64,000 nucleotides of DNA from Colwellia sp. MB3u-45. GTDB lineage: Bacteria; Pseudomonadota; Gammaproteobacteria; Enterobacterales; Alteromonadaceae. Each line of letters opens with the position of its first letter. Position 1 is the stretch's first letter. The stretch is taken from the NCBI RefSeq assembly GCF_014077005.1, contig NZ_JACGVC010000037.1, positions 1-64,000 of the forward strand, in the 5' to 3' direction. Under the pieces are notes generated by a model. It saw only the letters and a list, made by a program, of their open reading frames with translations, did no database searches and was not told the DNA's origin. Position numbers and translations under genes: made by a program. Of the stretch, positions 1 to 64,000 are shown piece by piece.

Positions 1-22
1 CTTCTAACTTCTAACTCTTAAC

Positions 23-850
23 TTACAGCTTAGTAGCCAGTTTCATTGCACTAATAAATTGCGTTAACTCTTTAAGCATATTATCGTTATCATCAAGGTT
101 TTTTTCAATGACTTTAACAACGGCAGAGCCACTAATAGCCCCTCTTGCACCTGTTGCTAAGGCGGCTTTTACTTGTTCAGGTTTTGATATACCAAAGCCC
201 ATAACCGCTGGTGCCGCTTGGTATTTCTCCAAAATATGAATAAGTTTATGACCGGTCATTTCTGCTTCGGTTTCTGTGCCTGTAACACCCACTCGACTCA
301 AAACATAAGTATAACCAGCGCCATATTGTGCAACTTTTTCTAAGGTGGCTTCGCTAGCATTAGGTGGCGCGATAAAAATAGGGGCAACACCATTGGCTAT
401 GGCGGCTTGTCTAAAAGGCTCACTTTCACGTATTGGTAAATCGGCAATAAGTACTGAATCAACACCTGCCGTGGCTACATCACGATAAAAATTGTTGATG
501 CCACGGGCAAAGACTAAGTTGCCATAAAGTAACAAGCCAATCGGTATATCAGGTGCATAGGCACGAACCTTGGCTAAAATATCTAAACAAACATCAGTAT
601 TAGTATTGGCTTTTAATGACCGTAATGCTGCCATTTGAATGACAATACCGTCAGCACTGGGATCCGAAAACGGCATACCCAGTTCTAAAGCATCAGCGCC
701 AGCATCAATCAGTGTTTTAATTACAGCAAAAGATTGCTCAGCATTGGGGTCGCCAATGATCACAAAAGGGATAAAAGCCCCTTCATTTTTTTTGGCTAAT
801 TTTGCAAAGGTTTGGTCATAACGACTGCCAATTTCAGTTGCTTGCTTCAT
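23..850 (-). CDS. trpA: Tryptophan synthase alpha subunit
   Basis: Cleaves indole-3-glycerol phosphate to indole and glyceraldehyde 3-phosphate and passes indole to TrpB; cytoplasmic alpha2beta2 complex. The protein is 275 aa, close to the usual 268. The catalytic motif ELGMPFSDPSADG is present, giving the acid/base pair E56 and D67, and the phosphate-binding region GFGISKPEQ is near residue 215. It is the last gene of the trp operon; its ATG overlaps the trpB stop by one base, so the two are translationally coupled. Just after the stop lies a short direct repeat (two copies of cttctaa at positions 1-14). Identification is secure. Confidence 0.97.
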   Translation of the reverse strand: MKQATEIGSRYDQTFAKLAKKNEGAFIPFVIIGDPNAEQSFAVIKTLIDAGADALELGMPFSDPSADGIVIQMAALRSLKANTNTDVCLDILAKVRAYAPDIPIGLLLYGNLVFARGINNFYRDVATAGVDSVLIADLPIRESEPFRQAAIANGVAPIFIAPPNASEATLEKVAQYGAGYTYVLSRVGVTGTETEAEMTGHKLIHILEKYQAAPAVMGFGISKPEQVKAALATGARGAISGSAVVKVIEKNLDDNDNMLKELTQFISAMKLATKL

Positions 851-2097
851 TATGCTTCTCCTCGATGTTTTACTGTACTTTTTTCGGCAGTCTCAGGCGA
901 TATAATCGCATTTACATGGGCTAAATCTTTATCACCTCGACCTGATAAGTTAAGCAAGATGATGGTTTCTTCGGTCGCTTGCTCGGCTAATTTTAAGGCG
1001 TAGGCTAAGGCATGAGAAGGTTCTAATGCGGGAATGATACCTTCACTACGTGCGAGTAATTGAAATGCTTCTAACGCTTCATCGTCGTTTATGGCAACAT
1101 ATTGTGCACGACCAGAATCTTTCAATTGTGCATGTTGTGGACCAACAGCAGGGTAGTCAAGGCCAGCTGATACAGAGTAAGACTCTTCAATTTGCCCAAC
1201 TTTGTCTTGCATAATATAAGTATAGTTACCATGTAACATACCTTTAGTGCCAGCCACCAAAGTTGCACCATGGAGCGAAGTATCAGTACCCTTGCCGCCA
1301 GCTTCAACGCCAATAAGTTTTACACCTTCATCACCGATGAAGTCTTGAAACATACCAATAGCATTTGAGCCACCGCCAACACAGGCAATAACGTAATCGG
1401 GTAATCGACCTTCTTCAGCCAGTAATTGCTGCTTAGCCTCTTCACCAATCATTTTTTGAAACTCACGCACAATGGTTGGGAACGGATGAGGACCCGCAGC
1501 AGTACCTAATAAGTAGTGCGCGTTTTCATAATTAGCTGACCAGTCTCGCAAGGCTTCATTCACCGCATCTTTAAGCGTGCCGCTGCCCGCTGTTACGGGT
1601 ATAACTTCAGCCCCCATTAATTGCATGCGAAATACATTAGGTTGTTGACGCTGACAATCTACAGCGCCCATGTAAACTCTACATTTCAAGCCTAATAATG
1701 AGCAAGCTATAGCGGTAGCAACACCATGCTGTCCAGCGCCTGTTTCAGCAATTATTTCAGTTTTACCCATGCGTTTTGCTAATAAAGCTTGTCCTAAAAC
1801 TTGATTAGTTTTATGGGCACCACCATGGAGTAAATCTTCACGTTTTAAGTACATTTTAACTAATGGGTTTTTAACAATATTGCGGCACAAGGATAATGGT
1901 GTTGGGCGGCCAGCATAACTTGTTAGTAGTTTATTGAACTCTTGTAAAAAAGCTTCATCAGTTTGTGATTCAATAAAAGCTTGTTCAAGCTCTTCTAAAG
2001 CGGGCACTAGTAATTCACCGACAAACATACCACCAAACTCACCAAAGTAGGCGGGTAAGGTTTTTTTAACCTGATTTTCAGTTGTTGCTTTTAACAT
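850..2097 (-). CDS. trpB: Tryptophan synthase beta subunit
   Basis: PLP enzyme joining indole and L-serine to make tryptophan. The PLP lysine sits in [12 protein letters not shown] and the phosphate-binding loop is GGGSNAIG; both are intact. I chose the ATG at 2097 (protein begins MLKATTENQ, 415 aa), because it starts one base after the trpCF stop and matches the family's length; a reading frame opens 25 codons further upstream but only inside trpCF. Overlaps trpA by one base. Part of the trp operon. Confidence 0.97.
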
Positions 2098-2098
2098 G

Positions 2099-3487
2099 TT
2101 AATAATTCCGTATTTTGGCGAAAACTTGTTGAAGTTTATCGCGACATTTAATGCCCGGGCTTGATTCAACACCTGAGTTGATATCTAAGCCAAATAATTC
2201 TTGATTGGTCATTTGCTGACAAGCTTGGGTGATATTATCGAGTGCTAATCCACCGGCTAAAAAGCAAGTTGATAAGTCTTGCTCACTATCAGTTAACGCT
2301 TGCCAATTAAAAGTTTCTCCACTACCGGCACATTTACCGTCAAGCACAATATGGTCAACATTTTTTGCTAGTGTTGGCACCGTTTGCTCAACAGCTAATG
2401 CTTTAAATATTTGACAATTACTGGCCAGTTTTTCCCGCAAGTTATCAATGTATTCTTGGCTTTCTTGGCCATGTAACTGCACAGCACTAAGTTGTAAGTC
2501 ATGCGCTAATTCAAGCACCTTTTCCTGAGGATGATTAACAAAAACGCCAACATACTTCATGCTTGGGTTTTGGTTAATAATGGCTTTTGCTTGAGCTTTA
2601 TCGATACATCGAGGTGATTTTTCAGCAAAAATAAGGCCACCAAATTCTGCCCCCGCATCAATAGCAAAACTTGCATGCTCTGGGCGGGTTAAGCCGCAGA
2701 CTTTATTGTGACCAAATATCAATTGTCGACAAGCTAGGTCAATATCGTCTTGAGCCATGACAGAGCTACCGACTAAAAAGCCATCAACGGCAGGCGCAAG
2801 TTCTCTTACTTGTGCGTTGTGATAAATGCCCGACTCAGAAATAACGATACGATCATCCGGTAGTGTGGGTGCTAAGTCAAAGGTACGTGAAATATCGGTA
2901 GAAAGATCACGTAAATTACGATTATTAATACCAATAAGTTTTGCGTTTAAGGTAATGGCGCGCTGGCATTCTTCTTCATCAGACACTTCTGTTAAAATGG
3001 CTAAATTTAATGACCGAGCAACCGCTGCTAGTTCATTATATTCTTCATCATTTAGTACACTTAACATCAATAATATGGCGTCAGCACCATAGTGTCTTGC
3101 CAAATAAACTTGATAGGTGTCGAAGAAAAAATCTTTATTCAGTACTGGGCAGCTCACCAAGTCACTCACTGTTTTCAGATAACTAAAGTCGCCTTGAAAA
3201 TATTTATGTTCGGTCAGTACTGAAATCGCGGCGGCATACTTATCATAAATAACGCCAATTTCACCAGCATTAAAATCCGCTCTAATTATTCCTTTTGACG
3301 GAGAAGCTTTTTTACATTCTAAAATAAAGCCTGCGTAGGGTTTTTCTGCTGTGCGTGTTAATGCCTGATACATGTCTTTTTTTGATGGCGTTAAGTCATC
3401 AATAAAGCTGGCTAAAGGCAGGTCTTGTTTTAGTTGTGCTATCTCAATACGTCGATTAGCGACGATTTGCTCAAGAATGTTACTCAT
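2099..3487 (-). CDS. trpCF: Bifunctional indole-3-glycerol phosphate synthase / phosphoribosylanthranilate isomerase
   Basis: Fused enzyme catalysing two consecutive steps: phosphoribosylanthranilate isomerisation (TrpF, C-terminal half) and ring closure to indole-3-glycerol phosphate (TrpC, N-terminal half, about residues 1-255). IGPS landmarks visible are [12 protein letters not shown], the catalytic-lysine motif [11 protein letters not shown] and the late motif VISESGI. The TrpF half begins at [11 protein letters not shown] and contains VGVFVN and GLDINSGVE, the canonical phosphate loop. 462 aa is typical of the fused form of enterics, Vibrio and Alteromonadales. Its start abuts the trpD stop at 3487 (one-base overlap). 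Confidence 0.97.
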
Positions 3488-4587
3488 TATGCTGCTGCTC
3501 CGGAATTTGATAGTCGAACTAAATCTGCTAAGGTTTTTGTTGCGGCGCCAGAGGCCAACACTTGCTCAGCATGTTGCGCCGCTAATAATAAGGTATCTGC
3601 CTGACCATTTAATTGCTCACGATGTAAATAAAGTAGCGCCGCGCAGTTAATTACCACTGCACTATTGTGAGCTTCTTGGCCTTTACCGGCCAATATGGCT
3701 TGAATAATATCGGCATTTTCTTGTGGTGTTCCACCTTTAATATCAGCCAAGGTATAATTTTTCAGACCAAAGTCTGTGGGTGAGATTTCTTTTTCAACTA
3801 ACTCACCATGATTGATCTCAGTAACCTTTGTTTTTCCGTGTAAGGCTATTTCATCTAAGCCGCTACCGTGCACTACCCATGCGCGCTTAACACCTGTGAG
3901 TAATAAGGCTTGAGCTATCGGGTTAATTAACTCAGGGATATAAACGCCGAGTAACATAACATCCGGTTTTGCAGGGTTGACTAATGGGCCTAAAATATTA
4001 AACAGTGTTCTAATCGCCATGGCTTTACGAACAGGAGCAGCATGTTTAAAGCCACTATGGTAAGCCGGTGCATATAAAAAGCAGATATTGGCTTGTGCCA
4101 AACATTGACTAGCCACTTCAGGTGACATGGTTAAGTTAACACCTAAGGCTTCTAGTAAATCAGCAGAGCCCGACATACTCGAAACACTTCGATTACCATG
4201 TTTGGCCATTTTCAAACCACAAGCCGCTGCTAAAATAGCTGCTGTGGTGGAGATGTTAATGGTATTTGCACCGTCACCACCAGTACCCACACAATCAGCA
4301 ACGCTGTTGGTTTGGCTTGGAAAAGCGGTAGCATTTGCGCGAATAGCGATAGCAGCGCCGGCAATTTCAGCCGGTGTTTCACCTTTTATTTTTAATGCAG
4401 TCAGTATCGCGGCTAATCGTTCAGGGGCAACATGGCCGTTGATCACCTGTTCAAATACATTTTGGCTTTGCTGTTGCGTTAATGAATGACCGTCAACTAA
4501 GGTATTAAGTGCACTATGAGTCATGTCATCGTTACTTACTGCCTGAGCATTTTGTAAAGCTGTGCTACTAAGTTCAGTGGTTTTCAT
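3487..4587 (-). CDS. trpD: Anthranilate phosphoribosyltransferase
   Basis: Transfers phosphoribose from PRPP to anthranilate. The glycine-rich PRPP site DCVGTGGDGANTINIST and the KHGNRSVSS motif are intact. At 366 aa it carries about 20 extra N-terminal residues compared with the usual 340; an internal ATG at 4524 (MTHSALNTL) would give the classical length. The upstream ATG overlaps trpG by 14 bases, which suits coupling, so I keep it with some doubt. In this organism trpD is separate from trpG, unlike the enteric trpGD fusion. Confidence 0.95.
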   Translation of the reverse strand: MKTTELSSTALQNAQAVSNDDMTHSALNTLVDGHSLTQQQSQNVFEQVINGHVAPERLAAILTALKIKGETPAEIAGAAIAIRANATAFPSQTNSVADCVGTGGDGANTINISTTAAILAAACGLKMAKHGNRSVSSMSGSADLLEALGVNLTMSPEVASQCLAQANICFLYAPAYHSGFKHAAPVRKAMAIRTLFNILGPLVNPAKPDVMLLGVYIPELINPIAQALLLTGVKRAWVVHGSGLDEIALHGKTKVTEINHGELVEKEISPTDFGLKNYTLADIKGGTPQENADIIQAILAGKGQEAHNSAVVINCAALLYLHREQLNGQADTLLLAAQHAEQVLASGAATKTLADLVRLSNSGAAA

Positions 4588-5284
4588 GAGTATTCCCCTG
4601 TGCTTTATAAAGGTTTTTATTCGCTAAAGCTGATAAATGACGTAGGCTTTGTGCTAATAAATTGGTGCCAAATGTGGTAAGTATCGATTCAGGATGAAAC
4701 TGAAAGCCAATGGCGGCATCCGTGCTATGTTCAATGGCCATAGGTAAAATAACTTCTTCATTGTTGTGCAGTAAACTCACCTGTGCGGTCATAGTTAATT
4801 GTTTAGGCATAACACTCGCAACCAGCGAATGATAACGCGCCACAGGTAAAGGGCTAGCAATATTGTTGAAAGCGCCTAATTGGTTGTGGATGATGTTTGA
4901 TGATTTACCATGCACGACTTCAGGTGCGCGCGCTATAACGCCGCCATAATGTTGAATTAATGCCTGATGTCCCAAGCAAATACCCAGTATAGGGAATGTT
5001 CCCGCGCAAAGTGTTAGTAACGCCATTAAACAACCGGCATGTGTTGGGTCGCCAGGCCCAGGTGACAGTACAAGAATAACACCTGCGCTGTTGCTTTGCT
5101 GTTTCTCTTGCAGCTTTTTAAAAATAAAGTCAGCACTTAAGGTATTGCGATAAATGGTGTGCTGATAGCCCAAACAACGAAATTCATCCACTAGGTTATA
5201 GGTGAACGAGTCAAGATTATCTAGCATAACTATCTCTGGAAGAGACTCTGGTAAAGCGTCTGTTACAACATCAGATGATTTCAT
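4574..5284 (-). CDS. trpG: Anthranilate synthase component II (glutamine amidotransferase)
   Basis: Class I glutamine amidotransferase that supplies ammonia to TrpE. The triad is visible: nucleophile Cys in GICLGHQAL, and His and Glu in QFHPESI; the oxyanion motif SPGPGDPTHAG is also intact. 236 aa; the first 18 residues before IVMLDNLDSFTYN are not conserved in the family. ATG overlaps the trpE stop by four bases (ATGA), a standard coupled arrangement. A PabA role in folate synthesis is possible in addition, but the operon position makes TrpG the main call. Confidence 0.95.
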   Translation of the reverse strand: MKSSDVVTDALPESLPEIVMLDNLDSFTYNLVDEFRCLGYQHTIYRNTLSADFIFKKLQEKQQSNSAGVILVLSPGPGDPTHAGCLMALLTLCAGTFPILGICLGHQALIQHYGGVIARAPEVVHGKSSNIIHNQLGAFNNIASPLPVARYHSLVASVMPKQLTMTAQVSLLHNNEEVILPMAIEHSTDAAIGFQFHPESILTTFGTNLLAQSLRHLSALANKNLYKAQGNTHENH

Positions 5285-7044
5285 GATTTAACCTCCGGCT
5301 GTAATGTTTCGCTATTTACTATCGTTGCAGGCCTTTTTTGATGAGAAATTATCAATACTTTACCTTCTGCCTCTTTAATCGCGCTAATCACCGCTTGCGC
5401 TTTTTGTCGGGTTTCGTTGGTTTCTGATTGCGGATCAGAATCAAAAACTACGCCGGCACCGGCTTGAATTTGTGCGCGCTTATTTTTTACAAATGCTGAG
5501 CGAATAACAATGCAGGTATCCATATCACCTTCACCCGTTAAATAACCCACGGCTCCGCCATAACTACCACGGCGCTTGCCTTCAACTTCACGTATCAATG
5601 AGGTTGCTTTTACTTTGGGTGCGCCTGATAAGGTGCCCATATTCATACAAGCTTGATAAGCATGCAGCGCGTCTAATTCATCTTCTAACGTACCGCAGAC
5701 ACGAGAAACCAAATGCATGACATGGGAATACCGATCAACCTTTAATAATTCAGCTACGTGACGAGTGCCAGGTTGGCTAACGCGTGCAATGTCATTACGG
5801 GCTAAATCAACCAACATAATGTGCTCGGCTAATTCTTTTTTGTCTAATCGTAAGTCTAATTCGATACGGCTATCCAAGTCGGGTGATAAGCTGCCATCAG
5901 GATTAAACCCCCGTGGACGAGTACCGGCAATAGGGTAAATTTCTACTTGTCTGTTACTTTGTTGATATTTAAGCGCTGACTCTGGAGAAGCACCAAAAAT
6001 ACAAAATTCACTATCTTGCAAATAAAACATGTAAGGACTTGGATTACTCTGTTTTAAAGCTTTATAAGCATTAAGGTTATTTGAGCAAATCAGGCTAAAG
6101 GTGCGAGAGGGAACTACCTGAAAAATATCACCGGCTAAAATGTTCTCTTTTAAGTCATCCACTATCTGGCAAAAAGCGTCATCGTCGATGTCACATTTTA
6201 GTGTATTATCCTGACTTGCACTGACTGTGGAATTAATGTCTGGAGCTTTAAGCTCAAATGTCGCTGTTATATCAGTACATAAACTGGCTTTTATTTGTTT
6301 GATTCTAGCTAATGCCGCTGTTTTGGCTGTTTCATAACCTGTGCCGGTAAATTGGTTAGTAATTACTTCACTTGAGCGTTTTTCATGATCAATAATAATC
6401 AGAGTTTCTGCTAGGTAATAAACAAAATCAGGACAGGAGTTTTCGCTATCCTCAACCTCGGGCAACGATTCACTTATGGCCATCATATCGAATGCAAAGG
6501 CGCCACCAAGAAATACTGCGAACGGGTGTTTGTTGATGTTTTTCAGTTGATTAAACAAGCGCAAACTTTGAAATGGGTTAACAGCCAGTAGGCGTGAACG
6601 TTCATCAAGTTGTTCAGTTACTTGTGCAAAACTTGCGGTGAAAGCCTGGTTGTCACCGGTAATTGACGCGACTGATGCTAAGGCTTGTTTAGCAAAGCTA
6701 AGCGCATTTTCGCCGTTTTTACTTAAGGCAGTAAAGCTGACTATATGACCATTACAAACAATTTTAACCGCGGTATCGGTGAGCAGTAAACTTTTCAATT
6801 GATGCTTTTTATCAATTTCCGCTGACTCTAGTAACAGGGTGTTTTCTTTGTCAGCGCAAAGCGTGTGAAAGACCGCAAGTGGGTCACTTTGATAACTTAA
6901 GGTATCAGTAATAGTAACTACAGCACCAGACTCTTGATGGTCGTGTGCAGTTTGTAACGGTATATTTTTAGTATTTGTTTCAGTATTTGCTTTGGTGTTT
7001 TGTTCGGTTGTTTTTTCGGTGTTACTTTCTTGGGTATTGCTCAT
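5281..7044 (-). CDS. trpE: Anthranilate synthase component I
   Basis: Makes anthranilate from chorismate with TrpG; first committed and feedback-inhibited step. The tryptophan-binding [17 protein letters not shown] segment is near residue 75, and the chorismate-binding core shows [35 protein letters not shown] and [16 protein letters not shown]. At 587 aa it is about 60 longer than E. coli TrpE because of an N-terminal tail of roughly 45 residues made almost only of Asn, Thr, Glu, Lys and Gln. The ATG at 7044 has a tagga ribosome site six bases upstream, so the tail is probably translated. Expression is expected to follow the leader attenuator. Confidence 0.96.
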
Positions 7045-7077
7045 GGGTATTCCTACAAATAATCTATTTAAAAAAGG

Positions 7078-7140
7078 TCATCCAGCGTAAATAGGCAGAA
7101 GCCACCATAAGAACCAACGTTTACCTTTAATGCGCAACAT
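7078..7140 (-). CDS. Trp-rich 20-residue mini-ORF between trp attenuator and trpE
   Basis: Reading the minus strand from the ATG at 7140 gives 20 codons and a TGA at 7078-7080. The peptide begins MLRIKGKRWF and continues with LWW, so it holds three Trp in 20 residues and one Trp-Trp pair, plus four Lys/Arg at the start. It lies after the attenuator hairpin and ends 33 bases before trpE. A weak aagag sequence eight bases upstream could be its ribosome site. I do not know it from any described trp leader. It could be a second Trp-sensing leader that tunes trpE translation, a tiny membrane peptide, or chance. Confidence 0.45.
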   Translation of the reverse strand: MLRIKGKRWFLWWLLPIYAG

Positions 7141-7185
7141 AGTTATTCTCTTGTTATGTTAATTAATTCAAAATTTTAAAAACAA

Positions 7186-7211
7186 AAAACCCGCAATAGG
7201 GTGCGGGTTTT
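7186..7211 (-). terminator. trp operon attenuator hairpin
   Basis: On the minus strand a 10-bp perfect stem (aaaacccgca pairing with tgcgggtttt, loop of six) is followed directly by a U-rich run. It lies 37 bases after the leader-peptide stop and 142 bases before trpE. Together with the leader peptide this is the classical transcription attenuator. The competing antiterminator pairing was not modelled. Confidence 0.9.
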
Positions 7212-7247
7212 CGAAGTTTTTACGTACAAGTAAACATCACAACCCAG

Positions 7248-7304
7248 TTATCTAGAGTTATGCCACCACCAAATCAAAGAAATAGTTTTTTTTACTTGTA
7301 TCAT
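7248..7304 (-). CDS. trpL: trp operon leader peptide
   Basis: An 18-codon ORF on the minus strand, peptide MIQVKKTISLIWWWHNSR, stop TAA at 7248-7250. Three consecutive Trp codons at positions 12-14 are the signature of a ribosome-stalling trp leader: charged tRNA-Trp lets the ribosome finish and the downstream hairpin terminates transcription, while shortage stalls it and allows trpEGDCFBA to be read. It sits 37 bases before the attenuator stem. No strong ribosome site is visible upstream. Confidence 0.9.
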   Translation of the reverse strand: MIQVKKTISLIWWWHNSR

Positions 7305-7408
7305 TATCTGTTTTATCTCAGTAAAATCGTTGTTATTCACTTGCCTAATTAGCGACTTGCACTTGTTTTAAGCAGTTTTAAGTCCCTATAGAAGAACCGA
7401 TTCACGTA

Positions 7409-8299
7409 ATGATGTCAACTACTGATTCTACAAATGAGAAAGATTTTTCAAACTTGCGCGTTGATCTGCACAGCCATACTAATTGCTCTGATGGCGCATT
7501 AACGCCAAAAGAGCTAATAGAACGGGCAGTTAACTTTCAAATTGACGTATTAGCCATCACAGATCACGATACAGTTAAAGGTCTTGATAGTGCAAAACAA
7601 ACTATTATAGACAAAAATATTCCATTAACTTTGATTGATGGCATTGAAATATCGACGCAATGGCAGGGTTTTGAAATTCATATCGTTGGTTTAAATATTA
7701 ATACTGAGCACGAGGCATTGCAGACGTTAATTTCAGCACAACAGCAACGTCGAGAAGCGCGCGCTATTTCGATGGGCGAAAAATTAACCAAGTGCGGTTT
7801 TAACGACGTTTATAGTCAAGCTAAAGCATTAGCGGGTGAAGGCTCTATTACCCGAGCACATTTTGCTAAAGTACTTTTGCACCGCGGTATTGTGAGTAAA
7901 ATGCAATCAGCCTTTGATAAATATATTGGTAAAGGTCAGCGGGCTTATGTTAATCCAAATTGGTGCAGTATCGAAGAAGCCGTAACCGTTATTCATGCTG
8001 CGGGTGGTGTTGCTGTGATGGCGCATCCGATCCGGTACGACTTAACCGCTAAATGGTTACGGCGTTTAATTGTTGATTTTAAAGCGGCACAAGGTGATGG
8101 CTTAGAAGTGGTTTTACCGCAGATGAACAACGAACAGCGTAAAATAATGTTAAGCTATTGTGCAGAATATGATTTACATGCTTCGATGGGATCTGACTTT
8201 CATCAACCAAGTCGCTGGAGTGACTTAGGGCGAAATTTAGTGATGCCTGAGCAGGCCAAACCTATTTGGCAACTTTGGCAAACACAAGCAATGAGTTAA
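7409..8299 (+). CDS. rnm: PHP-domain 5'-3' exoribonuclease / 3',5'-nucleotide bisphosphatase (YciV/TrpH family)
   Basis: Metal-dependent PHP phosphoesterase; in E. coli the family member (YciV, RNase AM) trims 5' ends of 5S and 23S rRNA and hydrolyses 3',5'-nucleotide bisphosphates. The PHP metal ligands are visible: DLHSHTNCSDG near residue 18, TDHDT near 52, GIEIS near 80, AHPIRY near 205 and GSDFH near 264. 296 aa is typical. It is divergent from the trp operon and heads the rnm-yciO-scpAB-rluB run, a neighbourhood conserved in gammaproteobacteria. Two adjacent ATG codons (7409, 7412) are both usable. Confidence 0.93.
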   Translation: MMSTTDSTNEKDFSNLRVDLHSHTNCSDGALTPKELIERAVNFQIDVLAITDHDTVKGLDSAKQTIIDKNIPLTLIDGIEISTQWQGFEIHIVGLNINTEHEALQTLISAQQQRREARAISMGEKLTKCGFNDVYSQAKALAGEGSITRAHFAKVLLHRGIVSKMQSAFDKYIGKGQRAYVNPNWCSIEEAVTVIHAAGGVAVMAHPIRYDLTAKWLRRLIVDFKAAQGDGLEVVLPQMNNEQRKIMLSYCAEYDLHASMGSDFHQPSRWSDLGRNLVMPEQAKPIWQLWQTQAMS

Positions 8300-8430
8300 T
8301 CGTCTATTTTAGTCGTTGGTAGTTAATCACTTTAAAGTACGTGAGAAATTTTAGTCACAGGTCAGTTTAATTAATCACTTAATTTAACGCCACCTTTTAT
8401 GATAAACCTGTTATTTAGTTGGAGCTCATT

Positions 8431-9051
8431 ATGAGTCAGTTTTTTTATGTTCACCCTGATAACCCGCAAGGTCGTTTAATGAAACAAGCGGCGGCCATTA
8501 TTCGCCAAGGTGGCGTCATTGTGTATCCAACCGACTCTGGTTACGCTTTAGGCTGTCATATCGGTGATAAAAAAGCCTTAGATCGAATCTGTAATATTAG
8601 AGATATTAATAAAGATCATAATTTTACCTTAATGTGCAGCGACTTATCAGAATTGTCAGAATATACTCGTGTTGAAAACAGTGTTTTTCGTTTGCTGAAA
8701 AATAATACCCCAGGGCCTTATACCTTTATTTTTAAAGGCTCCAAGGAAGTCCCTAAACGGTTATTAAATCCAAAGCGTAAAACTATTGGTATCCGCGTAC
8801 CTGACAATAATATTGCCCAAGCATTATTAGCTGAATTAGGTGAGCCAATCATGTCGACTACCTTGATCATGCCCGGTGATGCAACCGCAGAATTTGACCC
8901 TGAGCATATCCGCGATATTTTAGAACACCAAGTTGACTTGATTATGAATGGTGGGCATTTGGGCGAAAAGCCAACCACTGTGATTGATTTTTCTAATGAT
9001 GAAGTTGAAATCATTCGTTTTGGTGAAGGCGATCCAACACCGTTTCAATAA
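8431..9051 (+). CDS. yciO: YciO/YrdC/Sua5-family protein
   Basis: Belongs to the YrdC superfamily, whose TsaC/Sua5 members make threonylcarbamoyl-adenylate for tRNA t6A; YciO itself is a paralogue whose physiological role is less clear. Conserved nucleotide-binding motifs are GGVIVYPTDSGYALGC near residue 28, the KDHNFTLMC segment, GPYTFIFK and IGIRVPDN. I start at the ATG at 8431 because a ggag ribosome site ends seven bases before it; a TTG twelve bases earlier is in frame but lies on top of that site. 206 aa, same as E. coli YciO. Confidence 0.93.
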   Translation: MSQFFYVHPDNPQGRLMKQAAAIIRQGGVIVYPTDSGYALGCHIGDKKALDRICNIRDINKDHNFTLMCSDLSELSEYTRVENSVFRLLKNNTPGPYTFIFKGSKEVPKRLLNPKRKTIGIRVPDNNIAQALLAELGEPIMSTTLIMPGDATAEFDPEHIRDILEHQVDLIMNGGHLGEKPTTVIDFSNDEVEIIRFGEGDPTPFQ

Positions 9052-9149
9052 AACGGCTTAGCATAATTAACGATTAGCCATGATCTTTTGAATATGAGCC
9101 TTTACTTGCTGATCTATGAAACAAAAATTTTTAATGTTGAAAGCTACTG

Positions 9150-10022
9150 ATGCCCGATAGTACAGATAAATTATCTAATAAGATTACCCAAGGTAATAGT
9201 CCAGCGTCTGGTGTTATGTTGCAGCAAGTATTACCCTTTGCCTTGTTACGCGGTGAGGCCATCATTGAAAAACCACAAGATTTATTTATTCCCCCTGACG
9301 CTTTAGAAGTTATTCTAGAGTTGTTTGAAGGGCCGCTCGATCTTTTACTGTATTTAATTCGCAAACAAAAATTTGATATTCTAGATTTACCTATTTTCCC
9401 TATTACCACGCAATATATGGCTTATGTCGATTTAATGAAAGATATTAAGTTGGAACTAGCCGCTGAATATTTGCTTATGGCAGCAATTTTAGCCGAAATT
9501 AAATCACGCTTATTATTACCCAAACAAGCGGTTACAGAAGATGAGGGCGATCCAAGAGCCGAATTGGTTAGAAAATTGCAAGCATATGAAGTGATCAAAA
9601 AAGCGGCTGAAAACCTCGATGAATTACCGCGAGTTGACCGAGATAACTTTGTTGCCAATGTCGAATTAGCCGAAAATTTTGTCCCTGAAATACTTAATAA
9701 CCAAGTGGATTTAGCTGAGTTAGTAACGGCCCTGCAAGGTGTCATAAAACGCACCCAAGCTTATGAACATCATCATATTCATAAAGAGTCATTATCGACT
9801 AGAGAGCGTATGGCAGATATTTTGGCAACGCTTACACAGACTAAAAATGAGCAAGCTTATCGAAATTTTAGCGACTTATTTACCGTGAAAGAGGGTAAGC
9901 AAGGTGTTGTGGTAACATTTTTAGCCATTCTTGAACTCATCAAAGAGTCGTTGATTGAGTGTGTTCAAACGCAAGTTTATGGTGAAATACACGTTTGTCT
10001 TCCTCGGCATGCTCAGCTCTAG
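9150..10022 (+). CDS. scpA: Segregation and condensation protein A
   Basis: Kleisin subunit that bridges SMC heads and ScpB in the chromosome-organising SMC-ScpAB complex. The N-terminal signature EGPLDLLLYLIRKQKFDI is near residue 55 and AAEYLLMAAILAEIKSRLLLP near 105; the C-terminal winged helix (VVTFLAILELIKES) is near 255. 290 aa is typical, with about 45 poorly conserved residues first. Its end overlaps the long version of scpB, so the two are co-translated. An smc gene is not in this window; many gammaproteobacteria with ScpAB use it with SMC or MukB-independent systems. Confidence 0.94.
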   Translation: MPDSTDKLSNKITQGNSPASGVMLQQVLPFALLRGEAIIEKPQDLFIPPDALEVILELFEGPLDLLLYLIRKQKFDILDLPIFPITTQYMAYVDLMKDIKLELAAEYLLMAAILAEIKSRLLLPKQAVTEDEGDPRAELVRKLQAYEVIKKAAENLDELPRVDRDNFVANVELAENFVPEILNNQVDLAELVTALQGVIKRTQAYEHHHIHKESLSTRERMADILATLTQTKNEQAYRNFSDLFTVKEGKQGVVVTFLAILELIKESLIECVQTQVYGEIHVCLPRHAQL

Positions 10023-10108
10023 CAAAACCTGCAGCAGAACTTATAGCAAAATTTGTAACCGAATTTATAATAGAACTTATAAAAGAATTAAGGGCGAGAT
10101 TAGCCGCA

Positions 10109-10672
10109 ATGATAACCGATAAAATACGCCACAAAGACATCGACGATGCCAAGCTACAACGCTTGGTTGAAGCTGCATTATTTATTGCCGATAAGCCGTT
10201 GTCAGTGCAATTACTTAAACGTGATTTTTTAATTGAATATCGTATTAGTAATCTTCGTATTCGTGATATAATCATTGCCATTCAGGCCCAATATAAAGGC
10301 CGTGGTGTTGAACTTAATAAAGTAGCCTCAGGCTATCGTTTTCAAACACCGACAGAGCTTAGTGATGATTTAGCGCATTTATATAAAGAAAGAGCACCGA
10401 AATACTCACGTGCTATTTTAGAAACATTAGCGTTAATTGCTTATAAACAACCGATAACTCGTGGTGAAATAGAAGACATTCGCGGTGTTGGTGTTAGTAG
10501 TCAAATCATTAAGACATTAACGGAAAGAAATTGGATTAAAACTGTAGGTCATAAGGAAGTGCCAGGTCGACCTGTATTGTATGCAAGTACGCAAGAATTT
10601 CTTGATTACTTTTCGCTAACATCACTCGACCAATTGCCAGAGCTAATGCCGATGGCAGACTTTACTCGTTAA
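10109..10672 (+). CDS. scpB: Segregation and condensation protein B
   Basis: Dimeric winged-helix partner of ScpA in the SMC complex. The two winged-helix domains are recognisable from KLQRLVEAALFIADKPLS, SRAILETLALIAYKQPITRGEIEDIRGV and GRPVLYASTQEFLDYF. I give the first ATG (10109, 187 aa), which matches the conserved core. The frame is open further upstream to a TTG at 9995 preceded by ggtga, which would add 38 residues of repetitive Ala/Glu/Leu/Ile helix-like sequence and overlap scpA by 28 bases; that start cannot be excluded. Confidence 0.92.
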   Translation: MITDKIRHKDIDDAKLQRLVEAALFIADKPLSVQLLKRDFLIEYRISNLRIRDIIIAIQAQYKGRGVELNKVASGYRFQTPTELSDDLAHLYKERAPKYSRAILETLALIAYKQPITRGEIEDIRGVGVSSQIIKTLTERNWIKTVGHKEVPGRPVLYASTQEFLDYFSLTSLDQLPELMPMADFTR

Positions 10673-10818
10673 GGTGTTTAACACTTTAGCTATAATTACC
10701 ATTAGAAAAACTAAACACCGGGGTTATTTACCCTAAACTTAAAGAGACAGAGACGTAATAGTAGCCGGTTTTATACCCTGTTATCTGTGAAGTTACTGAC
10801 GTAAGAGAGTTAAGACCT

Positions 10819-11679
10819 ATGTCTGAAAAATTACAAAAAGTATTAGCACGAGCAGGTGCTGGTTCACGTCGTGAAATGGAAACCTACATTAGCGCTGGTC
10901 GTGTGAGTGTTGAAGGTAAAACCGCTTATTTAGGCGATCGTGTTGAAGGCAATGAACTTATTCGAGTTGATGGCCATCAAATTAAGCTTAAGGCATTAGA
11001 AGAAGACTTTTGCCGGGTACTGATGTACAACAAGCCAGAAGGTGAAATGTGTACCCGCAAAGATCCCGAAGGTCGCCCAACAGTATTTGACCGTTTACCT
11101 AAGTTAGATGGTAGTCGTTGGGTTGCGGTAGGTCGTTTGGATATTAACACCTCAGGCATGTTACTTTTTACCACTGATGGTGAGCTTGCCAATCGTTTAA
11201 TGCATCCTTCAAAACAGGTTGAACGTGAATATGCTGTACGTATATTTGGTGACGTTAATGAAGCTATGTTACAAACCTTGCGCCATGGCGTTAAACTAGA
11301 AGATGGCACGGCGAAGTTTCAAAAAATCACTTACCGAGGTGGTGAAGGTCGTAACCATTGGTTCCATGTTGTGCTATCTGAAGGACGTAACCGTGAAGTT
11401 CGTCGTTTGTGGGAAAGCCAAGATGTACAAGTAAGTCGCTTGATCCGTGTTCGCTACGGTGACATGGAAATGAAGCGTCAGTTACCTTTAGGTGGTTGGA
11501 CAGAATTAAACTTAAAAGATGTTAACTACTACAGAACACTGGTTGATTTAGCGCCTGAAATACAAAGTAAAGTTAAGGTTGACGAAAAAGCCATGGATAA
11601 CGCGAAAAGTCGCAGAATTCGTCGCTCAGTGAAAAAACATCAACACCGCAGCAAACAAGCCACTAGACGTAAACGTTAA
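10819..11679 (+). CDS. rluB: 23S rRNA pseudouridine(2605) synthase
   Basis: RsuA-family enzyme that converts U2605 of 23S rRNA to pseudouridine. It has an N-terminal S4 RNA-binding domain ([22 protein letters not shown]) and a catalytic domain with the Asp motif [27 protein letters not shown] near residue 110. A basic C-terminal tail rich in Lys, Arg and His (about 30 residues) is typical of RluB rather than RluE/F. 286 aa. Followed by a strong intrinsic terminator at 11717-11757. Confidence 0.94.
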
Positions 11680-11716
11680 AAATCGTACTATGCTAGTGCT
11701 GAAAGTTAGTGCTGAA

Positions 11717-11757
11717 AAAAATGACAAGTTCAATTAACTCTCGAACTTGTCATTTTT
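11717..11757 (+). terminator. Intrinsic terminator after rluB
   Basis: A 15-bp perfect inverted repeat (aaaaatgacaagttc and its complement, loop of 11) ending in a T run, 37 bases after the rluB stop. Confidence 0.9.
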
Positions 11758-12059
11758 ATTTGTGCTGAGCTATTAAATATCATCTTAGCAATCGTTAGAA
11801 AACAATGAGAAAATAAGCTATGGTACGCTAAAGACCAAGTTGATTAATTATCTGCTTATTTTTAATGGTTAAAATGAAAAGCTACTGACTAAATTTTAGG
11901 CCTCGTATTTATCCATTTTTCCTGATGAGTCAGCTGATGATTTAATGAGTCAAACTTAATGAGTCAAATTGGTATAATGCAACTTCCCATTACCCGCTGT
12001 TAACGTTTCAATGTAACAACAAGCGATTTTCTTAGTATTTGGTTTATATAGGATATTAC
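11758..12059. other. Intergenic region upstream of rnd
   Basis: About 300 bases without a gene. It holds the presumed rnd promoter and, at its end, the rnd ribosome site agga (12050-12053). A small direct repeat (aatgagtcaaa, twice, around 11945-11967) is the only other structure seen. Confidence 0.6.
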
Positions 12060-13211
12060 GTGCAAGCAACTCTTGAAAGAATTTATGTCGAATACTCTGA
12101 GCAATTACATCTAGTTTGTCAACGCTATTCCCAAGCAAGTGTACTTGCTATTGATACTGAGTTTGTGCGTACACGAACGCTCTATCCAAAATTAGGGCTG
12201 ATTCAAATAAACGACGGTAAAACCTTAGCCTTAATTGACCCAGTCGCTTTACCAGACTTATCGCCTTTTTGGCAATTACTTGAAAATCCGAATGTGCAAA
12301 AAGTGCTGCATGCCTGCTCTGAAGATCTTGAAGTTTTTCTTACCGCAGGTAATTGTCAGCCTTTAAACTTAATTGACAGCCAAATTATCATGTCATTTTT
12401 AGGTCATGGCATATCCATGGGCTATGCCGCTATGATCGCGCATTACACGGGTATAGAAGTGGACAAGTCTGAATCTAGAGCCGATTGGATGAAAAGGCCG
12501 CTAACACAAAAGCAACTGAGTTACGCGGCGGCTGATGTTGAACACTTGTTTGATATTATGCCTAGATTAATGGCAGATATTGAACAGTCGGGTTGGCTGG
12601 CGGCAGTAAAAGAAGAAAGTGATGTCATGGTTGAACGTAAGTTTAAAGCTATTGATGAAAGCCAGTTGTATCTCAATGTTAAAATGGCTTGGCGTTTAAA
12701 CCCACCGCAACTTTATCGACTGCAGCAATTAACCATTTGGCGCTATCAACAAGCTAAACTAAAAGATCGCCCCATTGGCTTTATTGCTAAAGATCATACC
12801 TTATTAGCCTTAGCGCAAATTAACCCCAGTAATGTCGGTGCTATGTCGAGCATTGAAGGTGTTGAATTACTTGATATTCGCCATAAAGGTAATGCTATGC
12901 TGACGGTATTAAAACGTGTAGCTGAAGCACAAGATATTAAATTACCTAAGCAAATAACTCGTCTTGACGAATATCCTGGATATAAACAGAACTTTAAAAA
13001 AGTTAAAAATTATATTAACGAATTAAGTACACAAACCAACTTATTGACAGAGAACTTAGCGTCTAAAAAACAAATAAATCAATTTCTTTCTTGGCATTTT
13101 AAGCTCAATGATGCAGAGAACAATCCCAACATGGTGGATATTATGCGCGGTTGGCGTAAGCCCTTGTTAGGTGATAAATTGCTCGCATTTGTTGAGAATG
13201 ACTTTCAATAA
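12060..13211 (+). CDS. rnd: Ribonuclease D
   Basis: 3'-5' exoribonuclease that trims tRNA precursors and small stable RNAs. The DEDDy exonuclease motifs are visible: LAIDTEFVRTRTLYPKLG near residue 28, the HACSEDLEVF segment near 84, and the late YAAADVEHLFDI near 156; an HRDC domain follows (WRYQQAKLKDRPIGFIAKD). The start is a GTG at 12060 with an agga ribosome site six bases upstream; 383 aa, close to E. coli Rnd (375). It stands alone, with ycgL starting 177 bases later. Confidence 0.93.
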   Translation: MQATLERIYVEYSEQLHLVCQRYSQASVLAIDTEFVRTRTLYPKLGLIQINDGKTLALIDPVALPDLSPFWQLLENPNVQKVLHACSEDLEVFLTAGNCQPLNLIDSQIIMSFLGHGISMGYAAMIAHYTGIEVDKSESRADWMKRPLTQKQLSYAAADVEHLFDIMPRLMADIEQSGWLAAVKEESDVMVERKFKAIDESQLYLNVKMAWRLNPPQLYRLQQLTIWRYQQAKLKDRPIGFIAKDHTLLALAQINPSNVGAMSSIEGVELLDIRHKGNAMLTVLKRVAEAQDIKLPKQITRLDEYPGYKQNFKKVKNYINELSTQTNLLTENLASKKQINQFLSWHFKLNDAENNPNMVDIMRGWRKPLLGDKLLAFVENDFQ

Positions 13212-13388
13212 CTTAAGTATCAGTTAGGTATAAATTGCGCTTAACTGCTGCTTGAATTACGCTCAGTAGAGCATCATATAACAAGTAAAGACGCTGTCGT
13301 CTTGTAATGATAACTTTACTCAAAGTTTGCTAAGATAAAGTCAAGTTAGCATGCTTTCATAACCCATTTTTAATCATAGGTCTCCATT

Positions 13389-13688
13389 ATGCTGTGTAGT
13401 GTTTATAAAAGTTCCAAAAAAGTACAAACCTATCTTTTTATTAATAAACGAGATGATTTTTCTGATGTGCCTGAAGCCTTAATGAAAATGTTTGGTAAGC
13501 CCGTGATGGTTACTGTGCTTAACCTTGCAACAAAAGTGAAGCTGGGCTTTTCTGACCTTGATAAAGTAAAAGTAAGTTTAGCCAAACAAGGTTATTACTT
13601 GCAACTAACGCCGCAGGAAGAAGATATGTTAAAAGCGCACAAAGTTAATATGCAAGGTAGTGATGATAGTCAAGGAGAACAATCATAA
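13389..13688 (+). CDS. ycgL: YcgL domain protein
   Basis: Small cytoplasmic protein of the YcgL (UPF0745) family, 99 aa, recognised by the start MLCSVYKSSKKVQTYLF and the segment GKPVMVTVLNL. The biochemical function of the family is not established. Its stop overlaps the ATG of the lytic transglycosylase gene by one base (13688), so the two are likely co-translated. In other gammaproteobacteria ycgL lies near minC, ycgN or rnd, in agreement with the neighbours here. Confidence 0.88.
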   Translation: MLCSVYKSSKKVQTYLFINKRDDFSDVPEALMKMFGKPVMVTVLNLATKVKLGFSDLDKVKVSLAKQGYYLQLTPQEEDMLKAHKVNMQGSDDSQGEQS

Positions 13689-14755
13689 TGCGCTCTATCA
13701 ACGCGATAAAATCAGTAAAAATATTATTACTTTCACTTTGTTTAGCCTTATGTTCACAAACTAGTTTTGCTGCTGACAAAGCCGCGACAAGCTCAGAAAT
13801 TAAAGTCAGCTTTGAGCAATATATTGTTAAGCTCAAGCAAGAGGCGCTAGCTAAGGGCTTTGAGCAAGCGTTAATTGATGAAGCTTTTGCTAATGTTGTA
13901 TTTCATCAACGTGCGGTAAAAGCTGATCGCAATCAGCCTGAAACGGTTGAAACACTTGATACTTATTTGCCAAAACGCTTACCCGATTGGAAAATAAAGC
14001 GTGCTAGAGCAAAATATAAAGAACACGAAGTGCTGCTAAAAAAAGTAGCGGCAGAATACGGTGTGCAACCGCGTTTTATCGTCGCGCTTTGGGGGCTAGA
14101 AACTAACTTTGGCAAAATAATGGGTAACTATAATGTTATTTCTGCGTTATCAACTTTAGCCTATGAAGGACGCCGCGAAGTCTTCTTTAAAAAGCAGCTT
14201 TGGGCCGCGTTACAAATATTAAAAGAGGGCCATATTGATAGCGCCAATATGAAAGGCTCTTGGGCCGGTGCTATGGGGCAAAATCAGTTTATACCCACTT
14301 CTTTTGTCGGCTATGCCGTTGATGGTGATGGCGATGGCAAAAAAGATATTTGGGCTAACCAAGCTGATGTCTTTGCTTCAATGGCAAATTATTTGAAAAA
14401 ACAAGGCTGGAGTGATCAACTTACTTGGGGCCGCCAAGTTAAACTACCCAGTGGTTTTGATAACTCGTTAGCTATTCCTAAAAATACTGGCGGTCGCAAA
14501 AACTGGCTAAAAGCTTGGGCTAAAAGTGAAAAAACCTTGGCACAGTGGCAAGCTTTAGGCATTCGACGCAGCGACGGTACTAACTTACCTGTCGTTGATA
14601 TTAAAGCCGCCTTAGTTTTTCCTGATGACGAAAAAGGCCGTGCTTATTTGGCTTACAGCAACTATAAAAGCTTGATGCATTGGAATTTATCTTATTACTT
14701 TGTTAGTTCAGTTGGACATTTATCAGATCAGATTAAATATCCACCTATTCAATAA
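13688..14755 (+). CDS. MltB-family lytic murein transglycosylase
   Basis: Cleaves the MurNAc-GlcNAc bond of peptidoglycan, forming 1,6-anhydro-MurNAc. A signal peptide (KILLLSLCLALCSQTSFAAD, cleavage near residue 29) sends it to the periplasm; there is no lipobox, so it is soluble like processed Slt35. The catalytic Glu is E138 in IVALWGLETNFGK. The family's Asp-rich calcium loop is present (DGDGDGKKD near residue 213), followed by YLKKQGW. 355 aa. It lacks the extra C-terminal peptidoglycan-binding domain found in some relatives. Confidence 0.9.
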   Translation: MRSINAIKSVKILLLSLCLALCSQTSFAADKAATSSEIKVSFEQYIVKLKQEALAKGFEQALIDEAFANVVFHQRAVKADRNQPETVETLDTYLPKRLPDWKIKRARAKYKEHEVLLKKVAAEYGVQPRFIVALWGLETNFGKIMGNYNVISALSTLAYEGRREVFFKKQLWAALQILKEGHIDSANMKGSWAGAMGQNQFIPTSFVGYAVDGDGDGKKDIWANQADVFASMANYLKKQGWSDQLTWGRQVKLPSGFDNSLAIPKNTGGRKNWLKAWAKSEKTLAQWQALGIRRSDGTNLPVVDIKAALVFPDDEKGRAYLAYSNYKSLMHWNLSYYFVSSVGHLSDQIKYPPIQ

Positions 14756-14831
14756 AAAGTATTAAAAATAAAGTATTAAATAGCACATATTAAAAAATAA
14801 TAGAAAGTAATAAACAGCGATAATTAGCCCT

Positions 14832-15380
14832 ATGAGTAAAAAAAGTAACCGTTCGACAATAAAATCAAAAAAAGTACCGGTCGAACGTTTTTGGGAAACC
14901 AAATCATTAGATGAAATGAGCAGACCCGAATGGGAGTCATTATGTGATGGTTGTGCTAAGTGCTGTTTACATAAATTTATTGACGATGAAAGCACCACAG
15001 ACGAAATGGATCTGATGCCGACAACGCATATTACTGAAAGCGAGCAAATGAGTTACTCGAGCATTGCTTGTCATTTACTTAATGATAAAAGTTGTCAATG
15101 TTCTAAGTACGAGCAACGTACTGAGCTTGTGCCAGATTGTGTGCAGTTAACCCAAGATAACTTAGATGATGTATTCTTTATGCCAACAAGTTGTACTTAC
15201 CGTCGTTTAAAAGAGGGCAGAGGCATGCCGTCTTGGCACCCGTTGTTACACAATGGTAAAAAGTCAGCTATGCACCAGGCAGGTATGTCAGTTCGTGGCA
15301 AAATTGTTAAAGATAACGACGTTCAATTAGAAGATTTTGAAGACTACATTGTTCTATGGCCGCTACACGATATAGATTAA
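14832..15380 (+). CDS. ycgN: YcgN family cysteine cluster protein (UPF0260)
   Basis: Conserved 182-aa cytoplasmic protein of the YkgJ-type cysteine-cluster superfamily, thought to hold a metal or Fe-S cluster. Visible cysteines: CDGCAKCC near residue 38, CHLL and CQCSKY near 78-86, and a later PDCVQL and SCTYRR. The start FWETKSLDEMSRPEWESLCDGC is diagnostic for YcgN. The role is unknown. Same direction as ycgL and the transglycosylase. Confidence 0.9.
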   Translation: MSKKSNRSTIKSKKVPVERFWETKSLDEMSRPEWESLCDGCAKCCLHKFIDDESTTDEMDLMPTTHITESEQMSYSSIACHLLNDKSCQCSKYEQRTELVPDCVQLTQDNLDDVFFMPTSCTYRRLKEGRGMPSWHPLLHNGKKSAMHQAGMSVRGKIVKDNDVQLEDFEDYIVLWPLHDID

Positions 15381-15440
15381 ATCGTATCATACCTGGCTAT
15401 TTATATTTTGCTGATTAGGTTAATAGCCAGCTAAACAGTT

Positions 15441-15854
15441 GACGGACTAAAGTTAGACCTACAAAAGATCACAAAAAAATTCAACGCGTCATGATCACAC
15501 TCAGGCATGATGTAGGTTGCACTTTAGTCCATCAGGTTAAATGAAATTTGACCTTTTTTTGGTTTAAACGCGAAGACAAAAATAATACTTGCTGCAGATA
15601 GCTGTGATCCCATGACGTTCACCACTTAACGGTTGACGGACTAAAGCCCGATCTACAAAAGATCACCAAAAAATTCAACGCGCATGATCACACTCAGGCA
15701 TGATGTAGGTTGGACTTTAGTCCATCAGGTTAAATGAAATTTGACCTTTTTTTGGTTTAAATACCGAAGAAAAAAATACTACTTGCTGTAGATGTTTTTT
15801 GCTCATCAAGTTTATTGCCAGCTTAACGGTTGACGGACTAAAGTCCGGCCGACA
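15441..15854. repeat. Tandem array (about 2.1 units, 195 bp) of a dispersed hairpin-ended repeat
   Basis: Units start with gacggactaaag followed by a variable tccgacctaca (15441, 15635, 15832; period 194-197) and carry a matching right end, tgtaggttggactttagtcc (15511-15535 and 15704-15728), in inverted orientation. The third copy keeps only the left end. A shared spacer (ttaaatgaaatttgacc, then a T run and ggtttaaa) links units. The core ggactaaagtcc is itself palindromic, as in REP/REPIN-type repeats. A related array lies at 31961-32405. Confidence 0.85.
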
Positions 15855-16545
15855 AAAAAATCAATGAACACTAGGTTACCCGCTGTTGTAGAAGCTAAAT
15901 AAAGATAGAAAAATTTGGCAGTAAGTCTTATTTAATAAAAAAGTATCAAAAACATTCCAAATAAAGTTGGAACCTGACTTTGTGGTGCGCAAGAGCGGAA
16001 GAAAAATTTTGAAATTTTTTATATAGGTAAAAGTCGACTGTACACCCTTGATTTGACTTAAGCAGGTCGAAAGTTAACTTGATTATCATTGGCATAGCAG
16101 CCATTCCCAAAATTGATTTTTAGACTAATATCATGATCAAAAAATCAAATACAATTGTAGAACGAGAATAATCTCTATGACTGCTGCAAGCTCATGCTGC
16201 CGGTGGTAACCCCTATCAGAACGCTAACTGATGCCACGAAGCTAATCTATTCTTCAATTAAAATTAACTAATCTAATGATAACTTAGATACGTAAGAGGA
16301 CTTTATATGTATATTTATATATCGCTAATTAGGTAGATATATTAACGTTAATAAAGTAGTATTCTAGCTTTAAATATATGAAATATATGAAATTAATAAA
16401 AGTGATTAAATTACTTGGCAGGTAAAAAGGTCACCAAATAGTGAGAGTTGTACTGTCGTTGAGCTTTAATTTCAAACTCTATCATTTTTTATTGATTCAT
16501 ATGTTTATTTTAAATTCAAAAAATTAACATCAAGGAGTAGTTAAT
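15855..16545. other. Long AT-rich intergenic region before the S8 protease gene
   Basis: No ORF is convincing. It contains a small hairpin (ttccaaataaagttggaa, near 15956-15973), a gtgcgcaagagcggaag segment near 15984-16002 that has an inverted relative beyond the protease gene, and a GC-richer island at about 16178-16248 with several short complementary segments that may be a structured RNA of unknown type. The end holds the aaggag ribosome site (16532-16537) of the protease gene. Confidence 0.6.
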
Positions 16546-19500
16546 TTGAACCATCTATCTTTAAAGAGCATTTCACCTTTTGTTTTAGCACTAATAATCA
16601 CAGCCTGTGGCGGAGGAGGTGGTTCATCGTCAACCCCTTCTACACCTGAACCAGTAAAGAATCAGTCACCATCAGCAAATGCTGGTGCGAACCAAATAGT
16701 AAATGAAAATTCTGAGGTATCCTTATTAGGTGCAGGCTCTGACTCAGACGGAACTATTGCTAGCTATATCTGGACACAAAGCAGTGGAACAGACGTAATA
16801 TTGAGCACTAGTGACTCAGCTAGCACTTCGTTTATAACACCGGAAGTTACCAATAACGAAGTATTTACTTTTACACTAACGGTAACCGATAATGAAGGTG
16901 CAACTGAGACCGATACCATTACGATTAATGTTAATAATGTCAATATATTGCCATCAGTTGACGCAGGTGAAGACCAAAGTGTTTATAAAAATGATGTAAT
17001 AATGCTTAGCGGTATTGGAAGCGATACAGACGGAAGCATCGCACAATCCAACTGGATTCAAACGGGTGGCACGAGCATTACCCTAGAGAATAGTGATACC
17101 GCTTCAGCTTCTTTTATCCCAAGCAACCTCACCGCAGACGAAACGTTAATCTTTCAATTAACCGTTATTGACAACGATGGTGGAGAAGCATTTGATTCCG
17201 TAAATATTACTGTTTTTACAGATTCAATACCAGAGTTGTCAGCAGATAAAATCCTTGTAGAAGTAGAGCAATCGAGTAGTGAAACAATAAGTTTTACAGC
17301 CATAGATGATTTAATGACAGAAGATGACCTATACAACAGCTTAACCTTAGAATGTGATAGAGATCCAAATGAAAGCTTTGATATCAATATAAACTACAAT
17401 CAAATTTGGTTTGGTACGATGGGTTCAAAACCTAATTATGAAGAAGATTGTGTTGTCTCAGTCACCGATACTATAGGACAAACTGCCAGCGTAACCTTTA
17501 CCCTGAAAAAACTTGAAGATACGCCAGCCGAGATACTATCATTTGATGGTCCTCAAATACTAATGTCAGGGCAAACGGTTGAAGTTACGGTGATAGGCGA
17601 TGGTAGCAAAATAGAATTACCACTAGAAATAACGGACAGCAATTTCGACCCTATTGAGGGTATGCTAACCGCATCTTATGAAAATAATAAGATTACAATT
17701 ATAGTTGCAAGCGACGCACAAACCCCCGATGAAGGTTTTGTTTTTTATATTGTAGCGAATACACGGTCTGAGCTAGGGTCAAGAGGAAGAGGTAATACCC
17801 ATGGTATTCGCTTAGTCAAAAGTACAACACCTTATGACAATTTAAAAGTGGCTTTTGAAAGAGCTAAAAACGAATTCAAACATTCGCAAGATTATTACCA
17901 TCTAAAAATGTTCACGCTTGATTATGCACAAAACAATCAACTAATCACCGTAGATGAATACGAAGAGCAGGTTGCGATAACTTATGCACCTTCAGCGCCA
18001 TATGAGTTCAATCAAGCTGAAAGAGCTATTAACAATCTAATAAACTACTTACCCAGCGAAGTCAATGACTTAGCCGTAAAACTAAATAATGTTGATCCTA
18101 GCTACTTTGATTTTGATTATTTCTATTGGCAAAATAGCGCATTTATTGAACTTTATGGCAAAAGCAATTTTCCGTCGTCACCTGAATACAATAGTAAAAA
18201 ATTACTCAGCGACAATAGCTATTCAAACCTAATAGGTGATACGGCTATTGGTGCCTACGTTGATGATGTTTGGACGTTTAATGCTGGCTATGAATATTTG
18301 CAAGCCGTAGTTGATATGAAACATTGGTTAAATGGGAATGATGAATTACAAACCAGTAGCGCTGTAACCCGTGAAATGGCGATGCAACTGCGTGACCGCG
18401 CTAAAGAAGATAAATTAAAACTTGGTTTAGCAAATGACGCAATGCAAGAGCGATTAGTTTATCCACTTGGCTTTCGTTCAGAGAAAAAAATTACACCATC
18501 AATTAATGTAAATAAAAGTTCAGTGATGGCGCAAAGCAGCGAAGATCCAATATTTAATGATCCCTACTTTAAAGACCAATTATGGATGAAAAATCAACCT
18601 GTCTATAAAGGCGCGCAAAGCCTGTTGAAGTTAAAGGATACTTTCACTGAAACTCGCACCTCTCGTATTGCCGTTATTGATGGTAACTTTATTCCTACGG
18701 ATGAAATTAACTTTGTTGAAGGTTTTGATGCGATTGAAATGGATAATGAACCATTTGTGACTTTTGAAGAAGCTCAAGCGGGTGATTATGCCTTTCATGG
18801 CATGGGAGTATCATCAGTTATCGGCGCAATTAGCAACAATAATTACGGCATTGCTGGCGCTTTAGCAAACGTAGAAATAGTACCTATTCGCGTTTTTGAA
18901 AATGGTCGATTTGGTAGTAGTAATGATGCGGCTAATGGGATACGTTGGGCTGCTGGCTATAGCTTTGAAGGTGTGCAAGACATTAGCTCACCGGTTGATG
19001 TTATCAACCTTTCTTTAGGGAGTGGCGGCGAGTGTAATAGTGATTACCAAACAGCCATTGACTATGCTTTAGCAAAAGGCGTCATCGTGGTGGCTTCTTC
19101 GGGTAATGATTTTGGCAATGTTGCCAATGCGCCTGCAAATTGCCGTGGCATTGTTGCTGTTGGCGCCAATGATATTAATGGTAACCGAGCTGATTTTAGT
19201 AATTACGACATCAATGGCATCATTGACGCAAGTGCTGTCGGTGTTGAAGTACCTGTTTTAGATATTATTATTGGAGACACCGCCTTTGAAGAAACCATCA
19301 GTTTATGGGACGGAACGAGTTTCTCAGGGCCCATCGTTGCTTCAGTACTAGCTTTAATTAAACAAAACTTAGAAGGGTTTCCTACAGCCCTCGCTCAACA
19401 ACATATTAAAAATAGCTCAGGTAATTTTAACCGAGAATGTGCTGATTGTGGGCCGGGTGTTGCTAATAGCGACGCCGCGGTGAATTCAGCTATTGCTCAA

Positions 19501-19824
19501 CCCGTAAAAGTGACAGCTGAAATCGTCAATAAGTACCACGACTACACTGATGGGTATAAGCAAGGTTACTTGAAAGCGCAAATAGATAATGGAGCTGATG
19601 CTTGTACCTGGTGGGGCGTTACGCTCGATAACGATATAGTGTTTGACGACGAATACGCATTGAAGCTTTCAAGTGCTAGCCAGGGTTATGCTTTATCTGG
19701 GGTAGATAATCAGTTCAACGATGGATCCCTTGGTGATGTGACGCTGGAGCTATGTAGTAATAGTTCTTGTATTGCTACGTTAGAAACCACGAACAATCTA
19801 ACTAAACCAGGAATTTGCCAGTAA
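16546..19824 (+). CDS. S8 (subtilisin-like) serine protease lipoprotein with PKD-like repeats
   Basis: Large exported protease of 1092 aa. The start is a TTG eight bases after aaggag. The N-terminus is a lipoprotein signal with lipobox ITAC and lipidated Cys21, followed by GGGGG and a Ser/Pro linker, so it is probably anchored to the outer membrane. Two PKD/K319-type beta-sandwich repeats follow (about residues 45-135 and 137-225; motifs GSDSDGTI and GSDTDGSI). The peptidase domain is C-terminal: Asp712 in RIAVIDGN, His751 in FHGMGVSS, Asn in ASSGNDF and Ser925 in GTSFSGP. The spacing from Asp to His is normal. The 400-residue middle part matches no family I recognise. It is flanked by repeat-rich intergenic DNA, suggesting an accessory gene. 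Confidence 0.87.
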   Translation: MNHLSLKSISPFVLALIITACGGGGGSSSTPSTPEPVKNQSPSANAGANQIVNENSEVSLLGAGSDSDGTIASYIWTQSSGTDVILSTSDSASTSFITPEVTNNEVFTFTLTVTDNEGATETDTITINVNNVNILPSVDAGEDQSVYKNDVIMLSGIGSDTDGSIAQSNWIQTGGTSITLENSDTASASFIPSNLTADETLIFQLTVIDNDGGEAFDSVNITVFTDSIPELSADKILVEVEQSSSETISFTAIDDLMTEDDLYNSLTLECDRDPNESFDININYNQIWFGTMGSKPNYEEDCVVSVTDTIGQTASVTFTLKKLEDTPAEILSFDGPQILMSGQTVEVTVIGDGSKIELPLEITDSNFDPIEGMLTASYENNKITIIVASDAQTPDEGFVFYIVANTRSELGSRGRGNTHGIRLVKSTTPYDNLKVAFERAKNEFKHSQDYYHLKMFTLDYAQNNQLITVDEYEEQVAITYAPSAPYEFNQAERAINNLINYLPSEVNDLAVKLNNVDPSYFDFDYFYWQNSAFIELYGKSNFPSSPEYNSKKLLSDNSYSNLIGDTAIGAYVDDVWTFNAGYEYLQAVVDMKHWLNGNDELQTSSAVTREMAMQLRDRAKEDKLKLGLANDAMQERLVYPLGFRSEKKITPSINVNKSSVMAQSSEDPIFNDPYFKDQLWMKNQPVYKGAQSLLKLKDTFTETRTSRIAVIDGNFIPTDEINFVEGFDAIEMDNEPFVTFEEAQAGDYAFHGMGVSSVIGAISNNNYGIAGALANVEIVPIRVFENGRFGSSNDAANGIRWAAGYSFEGVQDISSPVDVINLSLGSGGECNSDYQTAIDYALAKGVIVVASSGNDFGNVANAPANCRGIVAVGANDINGNRADFSNYDINGIIDASAVGVEVPVLDIIIGDTAFEETISLWDGTSFSGPIVASVLALIKQNLEGFPTALAQQHIKNSSGNFNRECADCGPGVANSDAAVNSAIAQPVKVTAEIVNKYHDYTDGYKQGYLKAQIDNGADACTWWGVTLDNDIVFDDEYALKLSSASQGYALSGVDNQFNDGSLGDVTLELCSNSSCIATLETTNNLTKPGICQ

Positions 19825-19843
19825 ATAACCATTAAATGAAAGC

Positions 19844-19885
19844 AAACTAATAGACGTTTATGTTAATGAAAACGTCTATTAGTTT
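19844..19885 (+). terminator. Hairpin terminator after the S8 protease gene
   Basis: A perfect 16-bp inverted repeat (aaactaatagacgttt and its complement, loop of 10), 20 bases after the stop, followed by a T-rich stretch. It could act on both strands. Confidence 0.75.
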
Positions 19886-20479
19886 ATAATTTTAATTCCC
19901 CTGGAACCTAAATGAGTTTAATGCATGAATCGAGGGTAATAGCTCTATTTTAATATATTTTTGTTAAAAATAACGAGAGGTTACCTTTAATTCCAATACT
20001 AATGACGTCCACTTATAGCGAGAAGTGGAATATTTAAGATCTGCACTCCTACCTTCCGTTTTGCGCACAAAGTGATCGTTAGTAATTCAAAAGTATATGA
20101 CCTGCTTTGGTAGCTTAGTTGTCTGTTAGTCTAGATGACTCAATGTGGTTGTTCAGCCGTATCCAATCTAGATAAAAGTTAACTTCAATTTTTTGAAAGG
20201 TATTTTCATACCTAAATGTAATAATTCCAGTTTCGACTTTATTTAACGGTTTCCAACTTTATTTAGAACCCACAGCTGTAAAAGCCGCTTTGACTAAAAT
20301 ACTCATTTTCTCCCTAAAGCTTTAAGCAATTCACTTTATAACCGAATAAGGGTTGTTCAACAGAGCCAAATAAGTAAACCCGGTTTGCCATGAAAAAATT
20401 CACCTAACGCAAGATAACGACAAAGTTTGTGAACATATCGGTCAACTCTAATGTGCATAAAAAGTGCTAACTTGTCGTG
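19886..20479. other. Intergenic region between the protease gene and ubiG
   Basis: No convincing gene. It contains a small hairpin (ccactt...aagtgg, 20009-20028), a segment near 20051-20075 (ccttccgttttgcgcacaaag) that is an inverted, diverged copy of one at about 15984-16002, and near 20250-20268 an inverted copy of the aaataaagttggaa hairpin seen at 15960. These look like remnants of dispersed repeats around the protease gene. Confidence 0.5.
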
Positions 20480-21277
20480 CTAATCAGGAGTTAAGCGTCG
20501 GTATACTTGCACATAATTAACCGCTAGGCTGGATGTTGTAGACCAGGTTTTAGTGAATAAGTTATATGCCATGCCAATGCCGGTTACTAACTGTAATCGA
20601 CCGTTTGCAGCCATGTTATTTAATTCAATCGGTTTAACAAAAGCATGCCAGCTGTGGGTGCCAATGGGTAAATATCGCATAATATATTCAGCACCAACAA
20701 TGGCGACCAAGTAAGATTTAATCGTGCGATTGAGTGTTGCCATGATGACACAGCCATTTACTTTACATAATTGACTACATTGCTTCAGTAAGTCTTGCTG
20801 ATTGGGTATATGTTCAATGACTTCAGCATTAATCACTACATCGTAGCGATTTTCATCGTTTGTACTAGTGTGTTGAGCATGCTCGTGACGATACTCAATA
20901 TCAAGTTGAGATGTTAAAGCATGACGTTTTGCGACTTCAACACTCATTTCGCTAACATCGATGCCCACCACGGTAGCGCCTGCTTTTGCCAAAGGCTCAC
21001 AAACTAAGCCACCACCACAGCCCACATCTAAAATATGTAAGCCTTGCAGAGGATTTAGTGTGTTGGGGTCACGATTATAAAATGTGCAAATTTGCGCTAT
21101 AAAATAAGCTACTCGCACCCGATTAAATTCAAGTGCGGTTTTGTACTGGCCGTGTGGATCCCACCAACTTTCAGCTAATTTATCAAATTTGGCAATTTCT
21201 TTAGGACTATAATTACCGGTAGAAGTGCGTTCAGTGCTATCATTTTGGACGGGATTAAGCTTACTTTTGTCTAGCAT
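20480..21277 (-). CDS. ubiG: Ubiquinone biosynthesis O-methyltransferase
   Basis: SAM-dependent methyltransferase performing both O-methylations in ubiquinone synthesis. Landmarks: FDKLAESWWDPHGQYKTALEFNRVRV near residue 30, SAM motif I LDVGCGGGLVCEPLAKAG near 86, and NAEVIEHIPNQ near 150; SWHAFVKP matches the late UbiG signature. 265 aa, with about 20 more N-terminal residues than E. coli. It stands alone, divergent from the DUF2237 gene (48 bases between starts). Confidence 0.95.
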   Translation of the reverse strand: MLDKSKLNPVQNDSTERTSTGNYSPKEIAKFDKLAESWWDPHGQYKTALEFNRVRVAYFIAQICTFYNRDPNTLNPLQGLHILDVGCGGGLVCEPLAKAGATVVGIDVSEMSVEVAKRHALTSQLDIEYRHEHAQHTSTNDENRYDVVINAEVIEHIPNQQDLLKQCSQLCKVNGCVIMATLNRTIKSYLVAIVGAEYIMRYLPIGTHSWHAFVKPIELNNMAANGRLQLVTGIGMAYNLFTKTWSTTSSLAVNYVQVYRRLTPD

Positions 21278-21325
21278 GGTAATATTATCCTTTTAATCTA
21301 ATGTTAATTAACACAAGGCATATTC

Positions 21326-21688
21326 ATGGAAAATCAATTCAATGTATTAGGCACGCGTTTAGAGTTATGTTGTAGTAATACGGGCTTCACCCGAAAAGGG
21401 TTCTGTTATGTACCCGAAAATGATTTTGGTAACCATAGTGTCTGTGCGGTTATGACTGACGAATTCCTACAATTTTCTAAGGCACAAGGTAATGATTTAA
21501 TCACACCTAATCATATGTATAACTTTGCCGGCTTAAAAGCGGGTGACAAATGGTGTTTGTGCGCTGTTCGCTGGTATCAAGCGATTGCAGACAAGGTTGC
21601 ACCACCGATTATACTTGCGTCAACTAATCAAAAAGCGCTAAAAGTCGTCTCATTAGAGGTTTTAAAAGCTCATGAGTATGTTGAGTAA
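21326..21688 (+). CDS. DUF2237 family protein
   Basis: A 120-aa cytoplasmic protein of the widespread DUF2237 family, recognised by NVLGTRLELCCSNTGFTRKGFCYV, DFGNHSVCAVMTDEFLQFSK and GDKWCLCAVRWYQA. Several conserved cysteines are present. Function is unknown. It faces away from ubiG; its promoter must lie in the 48-base gap or overlap ubiG. Confidence 0.88.
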   Translation: MENQFNVLGTRLELCCSNTGFTRKGFCYVPENDFGNHSVCAVMTDEFLQFSKAQGNDLITPNHMYNFAGLKAGDKWCLCAVRWYQAIADKVAPPIILASTNQKALKVVSLEVLKAHEYVE

Positions 21689-22323
21689 TCCTCTATACTC
21701 TTGCTAATATAAGTGTTTAGTACTTATGCTCAATATTCTCCTCTTTTGCTGTTTGACACTGTTATTGAGTGAATGATCCCGCGCTTAGCATTTTAGCTAT
21801 TTTCAGATCTAAACAAGGAAGTTTTTTACCTATTTAAACCACTATTTCAAACCCTTTTTCTTGACTGGTAAATCCCCAATAAAAAATTACAATGCTTTTT
21901 TCTGATCTTTCGATAACCTATATCAAACAGTTTACGCTATGTTAAGCCTGTAATCTTTGCTAGCTTATTCACTAATTTTTCATTGGTTTGTCGATAATAT
22001 CAAGCAACTTGATGAAAAAAAACATGGCGGTAGTCGACTTAATGTCGGTTGAAAATTAACCAGCCAATTTAGCGCATCAGTAGCGAACTTAGCAAAATAA
22101 AAATGTGCTACAAATATCATCAGCGACTAATATCATAGGCGATAAATTAATCGCATTCATCTGATGGCTATTCATTAGTCAAGGTCCGATTTATAAAGCT
22201 TATAGACAGTATTATTGATTGTATCTAGTATGCATAAGGCTTTAGGTTAATGGGGTATTAGCTTAATCTAGCAGTAGCGAGCATAGCCTTGTTTTTATAA
22301 AAAACGTTATCTTAAAATAAAGC
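21689..22323. other. Intergenic region, nothing recognised
   Basis: About 630 bases, AT-rich, between two converging genes (DUF2237 gene and a Usp gene). I saw no convincing ORF, tRNA or clear terminator hairpin. Confidence 0.5.
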
Positions 22324-23262
22324 CTATTTAATAGGAGAGGTAAAGCCTACTGGTTTTAACGTTAATACAGAACATGACACTTCACTTAATATTGACTCAG
22401 CCGTGTTGCCAATAAAAAGTCCAGCAATACCGGTACGACATAACGTGCCCATGACGAGCAGATCAATGTTTTGCTCGGCGATGTATTTAGGGATTTCTTC
22501 TTGAGCAGTCCCCTCAATCAATTCTGTTATGGGCAAGTCGCCATCAACAAAGTGATTGTTGATAAAGTCATCAAAACGTTTTTGTCTATCCAATTGCTGC
22601 TTCATGATTAATTCAAGGCGATCAACTTCAGAGTTATGGCCCCAGCTTTTTAAATAATCTTCATCAGGCAATTGCCAAGCATGTATAACATGTAATTCTG
22701 CTTTTTCTGACACCGCTAAATGGGCAGCCCATGTTAAAATGGTATCATTAAGCGCGAGTCCTTCTTCGCTTGGCGCATAAACATCTATAGCGGCCACTAT
22801 GCGCTTAATGGGCTCATCTGTTTTTGTACCAACCGCTAGTAGCGGACAAGGGCATTTTCTCATGAGGTGAATGGTGGTACTACCAAAAAACCTTCTACGA
22901 CTTTGCTCACCCGTTCTTGCGGCTAATATCACCAGATCATAGTTTTCTTGCTGTACTTTTTTAATCACGGCAATAAAAGGTACGCCGATTGCATTTTGTG
23001 CGTCGACAGCAATAGCGGGGTGATAAAACTTTTCAATATTCTTTTTTAAAACTCGCTGCTGATCTTTTTGTAAATTGTCCATTAGCTCTTTTGAGGGCAA
23101 TAGGGTAACCAATGCGAGCTGATCTTTAGGAAGTTCTTCTACCACACTAAAGAAGGTGATGTGTGAGTGATGACTTTTTGCTAATTTAATTGCTTGTGAA
23201 ACAACTGCAGCTTGAATTGAGTTTGCCGGGGTTACGAGTAATAACTTATTTAAAGAAACCAT
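22324..23262 (-). CDS. Tandem-domain universal stress protein (UspE-like)
   Basis: 312 aa with two Usp alpha/beta domains (about residues 1-150 and 158-305). The second domain has the ATP-type loop GTLCRTGIAGLFIGNTAESIL; the first has RTGEQSRRRFFGSTTIHLMRKCPCPLLAV. Usp proteins help cells survive starvation, oxidative or energy stress; the exact role here is unknown. It follows a paralogue on the same strand (129-base gap), downstream of the Mrp antiporter operon. The adjacent pair probably arose by duplication. Confidence 0.88.
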   Translation of the reverse strand: MVSLNKLLLVTPANSIQAAVVSQAIKLAKSHHSHITFFSVVEELPKDQLALVTLLPSKELMDNLQKDQQRVLKKNIEKFYHPAIAVDAQNAIGVPFIAVIKKVQQENYDLVILAARTGEQSRRRFFGSTTIHLMRKCPCPLLAVGTKTDEPIKRIVAAIDVYAPSEEGLALNDTILTWAAHLAVSEKAELHVIHAWQLPDEDYLKSWGHNSEVDRLELIMKQQLDRQKRFDDFINNHFVDGDLPITELIEGTAQEEIPKYIAEQNIDLLVMGTLCRTGIAGLFIGNTAESILSEVSCSVLTLKPVGFTSPIK

Positions 23263-23391
23263 TGTTTTCTCCTATCATGATCAAATTCAGTAACACTGTG
23301 ATTAAGTTGTCGTTATATCTTTGGTGCTTATGCTCTTTTTCAACTTGCTGAAATCTCCAGATTGAACTGGAGTCGGTATATATGCTCACGC

Positions 23392-24327
23392 TTAATATAT
23401 GGGTGAGACCCAATTCTCAGGTTTTAAGGTGATGACTGAAGAATTAATCGCTTGAAGTACCGATTCAGAGGTATTGCCAATTAAAAATCCAGGAATACCA
23501 GAGCGGCCAATAGTGCCCATAACGACAACATCGATACCCTTGTCATTAACAAAAGCAGGAATAATAGTTTTTGGATCACCTTTGGCTAATATTTGCTCAA
23601 ACTTGCACTGGGTATACTCGTTTACCAAGATATTAAGGCTCTCTTGGTATTCGCGTTCTTCATGCTTTAATAAGCTTTCAATTTTAGCGGGTGACACTCT
23701 GGTGAATGCGCCATGTTTGAGAGCTTCCTCACCATATAACGACCAGCATGACAAGATTGTTAATTTGGCATCTTTATACTGACTTAATGATGAGGCGATA
23801 TCGATTATCATGCGATTTTGCGCGCGACCTTCTGCATGCTGTTCCATTGAAAGGTCGACGGCAGCTAATACCTTTTTAACTGTATCCTGCTGCTGTTCTT
23901 TAATTAACCAAACCGGTTTGGGGCATTTACGCATGATATGAAAGTCATTGCTGTCAAAGCTATTTTCACTTTTATTTGCCACTTTGATCAGTAAATCAGC
24001 TTTGTTTAAAATAACGGCTTTAACGATTTCGATAAAGTTTTTACCTTTGGCGACACTGACTGAAATGTCTACACCAGTGCTTTGTAATTGCTGTGCTAAA
24101 TCAGTTAATTGGTCGAGTCGCTGGGCGATAATAAATTCGGTTAGCTCTGCAGGGCCGACAATATCGGCATAACTACTGAGGATAGTTTCATGCGGTTCAA
24201 CTACGTCAAATAAAGTTATTTTTGCTCCGGTATTACTGGCCAGTTCAATGCCTCGCAATACGGCGATATCCAGTTCAGGCTTAGTTTGCTCATTAACTTT
24301 TATGATTATATGTTTAAAACGTTTCAT
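23392..24327 (-). CDS. Tandem-domain universal stress protein (UspE-like)
   Basis: 311 aa, two Usp domains. The second domain has VVMGTIGRSGIPGFLIGNTSESVL near residue 280; the first lacks this glycine loop and ends in HIMRKCPKPVWLI. An agga-type ribosome site (caggagat) precedes the ATG. Its start is only 35 bases after the stop of the last Mrp gene, so it is plausibly in the same transcript, a link between ion homeostasis and stress response that rests on position only. Confidence 0.88.
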   Translation of the reverse strand: MKRFKHIIIKVNEQTKPELDIAVLRGIELASNTGAKITLFDVVEPHETILSSYADIVGPAELTEFIIAQRLDQLTDLAQQLQSTGVDISVSVAKGKNFIEIVKAVILNKADLLIKVANKSENSFDSNDFHIMRKCPKPVWLIKEQQQDTVKKVLAAVDLSMEQHAEGRAQNRMIIDIASSLSQYKDAKLTILSCWSLYGEEALKHGAFTRVSPAKIESLLKHEEREYQESLNILVNEYTQCKFEQILAKGDPKTIIPAFVNDKGIDVVVMGTIGRSGIPGFLIGNTSESVLQAINSSVITLKPENWVSPIY

Positions 24328-24362
24328 AGGGTTATCTCCTGCTGTTGATTAGACAAATTGGC

Positions 24363-27300
24363 TTAAGTTAAAAAGGTATAGAGTAGAGCGGCTAGCATAA
24401 CAATCATGACAGTGCCTGGCGTATCAAGCGTTAATTGTTTGCTTAAACGCCTTGATACGCTTAGTGACCATAGGTGTAGATGACCCAGCGTCATGTCGAT
24501 ATATTGAGCAATGCTGGCGTTTAAATTAGCAATTTTTTGCCAAGTTTTAGCGCTTAAACGTGCTAATGCTTGATAGACAATTAACAGATCGCCGGCCGGA
24601 GGTACGGGTAATTTAGCGCGTAGCTTTTTGGTGGCAAAAATGATCAACAAACCGGTAAATGCTGGCCAAACAGCAGACCAACTTAGCGTTGAAACGATTG
24701 TCTGAAACTGCTTGAATTCAAACGGCGGCGTGTAAAAATAGCTTAAACACATCAAGGCTGAAAGTGCTGTTGGTAAGATAAGCCGCCAATTGGGTTTAGC
24801 GCTCGATGCCTTTAATATCGCCTGCTCTTTCATCAGTTCGATAAACCTGCCCATCAGCAATGTGGTACCTATAGCTGACATAACCAGTAACGTGGAGAAC
24901 AATGGCCAGCTTGAAGTGGCATCTTTAAGTGCTGCTTTGGCTAAGGCACCACTGCTTAGTGGCAAGCCGATTAATGATAGCGCTGGCACTAATACCAGTA
25001 GCCACAAAAACGGAGTGAGCTTATGGCCGGGTTTTAATGCTGAACTGAGCCCAACACAAAAAAACAAGCTTGCCTTCGCAAAACCATGATGCATAGCAAA
25101 AAGTACTATGGCGGGCAACAATAATGCCCAGCTGTCAGGGGTCGCTAAAGCAAAACCAATACTGGCGACTATAATGCCGAGCTGACTAACCGTTGAGTAA
25201 GCTAATACGGTTTTAGCATTGTCTTGCAATGCGCCATAAATAGCAGCCAAGAAAGTGGCGGTAAAACCAAGCACCATCATAGGTTGGGCCAAGACATTGA
25301 TGCTTGCATCTCCTAAGGGCAGAAAACGTATCCAACCTAACAAACCTACTTTCACCATAACCGCACTGAGCAGGGCACTAGCGGGTATGGGTGCCACGGG
25401 GTGCGCTTTAGGCAACCAGACATGCAAAGTGGCCAAACCGGCTTTAACGCCAAAACCGATAATCAATAATGTTGAAACCCAAACAACAGGTAACTCGTTT
25501 GTGCCAAATTCAGCGTAATAAGTTCTCCCCACTAAGCCAAGAAATAACACTATTTCTGAAAATATCACCCACCGGATATAAGTTGTTGCCGCTGACTTTG
25601 CTTCGTCACTTTCTGAATGTAGGATCAGCGGGTAAGCAGAGAAACTCATCAGTGCAAAAAAAGCAATAAAGGATGAAATTTCTTGCGATAACACCACGCC
25701 AAGGTTGCCTATCATGGTTAGGATAAAGAACAGGTAAAAACGGTTTCGTTTGTCATCGTTAGCCATATAAGTTTGAGCATAAAGTGCGGCAATAAACCAA
25801 ATGGCTGAGGTTAATAGTAAAAAAGACTGCTCTACTTTGTCTTCATTAACCACAAGTAGCGCCGCTAATAATGCCGGTAATGGGGCAAGCGGGATCAAAC
25901 GAATGACTTTAGCGCGTAAAGTTTTAAACGCCATCGCGAACAATAATAAAGTGGGTAAAATCAATACCCAAAGGTGACCTGTACTGTATTTAAGTGCTAT
26001 ACCTGAAATATTCGGAAAAATCGCTTGGTACTCCCGCGAGGCAATTAACGCCGACCAAGTGAGTGGGCTATAAGCACTTGAGGCAAATAAGCCAACAGCT
26101 AAGACGAAAAAAGCGGTAATTAAAGGTGGTAGTAGTAGCATCCAATGTGTTTCTAAACGCAACTTAGGTACTTCTTTGGGCCATGGCTGATCTTGCTCTT
26201 TGAACCAAATGGCATGAATGATAGGTAAAAAATAGCTGGCATTTAGTAGGCTACTAATCGCCAGTACGCCGAGCACCCAATAGGCCTGTGCCTCTAATGC
26301 ACCCACACCTAAATACCATTTAGACACAAAGCCGGCGATAGGTGGCACACCAATCATGCCAAATGCAGCGATGGTGAACGCTGCCATCGTAAGGGGCATA
26401 CGTTTACCTGCACCATTCATTTGGCTGATTTTATGAACACCCAGGGTTTCTGCAAGATTACCTGCACAGAAAAATAGCGTGATTTTCATTAAACCCTGAT
26501 GCACTAAGTGCACTAGGCCACCAATAGTGGCTATTGGTCCTGCAATCGCAGTACCGAGCGCGATATAAGAGACCTGACTTACGGTTGAATAGGCTAAGCG
26601 TCTTTTGAGATCGTCCTGACTCAAAGCCTTAACTGAGCCGTAGATGATGGTGAAGCCAGCAATAACGGCCAGTAAAACGGTTAGTCCTAAATCACTGGCA
26701 AATTCGACACCATAAATATCATAAACAACACGCACGATACCAAACGCGCCGGCTTTGACAACGGCAACGGCATGCAACAAGGCACTTACTGGTGCCGGTG
26801 CGGCCATTGAAATAGGTAACCAAGCATGCAAAGGGAACAAAGCTGCTTTGACACCTAGCCCAGCAATGAGTAAGACAAAAATGATCTGTAAATGGCTGTT
26901 GTTTAATCCGGGCAACTCAGCCAACAAACCTGCTGAGGTAAAGTCGAGTGGTCCAGCTAGCACTTTTAGCCAGACCACACCGGTTAACAGCAATGCGCCA
27001 CCTATCATGGTATAGACAAGATAGGTGCGCGCCGCTTTAATCGACGCCGCATTGCCTTTGTGGGCAATTAGTGGGTAGGTAACGAGTGTCAGTAATTCAT
27101 AAAAAATTAAAAAGGTGACTAAATTTCCAGCAAGCGCTAAGCCTATTGTGGCACCAACACATAAGCTAAAAAAGGCAAAAAATCGGCTTCGATTAGCGCT
27201 ATTTTTAAAATAGCCAATGGCATAAATAGTGGTAAACAACCATAACAGGCCTGACAAGCTGACAAATAATAATGACAGGGCATCACCGTGAAGAACAAAG

Positions 27301-27515
27301 TCAATATTAGGTAACAGTGGTAGGCGCGTTTCAAAGTCTAAGCCATTGACAACACCTGACAACAACATGGCGATTAGGCTAAGTGTCATCAGTGCGCCGC
27401 CAATATTTAGACTTCGACGCTGCAAGGATCTATGCTCAGGTGTCGCCATAACGGCCAAACCAACTAAAAGAGGACAAAGGACAATGAACGCAGGTAATAG
27501 TGTGCTCATGTTCAT
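24363..27515 (-). CDS. Fused double antiporter-like subunit of an Mrp-type Na+/H+ antiporter
   Basis: A 1050-aa membrane protein made of two proton-conducting (NuoL/M/N, MrpA/D-like) domains in tandem, residues about 1-500 and 510-950. Domain 1 keeps the family's ion-path residues: Glu140 (FYELL), Lys223 (GVKAALFPLHAWLP), Lys254 and Lys344. Domain 2 keeps Lys691, Lys722 and Lys814 but has Ala621 (FFALM) where the TM5 Glu belongs. It lacks the C-terminal MrpA extension, which is encoded by separate genes in this operon. ATG overlaps the mrpD stop by four bases. Part of the last step of the E-F-G-DUF4040-B-C-D operon; likely a subunit of a cation/H+ antiporter complex in the inner membrane. Confidence 0.88.
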   Translation of the reverse strand: MNMSTLLPAFIVLCPLLVGLAVMATPEHRSLQRRSLNIGGALMTLSLIAMLLSGVVNGLDFETRLPLLPNIDFVLHGDALSLLFVSLSGLLWLFTTIYAIGYFKNSANRSRFFAFFSLCVGATIGLALAGNLVTFLIFYELLTLVTYPLIAHKGNAASIKAARTYLVYTMIGGALLLTGVVWLKVLAGPLDFTSAGLLAELPGLNNSHLQIIFVLLIAGLGVKAALFPLHAWLPISMAAPAPVSALLHAVAVVKAGAFGIVRVVYDIYGVEFASDLGLTVLLAVIAGFTIIYGSVKALSQDDLKRRLAYSTVSQVSYIALGTAIAGPIATIGGLVHLVHQGLMKITLFFCAGNLAETLGVHKISQMNGAGKRMPLTMAAFTIAAFGMIGVPPIAGFVSKWYLGVGALEAQAYWVLGVLAISSLLNASYFLPIIHAIWFKEQDQPWPKEVPKLRLETHWMLLLPPLITAFFVLAVGLFASSAYSPLTWSALIASREYQAIFPNISGIALKYSTGHLWVLILPTLLLFAMAFKTLRAKVIRLIPLAPLPALLAALLVVNEDKVEQSFLLLTSAIWFIAALYAQTYMANDDKRNRFYLFFILTMIGNLGVVLSQEISSFIAFFALMSFSAYPLILHSESDEAKSAATTYIRWVIFSEIVLFLGLVGRTYYAEFGTNELPVVWVSTLLIIGFGVKAGLATLHVWLPKAHPVAPIPASALLSAVMVKVGLLGWIRFLPLGDASINVLAQPMMVLGFTATFLAAIYGALQDNAKTVLAYSTVSQLGIIVASIGFALATPDSWALLLPAIVLFAMHHGFAKASLFFCVGLSSALKPGHKLTPFLWLLVLVPALSLIGLPLSSGALAKAALKDATSSWPLFSTLLVMSAIGTTLLMGRFIELMKEQAILKASSAKPNWRLILPTALSALMCLSYFYTPPFEFKQFQTIVSTLSWSAVWPAFTGLLIIFATKKLRAKLPVPPAGDLLIVYQALARLSAKTWQKIANLNASIAQYIDMTLGHLHLWSLSVSRRLSKQLTLDTPGTVMIVMLAALLYTFLT

Positions 27516-29044
27516 ATACCATTTACCTCAGTTACTGTATTACTGATATTAAGAATAAACTCTGCATTTAAACCTAAGGCTAAGGTGATCAGCGCAAGTA
27601 TTAGGGCGACTGTTGTCATAACGCTTGATACGGGCACTGACGATACTGGCGCTGTCGATTTTGCTGTGGGCGACTCAACAACAGCAGGGTCTGTAGAAAA
27701 GGCCAAACTTAATACTTTGAATAAATACATAGCTCCTAAGAGTCCGCCTGTAATTACGACGATCACCCACCACCACTGACCACTTTCGAAAGCCGTGGTG
27801 AGTAGTAACCATTTGGCGATAAAGCCAGCACTCGGCGGTAAACCAATAAGGCTGATGCCCGCGATAGCAAAGACTAAAACATTAAGTGGCTCGCGCACCG
27901 CGATACCCTTGAGTTTAGCAATCTCGCCATTACCTTGCGCTAAGATCAAATTGCCAGCCGCTAGAAACATTGCCGCTTTTGCGCACGCATGTGCAACGAT
28001 GAAATAGACTGCTGCCTGTGATGCAGAGCCAGTAAACGAGCTAACCCCCATTGAGTATTCACTTAACGGAAACAATAAAAATATGTAGCCAAGTTGGGCA
28101 ACCGTAGAATAAGCAATAAGCAGCTTTAATTGTGTGGCACGAAATGCGCACCATGAGCCATAAATAATGCCTGTACCACCCAAAGCACCTAACACTTGAG
28201 AGGCACCGAAGGTGGTGGCTTCGCCTAACACGTCAAACCAAAACTTTATTAAGATATACAACGAAGCCTTAACTACTAGCGCAGAAAGTATCGCGCTAAC
28301 CGGTGTTGGGGCATTTGCATGTGCGGGTGGTAACCAAAAATGCAGTGGAAACAAAGCTATCTTGAGCAGAAGTCCAATGGTGATTAGGATCATCGCGACC
28401 TTATCAGGAAAACTATGGCTGGCTGTTTCAGCTATTTGCATTAAATCTAGCGTGCCATGACTACGATAGAGAATGGCAATGGCGAACAAGTAAAAAAGTG
28501 AACCTAATAGACCGACTAACAAATACCTTAATGCGGCTTGTAAGGCGGCGCGATTGCCTTGCAGGGCAACCAAGGCAGCGGCAGAGAGTCCGATAATCTC
28601 TAGACAGACATAAATGTTAAAAGCATCTGCTGACATAAACAAGGCATTAAGCCCTGAGATTAAGAACCACCACAAGGGCCAAAAACGTAAGCTTTTTTCG
28701 CTAGCGTTATATTTATCTGAAAAATATGAGGCGCTATACAGAGTTATTAATAGTGTAAGTAAGCCCGTTAGTGCGAGCATCAAGATTGAAAAACCATCAA
28801 CAATGAGATCTATGCCAAGAGGGGCTCCCCAACCACCAATGACATAACGCTCACTTTGATCAGTTTGTTCATCTAAAAACAGCAGAGTTGTTAACACAAC
28901 GAGTAAAAATTGCGTTAGTGAAAAAGATATATTTATCAGGCCTTGTAGCCGATTTCGGCCGATAATAAAGGCTATTATTGCTGCCAATAACGGCAAAAAC
29001 ACTATGGCTGGCAAGAGCAGCGATGAGCTTAGGTAATTCATCAC
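27512..29044 (-). CDS. mrpD: Mrp Na+/H+ antiporter subunit D
   Basis: 510-aa antiporter-like membrane subunit with about 14 TM segments. The MrpD opening GGWGAPLGIDLIVDGFSILML is near residue 70; the TM5 Glu is present (VCLEIIGLS), as are the TM7 Lys with FPLHFWLPPAHANAPTPVSA and the later KASLYILIKFW. MrpD/NuoM-type subunits carry a proton or cation path. Overlaps mrpC and the fused antiporter gene by four bases at each end. A Ser/Thr/Val-rich linker near residue 465 precedes the last TM helix. Confidence 0.93.
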   Translation of the reverse strand: MMNYLSSSLLLPAIVFLPLLAAIIAFIIGRNRLQGLINISFSLTQFLLVVLTTLLFLDEQTDQSERYVIGGWGAPLGIDLIVDGFSILMLALTGLLTLLITLYSASYFSDKYNASEKSLRFWPLWWFLISGLNALFMSADAFNIYVCLEIIGLSAAALVALQGNRAALQAALRYLLVGLLGSLFYLFAIAILYRSHGTLDLMQIAETASHSFPDKVAMILITIGLLLKIALFPLHFWLPPAHANAPTPVSAILSALVVKASLYILIKFWFDVLGEATTFGASQVLGALGGTGIIYGSWCAFRATQLKLLIAYSTVAQLGYIFLLFPLSEYSMGVSSFTGSASQAAVYFIVAHACAKAAMFLAAGNLILAQGNGEIAKLKGIAVREPLNVLVFAIAGISLIGLPPSAGFIAKWLLLTTAFESGQWWWVIVVITGGLLGAMYLFKVLSLAFSTDPAVVESPTAKSTAPVSSVPVSSVMTTVALILALITLALGLNAEFILNISNTVTEVNGI

Positions 29045-29337
29045 TTGCTTTGCTCTTGGCTAGACTGATCCATGTGATGAATTCGCACCATTAGATTAAG
29101 GGCGAGTGCGGTGCCTGCTACGGCGATAACAATACCGGTCAATACCAGAGCATGAGGCAATGGGTCGACCACCAATGGATTGCGTTTAGCTAAGGCAATC
29201 AAGAACATAAAGATACCCACGCCCATGACATTGAGCGCCAGTATTTTTCGCATCACATGGCTAGCCACCACCACACCAAAAAAGCCAATAGCAAAAAGTG
29301 CTAAGCCAGCCATAGAATAAAGCAATGCAGAGGTCAT
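29041..29337 (-). CDS. mrpC: Mrp Na+/H+ antiporter subunit C
   Basis: 98-aa NuoK-like subunit with three TM helices; motifs ALNVMGVGIFMFL near residue 35 and DPLPHALVLTGIVIAVAGTALAL near 58 are diagnostic. It ends in a short Gln/Ser/Lys tail. Overlaps mrpB and mrpD by four bases each, in line with co-translation. Confidence 0.93.
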   Translation of the reverse strand: MTSALLYSMAGLALFAIGFFGVVVASHVMRKILALNVMGVGIFMFLIALAKRNPLVVDPLPHALVLTGIVIAVAGTALALNLMVRIHHMDQSSQEQSK

Positions 29338-30083
29338 TTTATAGTCCGGTGTTTATGGTCGGTAACTGATATATTTTCACTAGCAATAAAGCTGCTATAA
29401 AGTGAGGCTAATGCAAGGGTTATTGAGACAGTAGCGCAAGTTTCTATTAACAGTATCAGCAGGCCAGAAAATGCTAGGGGATAAGTGAGTAAGCTGCCTT
29501 CAAACCAAATAAGGGCTGTGCCGATAGTGATAAATACCACTAAACTAAGCACTAACAAAACACGCGCCATAAAAGAGGTGTAGTTAACCTGATAAGTATC
29601 ACTTTGAAACATCAGCACGCTAGCACCTGCCAACAAAGCGCCAGCTTGGAATGCACCACCAGGCTGATGTGCACCCGCCCAAAGCAAATAGCCGGCAAAA
29701 ATAACCACTGCGGGTGTAATCCAACGCTGCAGTGCCAATAGCACCAAATTTTGTTTACTTACTTCGATGCGTTTAAAGAATGGAGCATGGTGATCACGCG
29801 TGGGTAAAATAGCCAGTACAACCACCAGTAGCACGGCGATTTCAAGCAAGGTGTCGTAGGCGCGAAAATTGAGTAACACAGCGGTAATTGGGTTAGTAAC
29901 ACCACTAAGCTCGATATTCTGAGTAATTAAAGGGGCTAGGCCAGTGTTATGTCCCTTATCGCTAAGTACTATTTTTATCGTTACGGCTAATAAAAGCCCA
30001 ACAACCAATACTGAGGCAATTAAGCTTAATGCACTTTTATCGACTGCGGGGCCGTCATATTCAATATCTAATTTATTAAACAT
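29334..30083 (-). CDS. mrpB: Mrp antiporter subunit B with an MbhE-like N-terminal part
   Basis: 249 aa. The C-terminal half is the MnhB domain (VLLALQRWITPAVVIFAGYLL, then GAHQPGGAFQAGALLAGA). The N-terminal hundred residues hold VTNPITAVLLNFRAYDTLLEIAVLL, which resembles the last part of MrpA (MbhE of archaeal MBH complexes). So a piece of MrpA appears fused to MrpB here. About six TM helices. Overlaps the DUF4040 gene by eight bases and mrpC by four. Confidence 0.88.
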   Translation of the reverse strand: MFNKLDIEYDGPAVDKSALSLIASVLVVGLLLAVTIKIVLSDKGHNTGLAPLITQNIELSGVTNPITAVLLNFRAYDTLLEIAVLLVVVLAILPTRDHHAPFFKRIEVSKQNLVLLALQRWITPAVVIFAGYLLWAGAHQPGGAFQAGALLAGASVLMFQSDTYQVNYTSFMARVLLVLSLVVFITIGTALIWFEGSLLTYPLAFSGLLILLIETCATVSITLALASLYSSFIASENISVTDHKHRTIK

Positions 30084-30387
30084 GCTCTCTAGTATCCTTT
30101 TGACTTGTCTTAGCGTTAGTCAAATTTGGCTCAATTGCTTTTGTGCGGTGAGGCCTAATGCGATTCCATGCAGCTAGCAATAAAGCGCCGGTGATGCCTG
30201 CACCAATAGCGGCTTCGGCAATAGCGACGTCAAAGGCCCCAAGCTGTCCCCAAGCAATAGCAGCTAAAAGGCCCAAACAAACAAAAAATACGATACATCG
30301 AAAAAGCGAGAGAGAAAAAATACTCATCCAGCCAAGAGTAAGCATACTGAAGATTAACAGAGCATCAAAAATCATCACTAGGTTCAT
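30076..30387 (-). CDS. DUF4040/MbhD-like subunit of the Mrp complex
   Basis: 103-aa membrane protein. AWGQLGAFDVAIAEAAIGAGITGALLLAAW near residue 45 is the DUF4040 signature, the segment that in group 1 Mrp systems lies in the C-terminal part of MrpA. The Asp-Val-Ala-Ile-Ala-Glu motif is kept. Its separate coding, together with the MbhE-like part on mrpB, matches the archaeal MBH/MBS-type split of MrpA. Overlaps both neighbours. Confidence 0.85.
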   Translation of the reverse strand: MNLVMIFDALLIFSMLTLGWMSIFSLSLFRCIVFFVCLGLLAAIAWGQLGAFDVAIAEAAIGAGITGALLLAAWNRIRPHRTKAIEPNLTNAKTSQKDTREHV

Positions 30388-30707
30388 AATTCACTCTCAA
30401 CTGAAGGGGGTGCTGGTGTTTTTAAGGATTGCTCGTTAATCACTTGAGAAGCGATTAAATAGCTGCAAGCGGCACTAGAGAATATAACCAAGCCCCAAAC
30501 AAGCACTAACTTTAAGCCATCAGTAAGTGAAGACAGCTGTGGTAATAACCCCATTACCATTAATCCAAGACCTAAATTGTCAGCCTTGGTTAATGCATGT
30601 AGGCGACTGAGTACATCGGGGAATCGTATTAAACCAACCGTGCCAGCAAAGAAAAAAAACAACCCTGCTAAGCAAAATATCACACTAAAAATATCAGTTA
30701 AATTCAT
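30384..30707 (-). CDS. mrpG: Mrp Na+/H+ antiporter subunit G
   Basis: 107 aa, three TM helices; the MnhG/PhaG signature is GTVGLIRFPDVLSRLHALTKADNLGLGL near residue 22. A small membrane subunit needed for assembly of Mrp complexes in studied systems. Overlaps mrpF and the DUF4040 gene by four bases. Confidence 0.93.
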   Translation of the reverse strand: MNLTDIFSVIFCLAGLFFFFAGTVGLIRFPDVLSRLHALTKADNLGLGLMVMGLLPQLSSLTDGLKLVLVWGLVIFSSAACSYLIASQVINEQSLKTPAPPSVESEL

Positions 30708-30964
30708 TGAGATTTACCTCTAAGTTGGGTGAAAGTTACAATCGTTATCGACGTTAACAACGCAAGTACCAAGGCGACATCAAGCAGATAAGGCTGATCT
30801 TGAATAACCGACAGAAGTGCCAATATAGCAACACCGATAGTGCCCACTAATTGTGTTGTTAAAATACAATCTGCGTAACTTGGTGCGTGCAAGACAAACA
30901 GCAAACTTAACAGCAGTAAAATAGCTAACACTATGCTGGTAATTACTAATAGGGTTATCATCAC
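30704..30964 (-). CDS. mrpF: Mrp Na+/H+ antiporter subunit F
   Basis: 86 aa with three TM helices and the MnhF segment APSYADCILTTQLVG near residue 28 and YLLDVALVLALLTSITIVTF near 60. Overlaps mrpE and mrpG by four bases each. Confidence 0.92.
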   Translation of the reverse strand: MMITLLVITSIVLAILLLLSLLFVLHAPSYADCILTTQLVGTIGVAILALLSVIQDQPYLLDVALVLALLTSITIVTFTQLRGKSQ

Positions 30965-31533
30965 TTTTCATCATCAATAAGCGGTTGACCGCTAGTGTCT
31001 AAAAGCTGTTTAATACGTATTTGGCAATCTTCTATTTCGGCTTGATTAAAGGTGTTCATATCCAGCACATGAATGGTGAGCTCTTGAGTATTTTGTCTAG
31101 CGCTTACGGTACCGGGCAATAAACTTAGTACCTGCATAAAGGTAAATACTTGTGAGTCGTTGGTTAAATCTGTGTGATATTTTATAAAGCCAGGCGAAAG
31201 CTTTAGCTTAGGGCTAAGTGCCAATTTAGCGATAGACCATCCGCCTCGCAGAGACTGAACATAGAAGTAATATAAAAATGATAGAATACTGAATGGTTTT
31301 TTTAGCCACTGATGTCGTTGTTTTTGTTGTGGCGCTAAATAGAGGCTAAGCACACTAGCCATGGCAATAAAAACAAAACCTAGGCCCAGAGAATTTTGCT
31401 GCCAACGGGTAAGTAAGCCCCAAAATAGGCTAAATAAAGCGAACCGAATCAAGAATCTCCAGCTCAATACTAAGCGAAAGCTGAACGCAGATGGTGAACT
31501 CGACAATTCATTATTTTGCTTGATAATTTTCAT
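30961..31533 (-). CDS. mrpE: Mrp Na+/H+ antiporter subunit E
   Basis: First gene of the antiporter operon; 190 aa with an MnhE domain. The segment SLLPGTVSARQNTQELTIHVLD near residue 135 is diagnostic. Two or three TM helices precede it, and a hydrophilic N-terminus is slightly long. A strong ribosome site (aggggag) lies just before the ATG. Upstream are a repeat array and nhaR; the operon promoter is presumably in that 1-kb gap. Confidence 0.92.
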   Translation of the reverse strand: MKIIKQNNELSSSPSAFSFRLVLSWRFLIRFALFSLFWGLLTRWQQNSLGLGFVFIAMASVLSLYLAPQQKQRHQWLKKPFSILSFLYYFYVQSLRGGWSIAKLALSPKLKLSPGFIKYHTDLTNDSQVFTFMQVLSLLPGTVSARQNTQELTIHVLDMNTFNQAEIEDCQIRIKQLLDTSGQPLIDDEK

Positions 31534-31960
31534 TTTCTCCCCTAAATATCTAAGTCAATATTCACTTTATAAAAAGTTACCTTCAAGTTTATAATAGGTT
31601 GATATAAAGTTAATGTAGCGTTTATTTCAGATACATTGATAAAAATGCAGTTTCGGTTACAGCAGAGAAAATAAAAAGTCGAATTAAACGACATATTAAG
31701 TCGGATTTATCGATAACAATATTCCAACTTAAATTAATGCAGCAGGGAGTCTTTAAATAACAGCGATTAAATTAAAGCTCTGTTGTCGCTAATTATTGTC
31801 GCCTCAGATGAAATTAACTGGCTTAGATATTCATATTTGGCTCATCAGATTTTAAAAGACAGTGGTTAGTAAAATAGCTATCAGCTTTCAGTTAAAAGTA
31901 ACAACTGTGAGTTTGTTTTTTCTGTTAGGTTTTTGTGCATCAAGTTATGTGTTCGCTTGA
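31534..31960. other. Upstream region of the Mrp operon
   Basis: About 430 AT-rich bases between mrpE and the repeat array; likely carries the operon promoter. I could not pick a convincing -35/-10 pair or an NhaR site by eye, and no ORF is supported. Confidence 0.5.
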
Positions 31961-32405
31961 AGGACTGAAGTCCGATTTACCATTTACAAAGGACTTTTTG
32001 CCCCCATTACATTAATCATCCGCTGAACGCTTGACCAATGTAGGTTGGACTTTAGTCCATCAGGTTAAATGAAATTTAACTGGTTTTGGTCTAAATGGTG
32101 AGCGAAAAAATAATAGCGCGCTGCAGATTTTTTTGACCCCTAGTGTTAATCATTAAGCTACACGATTGTCGGACTGAAGTCCGACCTACAAAGGGTCCAA
32201 AAAAGGATTTTTTGCCCCCATTACATTAATCATCCGCTGAACGCTTGACCAATGTAGGTTGGACTTTAGTCCATCAGGTTAAATGAAATTTAACTGGTTT
32301 TGGTATAAATGGTGAGCGAAAAAAATAATAGCACGCTGCAGATTTTTTTGACCCCTAGTGTTAATCATCAGGCTAATCCCTTGACGGACTGAAGTCCGAC
32401 CTACA
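31961..32405. repeat. Second tandem array (about 2.1 units, 212 bp) of the dispersed hairpin-ended repeat
   Basis: Left ends (ggactgaagtccga) occur at 31961, 32171 and about 32386; right ends (tgtaggttggactttagtcc) at 32039-32063 and 32253-32277. The two full units are nearly identical along their length, so the duplication is recent. The terminal repeats and the linker (caggttaaatgaaattt, then a ggttttggt-like stretch) match the array at 15441-15854, but the inner part differs. As there, the array ends with an isolated left end. Confidence 0.85.
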
Positions 32406-32583
32406 AAGGGCCAAAAAATGCCTATAAAAAAAGCGTTTTTATTGAGATAAAATAAGTAGGGGGGATGGTGATTACAATTATAATTCAATTAAGCACATGA
32501 TTGGATGTGCATAATATTTGAACAATGTCACTTAATTAGTCTATATTTGCTCCAACTTGAAGTGGCACCGCTATTAGCAAAGC

Positions 32584-33489
32584 TTAATCACGGAAGATGC
32601 AGGTTCTTGCCGTTTTACAAATAGCTAAAACGGCAGGATGGCTGACTTTACGCTCGGCCGAAATCGCATAAAATCTATGTTTTACATCATCAGTTTGGCC
32701 AATAACTTGCACACCAAAGTTCTGACAGACCTCATCGGCTATTGCTGTTGGCATAAAGAAAACACCAAGACCTCGTTGGCCGAATGACTTTAATAAAGCA
32801 CTGTCATCAAACTGGCCAACAACATTAGGAAATATTTTTTGCTTATGTATCCACTGATCAAATAACTGCCTGATGCCAAATTGTGTTGTGGGTAATAACA
32901 TTGGCGCGTGGTGCAGAGATTTTGGAAAGTTTGGTGCTAAGTTTTCTTTCAATTCAGGAACGCCAAAAAACGTCAAGCCAGATTCGCCAAGGTAATGATT
33001 AAAAACACTAGTTCCCAAGGTATTGTTAGTCGGAGCATCACTGATAACCATGTCTAATTTGTGCATAGATAGGTCAGCCAATAGACCTAAAACAGGACCT
33101 TCTGTGCTGATTAAGTTAAGACCGCCAGGTATCAGCAATGCCGGTTCAATAATTTTACAGACAATAGTTTTAGGAAGCGAACTGGCGACACCGACCATAA
33201 ACTCAGTCTGGTTACATGAAGCAGAACTTCGCATTACACCACCGAGCTCATGGCCTAATTTGAAAATTTCATCAGCGTATTTCAGCGCGGTTCTACCCGG
33301 CTCTGTTAACACCAAGTTTCTCCCCTGTTTTTCAAACAAGGCGCAGCCCATGCGAGCCTCTAATAGCGAGAGTTGGCCACTAATGGTATGAGGTGTTATA
33401 TGTAAGCGTTTACTTGCCTTAGCTATACTGCCTTCATGTGCTACAGCCCAGAAGTAACGCAAATGTTTATAGTTAATAAGCTCAGACAA
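32584..33489 (-). CDS. nhaR: LysR-type transcriptional activator NhaR
   Basis: LysR regulator of 301 aa. The N-terminal helix-turn-helix reads INYKHLRYFWAVAHEGSIAKASKRLHITPHTISGQ, matching E. coli NhaR (INYNHLYYFWHVYKEGS..., TPQTITGQ) rather than generic LysR proteins; the segment HKLDMVISDAP also matches. In E. coli NhaR activates nhaA in response to Na+. Start is TTG at 33489, with gaggtg eight bases upstream, aligned with the E. coli start. It lies on the same strand as and upstream of the Mrp operon, so control of that operon is an attractive inference. Confidence 0.88.
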   Translation of the reverse strand: MSELINYKHLRYFWAVAHEGSIAKASKRLHITPHTISGQLSLLEARMGCALFEKQGRNLVLTEPGRTALKYADEIFKLGHELGGVMRSSASCNQTEFMVGVASSLPKTIVCKIIEPALLIPGGLNLISTEGPVLGLLADLSMHKLDMVISDAPTNNTLGTSVFNHYLGESGLTFFGVPELKENLAPNFPKSLHHAPMLLPTTQFGIRQLFDQWIHKQKIFPNVVGQFDDSALLKSFGQRGLGVFFMPTAIADEVCQNFGVQVIGQTDDVKHRFYAISAERKVSHPAVLAICKTARTCIFRD

Positions 33490-33878
33490 AAGTAAAACAC
33501 CTCAAGGCTTTTAATAGTGAAAATTGCAATGTAACAGCGCCATGACAAGGATATTGTCAATTTAACAATAATTTATACTAAGGCTTTTATATTGCAACGT
33601 TTGAATTTTTATCACCGCCATATTTTCTTAACAAAATATGGCGGTTACTAAGACCTTAAATGATATAAAACGAACTATTAGAAAATATATATTAAATAGT
33701 TTGCGTTAATTTCTCCTTTAAAAGTCCTAGTATGACGCTAAATTTTTCTCAACATAAAGCATTATTTATGGCTTATGTTGACGATTCGATTCAGTACACC
33801 TAAGGTTTTTTCTCCGCCATTATAGTGCTCAAAAAGACGGTGAAAATGCTAGCTAAAATCATTTCATTGTAGCAATAA
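33490..33878. other. Intergenic region between yrdA and nhaR
   Basis: About 390 bases, with the 13-bp hairpin at 33614-33645 listed separately. Nothing else is recognised. Confidence 0.5.
33614..33645. other. Perfect 13-bp inverted repeat
   Basis: accgccatatttt and its exact complement with a six-base loop. No T run follows on either strand, so a normal intrinsic terminator is doubtful. It lies downstream of yrdA and about 125 bases upstream of nhaR. Confidence 0.7.
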
Positions 33879-34403
33879 TCACGAATCTACGGGTGCTAGG
33901 TCTTTTAAATAACGTTGACCATTTTCAACATAGTGCATAGCCGATTTAGTGAACATTTCTTGGGTTGACTCATCAAGCACTTTAATGACTTTAGCCGGCG
34001 AGCCTAAAACAAGATGTCCGTCCGGCACTTGCATGTTCTCAGTAACTAAACTGTTAGCACCAATTAAGCAATTTTTGCCAATGTTAGCACCATTGAGTAC
34101 CACCGCATTCATGCCCACTAGGGTATTATCTCCTATGGTACAACCATGCAACATGACTTTGTGGCCTACAGTAACATTGCGCCCTACAGTCATTGGGAAT
34201 TGAGCGTCAACATGTAAAATTGAACCGTCTTGAATATTGGTATTCTCACCAATGCTAATGCTGGCTACATCAGCACGAATAACCACGTTAAACCAAATGC
34301 TAGTATTTTCGCCTAGGGTAACGTCACCTATTAGTGTGGCATTGGGGGCTATAAAATTACTCTTATTTAACTTGGGTACTAAGTCAGCCAATCGATAAAT
34401 CAT
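33879..34403 (-). CDS. yrdA: Gamma-carbonic-anhydrase-like hexapeptide protein (YrdA family)
   Basis: 174-aa left-handed beta-helix trimer of the gamma carbonic anhydrase superfamily. Hexapeptide repeats run through the first 130 residues and the metal-binding histidines are seen in LHVDAQ, GHKVMLHGC. Family members bind zinc or iron; carbonic anhydrase activity is often absent in YrdA types, so the reaction is uncertain. It stands alone, divergent from pntA. Confidence 0.9.
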   Translation of the reverse strand: MIYRLADLVPKLNKSNFIAPNATLIGDVTLGENTSIWFNVVIRADVASISIGENTNIQDGSILHVDAQFPMTVGRNVTVGHKVMLHGCTIGDNTLVGMNAVVLNGANIGKNCLIGANSLVTENMQVPDGHLVLGSPAKVIKVLDESTQEMFTKSAMHYVENGQRYLKDLAPVDS

Positions 34404-34611
34404 CTGTTTTTCCTTTTTTCGAATTTATGCCTTTATATTAATCTATTCCCATTAGAGAGCAAATTAGACTTTTAAGTGATAGTTATAATGCTTAAGTTAT
34501 ACTAAAAATAACCCATCTTGATGTATGAAGATTAAGCAATTAATGGTAAAACATTACAAGTAGTTAGTAATAATAATAATTTTAACGTCCAGTCGGATGA
34601 GATACTTAGCA

Positions 34612-34649
34612 AATAAGCTCAACACATAAGAACATGTGCTGAGCTTATT
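34612..34649. other. Long inverted repeat in the pntAB leader region
   Basis: Arms of 16 bases (aataagctcaacacat and atgtgctgagcttatt, one mismatch) around a six-base loop, ending 33 bases before the pntA start. No T run directly follows the second arm on the plus strand. It may be an operator, a leader RNA stem or a terminator for something upstream. Confidence 0.75.
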
Positions 34650-34682
34650 ATTAGGTGTTCTATGTCTAAATAAAGGTGATAT

Positions 34683-36221
34683 ATGATTATTGGTATACCG
34701 AAAGAAACATTGTCAGGTGAAAACCGAGTCGCTAGTGCGCCAACCGCGGTAGTGTCATTACTCAAGCTTGGTTTTGAGGTAAAAATACAAAAAGGTTGTG
34801 GCACTAAAGCAAGCTTTACAGATCAAGAATTTATTGATGCCGGTGCCAGTGTTGCGGTTAAAAAGGATGTTTGGCAGTCTGATATTATCTTTAAAGTAAA
34901 CCCTCCTACGCTTGACGAAATTGCTGCCATGAAGGAGGGGGCTTATCTCGTTGGTTTTATTGCTCCTGCACAAAATGAGGATGTTTTAGCGGCGTTAAAA
35001 GATAAAAAAATTACCACCTTAGCCATGGAGATGGTACCAAGAATGACCCGCAGTCAATCAATGGATGCGTTAAGTTCGATGGCCAATATTGCTGGTTATC
35101 GTGCCGTTATTGAAGCGACACATCAGTTTGGCCGTTTTTTAACCGGACAAATAACTGCTGCTGGTAAAATGCCACCTGCTAAAGTCATGATTATTGGTGC
35201 CGGTGTCGCCGGTTTAGCAGCCATAGGGACAGCAAGTAGCTTAGGGGCGATTGTGCGAGCATTCGACACCCGACCCGAAGTTAAAGAACAAATAGAAAGC
35301 ATGGGTGCTGAATTTCTTGAGCTTGATTACGAAGAGCCGGAAGACACAGGCTCTGGTGATGGTTACGCAAAAGAGATGAGCAAAGCTTTTATTGATGCTG
35401 AAATGGCCTTGTTTGCTGAGCAAGCAAAAGATGTTGATATCATTATTACCACCGCTATGATCCCAGGCAAACCGGCGCCTAAGCTTATTACAACCGCAAT
35501 GGTTGAATCGATGAAAACGGGCAGTATTATTGTTGATTTAGCGGCAGCGGGTGGCGGTAATTGTGAACTAACCCAAGCAGGTAAAGTCGTTAATGAAAAA
35601 GGTGTGAAAATAATTGGTTACACCGATCTTGTTTCTCGCTTACCGAATCAAGCATCACAGTTATATGCGAATAATTTAGTCAGCTTAGCGAAACTCTTGT
35701 GCAAAGAAAAAGATGGTACGCTTAATATTAATTTTGACGATGTCGTCATTCGCAATATGACTGTTGTTAAAGCAAATGAAATTACTTTTCCACCACCGGC
35801 TATTCAGGTCAGTGCTGCGCCTGTTAAGCCTAAAGCTGAAGCAGTTAAAGCGCCTGAGATTAAAGTTAAAGAACCGGTAAGCCCAGTTAAAAAATATAGC
35901 CTGATGGCTGCTGGTGCTCTACTTTTTGCTTGGGTTGCGAGTGTTGCCCCTGCGGATTTCCTTTCTCATTTTACCGTATTTGTTTTAGCCTGTGTTATTG
36001 GTTACAACGTGGTGTGGAATGTTAGCCATTCGCTGCATACACCCCTGATGAGTGTAACCAATGCCATCTCTGGTATTATCATTGTTGGCGCAATTCTACA
36101 GGTGGGCAATAGTAATCCACTAATACAAGTGCTCGCCGGTGTCGCAATACTTATTGCCACTATCAACATTGTTGGTGGCTTTGTTGTCACTAAACGTATG
36201 TTAAAAATGTTTAGAAAATAA
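34683..36221 (+). CDS. pntA: NAD(P) transhydrogenase subunit alpha
   Basis: Inner-membrane enzyme that uses the proton gradient to move hydride from NADH to NADP+. The NAD-binding domain I spans about residues 1-370 ([17 protein letters not shown] at the start; Rossmann motif [20 protein letters not shown] near 173; RAFDTRPEV). A Pro/Lys/Ala-rich linker (375-400) leads to four TM helices. 512 aa, as in E. coli. A good ribosome site (aaaggtg) precedes the ATG. Followed 11 bases later by pntB. Confidence 0.96.
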
Positions 36222-36232
36222 GGGACACTTTA

Positions 36233-37636
36233 ATGGAATTTTCTCAAGGTTTAATCAGTGCAGCTTACATTATTGCTGCGTTATTGTTCATTTTTAGCTT
36301 GGCAGGACTCAGTAAACAACAAACGGCTGAAACAGGTAATTGGTATGGTATTGTCGGTATGGCCATCGCGCTTATTGCCACCATTGCCGATCCTCGTGTC
36401 GACAATGTTTGGATTATTTTAGTGACTATGGTGATCGGCGCTATCATTGGCCTGCGGCTAGCGAAAAAAGTTGAAATGACCCAAATGCCAGAATTAGTGG
36501 CAATACTGCACAGTTTTGTTGGTTTAGCTGCGGTATTAGTTGGCTTTAATAGCTATTTTGAAATGGACCATTCGGTAATGGCTACCTTTAGTGACAGTCA
36601 GCAAATGGCGGTTAATATTCATTTAGTTGAAGTGTTTCTTGGGGTATTTATTGGCTCGGTCACCTTTACCGGTTCAATTGTCGCGTTTGCCAAGTTGCGA
36701 GGTATTATTAACTCGGCCGCACTCATGTTACCTCAGCGACATAAGTTAAATTTAGTAGCGGGCATCGTAGCGATTATTTTGCTAGTGACTTTTGTTCAAC
36801 AAGGTGGTGGTGATAACACATTATATCTGATGACCTTTATTGCCTTAGTTTTTGGTTGGCATTTAGTCGCCTCAATTGGCGGTGCAGATATGCCAGTGGT
36901 GGTGTCCATGCTCAATTCATACTCAGGTTGGGCAGCCGCAGCGGCAGGTTTCATGCTTAATAATGATTTGTTAATTGTTACCGGCGCATTAGTGGGTTCA
37001 TCAGGGGCTATTCTTTCTTACATTATGTGTAAAGCCATGAACCGCTCTTTTATCAGTGTTATCGCTGGGGGTTTTGGTACCAATGTCGTTATAGACACAG
37101 AGACCGATTACGGTGATCACATTGAAATTAACGCAGAATCGGTAGCCGATATGTTGAACGGCGCAAAGTCGGTTATTATTACGCCTGGTTACGGTATGGC
37201 AGTAGCGCAAGCACAGTATCCGGTTTATGAAATGACTCAAGCTTTAAAAGCCAAAGGTATTGATGTGCGCTTTGCTATTCACCCGGTGGCAGGACGCTTA
37301 CCTGGGCATATGAATGTGTTATTAGCCGAAGCTAAAGTGCCTTACGATATTGTGCTTAGCATGGATGAAATTAATGATGATTTTGCTAAAACTGATGTGG
37401 TTTTAGTCATAGGCGCAAACGATACGGTAAACCCTGCAGCGTCTGAAGATCCAACTAGTCCGATTGCGGGAATGCCGGTACTTGAAGTTTGGCACGCGAA
37501 AAATGTTATTGTCTTTAAGCGTTCAATGAACACAGGTTATGCTGGCGTACAAAATCCATTGTTTTTTAAAGACAACACTCAAATGTTGTTTGGCGATGCA
37601 AAAGACTCGGTTGAACAAATATTTAAGGCTTTGTAA
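36233..37636 (+). CDS. pntB: NAD(P) transhydrogenase subunit beta
   Basis: 467-aa partner of PntA. N-terminal TM domain (about 1-260) followed by the NADP(H)-binding domain [19 protein letters not shown] near residue 320, [18 protein letters not shown] near 350, and the conserved [14 protein letters not shown] near 395. Second gene of the pntAB operon and followed by a clear terminator. Confidence 0.97.
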
Positions 37637-37672
37637 TTTGCTAGATTAAAGCGTCAATAAACAAGTGATGTT

Positions 37673-37706
37673 AAAAATGCCGATAAGCGATTGTCGGCAT
37701 TTTTTA
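37673..37706 (+). terminator. Intrinsic terminator after pntB
   Basis: An 11-bp perfect stem (aaaaatgccga with its complement, 10-base loop) followed by a T run, 37 bases after the pntB stop. Confidence 0.9.
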
Positions 37707-38173
37707 TGGATACCACCCAGTCCAACAATATAAAACATGCTAAAAATTGACCTTAGCTACAAGGTTACTCACCATAAACTTCTTTTTACGATACGAGTTG
37801 CCATTGCCATTGCCATTGCCATTGATTTTAGTCGTTTTCTTAGTGATAAAGTTATATATCTCGCAGACAATTTTGTTAAGCTACTGAAGATAAAAGCCAT
37901 TACTCAGTTCATTGTGAGTCAATCAATCGCTTCAGTTGTCTTATCGATTGATTTTTAGCCTGAGTTGATGCTTTTGTACTAAGTTTTTAGCGATAGCTAT
38001 TATTTACCTTACTAGCGTTATCTAATAACAAAACTTTATCTACATAATAAAAAGTTTTCTTCCAACAACAAACAATTAATAGCAAATTTAATATAGCTAA
38101 ACATAAGTAGAGTGAATAGTTTTTGCCTATCTAATCTGCGCTATTACTAACCATAGAACCTTCGGAGAATAAT
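37707..38173. other. Intergenic region with a hexanucleotide microsatellite
   Basis: No convincing gene. Four perfect tandem copies of ttgcca lie at 37798-37821. A 73-codon open frame across it (37737-37958) reads the repeat as Ala-Ile and has no ribosome site, so it is not called. A cggagaa ribosome site at the end serves the symporter gene. Confidence 0.6.
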
Positions 38174-39610
38174 GTGGTAGAACCAAGTGTAATTGCACCC
38201 AGTGTCATTGAATTATGGGTAGGCACTATTAACGGTTATTTATGGGGCAGTATTTTAATTTATCTGCTGAGTGCTTGCGGGATCTGGTTTACTTTTCGTT
38301 TGAAAGGGCTACAAATCACGCGATTTTTTCACATGTTTACTATTTTAAAAACCAGTCGTAAAAGCTCTAGCCAGGGTATTTCTTCTTTTCAAGCGCTGTG
38401 CACATCGTTGGCGGCGCGGGTGGGTACGGGGAACTTAATGGGCGTAGCCGTGGCTATTTCATTGGGTGGTGCCGGTGCTGTTTTTTGGATGTGGTTGATT
38501 GCTTTAGTCGGTATGGCAACGGCATTTGCTGAAAGTGCTTTAGGGCAGCTCTATAAAGAACGCGACAGCTTGGGTAATTTTCGTGGCGGCCCCGCGTATT
38601 ATATGAGTAAAGGTTTAAAGAATAAAAAATTAGCTATCACCTTTTCACTTTGTTTGTTTTTTGGTTATGGCTTTGTCTTTAGTGCTGTGCAGGCAAATTC
38701 TATTACCAGTGCATTTAATGGCTCGTACGGTTTTAATCCACTTTACACCGGTATCGTTATTACGATTGCCGCGGCTTTTATTATTTTTGGCGGATTAAAA
38801 AATATTGCCCGTTTTGCTGAGCTCACGGTACCTTTTATGGGCTTACTTTATTTACTGGTTTGCTGCACTGTTATTGGCTTGAATATCGAAAAAGTGCCGA
38901 TGATTATTAGTGATATTTTCGCGTCAGCCTTAGGTTTAAAAGAAGCCGGTAGTGGTCTGGTAGGGGCGGCGATAGTACAAGGGGTTAAACGTGGTTTGTA
39001 TTCTAATGAAGCCGGTATGGGTAGCGCGCCCAATGCTGCCGCTGCTGCAGAGCCTTTTCCTCCGCATCCTGTTTCACAGGGTTATATTCAAATGTTGGCG
39101 GTGTTTTTTGACACGATTGTCATATGTTCATGTACGGCAATCTTGATCTTACTTTTTAAAGATACTGGCAGCCAAGCGCAAGGCATTCAATTAACGCAAC
39201 AAGCCCTTAGCCATCAAGTAGGGGCTTGGGGAAGCGACTTTATTACTATTGCCATATTGCTGTTTGCCTTTACCTCGATAGTGGCAAATTTCGCCTATGC
39301 CGATAATAATTTAAAGTATTTAAATATGGATAATTTCCTCGGACGATGGTTTTTACGTATTGGTTTTCTGTTGATGTTGGTCTTTGGCTCTGTAGCGACC
39401 TTACCTGAAGTGATCGCTTTAGCCGACTTGTCGACAGGATTAATGACCATTTTTAATGTTACGGCGTTATTCATGCTTTCTAAAGTGGTGGTGCAAATAA
39501 CCAAAGATTATCACCGCCAACAAGATAAAGGCTTATTACCGACTTACCAGCCTGATGAAGAGGAGCAACAACGCTTTAATTTAACCCAAGGCATTTGGAA
39601 TAAAAAGTAG
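38174..39610 (+). CDS. AGCS-family Na+:alanine/glycine symporter
   Basis: 478-aa membrane protein of the alanine/glycine:cation symporter family (AlsT/DagA/AgcS). Diagnostic segments are SLAARVGTGNLMGVAVAISLGGAGAVFWMW near residue 75, RGGPAYYMSKG near 137 and GLYSNEAGMGSAPNAAAAA near 275. Imports small neutral amino acids with Na+. The start is GTG at 38174, six bases after ggag. About ten TM helices. Stands alone; substrate is inferred from family. Confidence 0.92.
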   Translation: MVEPSVIAPSVIELWVGTINGYLWGSILIYLLSACGIWFTFRLKGLQITRFFHMFTILKTSRKSSSQGISSFQALCTSLAARVGTGNLMGVAVAISLGGAGAVFWMWLIALVGMATAFAESALGQLYKERDSLGNFRGGPAYYMSKGLKNKKLAITFSLCLFFGYGFVFSAVQANSITSAFNGSYGFNPLYTGIVITIAAAFIIFGGLKNIARFAELTVPFMGLLYLLVCCTVIGLNIEKVPMIISDIFASALGLKEAGSGLVGAAIVQGVKRGLYSNEAGMGSAPNAAAAAEPFPPHPVSQGYIQMLAVFFDTIVICSCTAILILLFKDTGSQAQGIQLTQQALSHQVGAWGSDFITIAILLFAFTSIVANFAYADNNLKYLNMDNFLGRWFLRIGFLLMLVFGSVATLPEVIALADLSTGLMTIFNVTALFMLSKVVVQITKDYHRQQDKGLLPTYQPDEEEQQRFNLTQGIWNKK

Positions 39611-39737
39611 CTGATAAAATTGGTATTGATTTAATACAAGCAAGTGTTAATAAAGCTGCTATACTGCGCGACTTAATATTTTGGCGTACTGCTTTAAGGC
39701 AGGTGCGTTTTTACGATAATACAGAAATGGTGATGTG

Positions 39738-41087
39738 ATGAGTGTGGATGCAATAGGTTTATCGGCTAATTTACTAAAAGCGGTAAAAGCATGCGGTTAT
39801 AAAAATTTAACGCCGATTCAACAACAAGCTATTCCTGTTATTCGTACCGGTGTTGATGTTTTAGCCAGTGCTCAAACAGGGACCGGGAAAACAGCGGCTT
39901 TTACTTTGCCTATTCTTGATAGTTTAGCGAAAAAAGTGAAGCCTAATGTGGATGGATTTGACACCACAACGACTGTTAAGGCACTCATTTTAACGCCAAC
40001 ACGTGAGTTAGCGGCGCAGATTTCAAAAAATGTAAAAACCTATGGTGAGTTTTTACCCTTGCGCTCGGGTGTCGTTTTTGGTGGTGTTAATATGCCACCA
40101 CAAACTAAAATGCTTAAAACGGGTGTCGATGTATTAGTGGCAACACCAGGACGTTTAATTGAGCATCTTGAACAGCGCAACTTAGATTTATCTCAAGTGC
40201 AGTTTCTTGTGCTTGATGAAGCAGACCGTATGCTTGATATGGGTTTTTATAACGACATAGAACGTATTGTGGCAATGATCAAGGCAAAACATCAAACCTT
40301 GATGTTTTCTGCGACATTTTCAAATAAAGTTAAAACGTTAGCAAAGAAAATTCTGAAAACACCAAAAACCATTGAAGTAGCACGTCAAAACTCTACCTCA
40401 GGTAAAGTAAAGCAATCGGTTTATTGGGTTTCTGAAACCCGTAAAGCTGAGCTTTTGTCGGAGCTTATTGGGGTTAATAATTGGCAGCAAGTGTTAGTTT
40501 TTGCTGGTACTAAAGAAAGTGCCAATATTTTAGCGAATGAGTTGAAACTTGACGGTATAAAAACCGCTTTATGTCATGGTGATAAAACTCAAGGTGCGCG
40601 TAATAAAGCACTAGAGCAATTTGTTGATGGCAGTGTTCGGGTTTTAGTCGCTACTGATGTTGCTGCGCGTGGCCTTGATATTGCTAATTTACCTTATGTG
40701 GTTAACTATCATTTACCTTTCTTGCCTGAAGATTATGTACATCGTATTGGTCGCACAGGCCGAGCAGGTAAATCAGGTACGGCTATCTCATTAGTTAGCC
40801 CTAAAGATGAGCAGTTTCTTGATAATATTGAAGCCTTAATTGAGCGTAAATTTGAGCGTATTGTTGTACCGGGTTATGAATTAGACCGACCTTTACCTGC
40901 ACATTATGACGCCAAAGAAGACGCGCCATTAAAGAAAAGCCGCTATAAAGCTACACAAGATAAGAATCAATTACTGGCGCGTAAAAAGGCTGAAGCCACA
41001 CCAGCAGCTAAGCGCAGAGCAAAAGAGAAAACTAAAACTCAAAAAAATGCTCCAGTAAGTAAAACAGCAAATAAAAGACGTAAATAG
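39738..41087 (+). CDS. rhlE: DEAD-box RNA helicase, RhlE type
   Basis: ATP-dependent RNA helicase. Q motif and start (MSVDAIGLSANLLKAVKACGY, LTPIQQQAIP) match RhlE; motif I AQTGTGKT near residue 50, PTRELAAQ near 95, VLDEADRMLDMG near 160, SATF near 195, VATDVAARGLDI near 310 and HRIGRTGRAG near 335. A Lys/Ala/Arg-rich tail of about 60 residues follows. RhlE is linked to ribosome assembly and RNA decay, and DEAD helicases are often cold-inducible. I start at ATG 39738; a GTG one codon earlier is possible. Confidence 0.92.
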   Translation: MSVDAIGLSANLLKAVKACGYKNLTPIQQQAIPVIRTGVDVLASAQTGTGKTAAFTLPILDSLAKKVKPNVDGFDTTTTVKALILTPTRELAAQISKNVKTYGEFLPLRSGVVFGGVNMPPQTKMLKTGVDVLVATPGRLIEHLEQRNLDLSQVQFLVLDEADRMLDMGFYNDIERIVAMIKAKHQTLMFSATFSNKVKTLAKKILKTPKTIEVARQNSTSGKVKQSVYWVSETRKAELLSELIGVNNWQQVLVFAGTKESANILANELKLDGIKTALCHGDKTQGARNKALEQFVDGSVRVLVATDVAARGLDIANLPYVVNYHLPFLPEDYVHRIGRTGRAGKSGTAISLVSPKDEQFLDNIEALIERKFERIVVPGYELDRPLPAHYDAKEDAPLKKSRYKATQDKNQLLARKKAEATPAAKRRAKEKTKTQKNAPVSKTANKRRK

Positions 41088-41126
41088 TCTTTTTAAGTGC
41101 TTTGCTCATAACGCAGGTTAGTATTT

Positions 41127-41768
41127 ATGCAGTTTGATAACACTGATATTGACGTACCTTTTAACTATCGACATCACTGCTGGTTTTGTGCTGAACCAGC
41201 AGGGCATTCTTTCACTTTTCCTCATTCAGAGCATTTAGTTTTTGACTGCTCGCATGAGCCATTGACCTTACCTAGTTGTGCAGAATGCGCGCGTGCGGCC
41301 AACCAAGCCGAAGTGCGCAGCATTTGGCAAGTTGAAAAAATTGTCAAAGAGTATTTAATTCAAAAATATCGTAAAGACCTTGCCATTGGCCTTAATTGGA
41401 CACAAAACGAATTAGCGAATGCTGGTTTTGAAGAGGGCAGCTTTGCAGGATTTCAAAAAAGCGCTTGGTTTATGTATGAAGTAGCAAGAGACAGAGTGAA
41501 TTTTTATGGCTGGCCGTTAGTGCTTAATGGCATTGAAATGGTTAACGAAGATGTAGACCTAGCGTTTTGTTTTGATGGTGTGAGTTATCCGAGTATCGAT
41601 CAGGCGATGGAACATTATAGTGTTAACTTTGCACTTGATTTAGCGTTCTTACGCCGAGTAATAGCAAAAGTTGGCCCAAAAAGTTTTGCTAAAGCGGTAA
41701 GGTTTTGCCGCTTATATGTGGGTGCAACACCCAATGAAAAGTCACTTGCGTTACGTGAATTTAGTTAA
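41127..41768 (+). CDS. Conserved protein with a Cys-rich N-terminus
   Basis: 213 aa, not matched to a named family. Its N-terminal part has HHCWFCAEP near residue 18, DCSHE near 48 and SCAECARAA near 56, two CxxC pairs that could bind zinc, as in a small HNH/treble-clef-like knuckle. The rest is soluble and partly helical, with a C-terminal segment rich in Arg and Leu. No signal peptide or TM helix. It begins 39 bases after rhlE and is probably co-transcribed with it, suggesting an RNA- or nucleic-acid-related role, unproven. Confidence 0.8.
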   Translation: MQFDNTDIDVPFNYRHHCWFCAEPAGHSFTFPHSEHLVFDCSHEPLTLPSCAECARAANQAEVRSIWQVEKIVKEYLIQKYRKDLAIGLNWTQNELANAGFEEGSFAGFQKSAWFMYEVARDRVNFYGWPLVLNGIEMVNEDVDLAFCFDGVSYPSIDQAMEHYSVNFALDLAFLRRVIAKVGPKSFAKAVRFCRLYVGATPNEKSLALREFS

Positions 41769-41882
41769 TAGTTTTATTACTATTACTATTACTACTCAGG
41801 TAGTACTGAGTTTATAGTGAGTATCAGTTAAACCCTCAACCTCAACCTTTCCACTTTAAGCCGAGCGATTAAAATACTTAGA

Positions 41883-42779
41883 TTAGCCTTTGAAAGCGAG
41901 ACTAAATTTTTGTGGCAGATTCATTTTTTGTGAATATAGCGCCTGATCCGCACGGAGAAAAAAACTGGAAACATCGTCAGCTCTGTTCATAAAAGCTAAG
42001 CCTAAGCTACAGGTTACATGATACTTTGCTAATAATATATCTTGCGACATTGTGTGGTAAATTCTTTGCTCGATGACGGTTAACGATGGTTTGGTCGCAT
42101 CAGTGACGATAATCGCGAATTCATCACCACCAAAGCGGAAAACATAGTCAGTATCTCGAACACTTTGTCGTAATGCCTTGGCAAAATGTATTAAGACGTT
42201 ATCGCCCATAGCGTGACCAAAAGAGTCGTTAACGGCTTTAAACTTGTTTAAATCACAAAAAATTAAGCCAACTAGCGTCTGTTGGCGAGTGGATTGGGCC
42301 ATGGCGCGTTTAATTTGTTCGTCAAAACTACGTCGGTTGCCTAATTGGGTTAAGCTATCTTGCATCGCTAATTGCATTGCTTGGTGATATTGCACGGCAT
42401 TATTTAAAGGGTTGATTAATAACTCATGCAGTTCAGTCAAGACTTTATCATTAGTCATACTGATGGGAATGTTAACTGCATAAGTAATTATGCCAAAAAA
42501 TTGACCATTGAGTTTTAACTCAAACTGACGTTCTGCTTTAGCCTGCCGACTGTCCTTGGCTGTCGCATTTATATCAGGGTGTTTAAAATAAACACCTGTA
42601 AAATCAAGGTACTTTGCCACTTCAACTGCAAAAATATTGATAAGTTCTTTTACATCTAACGTGGTTTGTAATTGCTTAAGCAAGGCTAAATTACGTTGGC
42701 TCTGTTGTTCACTTTGTTGAAATAATGTGAAGGCATTAAATTTAGAGTTAGGGTGATCAACAACATTAACTGTAGCCAT
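41883..42779 (-). CDS. Diguanylate cyclase with N-terminal GAF-like sensor part
   Basis: 298 aa. The C-terminal GGDEF domain is complete: DSLTQLGNRRSFDEQI near residue 133, FCDLNKFKAVNDSFGHAMGD near 173, active site FRFGGDEFAIIV near 217. It should make c-di-GMP from two GTP. The RxxD inhibitory site before GGDEF reads RQSVRDTDY, with RDTD present, so feedback inhibition is possible. The N-terminal 120 residues look like a soluble GAF-type sensor without TM helices. No EAL domain. It lies 4.3 kb from a predicted c-di-GMP riboswitch. Confidence 0.92.
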   Translation of the reverse strand: MATVNVVDHPNSKFNAFTLFQQSEQQSQRNLALLKQLQTTLDVKELINIFAVEVAKYLDFTGVYFKHPDINATAKDSRQAKAERQFELKLNGQFFGIITYAVNIPISMTNDKVLTELHELLINPLNNAVQYHQAMQLAMQDSLTQLGNRRSFDEQIKRAMAQSTRQQTLVGLIFCDLNKFKAVNDSFGHAMGDNVLIHFAKALRQSVRDTDYVFRFGGDEFAIIVTDATKPSLTVIEQRIYHTMSQDILLAKYHVTCSLGLAFMNRADDVSSFFLRADQALYSQKMNLPQKFSLAFKG

Positions 42780-43227
42780 AGTTTTCCTTGTAAATTTTGA
42801 CGTTAAACTTTATTTTCATATCCGTAACTATTTTAAAGCAAAAATCATACCTACTATTTAAATTAACAAATTTTTTATGGATATTTTAATGAGGTTTTAA
42901 TGGGAATTATCAATTTACGTCGTTTATAGCTATAGCTAGTTGATGCAATTTTAACGAAAAAACAAAATTAAATATTAAGTTAAGTAACCGTTTTTAAGCG
43001 TTTTTTTATAAAAATATAATAAAATACTTTAGACAAAACAGCCTGCACAAGGCTACACTTAGCAGGCAAATACGATGTAAACGCTTTCAATTTGTTCTAT
43101 TTTGCGTTTCATAGCAGCCTCATTTGAATGTGCTGGTGAATATACCAATAATGTCATGGGTATTAATTATAATTTCAACCAGTACAATTCTGCAATTTTC
43201 AGTTTCATCACCTTCGAAGGAATACAT
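42780..43227. other. Intergenic region before the CPA2 antiporter gene
   Basis: About 450 AT-rich bases between divergent genes. A six-bp stem (gcctgc/gcaggc, 43041-43067, 15-base loop) is the only structure noted. The frame of the antiporter gene is open upstream of its chosen start but lacks a better ribosome site. Confidence 0.5.
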
Positions 43228-45195
43228 GTGACAGGTCACTTTGAATTACTCGCTATATTGTCCAGTGCCGTTTTAATTGTTTGGCTTTTTCGACGCTTGC
43301 AATTGCCAGCGATTTTGGCGTATTTAGTGGCAGGTGTGTTGGTGGGTGACCATGGCTTAGCTATCGCTCAAGAACATGTTAATTATGAACATTTTGCTGA
43401 ACTCGGTATTGTATTTCTACTGTTCACCCTTGGGCTTGAATTTTCATTACCTAAATTAGTTTCTATGCGGCATCTGGTGGTTACTGTGGGTAGCTTACAA
43501 GTGATTATTTCACTGGTGTTATTTATGTTGGTGGCGATGTTTCTAGGGCAAAGCATTGATGCGGCAATAACCATAGGCGGTATATTAGCACTTTCTTCTA
43601 CTGCTATTGTTATTCGCCAGTTAAGTGAAAGCGGTGGTATGAAGAAAAAGTCAGGACAATTATCTGTGGCAGTGCTGTTGTTTCAAGATGTTGCGGTAGT
43701 GCCATTGTTAATTATTATCCCTTTATTAGCCCAAGGCGGCGATTCTTCTTTTATTATGGCGCTATTATTTGCACTAGTTAAAGGGGTATTTGTTGTTTCA
43801 CTATTATTATTCGCTGGTAAATGGATATTACCTAGATTATTCAATTTAGTTGCTCAAGTTAGAACTGATGAATTATTTGTATTAACCACATTACTGGTGA
43901 CCTTAGTCGCATCAGCATTAACGCAGTGGTTTGGCCTTTCGATGGCGTTAGGAGCCTTTTTAGCGGGTATGATGTTAGGAGAGAGCCAATATAAACATCA
44001 GCTTGAAGCTGACATTAGACCCTATCGTGATATTTTACTGGGTTTGTTTTTTGTCACAGTTGGCATGAAGCTTAATATCAATGTTGTTTTTTCCTCTCCT
44101 TTGATCATTATTTCGCTGTTAGTCTGCTTTATGGCGATTAAAGTGTTGGTGATTGTTTTACTAGCAAAACGGGCTGGAGAGTCTTCTAAAGATGCTTGGG
44201 CTGCCGGTATTATGTTGGCGCAAATGGGTGAGTTTGGTTTTGTTTTAATTGCTTTAGCTAGCCAAGTTGAAGTGTTACCTGAAACCACGGCATCCATCTT
44301 ACTGGGTACGGGTGTGCTAAGTATGGCAATAACGCCTTATATGATCAGTCATGCGCGCGGCTGGGCACTTTGGTTGAGCCGTGAAAAGCCACTGGACAGC
44401 CAAGTGTTAGAAGAATTACCTCAAAGTACCACACTCAGTGATCATGTTATTATTTGCGGCTTTGGCCGTATTGGACAAACCGTTAGTCGCTTCTTAAAAC
44501 AAGAGTCGATCGACTTTGTCGCTATTGATATTGACCCCTTACGGACAAGTAAAGCAAGAGAGGCGGGTGAAAACGTGCTTTTTGGCTCTTCTAGGCAGGC
44601 TGAATTGTTGCATGCTGCACAGTTATCAAAAGCTAAGCTGGTTGTTATCGCCTTTGGTGAAGATAAACAATCACTTGATGTTATTCAAAAAGTACGTTCT
44701 TTATCCCCTAACGTGCCTATTTTAGTGCGTACCCGCAACGACGATCAGTTAGACGAATTACATGCGGCGGGTGCAAATGAAGTGGTTCCAGAGAGCCTAG
44801 AAGGCAGTTTAATGCTAGTGTCTCAAGTTTTGTCATTATCAGGCGTGCCTTTTTCTCGCATTGTTCGCCGTGTGCAAAAAGAGCGTAAGAACCACTACAA
44901 TCATTTACATGGCTTCTTTCAAGGCGAACATACTGATATGAGCCCTGATAGTATTGACCGTATTGAATTTGCGCATGCGATTATATTAGCCGATGATTCT
45001 TTTGCTAATGGCCGTTCAATTGCTTCATTAAAACTAGGTGATCGCCGTGTTATTGTGGTCGCATTACGTCGCAATAACATTGAAAGCGAAGAGCCTGACG
45101 TTGACACGATATTACAATCACAAGATACCTTAATTGTGCGTGGCAAACCCAGACGGGTAGAGCGAGCTGAACGTTTTGTCCAAGAAGGGCATTAG
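43228..45195 (+). CDS. CPA2-family monovalent cation:proton antiporter (Kef/YbaL type)
   Basis: 655-aa inner-membrane antiporter. N-terminal Na_H_exchanger domain with about 12 TM helices (GHFELLAILSSAVLIVWLFRRLQLP at the start, AYLVAGVLVGDHGL, LALSSTAIV, QDVAVVPLL), then a TrkA-N domain (VIICGFGRIGQTVSRFL near residue 408) and a TrkA-C domain at the end. Such proteins exchange K+ or Na+ for H+ and are gated by nucleotides. Start is GTG at 43228 with aagga six bases upstream; an ATG at 43156 is an alternative. Ion selectivity cannot be read from the sequence. Confidence 0.9.
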   Translation: MTGHFELLAILSSAVLIVWLFRRLQLPAILAYLVAGVLVGDHGLAIAQEHVNYEHFAELGIVFLLFTLGLEFSLPKLVSMRHLVVTVGSLQVIISLVLFMLVAMFLGQSIDAAITIGGILALSSTAIVIRQLSESGGMKKKSGQLSVAVLLFQDVAVVPLLIIIPLLAQGGDSSFIMALLFALVKGVFVVSLLLFAGKWILPRLFNLVAQVRTDELFVLTTLLVTLVASALTQWFGLSMALGAFLAGMMLGESQYKHQLEADIRPYRDILLGLFFVTVGMKLNINVVFSSPLIIISLLVCFMAIKVLVIVLLAKRAGESSKDAWAAGIMLAQMGEFGFVLIALASQVEVLPETTASILLGTGVLSMAITPYMISHARGWALWLSREKPLDSQVLEELPQSTTLSDHVIICGFGRIGQTVSRFLKQESIDFVAIDIDPLRTSKAREAGENVLFGSSRQAELLHAAQLSKAKLVVIAFGEDKQSLDVIQKVRSLSPNVPILVRTRNDDQLDELHAAGANEVVPESLEGSLMLVSQVLSLSGVPFSRIVRRVQKERKNHYNHLHGFFQGEHTDMSPDSIDRIEFAHAIILADDSFANGRSIASLKLGDRRVIVVALRRNNIESEEPDVDTILQSQDTLIVRGKPRRVERAERFVQEGH

Positions 45196-45226
45196 CTTAT
45201 TTGACGGTAGTATCAGTTGTTAAAGC

Positions 45227-45249
45227 AAAAAGCTTGTTTAAGGCTTTTT
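45227..45249. terminator. Bidirectional terminator between the antiporter and patatin genes
   Basis: Stem aaaaagc/gcttttt with a nine-base loop, between two converging stops (45195 and 45262); T runs follow in both directions. Confidence 0.65.
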
Positions 45250-45261
45250 AATTAACATGGC

Positions 45262-46413
45262 TTAGATATCAAGAAATTGGCGAATTTTAGTTTCTTGCTC
45301 AAGTGCGTCATTAAAGCCGAGGTTTATTAACTCCTTACAATAGTTTTTTTCAAACAATAAGTAGCTGACTAAGCTAGATTCCGCGTCATTGCTAACCCCC
45401 ATGCTGCGTAATAATAGTCGAATCGACAAAGGCAGTTTATCGTAATATTTCACCGCAATATTGTTAAAGTTATGACTAGGGTTAAGCAGATAGGATTCAA
45501 TGTTTTTTAAACCGGAAATGTTTTTTTTCTTTGCATCTGGAATTAGCGATAAGGTGTTGTTAACCCTCTCCATGCGTTCAATATCACTTTGCAGGGTATC
45601 TGAAAAAACAGAATCAAGTAAGTGACTTGCGATTGCCGCTGTTGTTGGTGGATGTGGGTTATTTTCAACCGCATGAAGCGGCTCTTTTGGTTGCTCGACA
45701 CCAACAATAAATATTTTTTCTGCTCCTAAGTGGATGGCAGGACTTAACGGAGACAACTGGTGAACTGAACCATCGCCTAAATGATGGCGTTGTATTCTTT
45801 CTGACGGAAAAACTAACGGAATGGCCGCTGATGCCATTAAATGTTGGCTGTTTAATTGCGTAGGCTCGCCCCGTCGCTTTGCTCTAAACCAAGGCGAAAT
45901 AGACGCTTCTGATTGAAAAAAACTAATCGAGTCACCGCTGGAATAACTTGATGCTGTCACCGATACTGCGGAGAGATAACCGCGTCTAATATTGGTATCT
46001 ATTCGGCTAAAATCTACTACGGTTTCAAGCAGTTGTCTAAGCGGCGCGTTGTTTAATAAGCTTCGGGCACTTTTATTGGCATAATCTGCCTGAAAGTTAC
46101 CTAAAACCCCACCGATTAAGTGACTAAACACACGTAGGGGATCGGTATGATAAATTCTTTCAGGATCGAGATTTTTCCAGACCCACTCCAATTTTTTGAC
46201 CGCCAATTGAAAACAGGAGGCATAACAAGCTAATGCGGTTGAGTTGATAGCACCTGCTGACGTACCACAAATAATTGGAAAAGGCACACCATGATTGCGT
46301 GGCATAAATTTAGCTATCGCAGACAAAACACCGACCTGATAGGCGGCACGTGCGCCTCCACCGGTTAATACTAAAGCGTTATTACTGTTGATGTAGCTAC
46401 GTTTATTCGTCAT
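45262..46413 (-). CDS. Patatin-like phospholipase
   Basis: 383-aa serine hydrolase of the patatin/RssA group with a Ser-Asp dyad: oxyanion loop GGGARAAYQVGVL near residue 17, nucleophile in GTSAGAIN near 50, and Asp in LGDGSVHQLSP near 210. It is expected to release fatty acids from phospholipids. The C-terminal 130 residues form the extension common to this bacterial subfamily. No signal peptide, so cytoplasmic or membrane-associated. Stands alone; converges with the CPA2 antiporter gene. Confidence 0.9.
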   Translation of the reverse strand: MTNKRSYINSNNALVLTGGGARAAYQVGVLSAIAKFMPRNHGVPFPIICGTSAGAINSTALACYASCFQLAVKKLEWVWKNLDPERIYHTDPLRVFSHLIGGVLGNFQADYANKSARSLLNNAPLRQLLETVVDFSRIDTNIRRGYLSAVSVTASSYSSGDSISFFQSEASISPWFRAKRRGEPTQLNSQHLMASAAIPLVFPSERIQRHHLGDGSVHQLSPLSPAIHLGAEKIFIVGVEQPKEPLHAVENNPHPPTTAAIASHLLDSVFSDTLQSDIERMERVNNTLSLIPDAKKKNISGLKNIESYLLNPSHNFNNIAVKYYDKLPLSIRLLLRSMGVSNDAESSLVSYLLFEKNYCKELINLGFNDALEQETKIRQFLDI

Positions 46414-46517
46414 TAATTAAACCGATGTTATTAAAGTCGAGCGTGATTTTAATCAGTTTTCTATAGGGTGGCTAGTTGAAATGAATAATATTTGCTTGCC
46501 AGTTCAGGTTAATAGAA

Positions 46518-46543
46518 AAAAGGCCAGCAAATGCTAGCCTTTT
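46518..46543. terminator. Terminator-like hairpin downstream of the DUF3718 gene
   Basis: aaaaggccagc and gctagcctttt (one mismatch) with a four-base loop. On the minus strand it is followed by a T run, so it can end the DUF3718 transcript before the patatin gene. Confidence 0.75.
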
Positions 46544-46577
46544 AATGACACAAGAATTATTGACTAGTAAAACATTG

Positions 46578-46650
46578 AACTGATAGCCATTGAACTTGTA
46601 GTCATTGAAATAAAAAATTTTTCATGTACTTAATTCAATGGTTATCAGTT
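46578..46650. repeat. Long-loop inverted repeat
   Basis: aactgatagccattgaa (46578-46594) and ttcaatggttatcagtt (46634-46650) pair over 17 bases with one wobble, loop of 39. It lies just after the DUF3718 stop and may fold in that transcript's 3' end. Confidence 0.7.
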
Positions 46651-46680
46651 TGAGTTAAACGTCTACAGAAAAATAAACCA

Positions 46681-47040
46681 CTAACCACCAACACGTTCGT
46701 TTGCAGCGTCGATTAATGGTTGCGACCCATGTTGAATAAGGGGTAGATTTTCAGAAACAACGTCTCTTGGTAATTTTCCAATCATCAAAGAGCCTATCTC
46801 AACTGAACCCCTGGTAGCAGCAAATTCTAACAAGTTTTGACCATTACACTTAATATCTGAAAAAATATCACGAATTCTTAATCTATTCGCCTTTAAGAAT
46901 GAACGCATACGTCTTTTGTCGTCTGCAGCAACATACTCACATATACTTAGTGCAATGTCAGCAGCTTGCGCTTTTGGCGTTGATACAATAGACGTCATTG
47001 TTAAAGCAGTAATGGTAGTAACTAGTAATAATTTTTTCAC
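46681..47040 (-). CDS. Secreted DUF3718 family protein
   Basis: 119-aa exported protein. Signal peptide (MKKLLLVTTITALTMTSIVS, cleavage near AQA-AD at residue 26) and a DUF3718 body: ICEYVAADDKRRMRSFLKANRLRIRDIFSDIKCNG with the family's paired cysteines (Cys33 and a later Cys-Asn-Gly) and LEFAATRGSVEIGSLM. The family is restricted mainly to marine gammaproteobacteria and has no known function; the ankyrin-like look of the second half is only an impression. A GEMM-type c-di-GMP riboswitch lies in its leader, so expression is probably tied to c-di-GMP level. Confidence 0.85.
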   Translation of the reverse strand: MKKLLLVTTITALTMTSIVSTPKAQAADIALSICEYVAADDKRRMRSFLKANRLRIRDIFSDIKCNGQNLLEFAATRGSVEIGSLMIGKLPRDVVSENLPLIQHGSQPLIDAANERVGG

Positions 47041-47100
47041 TTTAATAACCTTTTATAATACAAATAGAGTTAATAAAAGAAAAAACCACAGGATGTACCT

Positions 47101-47199
47101 AATAACACGGTGACTCCGCTGTCATAGATAAAGATAGTACTATCCTTAGACCGGTGGTTTTGCGTAACACGTTTTCGCGTGTTTTGCCTTTTCTTTGTT
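47101..47199 (-). ncRNA. Cyclic-di-GMP-I (GEMM) riboswitch
   Basis: On the minus strand the leader reads ggcaaaac, then a stem with a GAAA-type loop (cacgcgaaaacgtg), then ttacgcaaaaccaccggtct, and at the end agcggagtcaccg. These match the order and wording of the c-di-GMP-I consensus (GGCAAAC, GNRA-capped P2, ACGCAAAGCCACCGGTCTAA, AGCGGGGTTACCG of the Vibrio Vc2 type). The aptamer ends 60 bases before the DUF3718 ATG. Downstream, gtggtttt followed by a T-rich run (47075-47089 region) can pair with aaaaccac of the aptamer, a plausible terminator or switch element. Confidence 0.88.
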
Positions 47200-47205
47200 A
47201 GTGTA

Positions 47206-47234
47206 ATTATCACTAAAGTCGTAGTTAATTGCAA
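47206..47234 (-). promoter_or_regulatory. Predicted sigma-70 promoter of the riboswitch transcript
   Basis: TTGCAA (-35, 47234-47229), 17-base spacer, GATAAT (-10, 47211-47206) on the minus strand; start predicted near 47199, just ahead of the aptamer. The -35 lies inside an inverted repeat at 47229-47248. Confidence 0.6.
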
Positions 47235-47854
47235 CCCAAGGGTTACAACTTATTGGTATTTAACACCTAGTTGACTTAATTATTTTACAAATGGCGATTT
47301 TATAAGCTTTACCTATAACGTTATTGATTTTGAAGATGTTTTTATAGAAATGTAGGGCGTTAATTCAAAGGTTCTAGACGTTATCCACAGTAGCTATTGT
47401 GTACAACTAATACCTTGCTTGACGGTTGATATTTAGGGGCGGTTTGGCAGTATGAAGTTGTATTACTAAACCTGGTGAATTTTGTGGAGAGGGGAGCAAG
47501 TTAGAAGCATGGCGGTAATAGCAATCTCACTAATTTTCTGATTATTTACCAAGTTAAAACACCCCTCTACTGCGTTATTTACTTAATAATTAGAGCGACT
47601 AGTTATCAAACAAATGTCTTGTATTTCGCTTTTTGATCTTCGTATAGAGAAGACCAGTTAATTAATGCAACAGGTGAAATGCATTTTTAGCTTAAATCGT
47701 GATAACTAATTAAATATTAATATTTTTCATAGATCAATATAAGCGATGACTATGATGGGACTTCGGCGAATTATAACGCCAAACTGAATACAAAAAGGGA
47801 CCGTAGCCCCTTATTTTATATGTTTTTATTAATTATCAACTGCAGGTTATCACT
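47235..47854. other. Intergenic region between the riboswitch promoter and scoB
   Basis: About 620 bases without a supported gene. It includes the right arm of the inverted repeat at the riboswitch promoter and, at 47792-47812, the scoB terminator listed separately. Confidence 0.5.
47792..47812 (-). terminator. Terminator after scoB
   Basis: On the minus strand aagggg...cccttttt with a short loop and a U run, 43 bases beyond the scoB stop. Confidence 0.7.
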
Positions 47855-48511
47855 TTATAATTGCATCTCAGGCACGTCGCCTTCAACAACAAGTTCACCT
47901 TCAGTTAATGATATTATTTCTGCGACTGACACGCCAGGTGCACGCTCTAATAAGTAAAACTTACCATTTTTTATTTCAATAAAAGCCAGATCAGTTAATA
48001 CCCTTTTAATACAGCCTTTACCGGTTAACGGCAGCGTACAATTACTTAACAACTTAGACACACCATGTTTAGAGGCATGGGTCATGGTCACAATAATATT
48101 GTCTGCACCGGCGACTAAATCCATCGCACCGCCCATACCTTTAATTAACTTACCAGGGATCATGTAAGAGGCAATATTACCATTTACATCCACCTCAAAG
48201 GCGCCTAAAACGGTTAAATCAACGTGACCGCCTCTGATCATGGCAAATGATTCTGCTGAATCAAAAATTGATGCGCCTTTTGCCATCGTCACTGTTTGTT
48301 TACCTGCATTGATCAGATCGGCGTCAATTTCTGCTTCGGTGGGAAATTGTCCCATGCCTAGTAAGCCGTTTTCAGACTGCAGCATGACTTCGATCCCTTC
48401 GGGAATATAGTTTGCCACTAAGGTTGGAATACCTATACCTAAGTTAACGTAGTAACCGTCTTGTAATTCTTGTGCTACCCGCTGTGCTAGTTGTTCTCTT
48501 GTTAAAGCCAT
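47855..48511 (-). CDS. scoB: 3-oxoacid CoA-transferase subunit B
   Basis: Beta subunit of succinyl-CoA:acetoacetate (or acetyl-CoA) CoA-transferase, which activates acetoacetate made by HMG-CoA lyase. The catalytic-Glu motif is QSENGLLGMG near residue 46; GIGIPTLVANYIPEG precedes it. 218 aa. Last gene of the leucine-degradation run; begins 23 bases after scoA. Liu regulons of marine gammaproteobacteria include such a pair. Confidence 0.93.
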   Translation of the reverse strand: MALTREQLAQRVAQELQDGYYVNLGIGIPTLVANYIPEGIEVMLQSENGLLGMGQFPTEAEIDADLINAGKQTVTMAKGASIFDSAESFAMIRGGHVDLTVLGAFEVDVNGNIASYMIPGKLIKGMGGAMDLVAGADNIIVTMTHASKHGVSKLLSNCTLPLTGKGCIKRVLTDLAFIEIKNGKFYLLERAPGVSVAEIISLTEGELVVEGDVPEMQL

Positions 48512-48534
48512 AAATTACTCCTTACTAACACTGA

Positions 48535-49242
48535 TTATTCTGAGTCGCTACGAACAGTGCGCTGTTCAATGCGTTTTTCGAATGTACCTAAGATTAAGCG
48601 ATTAACATAAATGCCCGGCGTATGAATGTGATCAGGGTCTAGTTCGCCTGGCTCCACAATCTCTTCTACTTCTACTACGGTTATTTTGCCTGCGGTTGCC
48701 GCCATAGGATTGAAGTTACGCGCGGTTTTTCTAAACACTAAGTTGCCATAACGATCGGCTTTCCACGCTTTTACAATAGCGAAATCGCCTTTAATTGCCG
48801 GTTCTAAAATGTAATGCCGCCCGTCAAATTCACGTTCTTCTTTGCCTTCGGCTACTGGTGTGCCATAGCCTGTCGCCGTAAAGAAAGCCGGAATACCAGC
48901 ACCACCAGCACGCATTTTTTCTGCTAAGGTGCCTTGTGGTGTCAATTCAACTTCGAGCTCACCGCTCATCATCTGACGTTCGAACTCAGCATTTTCACCT
49001 ACGTAAGAGGCGATGATTTTTTTGATTTGACGGTCAGGCAGTAAAATGCCAAGACCAAAATCGTCTACGCCGCAGTTATTTGAAACTAGGGTTAAGCCTT
49101 TAGTACCTTTACGCTGAATTTCGCGTATTAAATTTTCAGGAATACCACATAAACCAAAACCACCAGCAATTACGGTCATATTGTCTTCAAGACCGGCCAT
49201 TGCTTCTTCATAGCTTGACACTACTTTGTCAAATCCTGCCAT
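48535..49242 (-). CDS. scoA: 3-oxoacid CoA-transferase subunit A
   Basis: Alpha subunit of the same transferase; 235 aa. The CoA-binding motif [13 protein letters not shown] is near residue 27 and the segment [24 protein letters not shown] near 102 is diagnostic. 124 bases separate it from the HMG-CoA lyase gene, enough for a separate promoter, although no LiuR palindrome is visible there. Confidence 0.93.
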
Positions 49243-49365
49243 TATTTGCTCCTCAATATTAATGTTTAATTTATATTTTATTCGCTGATGTAGGTAATGC
49301 TCACAATCAACGCCAGGTAATTTTTTAGTTAACTTTTTAGTCTATATTTTAGTCTATATTTTAGA

Positions 49366-50283
49366 TTATTTTGCACGATAGGCTATCGAGACTTTTGATA
49401 ACGGCGCCTTGCCTAATTTGTCGCTAATAAACCATCCTGCAGCCAGTAATTTGTCAAAATCAATATTAGTTTTTATACCTAAGCCATTGAGCATATATAA
49501 CACGTCTTCAGTGGCGACATTGCCTGATGCACCCTTAGCATATGGGCAACCACCAAGACCTGCAATAGCACTATCGACTACCTTTACGCCCATAGCAAGC
49601 GCCGCGTAAATGTTGGTCAAAGCCTGTCCATAGGTATCATGAAAGTGCACAGCCAACTTATCAATGGGGACTTTAGCACTAACAGCCTGTAACATTTTTT
49701 GGACACTGGCTGGCGTACCAACACCAATGGTGTCGCCAAGTGATATTTCGTAACAGCCCATTTTATATAGCTTCTCTGCAACTTCTGCTACTTTTTCTGC
49801 TGCAACATCACCATCGTAAGGACAGCCAACGACACAAGAAACATAGCCACGCACACGAATGTTAGCGGCTTTTGCCGCTTGCATAATGGATTCAAAACGT
49901 TGCAAACTTTCATCAATCGAGCAATTAATATTTTTCTGACTAAAGGCTTCTGATGCCGCGCCAAAAATAGCGACTTCATTGGCATTCACCGCCATTGCTG
50001 CTTCAAAGCCTTTCATATTTGGCGTTAATGCGGCGTATGTAACACCGCTTTTGCGCTTAATACCTTTGAAAACATCACTAGAAGTGGCCATTTGTGGCAC
50101 CCATTTAGGTGAGACAAAACTGCCGCTTTCAATGTAGCTGACACCGGCGTCGGCTAACTTTTCAATTAACGCTATTTTATCTTCTGCGCTAATCTGTAGC
50201 TTTTCATTTTGTAGACCATCGCGTGGCCCAACTTCAACTATTTTTACTGAGTTCGGTAATGAAAATTGAGCAATATCGGTCAT
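49366..50283 (-). CDS. liuE: Hydroxymethylglutaryl-CoA lyase
   Basis: Splits HMG-CoA into acetyl-CoA and acetoacetate, the last liu step. 305-aa TIM-barrel enzyme; [12 protein letters not shown] near residue 16 holds the metal/acid residues, and the signature [17 protein letters not shown] near 255 includes the conserved catalytic Cys. No mitochondrial-type leader. Its ATG overlaps the liuD stop by one base. A short direct repeat follows its stop (tctatatttta, twice, 49341-49365). Confidence 0.94.
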
Positions 50284-52295
50284 TATGCTTCCTCTGCGGT
50301 AAAGGCGATTAATTCAGCACCACCGTCAACCATATCACCATCTTTATAATATAGAGCATCTACAACACCATTACTTGGCGCGCGAATGGTATGTTCCATC
50401 TTCATTGCCTCCATAATCATCAAGGGTTGATTTGCAACTACGTTATCACCGGCTTTTATTAATACGGACACCATGGTGCCGTTCATGGGCGCAACTAAGC
50501 CACCATGGTTATCATCAGCACTATTATCGCCACAGTCTGGCAATATATGAATAAAATTAAACACACCATTTTGATGGAAAAGGCTAATTTGGTTAGCATT
50601 TTTTGCAATGGTTGCATGACTGCGGTAGCCGTCAATACTGGCGTATAACGTTTCGTTTTCAATACGACCTTGACAGTCAACGGTTTGGCCATCAACTGAG
50701 ATTAAGTAATAACTACCACTACCTTGACGCTTTTGCTCGACTATAATCGGGTATTCTGTGCCATTATGAGCCAATACTATGTGATGAATATTCGCTTCAT
50801 TTAAGCGCCAAGCATTCGTCATATTCCAAGGTGAGAATGGGTCGTTGGTTTTTGCGGCCTTTGCTTGTGCTTGCTGTGCTTGTGACAACACTAAATAAAG
50901 TGCCGCCATTGGCAGTTCTCCAGCAAGGGATTGTTCGTTGTCATGAAATATTATTGCTTGGTTTTTTTCAATAAAACTGGTGTCGATATCCGCATTAACA
51001 AATGGCGCACAAGTGGCTAAGTTATAAAGAAAATCGATATTGGTTGTCACACCACTTATACGATACTCCGACAAGGCTTTCGCTAGACGCTGTAAGGCTT
51101 TTTCACGGCTTTCATCCCAAACAATTAATTTTGCAATCATAGGATCGTAAAACACGCTCACTTCATCCCCTTGGCGTACACCGGTATCAACACGAACAAA
51201 TTCACTTTCAACGGGCGGTTGTAAAAAGTCTAACTTGCCAGTGGCAGGTAAAAAGTCATTGTTGGGATCTTCAGCGTAAATTCGGGCTTCAAAAGCATGG
51301 CCGTTAATTTTCAGTTCGTGTTGAGCTTTAGGTAATATTTCACCTGCCGCAACACGTAATTGCCATTCTACTAGATCTTGACCAGTAATTAGTTCAGTCA
51401 CTGGGTGCTCGACTTGTAAGCGAGTATTCATTTCCATAAAGTAAAATGAACCATCAACATCAAGTAAAAATTCAACCGTACCGGCACCTTGATAACCAAT
51501 AGCTTGTGCTGATTTTATAGCCGACTCACCCATTTGGGTACGTAGCTCTTCGCTCATACTAAAGGCCGGCGCTTCTTCAATTACTTTTTGATGACGACGC
51601 TGTACTGAACAGTCGCGCTCAAAAAGATAAACCGCGTTTTGGTGATTATCACAAAACACTTGAATTTCAACATGGCGAGGTTGAGTTAAGTACTTTTCAA
51701 CCAACATTCTATCATCACCAAAAGATGATTTTGCTTCGCGTTTAGCAGCGGCAAATCCTTCAGCAAACTCATTTTCATGCCAAACTTGGCGCATACCTTT
51801 ACCACCGCCGCCAGCGGTAGCTTTGAGTAATACCGGATAGCCCATATCATCAGCGGCTTTTTTGATCACGGCCTCCGATTGGTCATCTCCGTGATAACCT
51901 GGCACTAAAGGCACTTGGGCCTTTTCCATAATATTTTTAGCGGCAGACTTTGACCCCATGGCTTCAATAGCAGCAACCGGTGGGCCAATAAAAGTAATAC
52001 CTTCTTTGCTACACATGCGACAAAACTCAGCATTTTCAGAAAGAAAGCCGTAACCTGGATGAATAGCTTGCGCGCCGGTACGTTTCGCGGCTTCAATTAC
52101 TTTCTCTGATAATAAGTAACTTTCGCGTGAAGGTGAGCCACCAATATGGATCGCTTCATCGGCCATATTGACGTGTAATGAGTCAGCATCAGCATCAGAA
52201 TAAACCGCGACTGTTAATATACCCATTTTGCGTGCGGTTTTAATAACACGACAGGCGATTTCACCACGGTTGGCAATTAGTATTTTAGTAAACAT
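50283..52295 (-). CDS. liuD: 3-methylcrotonyl-CoA carboxylase, biotin-containing alpha subunit
   Basis: 670-aa biotin carboxylase plus biotin carrier. ATP-grasp biotin carboxylase domain ([11 protein letters not shown] at the start, [10 protein letters not shown] near 166, [14 protein letters not shown] near 287); C-terminal biotinyl domain with the lysine in MEAMKMEH near residue 635. It carboxylates 3-methylcrotonyl-CoA together with liuB. Operon context makes methylcrotonyl-CoA rather than propionyl- or acetyl-CoA the likely substrate. Confidence 0.94.
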
Positions 52296-52300
52296 AAATT

Positions 52301-53149
52301 TTATCCTTCGCCTTTATTTGTTGATGTTTTTGACTCGGCTTGCCAAGCAGGTTGGCGCTTTTCAAAAAATGCCGTTAGGCCTTCTTGACCTTCTGCGGAA
52401 ACACGAATGGCTGCAATACGCTCACAGGTGTTTTTAATCAGTGCTTCGTCAATGTCTTGGTAAGCTACATCAAAGGCTAGCTGCTTTGCTTGTCGCACGG
52501 CTAATGGCCCATTGGCTAATAGTGTGTTTACCATTTCAGTAACTGCGCTATCTAATACGGTTAACGGGTATATTTCATCGACTAAACCAAGTTGCTGTGC
52601 TTTGTCAGCAAAAAATCGCTCAGCAGTTTGAAAATAACGTCTGCTGGCTTTTTGGCCGATTGCGTTAACCACATAAGGGCTAATGGTGGCAGGAATTAGG
52701 CCTAACTTTACTTCACTTAAACAAAAGCTGGCTTTGTCGCTGGCAAGGACAATATCGCAACAGCTTGCTAGCCCAACAGCGCCGCCAAAGGCAGCACCTT
52801 GCACTTTAGCAATGGTAGGCTGTGGCAAGAAATTAAGGTTTTTCAACATTTGGGCTAGGGCGTTAGCGTCCGATAAATTCTCTTCATAAGAGTAAGATGC
52901 CATTCGCTGCATCCAAGCTAAATCAGCGCCAGCAGAAAAGTTTTTTCCGCTTGACGCTAACACCATGACATTAATGTCATGGCATTGTGCTATGGCCTGA
53001 AATAGGTGATTTAGTGCAAAAATAATACTGTCATCAAAGGCATTATGCTTTTCAGGATTATTTAAGGTAACCGTTGCTACGCCGCGGCTGTCAACATCGA
53101 ACAATACCTGTTCACTAGGACTTTTTATTTGGTTATATGAAAGCATCAT
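52301..53149 (-). CDS. liuC: Methylglutaconyl-CoA hydratase (enoyl-CoA hydratase family)
   Basis: Crotonase-fold enzyme hydrating 3-methylglutaconyl-CoA to HMG-CoA. The oxyanion motifs are SGKNFSAGADLAWM near residue 68 and the AAFGGAVGLASCCDIVLA segment near 108. 282 aa from the ATG at 53149, chosen because aggggtga lies just before it; the frame is open ten codons earlier, overlapping liuB. Five bases separate it from liuD. Crotonase paralogues are hard to tell apart by sequence, so the substrate comes from context. Confidence 0.9.
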   Translation of the reverse strand: MMLSYNQIKSPSEQVLFDVDSRGVATVTLNNPEKHNAFDDSIIFALNHLFQAIAQCHDINVMVLASSGKNFSAGADLAWMQRMASYSYEENLSDANALAQMLKNLNFLPQPTIAKVQGAAFGGAVGLASCCDIVLASDKASFCLSEVKLGLIPATISPYVVNAIGQKASRRYFQTAERFFADKAQQLGLVDEIYPLTVLDSAVTEMVNTLLANGPLAVRQAKQLAFDVAYQDIDEALIKNTCERIAAIRVSAEGQEGLTAFFEKRQPAWQAESKTSTNKGEG

Positions 53150-53159
53150 CAATTCACCC

Positions 53160-54767
53160 CTACATTCTAAACAGACCAAATTTGGTCTCTTTTATAGGTT
53201 TATTAAGTGACGCTGAAATAGCTAAACCAAGCACCTGACGCGTATCGGCAGGGTCAATCACGCCATCGTCCCATAAACGCGCTGAGGCATAATATGGATG
53301 ACCTTGATGTTCGTAATTATCAATAATGGGTTGCTTGAAGTTTGCTTCTTCTTCTGCGCTCCATTGTTCACCACGAAGGTCTTTTTGATCACGTTTAACT
53401 TGGGCTAATACGCCAGCCGCTTGTTCGCCACCCATCACTGAAATACGCGAGTTTGGCCACATAAATAGAAAGCGTGGATCGTAAGCACGGCCGCACATGC
53501 CATAGTTACCTGCACCGAAACTACCACCAATTAAAATGGTAAATTTAGGCACTTGTGCGGTTGCAACCGCGGTAACCATTTTTGCGCCATGTTTAGCGAT
53601 ACCGCCGGCTTCATATTGCTGACCGACCATGAAACCAGTAATGTTTTGTAAAAATACTAAGGGAATTTTTCGTTGAGCACACAGTTCTATAAAGTGCGCG
53701 CCTTTTTGTGCCGATTCGCCAAACAAAATGCCGTTATTGGCAATAATGCCGACTTGGTAACCATAAATACGGGCAAAGCCACAAACTAAGGTGGTGCCAT
53801 AAAGCGCTTTAAATTCATCAAATTCACTGCCGTCAACCACACGGGCGATAATTTCACGCACATCATAAGGCTGACGAGAATCTTTGGGTACAATGCCATA
53901 AACTTCTTCTGTGGCATAAGCCGGTTCAACAACTTCTTTAATGGCCATTTGTACGGGTTTAACCCGATTTAAATTACCAATAGCGCTGCGAGCAATTTCT
54001 AAAGCATGGTGATCATTTTGCGCATAGTGATCGGCAACACCTGAGGTACGACAATGCACATCAGCGCCACCTAAATCTTCAGCACTGACTACTTCACCCG
54101 TAGCTGCTTTAACTAAGGGCGGGCCTGCAAGGAAGATAGTGCCTTGTTCTTTTACGATAATAGATTCGTCAGCCATAGCTGGAACATAAGCACCACCGGC
54201 GGTACATGAACCCATCACTACTGCTATTTGTGGAATGCTTTGCGCTGACATATTGGCTTGGTTAAAGAAAATACGGCCAAAATGTTCTTTATCGGGGAAA
54301 ACGTCATCTTGATTCGGTAAGTTAGCACCACCTGAATCGACTAAATAGATACAAGGTAAGTTGTTTTCTTGCGCGATAGCTTGGGCGCGTAAATGCTTTT
54401 TCACCGTTAACGGGAAATAAGTACCACCCTTTACGGTCGCGTCATTGGCAATAATAAGACATTCTTGACCACCCACACGGCCAATGCCTGTGATGATACC
54501 TGCAGCGGGAACGTTATCGTCATAAACTTTAAAGGCGGCTAATTGTGATAATTCAAGAAATGCAGAGCCGGGGTCGAGTAGGGCATAAACTCGATCTCTA
54601 GGTAATAATTTACCACGTGATAAATGACGTTCTCGACTGCGTTCACCACCACCGAGTTTTATTTCTTCTAACTTAACTTTTAAATCATCGACTTGTAGTT
54701 GCATATGGGCAGCATTTTCGATGAAGTCAGGGCTGCGGGGATTAATTTTTGATATTATCTTAGCCAC
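53160..54767 (-). CDS. liuB: 3-methylcrotonyl-CoA carboxylase beta subunit
   Basis: 535-aa carboxyltransferase subunit, using carboxybiotin made by liuD. The two carboxyltransferase halves show [26 protein letters not shown] near residue 142 and [23 protein letters not shown] near 375 with [19 protein letters not shown] near 415; GGEQAAGVL is also present. These are typical of methylcrotonyl-CoA carboxylase. 270 bases separate it from ivd, with a terminator-like hairpin in between. Confidence 0.94.
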
Positions 54768-54956
54768 GGTATAACCTTATGTTTTGTTGAACTCTTGCTT
54801 GGTCAGCGCATATTGATATTGTTTTCGATTCACTAATATTAAATCTGTGCTTAATGAGTGATGAGTATTCAATAGCAATAGTCACTGAAGTATTTTATAG
54901 CTTGTGCTTTTTTTTGAGCCTTGGACTAAGCTCGAAGCTAATAGCGCGAGTTCAAT

Positions 54957-54993
54957 AAAAACACCTAGCATAGTTGCCTATCTGGGTGTTTTT
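54957..54993 (-). terminator. Terminator-like hairpin between ivd and liuB
   Basis: aaaaacacc pairs with ggtgttttt around an 18-base loop, and a T run follows on the minus strand. It lies 45 bases after the ivd stop, so ivd and liuBCDE may be partly separated in transcription. Confidence 0.75.
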
Positions 54994-55037
54994 AGGTAGA
55001 AGTCGCGTCATTAGCAACGAAAAAGCCAAAACCAGCG

Positions 55038-56207
55038 TTAAACTGATTCGTTAAACAGTTCGCGGCCAATTAGCATACGGCGAATTTCTGAGGTGCCAGC
55101 GCCAATTTCATATAACTTAGCATCACGCAACAAACGCCCAGCAGGGAATTCATTAATGTAACCGTTACCGCCAAGTAATTGAATGGCGTCTAAAGCCATT
55201 TTTGTGGCCAGTTCGGCAGAATATAAAATAACACCCGCGGCATCTTTACGGGTTGTTTCACCGCGATCGGCTGCCATTGCACATAAATAAGCATAAGATT
55301 TAGCCGCATTCATTTGGGTGTACATGTCGGCAATTTTGCCTTGAATTAATTGAAATTCACCAATGGCTTGACCAAATTGCTTTCTGTCATGAATGTAAGG
55401 CACAACTAAGTCCATACAAGCGTCCATAATACCTAGCGGGCCGCCAGTTAGTACGATGCGTTCATAATCTAAGCCTGACATTAATACCCGAACGCCTTTG
55501 CCTTCGCCGCCTAAAATATTTTCAGCCGGCACTTCACAATCTTGGAAGACTAATTCACAGGTATTAGAGCCGCGCATACCTAATTTATCTAGTTTTTGAT
55601 GACGTGAAAAACCCGGATAGTCACGTTCAACGATAAAGGCAGTAATACCTTTAGAGCCGGCACTGGTATCAGTTTTTGCATAGATAATAAAAACATTGGC
55701 ATCAGGACCGTTAGTAATCCACATTTTGTTGCCATTAAGAATGTATTTATCGCCTTGTTTTTTGGCGGTAAGTTTCATACTGACTACATCAGAACCAGCG
55801 TTTGGCTCTGACATTGCTAAAGCACCAATATGTTCACCTGAACACAGTTTAGGTAAATATTTTTCTTTTTGTTCATGGCTACCATTTTTGTTTAATTGGT
55901 TTAAACAAAGGTTAGACATGGCGCCATAACTTAGGCCTACAGAGGCAGAAGCACGAGAGATTTCTTGCATAGCCACCATGTGTGCTAAGTAACCTAAACC
56001 AGAACCACCGTATTGCTCATCTACTGTCATGCCTAACAAACCTAGGTCGCCAAATTTGCGCCATAAGTCCATGGGGAATTCGTTATCTTTATCGACCTGT
56101 GCCGCACGAGGGGCAATTTCATCACGAGAAAAAGCGTTCACCGTGGTGCGGATCATGTCAACAGTTTCACCTAGGTTAAAATTCATTGATGAGAAAGTAG
56201 AAATCAT
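55038..56207 (-). CDS. liuA: Isovaleryl-CoA dehydrogenase
   Basis: FAD acyl-CoA dehydrogenase oxidising isovaleryl-CoA to 3-methylcrotonyl-CoA, the first liu step. 389 aa. [17 protein letters not shown] near residue 131 and the [17 protein letters not shown] segment are FAD/substrate motifs; the catalytic Glu is in [18 protein letters not shown] near 243, placed as in isovaleryl-CoA dehydrogenases; [22 protein letters not shown] is the C-terminal signature. A LiuR-like site lies 44-59 bases upstream of the start. Confidence 0.94.
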
Positions 56208-56250
56208 AGTAGTACCCTTAATAATGGTTTGTCGTGTTAACGCTTTTATT

Positions 56251-56266
56251 ATTACGTTAACTTTTA
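56251..56266. promoter_or_regulatory. Predicted LiuR operator upstream of ivd
   Basis: ATTACGTTAACTTTTA matches the palindrome TTTACGTTAACGTAAA at 12 of 16 positions, with the core ACGTTAAC intact. It lies between liuR and ivd, close to the ivd start. Confidence 0.7.
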
Positions 56267-56325
56267 CTTTATTTGTTACGCGACTTAGCGCTTTTATCTA
56301 TTGCTGCTTATTGACTGACTAACGG

Positions 56326-56718
56326 TTATTTTTCGATAAGCGCCAAGGTATTTTGGCAATTTTTTTCTAAACCAGTTAATTCAATCAACACCGCTTTAAT
56401 ATCTTCTAATTGCTGATTTAAGTCATTCTTTTTGTTGGAAATTAATTCCATGATTTGTATTAATTGCGTTGCACTTGAAGTGTCAGCATCGTAAAGTTCA
56501 AACAAGCGACCCGTTTCTGCTAATGAAAAACCTAAACGTTTACCACGTAGAATTAACCTTAGTCTAACTCTATCTCTCTGGTTATATATTCTTGTTTGTC
56601 CTTTGCGATTTGGTAGTATCAGGCCTTGGTCTTCGTAAAAACGAATACTGCGGGTGGTAATATCAAACTCTCTTGCTAACTCGCCGATAGAGAAGGTGAT
56701 TGGGTTCTTATCGCTCAT
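56326..56718 (-). CDS. liuR: MerR-family regulator LiuR
   Basis: 130-aa MerR regulator of branched-chain amino-acid catabolism. The helix-turn-helix reads FSIGELAREFDITTRSIRFYEDQGLI, followed by a coiled-coil dimer helix; the C-terminal effector region has two cysteines at most (one seen near residue 123). It heads the liu run. The perfect 16-bp palindrome 66 bases upstream of its start suggests autoregulation, as in the LiuR regulon of related bacteria. Confidence 0.9.
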   Translation of the reverse strand: MSDKNPITFSIGELAREFDITTRSIRFYEDQGLILPNRKGQTRIYNQRDRVRLRLILRGKRLGFSLAETGRLFELYDADTSSATQLIQIMELISNKKNDLNQQLEDIKAVLIELTGLEKNCQNTLALIEK

Positions 56719-56784
56719 TATGGTTACTCATTCTTGTTGCTCTAAGTTAACGCGCTTTTTATTTATGGGATACTTTACAATAAG

Positions 56785-56800
56785 TTTACGTTAACGTAAA
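56785..56800. promoter_or_regulatory. Predicted LiuR operator (perfect palindrome) upstream of liuR
   Basis: TTTACGTTAACGTAAA, an exact 16-bp palindrome, in the 384-base space between liuR and the divergent thiolase gene. Confidence 0.85.
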
Positions 56801-57003
56801 GTGCGAGTGTAAAGTTAGCTAACTGAAGTGCTTTTACATAAGAGATAATAGCCGTGTGCGGTTTAAGTCCGCGGTTTAAGTCAATGGTGTTATTTAAAGC
56901 ATAATTGAGCACATGATTTTGCTTTAAATAACGATGACAAACTTTGTAAATACTAGCGTTATTATATTAAAAAGTATAAAGAGTACGTTTGTGTAAAACT
57001 AAA

Positions 57004-57019
57004 TTTACGTTAACCTAAT
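57004..57019. promoter_or_regulatory. Predicted LiuR operator upstream of the thiolase gene
   Basis: TTTACGTTAACCTAAT, 14 of 16 matches to the palindrome at 56785, 84 bases upstream of the thiolase ATG. Confidence 0.8.
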
Positions 57020-57102
57020 TTGTAATTCTTATTGATTATTGAAAAACTATCTAACCAACAAATGTCGAACAAATGCTAAACAACACTTTATCGGAGAACC
57101 CT

Positions 57103-58287
57103 ATGTCTACTCAAGATCCAATCGTTATCGTTGCTGCAAAACGTACCCCTATGGGTGGTTTTATGGGCGGTTTATCAGCCGTTAGTGCTACCACTTTAGG
57201 TGCAACTGCCATTCGTGGTGCTATGGCGGCCGCTAATCTATCTAATGATCAAGTTGATGAAGTGATCATGGGTTGTGTATTACCTGCGGGCTTAAAACAA
57301 GCTCCCGCAAGACAAGCTGCTTTAGAAGCTGATTTAGCTTTATCAACCGCCTGTACCACTATCAATAAAGTTTGTGGCTCAGGTATGAAAGCGGCTATGC
57401 AAGCACATGACGCTCTATTAGCTGGTTCTATTGATGTTGCCGTTGCTGGTGGCATGGAAAGCATGACCAACGCACCACATTTATTACCTAAAGGCAGAAC
57501 TGGGATTAAAATGGGTCAAGGCCTAGTACTTGATCACATGATGACCGACGGTTTAGAAAATGCCTACGACGGTATTGCCATGGGTTGTTTCGCACAAGCA
57601 ACGGCTGATGAATCTGCCTTTACCCGTGAAGATATGGACGCCTATGCTATTCGTTCATTAGCACGTGCTAATGCGGCAATTGCCGATGGTGCATTTGTTA
57701 ATGAAATATCGCCAGTGACGATTAAATCGCGCCGCGGTGATTCAGTATTTGATATTGATGAACAACCAGGTAATGCTCGTCCAGATAAAATTCCTAGCTT
57801 ACGTCCCGCCTTTAAAAAAGACGGTACCATTACTGCTGCTAACTCAAGCTCTATTTCTGATGGCGCGGCGGCATTAGTGATGATGAAGTTATCAGAAGCA
57901 CAAAAACGTGGCTTAACGCCTTTGTGTAAGATAGTTGCTCACGCGACGAACGCACAAAAGCCAGCAGAATTTACCGTTGCGCCAGTAGGTGCGATGCAAA
58001 AAGTTCTAGCTAAAGCTCACTGGACAGCAGCAGATGTTGACTTGTTTGAAATTAACGAAGCCTTTGCTATGGTGACTATGCTAGGCATTAAAGCCCTAGA
58101 CTTAGATGTTGAAAAAGTTAATGTTAACGGCGGCGCGTGTGCATTAGGTCACCCGTTAGGCGCCAGTGGTGCACGTATTATGGTGACATTAATCCATGCC
58201 TTGAAAAACAGAGGCTTAAGTAAAGGTATTGCTTCATTATGTATCGGTGGCGGTGAAGCAACTGCGATTGCTATTGAAATGATGTAA
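57103..58287 (+). CDS. atoB: Acetyl-CoA C-acetyltransferase (thiolase)
   Basis: Biosynthetic-type thiolase; here it probably cleaves acetoacetyl-CoA from leucine breakdown to two acetyl-CoA. The nucleophilic Cys is in NKVCGSGMKAAM near residue 86; the C-terminal His/Cys motifs are NEAFAMV, GGACALGHPLGASGARI and CIGGGEATA. 394 aa from ATG 57103, chosen for the cggagaa ribosome site just upstream. Divergent from liuR with LiuR sites between, so it belongs to the same regulon. Confidence 0.93.
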   Translation: MSTQDPIVIVAAKRTPMGGFMGGLSAVSATTLGATAIRGAMAAANLSNDQVDEVIMGCVLPAGLKQAPARQAALEADLALSTACTTINKVCGSGMKAAMQAHDALLAGSIDVAVAGGMESMTNAPHLLPKGRTGIKMGQGLVLDHMMTDGLENAYDGIAMGCFAQATADESAFTREDMDAYAIRSLARANAAIADGAFVNEISPVTIKSRRGDSVFDIDEQPGNARPDKIPSLRPAFKKDGTITAANSSSISDGAAALVMMKLSEAQKRGLTPLCKIVAHATNAQKPAEFTVAPVGAMQKVLAKAHWTAADVDLFEINEAFAMVTMLGIKALDLDVEKVNVNGGACALGHPLGASGARIMVTLIHALKNRGLSKGIASLCIGGGEATAIAIEMM

Positions 58288-58302
58288 CCATTACTTAAAT
58301 TG

Positions 58303-58328
58303 AAAACCCACTTATTTGTGGGTTTTTT
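58303..58328 (+). terminator. Intrinsic terminator after the thiolase gene
   Basis: A nine-bp stem (aaaacccac/gtgggtttt, six-base loop) followed by a T run, 16 bases after the stop. Confidence 0.9.
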
Positions 58329-58598
58329 TGATCTTAGGGTACTAAACGCTATTAGCTGCAATATAGTCAAAGCATTTTAAATAAAAACAAACACTTACTT
58401 AACTGATGTTTAATTTGGTAAGCGTTTGATTTATAATTTAAATAAAAGATATCTAATCGTCTGAACTGCTAGATTTTACACAAACAGCTTGCGCTGATGG
58501 CTCGGCTGGCTTACAGCAAATATTGAATAAGTTAAAAAGTTAATGATATTTTTAACCTCTTAAGTTCATTTTACGTTTGAAGCTGTTGTTAGTGTTAA

Positions 58599-58766
58599 TT
58601 ACATTACGTGATTTTTTTTGCCAAGGAGACCAAACCAAAACAAGCCCTCGAACACAAAACCGAGCATGATAAATAAAAATATACCTGTTGAGCTGCCATA
58701 ACTATAAGAGCTAAGCGCAGCCGTTATTAGTACTGCAAGAATTATAAACCTATATATTTTGTTCAC
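58599..58766 (-). CDS. Small membrane protein (55 aa)
   Basis: Short gene not found by length cut-offs. A GTG start at 58766 has aagga six bases upstream. The peptide starts MNKIYRFIILAVLITAALSS, has a small Tyr/Ser/Gly-rich loop, then a second hydrophobic stretch (GIFLFIMLGFVFEGLFWFGL) and a short basic tail. Two TM helices are likely. Family unknown. It is one of a row of small minus-strand genes at 58.6-60.0 kb. Confidence 0.65.
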   Translation of the reverse strand: MNKIYRFIILAVLITAALSSYSYGSSTGIFLFIMLGFVFEGLFWFGLLGKKNHVM

Positions 58767-58874
58767 ACTAATTCCTTTTATATCATTGTAACTAGCATCC
58801 CATTAGAGAGCTAAAATAGCAAAGCGAAATCTTGGAAGTCCAGTCAACTATATTTTTCCGTTTTAAGTAGTTAT

Positions 58875-59153
58875 CTATTTTGCTTTTATTAAGGGCACAT
58901 ATTTGTTGTAAAAATATGAAGTTAAAATCAAGTCGAATATAAATAAACCTATAACAACAGTGTAATGGTCGATAAAAGTGGGGAGAATTAGAATTATTAG
59001 TAATGATGGCAGTATTAATAATAGGGCTTTAAAAGGCACACAGATAGGCTCATTACAATTATTACAGTTATGACTAACTATAGGACTTAGGGCTAACTTT
59101 CTAAAAAAACTAACCGATTTCTCATTACAATATGGACAATTAAATTTATTCAC
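58875..59153 (-). CDS. Zinc-ribbon membrane protein (92 aa)
   Basis: Begins MNKFNCPYCNEKSVSFFRKL with a CxxC pair and has a second, NCNNCNEPICVP, near residue 30; together a zinc ribbon. Two long TM helices follow (about residues 44-62 and 67-85) and a basic end. Function unknown; similar small zinc-ribbon membrane proteins are common in accessory DNA. Confidence 0.7.
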   Translation of the reverse strand: MNKFNCPYCNEKSVSFFRKLALSPIVSHNCNNCNEPICVPFKALLLILPSLLIILILPTFIDHYTVVIGLFIFDLILTSYFYNKYVPLIKAK

Positions 59154-59199
59154 CGTACCTCCATGTACATTGTCATACTTGAATAGCTTTTAACCTGCT

Positions 59200-59697
59200 T
59201 TAATTTATTATCGTTACTTCACCACTGTTAGAATCATAGTTAACGGTAAGAGTGTCTTGCTTGTTATAAGTATAAGTACAACTTCCATTATCATGTGTTG
59301 CTTCAAAGTCACTAGAGTCGTTACCTAACACTAGAGCATCTGGTGAATCTAGCACTGCTCGCCATACATCCAAACAATCATTTTCACTGTTTAATGTTAA
59401 ACTAACACCTCTTGTATCAGCAGGGTAACCATAACTATTTACACTTAAATCTCCTCCTGCGAGGGGATCTGAAATCGCTATAAAATCTTGTACAGCCTGA
59501 TTTTTTCCTCGTATTAACCAAGCAATATGTACTTGGTTTACACCACTTTTAAAAGCAGCTGAAATACCTAAAAATACAGCTTCATCGGCATCCTCAGTTA
59601 AATCAATAAACTTAGGCACTGCTGTAGCGGCCAATATACCCAAAATAACGATAACGACTACCAACTCAATTAACGTAAAGCCTTTTTGCTTATACAA
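59200..59697 (-). CDS. Type IV prepilin-like protein (MSHA pilin type)
   Basis: 165 aa. The prepilin leader is short and ends in QKG, followed by FTLIELVVVIVILGILAATAVP; cleavage after Gly and Glu at +5 are as expected for PilD/MshO processing. The following TEDADEAVFLGISAAFKSGVNQVHIAW and the C-terminal pair of Cys (CLDVW, SCTY) match MSHA-type pilins. TTG start at 59697, with aaaggga eight bases upstream. No pilus assembly genes adjoin it, so it is an orphan. Confidence 0.85.
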   Translation of the reverse strand: MYKQKGFTLIELVVVIVILGILAATAVPKFIDLTEDADEAVFLGISAAFKSGVNQVHIAWLIRGKNQAVQDFIAISDPLAGGDLSVNSYGYPADTRGVSLTLNSENDCLDVWRAVLDSPDALVLGNDSSDFEATHDNGSCTYTYNKQDTLTVNYDSNSGEVTIIN

Positions 59698-59835
59698 ACT
59701 TAAAATCCCTTTAAAATATTAATGTTTATCTCGAAAATGAGAAAAGTTAACGCCTGACTAAGAGGCAAAAAATAGTTTGCTAAAATGTTGAGGGCCGAAA
59801 ACAGAAAACAGTTTGTTTTATAATTTAATGTCTTG

Positions 59836-60030
59836 TTATATAAGGATTATATTTAGCAATAGATATATAATCGTAGATAAAACAGCAATACTTAAAGTTA
59901 CATAAGACAAGTGAATTAGCCAATACCTGTTAGATTTAAAACTATTATGTCTATCCCAATTTTGAGCTGCTTTAGGTTTGTTTAACTCTCTTGCTAATAA
60001 GAAAATTTTTAGCATTAATAGGTAATTCAT
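59836..60030 (-). CDS. Possible small membrane protein (64 aa)
   Basis: A 64-codon frame with hydrophobic ends (LLMLKIFLLAREL and VTLSIAVLSTIIYLLLNIILI) around a basic, Asn/Trp-rich middle. No good ribosome site is visible; a later ATG (MLKIFLL) is possible. Weak call, supported by composition and by being in line with the neighbouring small genes. Confidence 0.35.
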   Translation of the reverse strand: MNYLLMLKIFLLARELNKPKAAQNWDRHNSFKSNRYWLIHLSYVTLSIAVLSTIIYLLLNIILI

Positions 60031-60400
60031 ACCAACAAAGTAATACTGTTAAAACAAAAGATATTAGCGACTTTAACCAACCCCCTCCCAGACGAAAAAT
60101 GAGATGTAATCCACCAAACCTATTTGAAAAACACGGCTCTTAGAAGCTAATATGTGTAACTTAACCTTCAAGACGCTAATGCTTTTTTGTAACTTTTCGT
60201 CAATATACATAACTTAATATTAACATTCAACACGTTAATTTTACTTGTTGAATTATTTATTGAATTATTTATTGAATGACTTATTGAAGATAGCGATGTA
60301 GAAAGGCTGATTAAACTCCGCTTAAAACACAAAAGGGGACATGCAGTTAAGCTTTTTTTATATACAGCGCATGTTTGAGGTTAAAGTTGAATAACTTTGA
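60031..60400. other. Intergenic region with short tandem repeats
   Basis: About 370 AT-rich bases. A 13-base unit (ttgaattattta plus one base) is repeated about three times at 60252-60290. It separates the minus-strand small genes from the integrase remnant. An integron attI site could lie here but none was identified. Confidence 0.5.
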
Positions 60401-60637
60401 AATCTGTATTTTTCTCACATATCAAAGCAATTATGTGAACATGACGCTAAACGCACTATTGATTGTTATTTATACTGGATGAAAGCCTATATCATTTTTA
60501 TTGGAAAAACTCATTCAAACCACTGCGATGAAAAAGCAGTTGAACAGTTTCTTAGTTATCTTTGAAATAACTTAAGCCTTGCCTTTAAGCCTCAGGTGTT
60601 AGCGTCAAATTTGGTTTATTATTTATATATTAAATGA
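60401..60637 (+). pseudogene. Remnant of an integron-type tyrosine integrase (N-terminal domain)
   Basis: In this frame the text reads SHISKQLCEHDAKRTIDCYL, then YWMKAYIIFIGKTH and DEKAVEQFLSYL up to an in-frame TGA at 60563-60565, then NNLSLAF and, after it, ASNLVYYLYIK. This follows the SAM-like N-terminal domain of IntI-type integrases (KRTIxxYLxWIxxYIxFHxKxHP, ExVExFLxYL, STQxxALNALVFLYK). No start, no catalytic domain and internal stops, so it is a decayed fragment. It faces away from the row of small minus-strand genes, the layout of an integron platform. Confidence 0.75.
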
Positions 60638-60901
60638 TGGGAGGGGGCAGTTTTTTTACTTTGTATGACATGCGCTCAAATCAGCTAAGTTATTGTAAAA
60701 TAAAAAGCCTAACTCTTTATGTTTCAAACGACTATGTAGCTAAAATAGCTGATTTTTCACACGCCCAGTTAGGTCTTAACTTAATATTGTCAGGTTAGGT
60801 AAAGCTTACTATTACATTTATCAGTTCAAACGCTGACTGTGCCACATTAGCAATATGTTTTTAATACTTATTATATTACCTAGATATTACCTAGATATTA
60901 C
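60638..60901. other. Region between the integrase remnant and recQ
   Basis: Contains a pair gcctaac (60707-60713) and gttaggt (60768-60774), 68 bases end to end, that fits the attC outer-box pattern RYYYAAC...GTTRRRY, but inner boxes are not clear. A 12-base unit (atattacctag) is repeated three times at 60873-60906 and runs into the recQ stop. Confidence 0.5.
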
Positions 60902-62698
60902 CTAGTTTAATAGCGCAATAATTTGTTCGCCATAAAGCTCAAGCTTTGTTTTACCTATGCCATTAATCTCTAATAGTTGATTTGAATTTTTGGGATTTCT
61001 TCGTGCGATATCCATCAAGCTAGCGTCGTGAAAAATAACAAATGATGGTACGCCTCTTTCTTTAGCCCACAAGGCTCTTTGTTGCCTAAGCTTTTCAAAG
61101 TTAGCTTGTTCTTCTGTTGTTAAATCATTCTCAATAGCGGGTTTTGATTTTTGCGTTTGCTTGGATTTTGTACTCTTTTGTACCTTAAGTTGTATTGTAC
61201 ATTCCCCTTTTAATAAAGGCCGCGCTTTTTCGGTTAATTTTAACACGCCATAATCCATTTCAACGGCTAAATAGCCCATTGAAATCAGCTGCCTAAATAC
61301 CGTCTGCCATTCATTTGCGATAAGTTCACTGCCAATATTATAAGTTGAGAGTTTATCGTGGTTAAGGCTGGTTATTTTTGGTGTCTTTTTACCGGTAAGT
61401 ACATCAATTTGATGGCCAACGCCAAACCTTTGGCCTGTTCTATAAACCGTAGATAGCGCTTTTCTGGCGGCACTTGTGCCATCCCAAGTCAGAGGAGGAT
61501 TCAAACAATTATCACAATTACCGCAAGGTTCTGCTAATGTTTCACCAAAATAATTTAACAGCACTTGTCTGCGGCATGAGCTAACTTCACAATAACCCAG
61601 TAAGGCATCTATCTTACGCTGTGTGAGATATTTAAACTGTTCATTGCCGTCACTTTGGCTGGCCATTTGTTTCAGTTTAATCACATCTTGCATACCATAA
61701 GCTAACCAAGTGTTAGCTGGCAGTCCATCTCGACCGGCACGTCCGGTTTCTTGATAATAGGCCTCGATACTTTTAGGTAAATTTAAATGCGCCACAAATC
61801 GTACGTCGGGCTTGTCAATGCCCATACCAAAAGCAATGGTGGCGACAATAATAATACCGTCTTCTCTCAGGAACCGTTGTTGGTTATTATCTTTAATATA
61901 ACTGGCTAAACCGGCATGATAGGGCAAGGCAACTTTGCCTTGTTCAGATAACCACTGGGCGGTTGTTTCTACCGACTTTCTCGACAGACAATAAACAATA
62001 CCGGCATCATTGGTATGTTCGGCATTAATAAACTGCAGCAGCTTTTCTTTGCTATTTTTCTGTTCACTGATCCTATATTGAATATTGGGTCGGTCGAAAC
62101 TGTGTATAAAAGTTTTAGCACCGGTTAAATTTAAAACCTGAACGATTTCCTCTCGGGTTTTCATATCAGCGGTAGCGGTTAAGGCAATTTTAGGCGTGTT
62201 GGGGTATCGATGAGCTATGATGGAAAGTTTTTGATATTCAGGTCTAAAATCATGGCCCCATTGCGAAACACAATGAGCCTCATCAAAGGCAAATAATGCA
62301 ATAGTGACTTTATCAATAAGGCTAAGAAAATAGTCACCTAATAATCTTTCAGGCGCAACATATAATAAGTCGATATTACCTGACATTATCAGCTGCTCTA
62401 CGCGCCTTTGTTCTTCATAATCTTGTGATGAATTTAAGAATTCAGCTTTTACCCCTTGCAGCTTTAAGGCATCGACTTGATCTTTCATTAAAGCGATCAG
62501 TGGCGATACCACGATACCAACACCATCTAAAACTATCGCCGGTATTTGATAACATAATGATTTACCGCCACCCGTTGGCATCAGGGTGAACACATCAGTG
62601 CCACTGATTAATTCACTAATGATATTTGCTTGTTGATGGCGAAAATCAGCGTATCCAAAGGTGCTTTGTAAAACTGATTTTGCCGTGTTGATATCCAA
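60902..62698 (-). CDS. recQ: ATP-dependent DNA helicase RecQ
   Basis: 3'-5' DNA helicase of recombination and replication-fork repair. 598 aa. Helicase motifs: [12 protein letters not shown] near residue 40, [18 protein letters not shown] near 140, TATAD near 173, and [31 protein letters not shown] near 315. The zinc-binding RQC part has CSSCRRQ and CGNCDNC; an HRDC domain ends the protein ([19 protein letters not shown]). Complete three-domain RecQ. Minus strand, downstream of and away from the TonB receptor gene. Confidence 0.95.
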
Positions 62699-63266
62699 AT
62701 TAAGTTCCTTGATAAAACTAGATCATATTAAGTCAGCATATTTTTAAGTGCAGCGGTTATAAACCACCCAGACTAAAAATTTACCCATAAACAGCCCCAA
62801 AATCTAATTCACTTTACATTGATGTATGAGCCTTTATTCGTCAACACCGATTCTTTTGAGGGTCGAGCATTCGGTGAAGATAGCATTAATGGCGACATAA
62901 ATGAACACAAGGCAAGTCGACGTTGGCGACTGATCGTAATAGCGGGCATTTATGCTTAACTAGCGCCATATTTTTATCATGTAAAGGTGTTTCAACGAGC
63001 TTTAAAATATATTTTCGTTATATTATCCCACTTTTGTTAACCGCCGTTCGATGAACACTTTTCTTATAATCTTGATTTTATGTTAATTATTCTGGTTGTA
63101 TCGCTTTTTAACCATGAAAATCACCTGAAGGCGAGAGCCATAAACAGACATTACTTTTTATAATAAATATAAATACAAATAATAAGCGTTATCATTTGCA
63201 TTTAGGTTTGAGCTTAGTTAATATTAAATTCTTCATTAATTAAGGTTTTAATATAAAAGTAAAAAC
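62699..63266. other. Intergenic region between recQ and the TonB receptor gene
   Basis: About 570 bases. A 45-codon frame at 62822-62959 (plus strand, starting MYEPLFVNTDSFEG) looks protein-like but lacks a ribosome site. The Fur-like box at 63177-63197 is listed separately. Confidence 0.5.
63177..63197 (+). promoter_or_regulatory. Predicted Fur box
   Basis: AAATAATAAGCGTTATCATTT, nine-base arms (eight of nine paired) around GCG, close to the Fur 19-mer pattern of ATAAT/ATTAT repeats; 70 bases upstream of a siderophore-type receptor gene, so iron repression is expected. Confidence 0.7.
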
Positions 63267-64000
63267 ATGACATCTCACACTAAATTTCATCATAAAAATA
63301 AAATAGCACTTGGTGCACAGGCCGTAGCTGCTGCTCTTGTATTTAGCAGCCCGCAGTTATACGCAGAAAGCAATGTAGAAAATTGTGAAAAAGATAGCGG
63401 CGTTAAGTGCGAATCAAAGCAAATTAATCAATCAGATGAAGCGATTGAATTAATTAGAGTTCACGGTTCTAAAACCTCGGTATATTTACATGCTGCCTCT
63501 GGTGATATGCGCCGTGTTGCTGCACTTGTTGATACGCCTCAAATTATTACAGTATTAACACAAGACCAAATTTTAGAAGCAGGTAAAACTGATCTTAAAG
63601 ATATTTTGTCAGCGCAAGCGGGCATTACTTTAGGGACGGGTGAAAACGGCAACGCTTTTGGTGACCGTTATATTATTCGCGGCCACGAAGCGCGCAGTGA
63701 CGTATTTGTTGACGGTTTAAGAGACCCTGGCATGAGCACCCGCGAAAGTTTTGCTACTGAGCGTGTTGAAATTACCAAAGGCCCAAGTTCAACTTTCGCA
63801 GGCCGAGGTTCATCAGGTGGTGCGGTTAACAGTATTACTAAAAAAGCGTCAGTAAATTATAATTTTGGTCGTGTTGATGCCGGTTTAGGTAGCGATGAAT
63901 ATAAACGTGTTACATTAGATTATAATTTACCCCTGTCAGAAAATTCTGCTATTCGACTTAATGCTTTAGTCTCTGATGAGGATAAACCAGGCCGAGAAGA
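63267..64000 (+). CDS. TonB-dependent siderophore receptor (5' part, cut by window end)
   Basis: First 244 residues of an outer-membrane receptor. Signal peptide (GAQAVAAALVFSSPQLYAES), then a plug domain: VDTPQIITVLTQDQILEAG, GENGNAFGDRYIIRGHEARSDVFVDGL and RVEITKGPSSTFAGRGSSGGAVNSITK, which are the TonB-dependent siderophore receptor (Fiu/FhuE-like) signatures. Near residue 70 IELIRVHGSK may be the TonB box. It imports ferric siderophore; the exact substrate is not readable. Preceded by a Fur-like box. Confidence 0.9.
   Translation, partial: MTSHTKFHHKNKIALGAQAVAAALVFSSPQLYAESNVENCEKDSGVKCESKQINQSDEAIELIRVHGSKTSVYLHAASGDMRRVAALVDTPQIITVLTQDQILEAGKTDLKDILSAQAGITLGTGENGNAFGDRYIIRGHEARSDVFVDGLRDPGMSTRESFATERVEITKGPSSTFAGRGSSGGAVNSITKKASVNYNFGRVDAGLGSDEYKRVTLDYNLPLSENSAIRLNALVSDEDKPGRE

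Follow-up and report, generated by a model that had tools for sequence, protein, structure and literature searches.

The Vc2 riboswitch of Vibrio cholerae, whose target is tfoY, belongs to the c-di-GMP-I (GEMM-I) aptamer class, as does the element analysed here. In passages of a review of such riboswitches, the targets of the class include motility, chemotaxis and adherence (PMC6366702). Class-I switches of C. difficile and B. thuringiensis have the same aptamer (PMC6366702; PMC11218506), and the targets named for them in those passages are flagellar, protease and adhesin genes, with no DUF3718 gene among them (PMC6366702). Vc1, which precedes V. cholerae gbpA, likewise has its class-I aptamer where a long 5′ UTR begins, and its target in this aquatic gammaproteobacterium is a surface-acting exported protein (PMC4744006). 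The likeness covers the aptamer, its position in the UTR and the target. Vc1 differs in that its target is a GlcNAc-binding colonisation factor, for which positive control by c-di-GMP is reported (PMC4744006).

The window (the whole stretch of Colwellia sp. MB3u-45 DNA that was analysed, 64,000 nucleotides) contains a DUF3718 gene in whose leader a sequence-only reading had placed a GEMM-I aptamer. The motifs quoted in that reading are present on the minus strand, and the covariance-model search that it proposed gave a match to RF01051 of 68.0 bits, well over the gathering threshold of 35 (E 3.5e-11, model positions 1-87 of 87; cmscan, Rfam 15). Nothing else in the 64-kb window reached an Rfam gathering threshold, and 65 nt separate the aptamer from the GTG start of the DUF3718 gene (Table 1). 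The GAAA tetraloop and the conserved GGCAA, CGCAAA and AGCGG segments are present, in columns that are invariant or nearly so among relatives. Across 48 distinct relatives, 92 cells in the aptamer helices are changed on both sides of a pair, compared with 37.8 in shuffles (0/500 as high); the number of pairs with a both-side change was not above shuffles in the same set (9 vs 8.8). Paired cells amount to 87.7%, and to 28-37% when the partner is slid along the alignment. The identity of the aptamer is thus a computed result, on which the covariance-model score, covariation and the conserved pairing of aptamer and gene all agree.

Table 1. Features of the DUF3718 locus, in window coordinates
Feature	Position	Strand	Basis
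c-di-GMP-I (GEMM-I, RF01051) aptamer	47106..47198	(-)	cmscan match and helices covarying in 48 distinct relatives
Switching strand 1, AAAACCAC, within the aptamer	47154..47161	(-)	complements strand 2, with 99.0% of cells paired
Aptamer 3′ strand GGAGUCACC, alternative partner 47091-47099	47109..47117	(-)	predicted fold
GGUACAUCC, alternative-fold partner of the aptamer 3′ strand	47091..47099	(-)	predicted fold and leader alignment
Switching strand 2, GUGGUUUUUUCUUUUAUUAAC, pairs with strand 1 or the start region	47069..47089	(-)	folds, duplex energies
Strand 3: Shine-Dalgarno AGG (47051-47049), GTG start (47040-47038) and first codons	47030..47051	(-)	duplex energy
DUF3718 gene, 119 aa, GTG start	46681..47040	(-)	PF12514, 61.9 bits (cut-off 22.5)

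The whole genome holds three c-di-GMP-I aptamers and two DUF3718 genes, so their chance adjacency is very unlikely. The second DUF3718 gene lies at a contig start (30.7 bits), and no aptamer was found there. Downstream of the other two aptamers (L002, L003) are a gene for a PapD-type chaperone (PF00345, 29.2 bits) and an ORF of 461 aa that is lipoprotein-like and has no Pfam match. The diguanylate cyclase gene that had been noticed about 4 kb away does encode a GGDEF protein (PF00990, 144.6 bits; 41883-42779), 3.9 kb from the DUF3718 gene, and this proximity proves nothing about function. We infer with high confidence that the leader is a c-di-GMP-I riboswitch acting on the DUF3718 gene, one that would bind c-di-GMP.

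The pairing of aptamer and gene is conserved. A search of 118 genomes of the same family identified at least 39 orthologous genes in 38 genomes, with identities of 56-80% (99% for the window itself). How often DUF3718 genes carry the aptamer had been proposed as a check, and the Rfam model placed it upstream of the orthologue at 29/29 loci (L067-L095), compared with none of 11 DUF3718 loci from other groups, a sample drawn from the 30 loci L006-L035. A second genome collection was represented by the best 80 of 81 matches, and its loci overlap those of the 118-genome set; here a model built from 20 aptamers, the window's included (R1), detected the aptamer at 63/63 loci of 62-85% identity (L096-L158) and at 8/17 loci of 43-53% identity. 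Where both models were run, they concur on L159, L162, L174 and nine aptamer-less loci. In both of these overlapping sets, the aptamer lies about 60-70 nt upstream of the DUF3718 start at every orthologue locus. All 39 listed orthologues are preceded by it, 31 according to Rfam, 3 according to R1 (L209, L210 and L234, with only 44.5 bits for L210) and 5 from the coordinates of search matches. The 38 genomes contain at least 131 c-di-GMP-I aptamers, about 60 of them before DUF3718 genes (39 orthologues and 21 paralogues), a comparison of figures from different searches in which the aptamer count used stricter filters and lost weak matches.

The loci of the second collection come from Colwellia, Cognaticolwellia, Pseudocolwellia, Thalassotalea, Thalassomonas, Litorilituus, MAGs and one genome labelled Endozoicomonas. 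That genome, Endozoicomonas sp. G2_1 (L156, L174), has an orthologue and a paralogue, both with the aptamer, a pattern like that of Colwelliaceae which may reflect a mislabelled organism or a transfer of the genes. Tandem DUF3718 genes with one aptamer each are found at L073 and L105, probably from one species. At L081 and L124, a diverged second copy without its own aptamer lies downstream of the riboswitch-controlled copy and may be co-transcribed with it. The gene neighbourhood recurs too: the 4-kb flanks of the 63 loci contain relatives of the window's atoA and atoD (57), HMG-CoA lyase (60), patatin (55), KefB (49) and the cyclase (21), as surveyed by tblastn for presence only, with gene names assigned by eye except for patatin and the cyclase.

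A total of 98 orthologue leaders were collected, of which 73 are distinct. The two strands that the sequence-only reading had picked out, aaaaccac (47161-47154) and gtggtttt (47089-47082), are exact complements, and a T-rich run follows. The AAAACCAC/GUGGUUUU helix has 99.0% of its cells paired in 48 distinct leaders, and the consensus fold of the leader alignment includes it unforced. One both-side change (A-U to U-A, L156) and six one-side changes keep the pairing, and one pair is broken in L080/L114. Covariation was not above shuffles (score 42/500 as high, paired cells 148/500) because the strands hardly vary, and it was rejected as proof of this helix for the same near-invariance. The alternative GGAGUCACC/GGUACAUCC pairing has 94.4% of cells paired in its outer helix and 83.9% in its inner helix, with no covariation. 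Two other pairings seen by eye in the leader alignment, 5′ AAAGAAAA with UUUUCUUU and GAGUUA with UAACUC, were dropped because changes in relatives break them. When 71 of the 73 distinct leaders were cut at the U tract and folded (L080 and L157 left out; strand 2 misplaced in three), the alternative fold was the minimum-energy fold in 64/71 and lay below the tract-free fold in 68/71, by a median of 7.1 kcal/mol. For the full leader, enforcing the strand 1/strand 2 helix puts the ensemble 1.7 kcal/mol above the unconstrained one, in RNAfold energies that take no account of ligand. Strand exchange through AAAACCAC/GUGGUUUU is predicted and likely.

Strand 2 is complementary to the start region as well, and both complementarities are computed directly. 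The strand 2/strand 3 duplex has an energy of -12.9 kcal/mol in the window; in relatives the median is -12.5 kcal/mol, compared with -5.0 when strand 2 is shuffled, and the native strand is better in 72/72. Combined with the starts of other leaders, strand 2 reaches -12.3, with its own start better in 46/72. Strand 2 of L067 gave medians of -6.2 and -7.8 with 21 aptamer-bearing and 34 aptamer-less other DUF3718 starts, the best values being -12.5 and -12.0. The first four codons read AUGAAAAAAUUA in 69/73 leaders, and the window has GUG. Three leaders of one lineage carry six As (L094, L153, L154), with longer A runs before the start; their own duplexes have energies of -13.3 to -13.4, compared with -7.8 to -9.6 for the majority strand 2, so that the fit is kept through matching changes. 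Ten leaders have runs of unusual length, and in five of them the fit is no better than with the majority strand 2. Removing the 8 nt that strand 1 holds weakens the duplex in 73/73 (median -6.6). Enforcing the aptamer core raises the pairing of the U-rich strand with the start region (0.97 vs 0.76), the reverse being seen in only 2/73. In full-leader ensembles, the unpaired probabilities of the Shine-Dalgarno sequence and the start codon were the same between states (0.31/0.32 and 0.38/0.37), and folding therefore does not settle the sign of control.

We propose that the DUF3718 leader gates a small exported protein by strand exchange among three competing RNA strands, namely AAAACCAC in the aptamer, GUGGUUUUUUCUUUUAYUAAC just after it, and the Shine-Dalgarno/start region; such a three-strand switch is likely. 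Bound c-di-GMP would hold the aptamer and make strand 1 unavailable, leaving strand 2 free to close a full helix over the start site; in the absence of ligand, strand 1 would take the first 8 nt of strand 2, weakening the start-site helix. The earlier suggestion that the alternative pairing acts as a switch thus stands as to conservation and predicted minimum-energy fold, and the sign of control is not given by the sequence, since the U-rich strand fits the start region too. Because the ligand would free strand 2 to cover the start, we lean to less translation at high c-di-GMP, that is, to an OFF switch by start-site masking, at what we judge to be even odds.

The main rival is a transcriptional ON switch by antitermination, which is possible on present evidence and which we hold only tentatively. 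Without c-di-GMP, the AAAACCAC/GUGGUUUU helix and a GGAnnnACC/GGUnnnUCC hairpin, followed by UUCUUUU, would form a terminator-like structure and end transcription, and the ligand would prevent this, giving the opposite sign. The folds of the leaders cut at the U tract, in which the alternative fold prevails, are as this model predicts, and a U run is present. The segment from the aptamer to the U tract is barely structured by itself (median -2.1, lowest -4.7 kcal/mol, n=72), so no terminator compatible with a bound aptamer is seen. In the cut-leader folds, however, the stem closes a multibranched junction, and it would be unusual for a terminator stem to enclose some 60-75 nt of junction. Termination leaves unexplained why the U tract contains a C and is followed by a conserved AYUAAC, whereas pairing with the start region explains both, and L214 has AAACCAC...GUGGUUU without a U run. 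Described systems point both ways: in passages of the review, B. thuringiensis Bc2 is a class-I ON switch acting by read-through, and the two class-I switches of V. cholerae are described as having no control over termination (PMC6366702).

A different possibility is that the aptamer binds c-di-GMP but that DUF3718 is mainly under other signals, the leader being a weak or degenerate switch. In the review's passages, 11/16 C. difficile c-di-GMP riboswitches are called functional (PMC6366702), and in this clade one aptamer pair is mismatched in 47/48 and another lost in 21/48, with the divergent L210 looking degenerate by its R1 score. This explanation is nevertheless unlikely, as nearly all orthologue leaders retain the aptamer, the spacer and both competing strands. 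That the ligand is cGAMP (GEMM-Ib) and not c-di-GMP is very improbable, because a G occupies the specificity position, which we take to correspond to G20 of Vc2 (the first G of GGCAAA), both in the window and in all leaders aligned except L210. Related aptamers do bind cGAMP, 13 GEMM-Ib riboswitches being named for G. sulfurreducens in one study (PMC8835794). Taken as a whole, the best explanation of the locus is a predicted c-di-GMP-I riboswitch gating exported DUF3718 by strand exchange, to which we assign a probability of about 0.7.

The DUF3718 protein has a Sec-type signal peptide at about residues 1-26, as judged by eye, and cysteines C34 and C65, invariant in 29 aligned relatives, could pair as a disulfide. 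Its AlphaFold2 model (29 sequences) is helical, with a mean pLDDT of 86 and a pTM of 0.74. A Foldseek search of the PDB gave 288 matches; of the 50 shown, most are by title DARPins or other ankyrin proteins, the remaining titles being uninformative. The ankyrin matches have E values of 0.1-0.5 and query TM scores mostly of about 0.5, with no match at E 0.001 among those listed. In a sequence-profile search, the best match was to engineered proteins (E 0.0022 over 26 residues). The protein is probably a minimal ankyrin-like domain that is exported; the model resembles the fold of ankyrin-repeat proteins (DARPins and natural repeats), a resemblance and not membership. A role in surface life (attachment, motility) is inferred from the c-di-GMP signal alone. 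No paper in the open-access literature searched names DUF3718 or PF12514 (print beyond open access may differ), which agrees with the earlier remark that DUF3718 is not known as a described riboswitch target, and no paper there joins GEMM, riboswitch and Colwellia. The aptamer class is known; the DUF3718 target is apparently undescribed.

Of the genomes sampled, at least 232/246 from the window's family and 55/197 from its order have DUF3718. The window protein lies above the cut-off of the family PF12514, most members of which, beyond the orthologues and nearest paralogues, have no aptamer in the samples scanned. Among 60 further family loci, hand-picked from the listed DUF3718 matches, 26 have the aptamer, 23 of these being non-orthologues (L203 offers only about 70 nt of upstream sequence). 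Another 31 DUF3718 loci have none, with one noise match of 19 bits (L020). In 40 loci of other families, picked in the same way, two aptamers were detected, at L272 (69.0 bits) and L274 (59.2 bits), each about 70 nt before the start; another four matches, at 12-16 bits, count as noise. The post-aptamer segment of L272 and L274 is predicted to fold over the Shine-Dalgarno sequence (z -1.9 and -3.3). In paralogue leaders, a 5′ GAAACG could pair with a downstream CGUUUC; in 14/24 distinct leaders at most 5/100 shuffles are as good (L179 left out), and this platform is suggestive only. tRNA clusters lie within about 1 kb after aptamer-less DUF3718 paralogues at 8/9 loci scanned (L160, L163, L164, L165, L166, L168, L171 and L172; the exception is L169).

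A protein tree was built from 123 of the 172 distinct proteins, with L096-L158 and L006-L035 each thinned to one in three. On it the aptamer label requires 4 changes compared with 39.6 in shuffles, a difference to be read with the caveat that near-copies make any label cluster and that columns are few. The window's orthologues form one clade and 40 aptamer-less paralogues another; the remaining aptamer-bearing paralogues are scattered around both and do not form a single clade. An extended tree places L272 and L274 on long branches in a group of nine, seven of which are without an aptamer. A single origin of all aptamer-bearing DUF3718 genes was neither shown nor rejected (p-AU 0.099, long branches).

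The best-scoring c-di-GMP-I aptamers of the family search define 30 loci (L036-L065), in which the aptamer runs from position 1501; of these, 23 share a locus type with a divergent TPR-protein gene upstream (Pfam was run on L039 only). This type has a promoter-like TTTACA/TATAAT (by eye), the aptamer and then a conserved stretch, TTTAGATATAGTGGGGGCTT...ACTTTGCGTGC, holding an anti-aptamer strand, CTTTGCGT or ACTTTGCG, in 19/23. In 14/30 the RNA is directed into an antisense DUF885-like gene from its 3′ end, and the five of these looked at showed no convincing sense ORF; in 9/30 a GGDEF gene follows in sense. A stand-alone or antisense-acting c-di-GMP RNA is possible for this type. Other genes behind family aptamers (L036, L037, L042, L048) encode a subtilase, a GbpA-like LPMO, a ParA-type ATPase and a reprolysin-like protease; the LPMO (LPMO_10 and GbpA_2 domains) is the same kind of target as that of V. 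cholerae Vc1.

The competing strands offer a clean case for studying how one aptamer comes to be joined to different platforms before homologous genes, and the conserved riboswitch gives DUF3718, an uncharacterised family, its first regulatory clue, in the form of a signal and a direct assay. We somewhat favour the view that DUF3718 is a main, repeatedly recruited c-di-GMP output in Colwelliaceae and some other marine gammaproteobacteria; with apparently three kinds of platform serving one target, small exported ankyrin-like proteins would then be made or withheld with the change between motile and sessile life.
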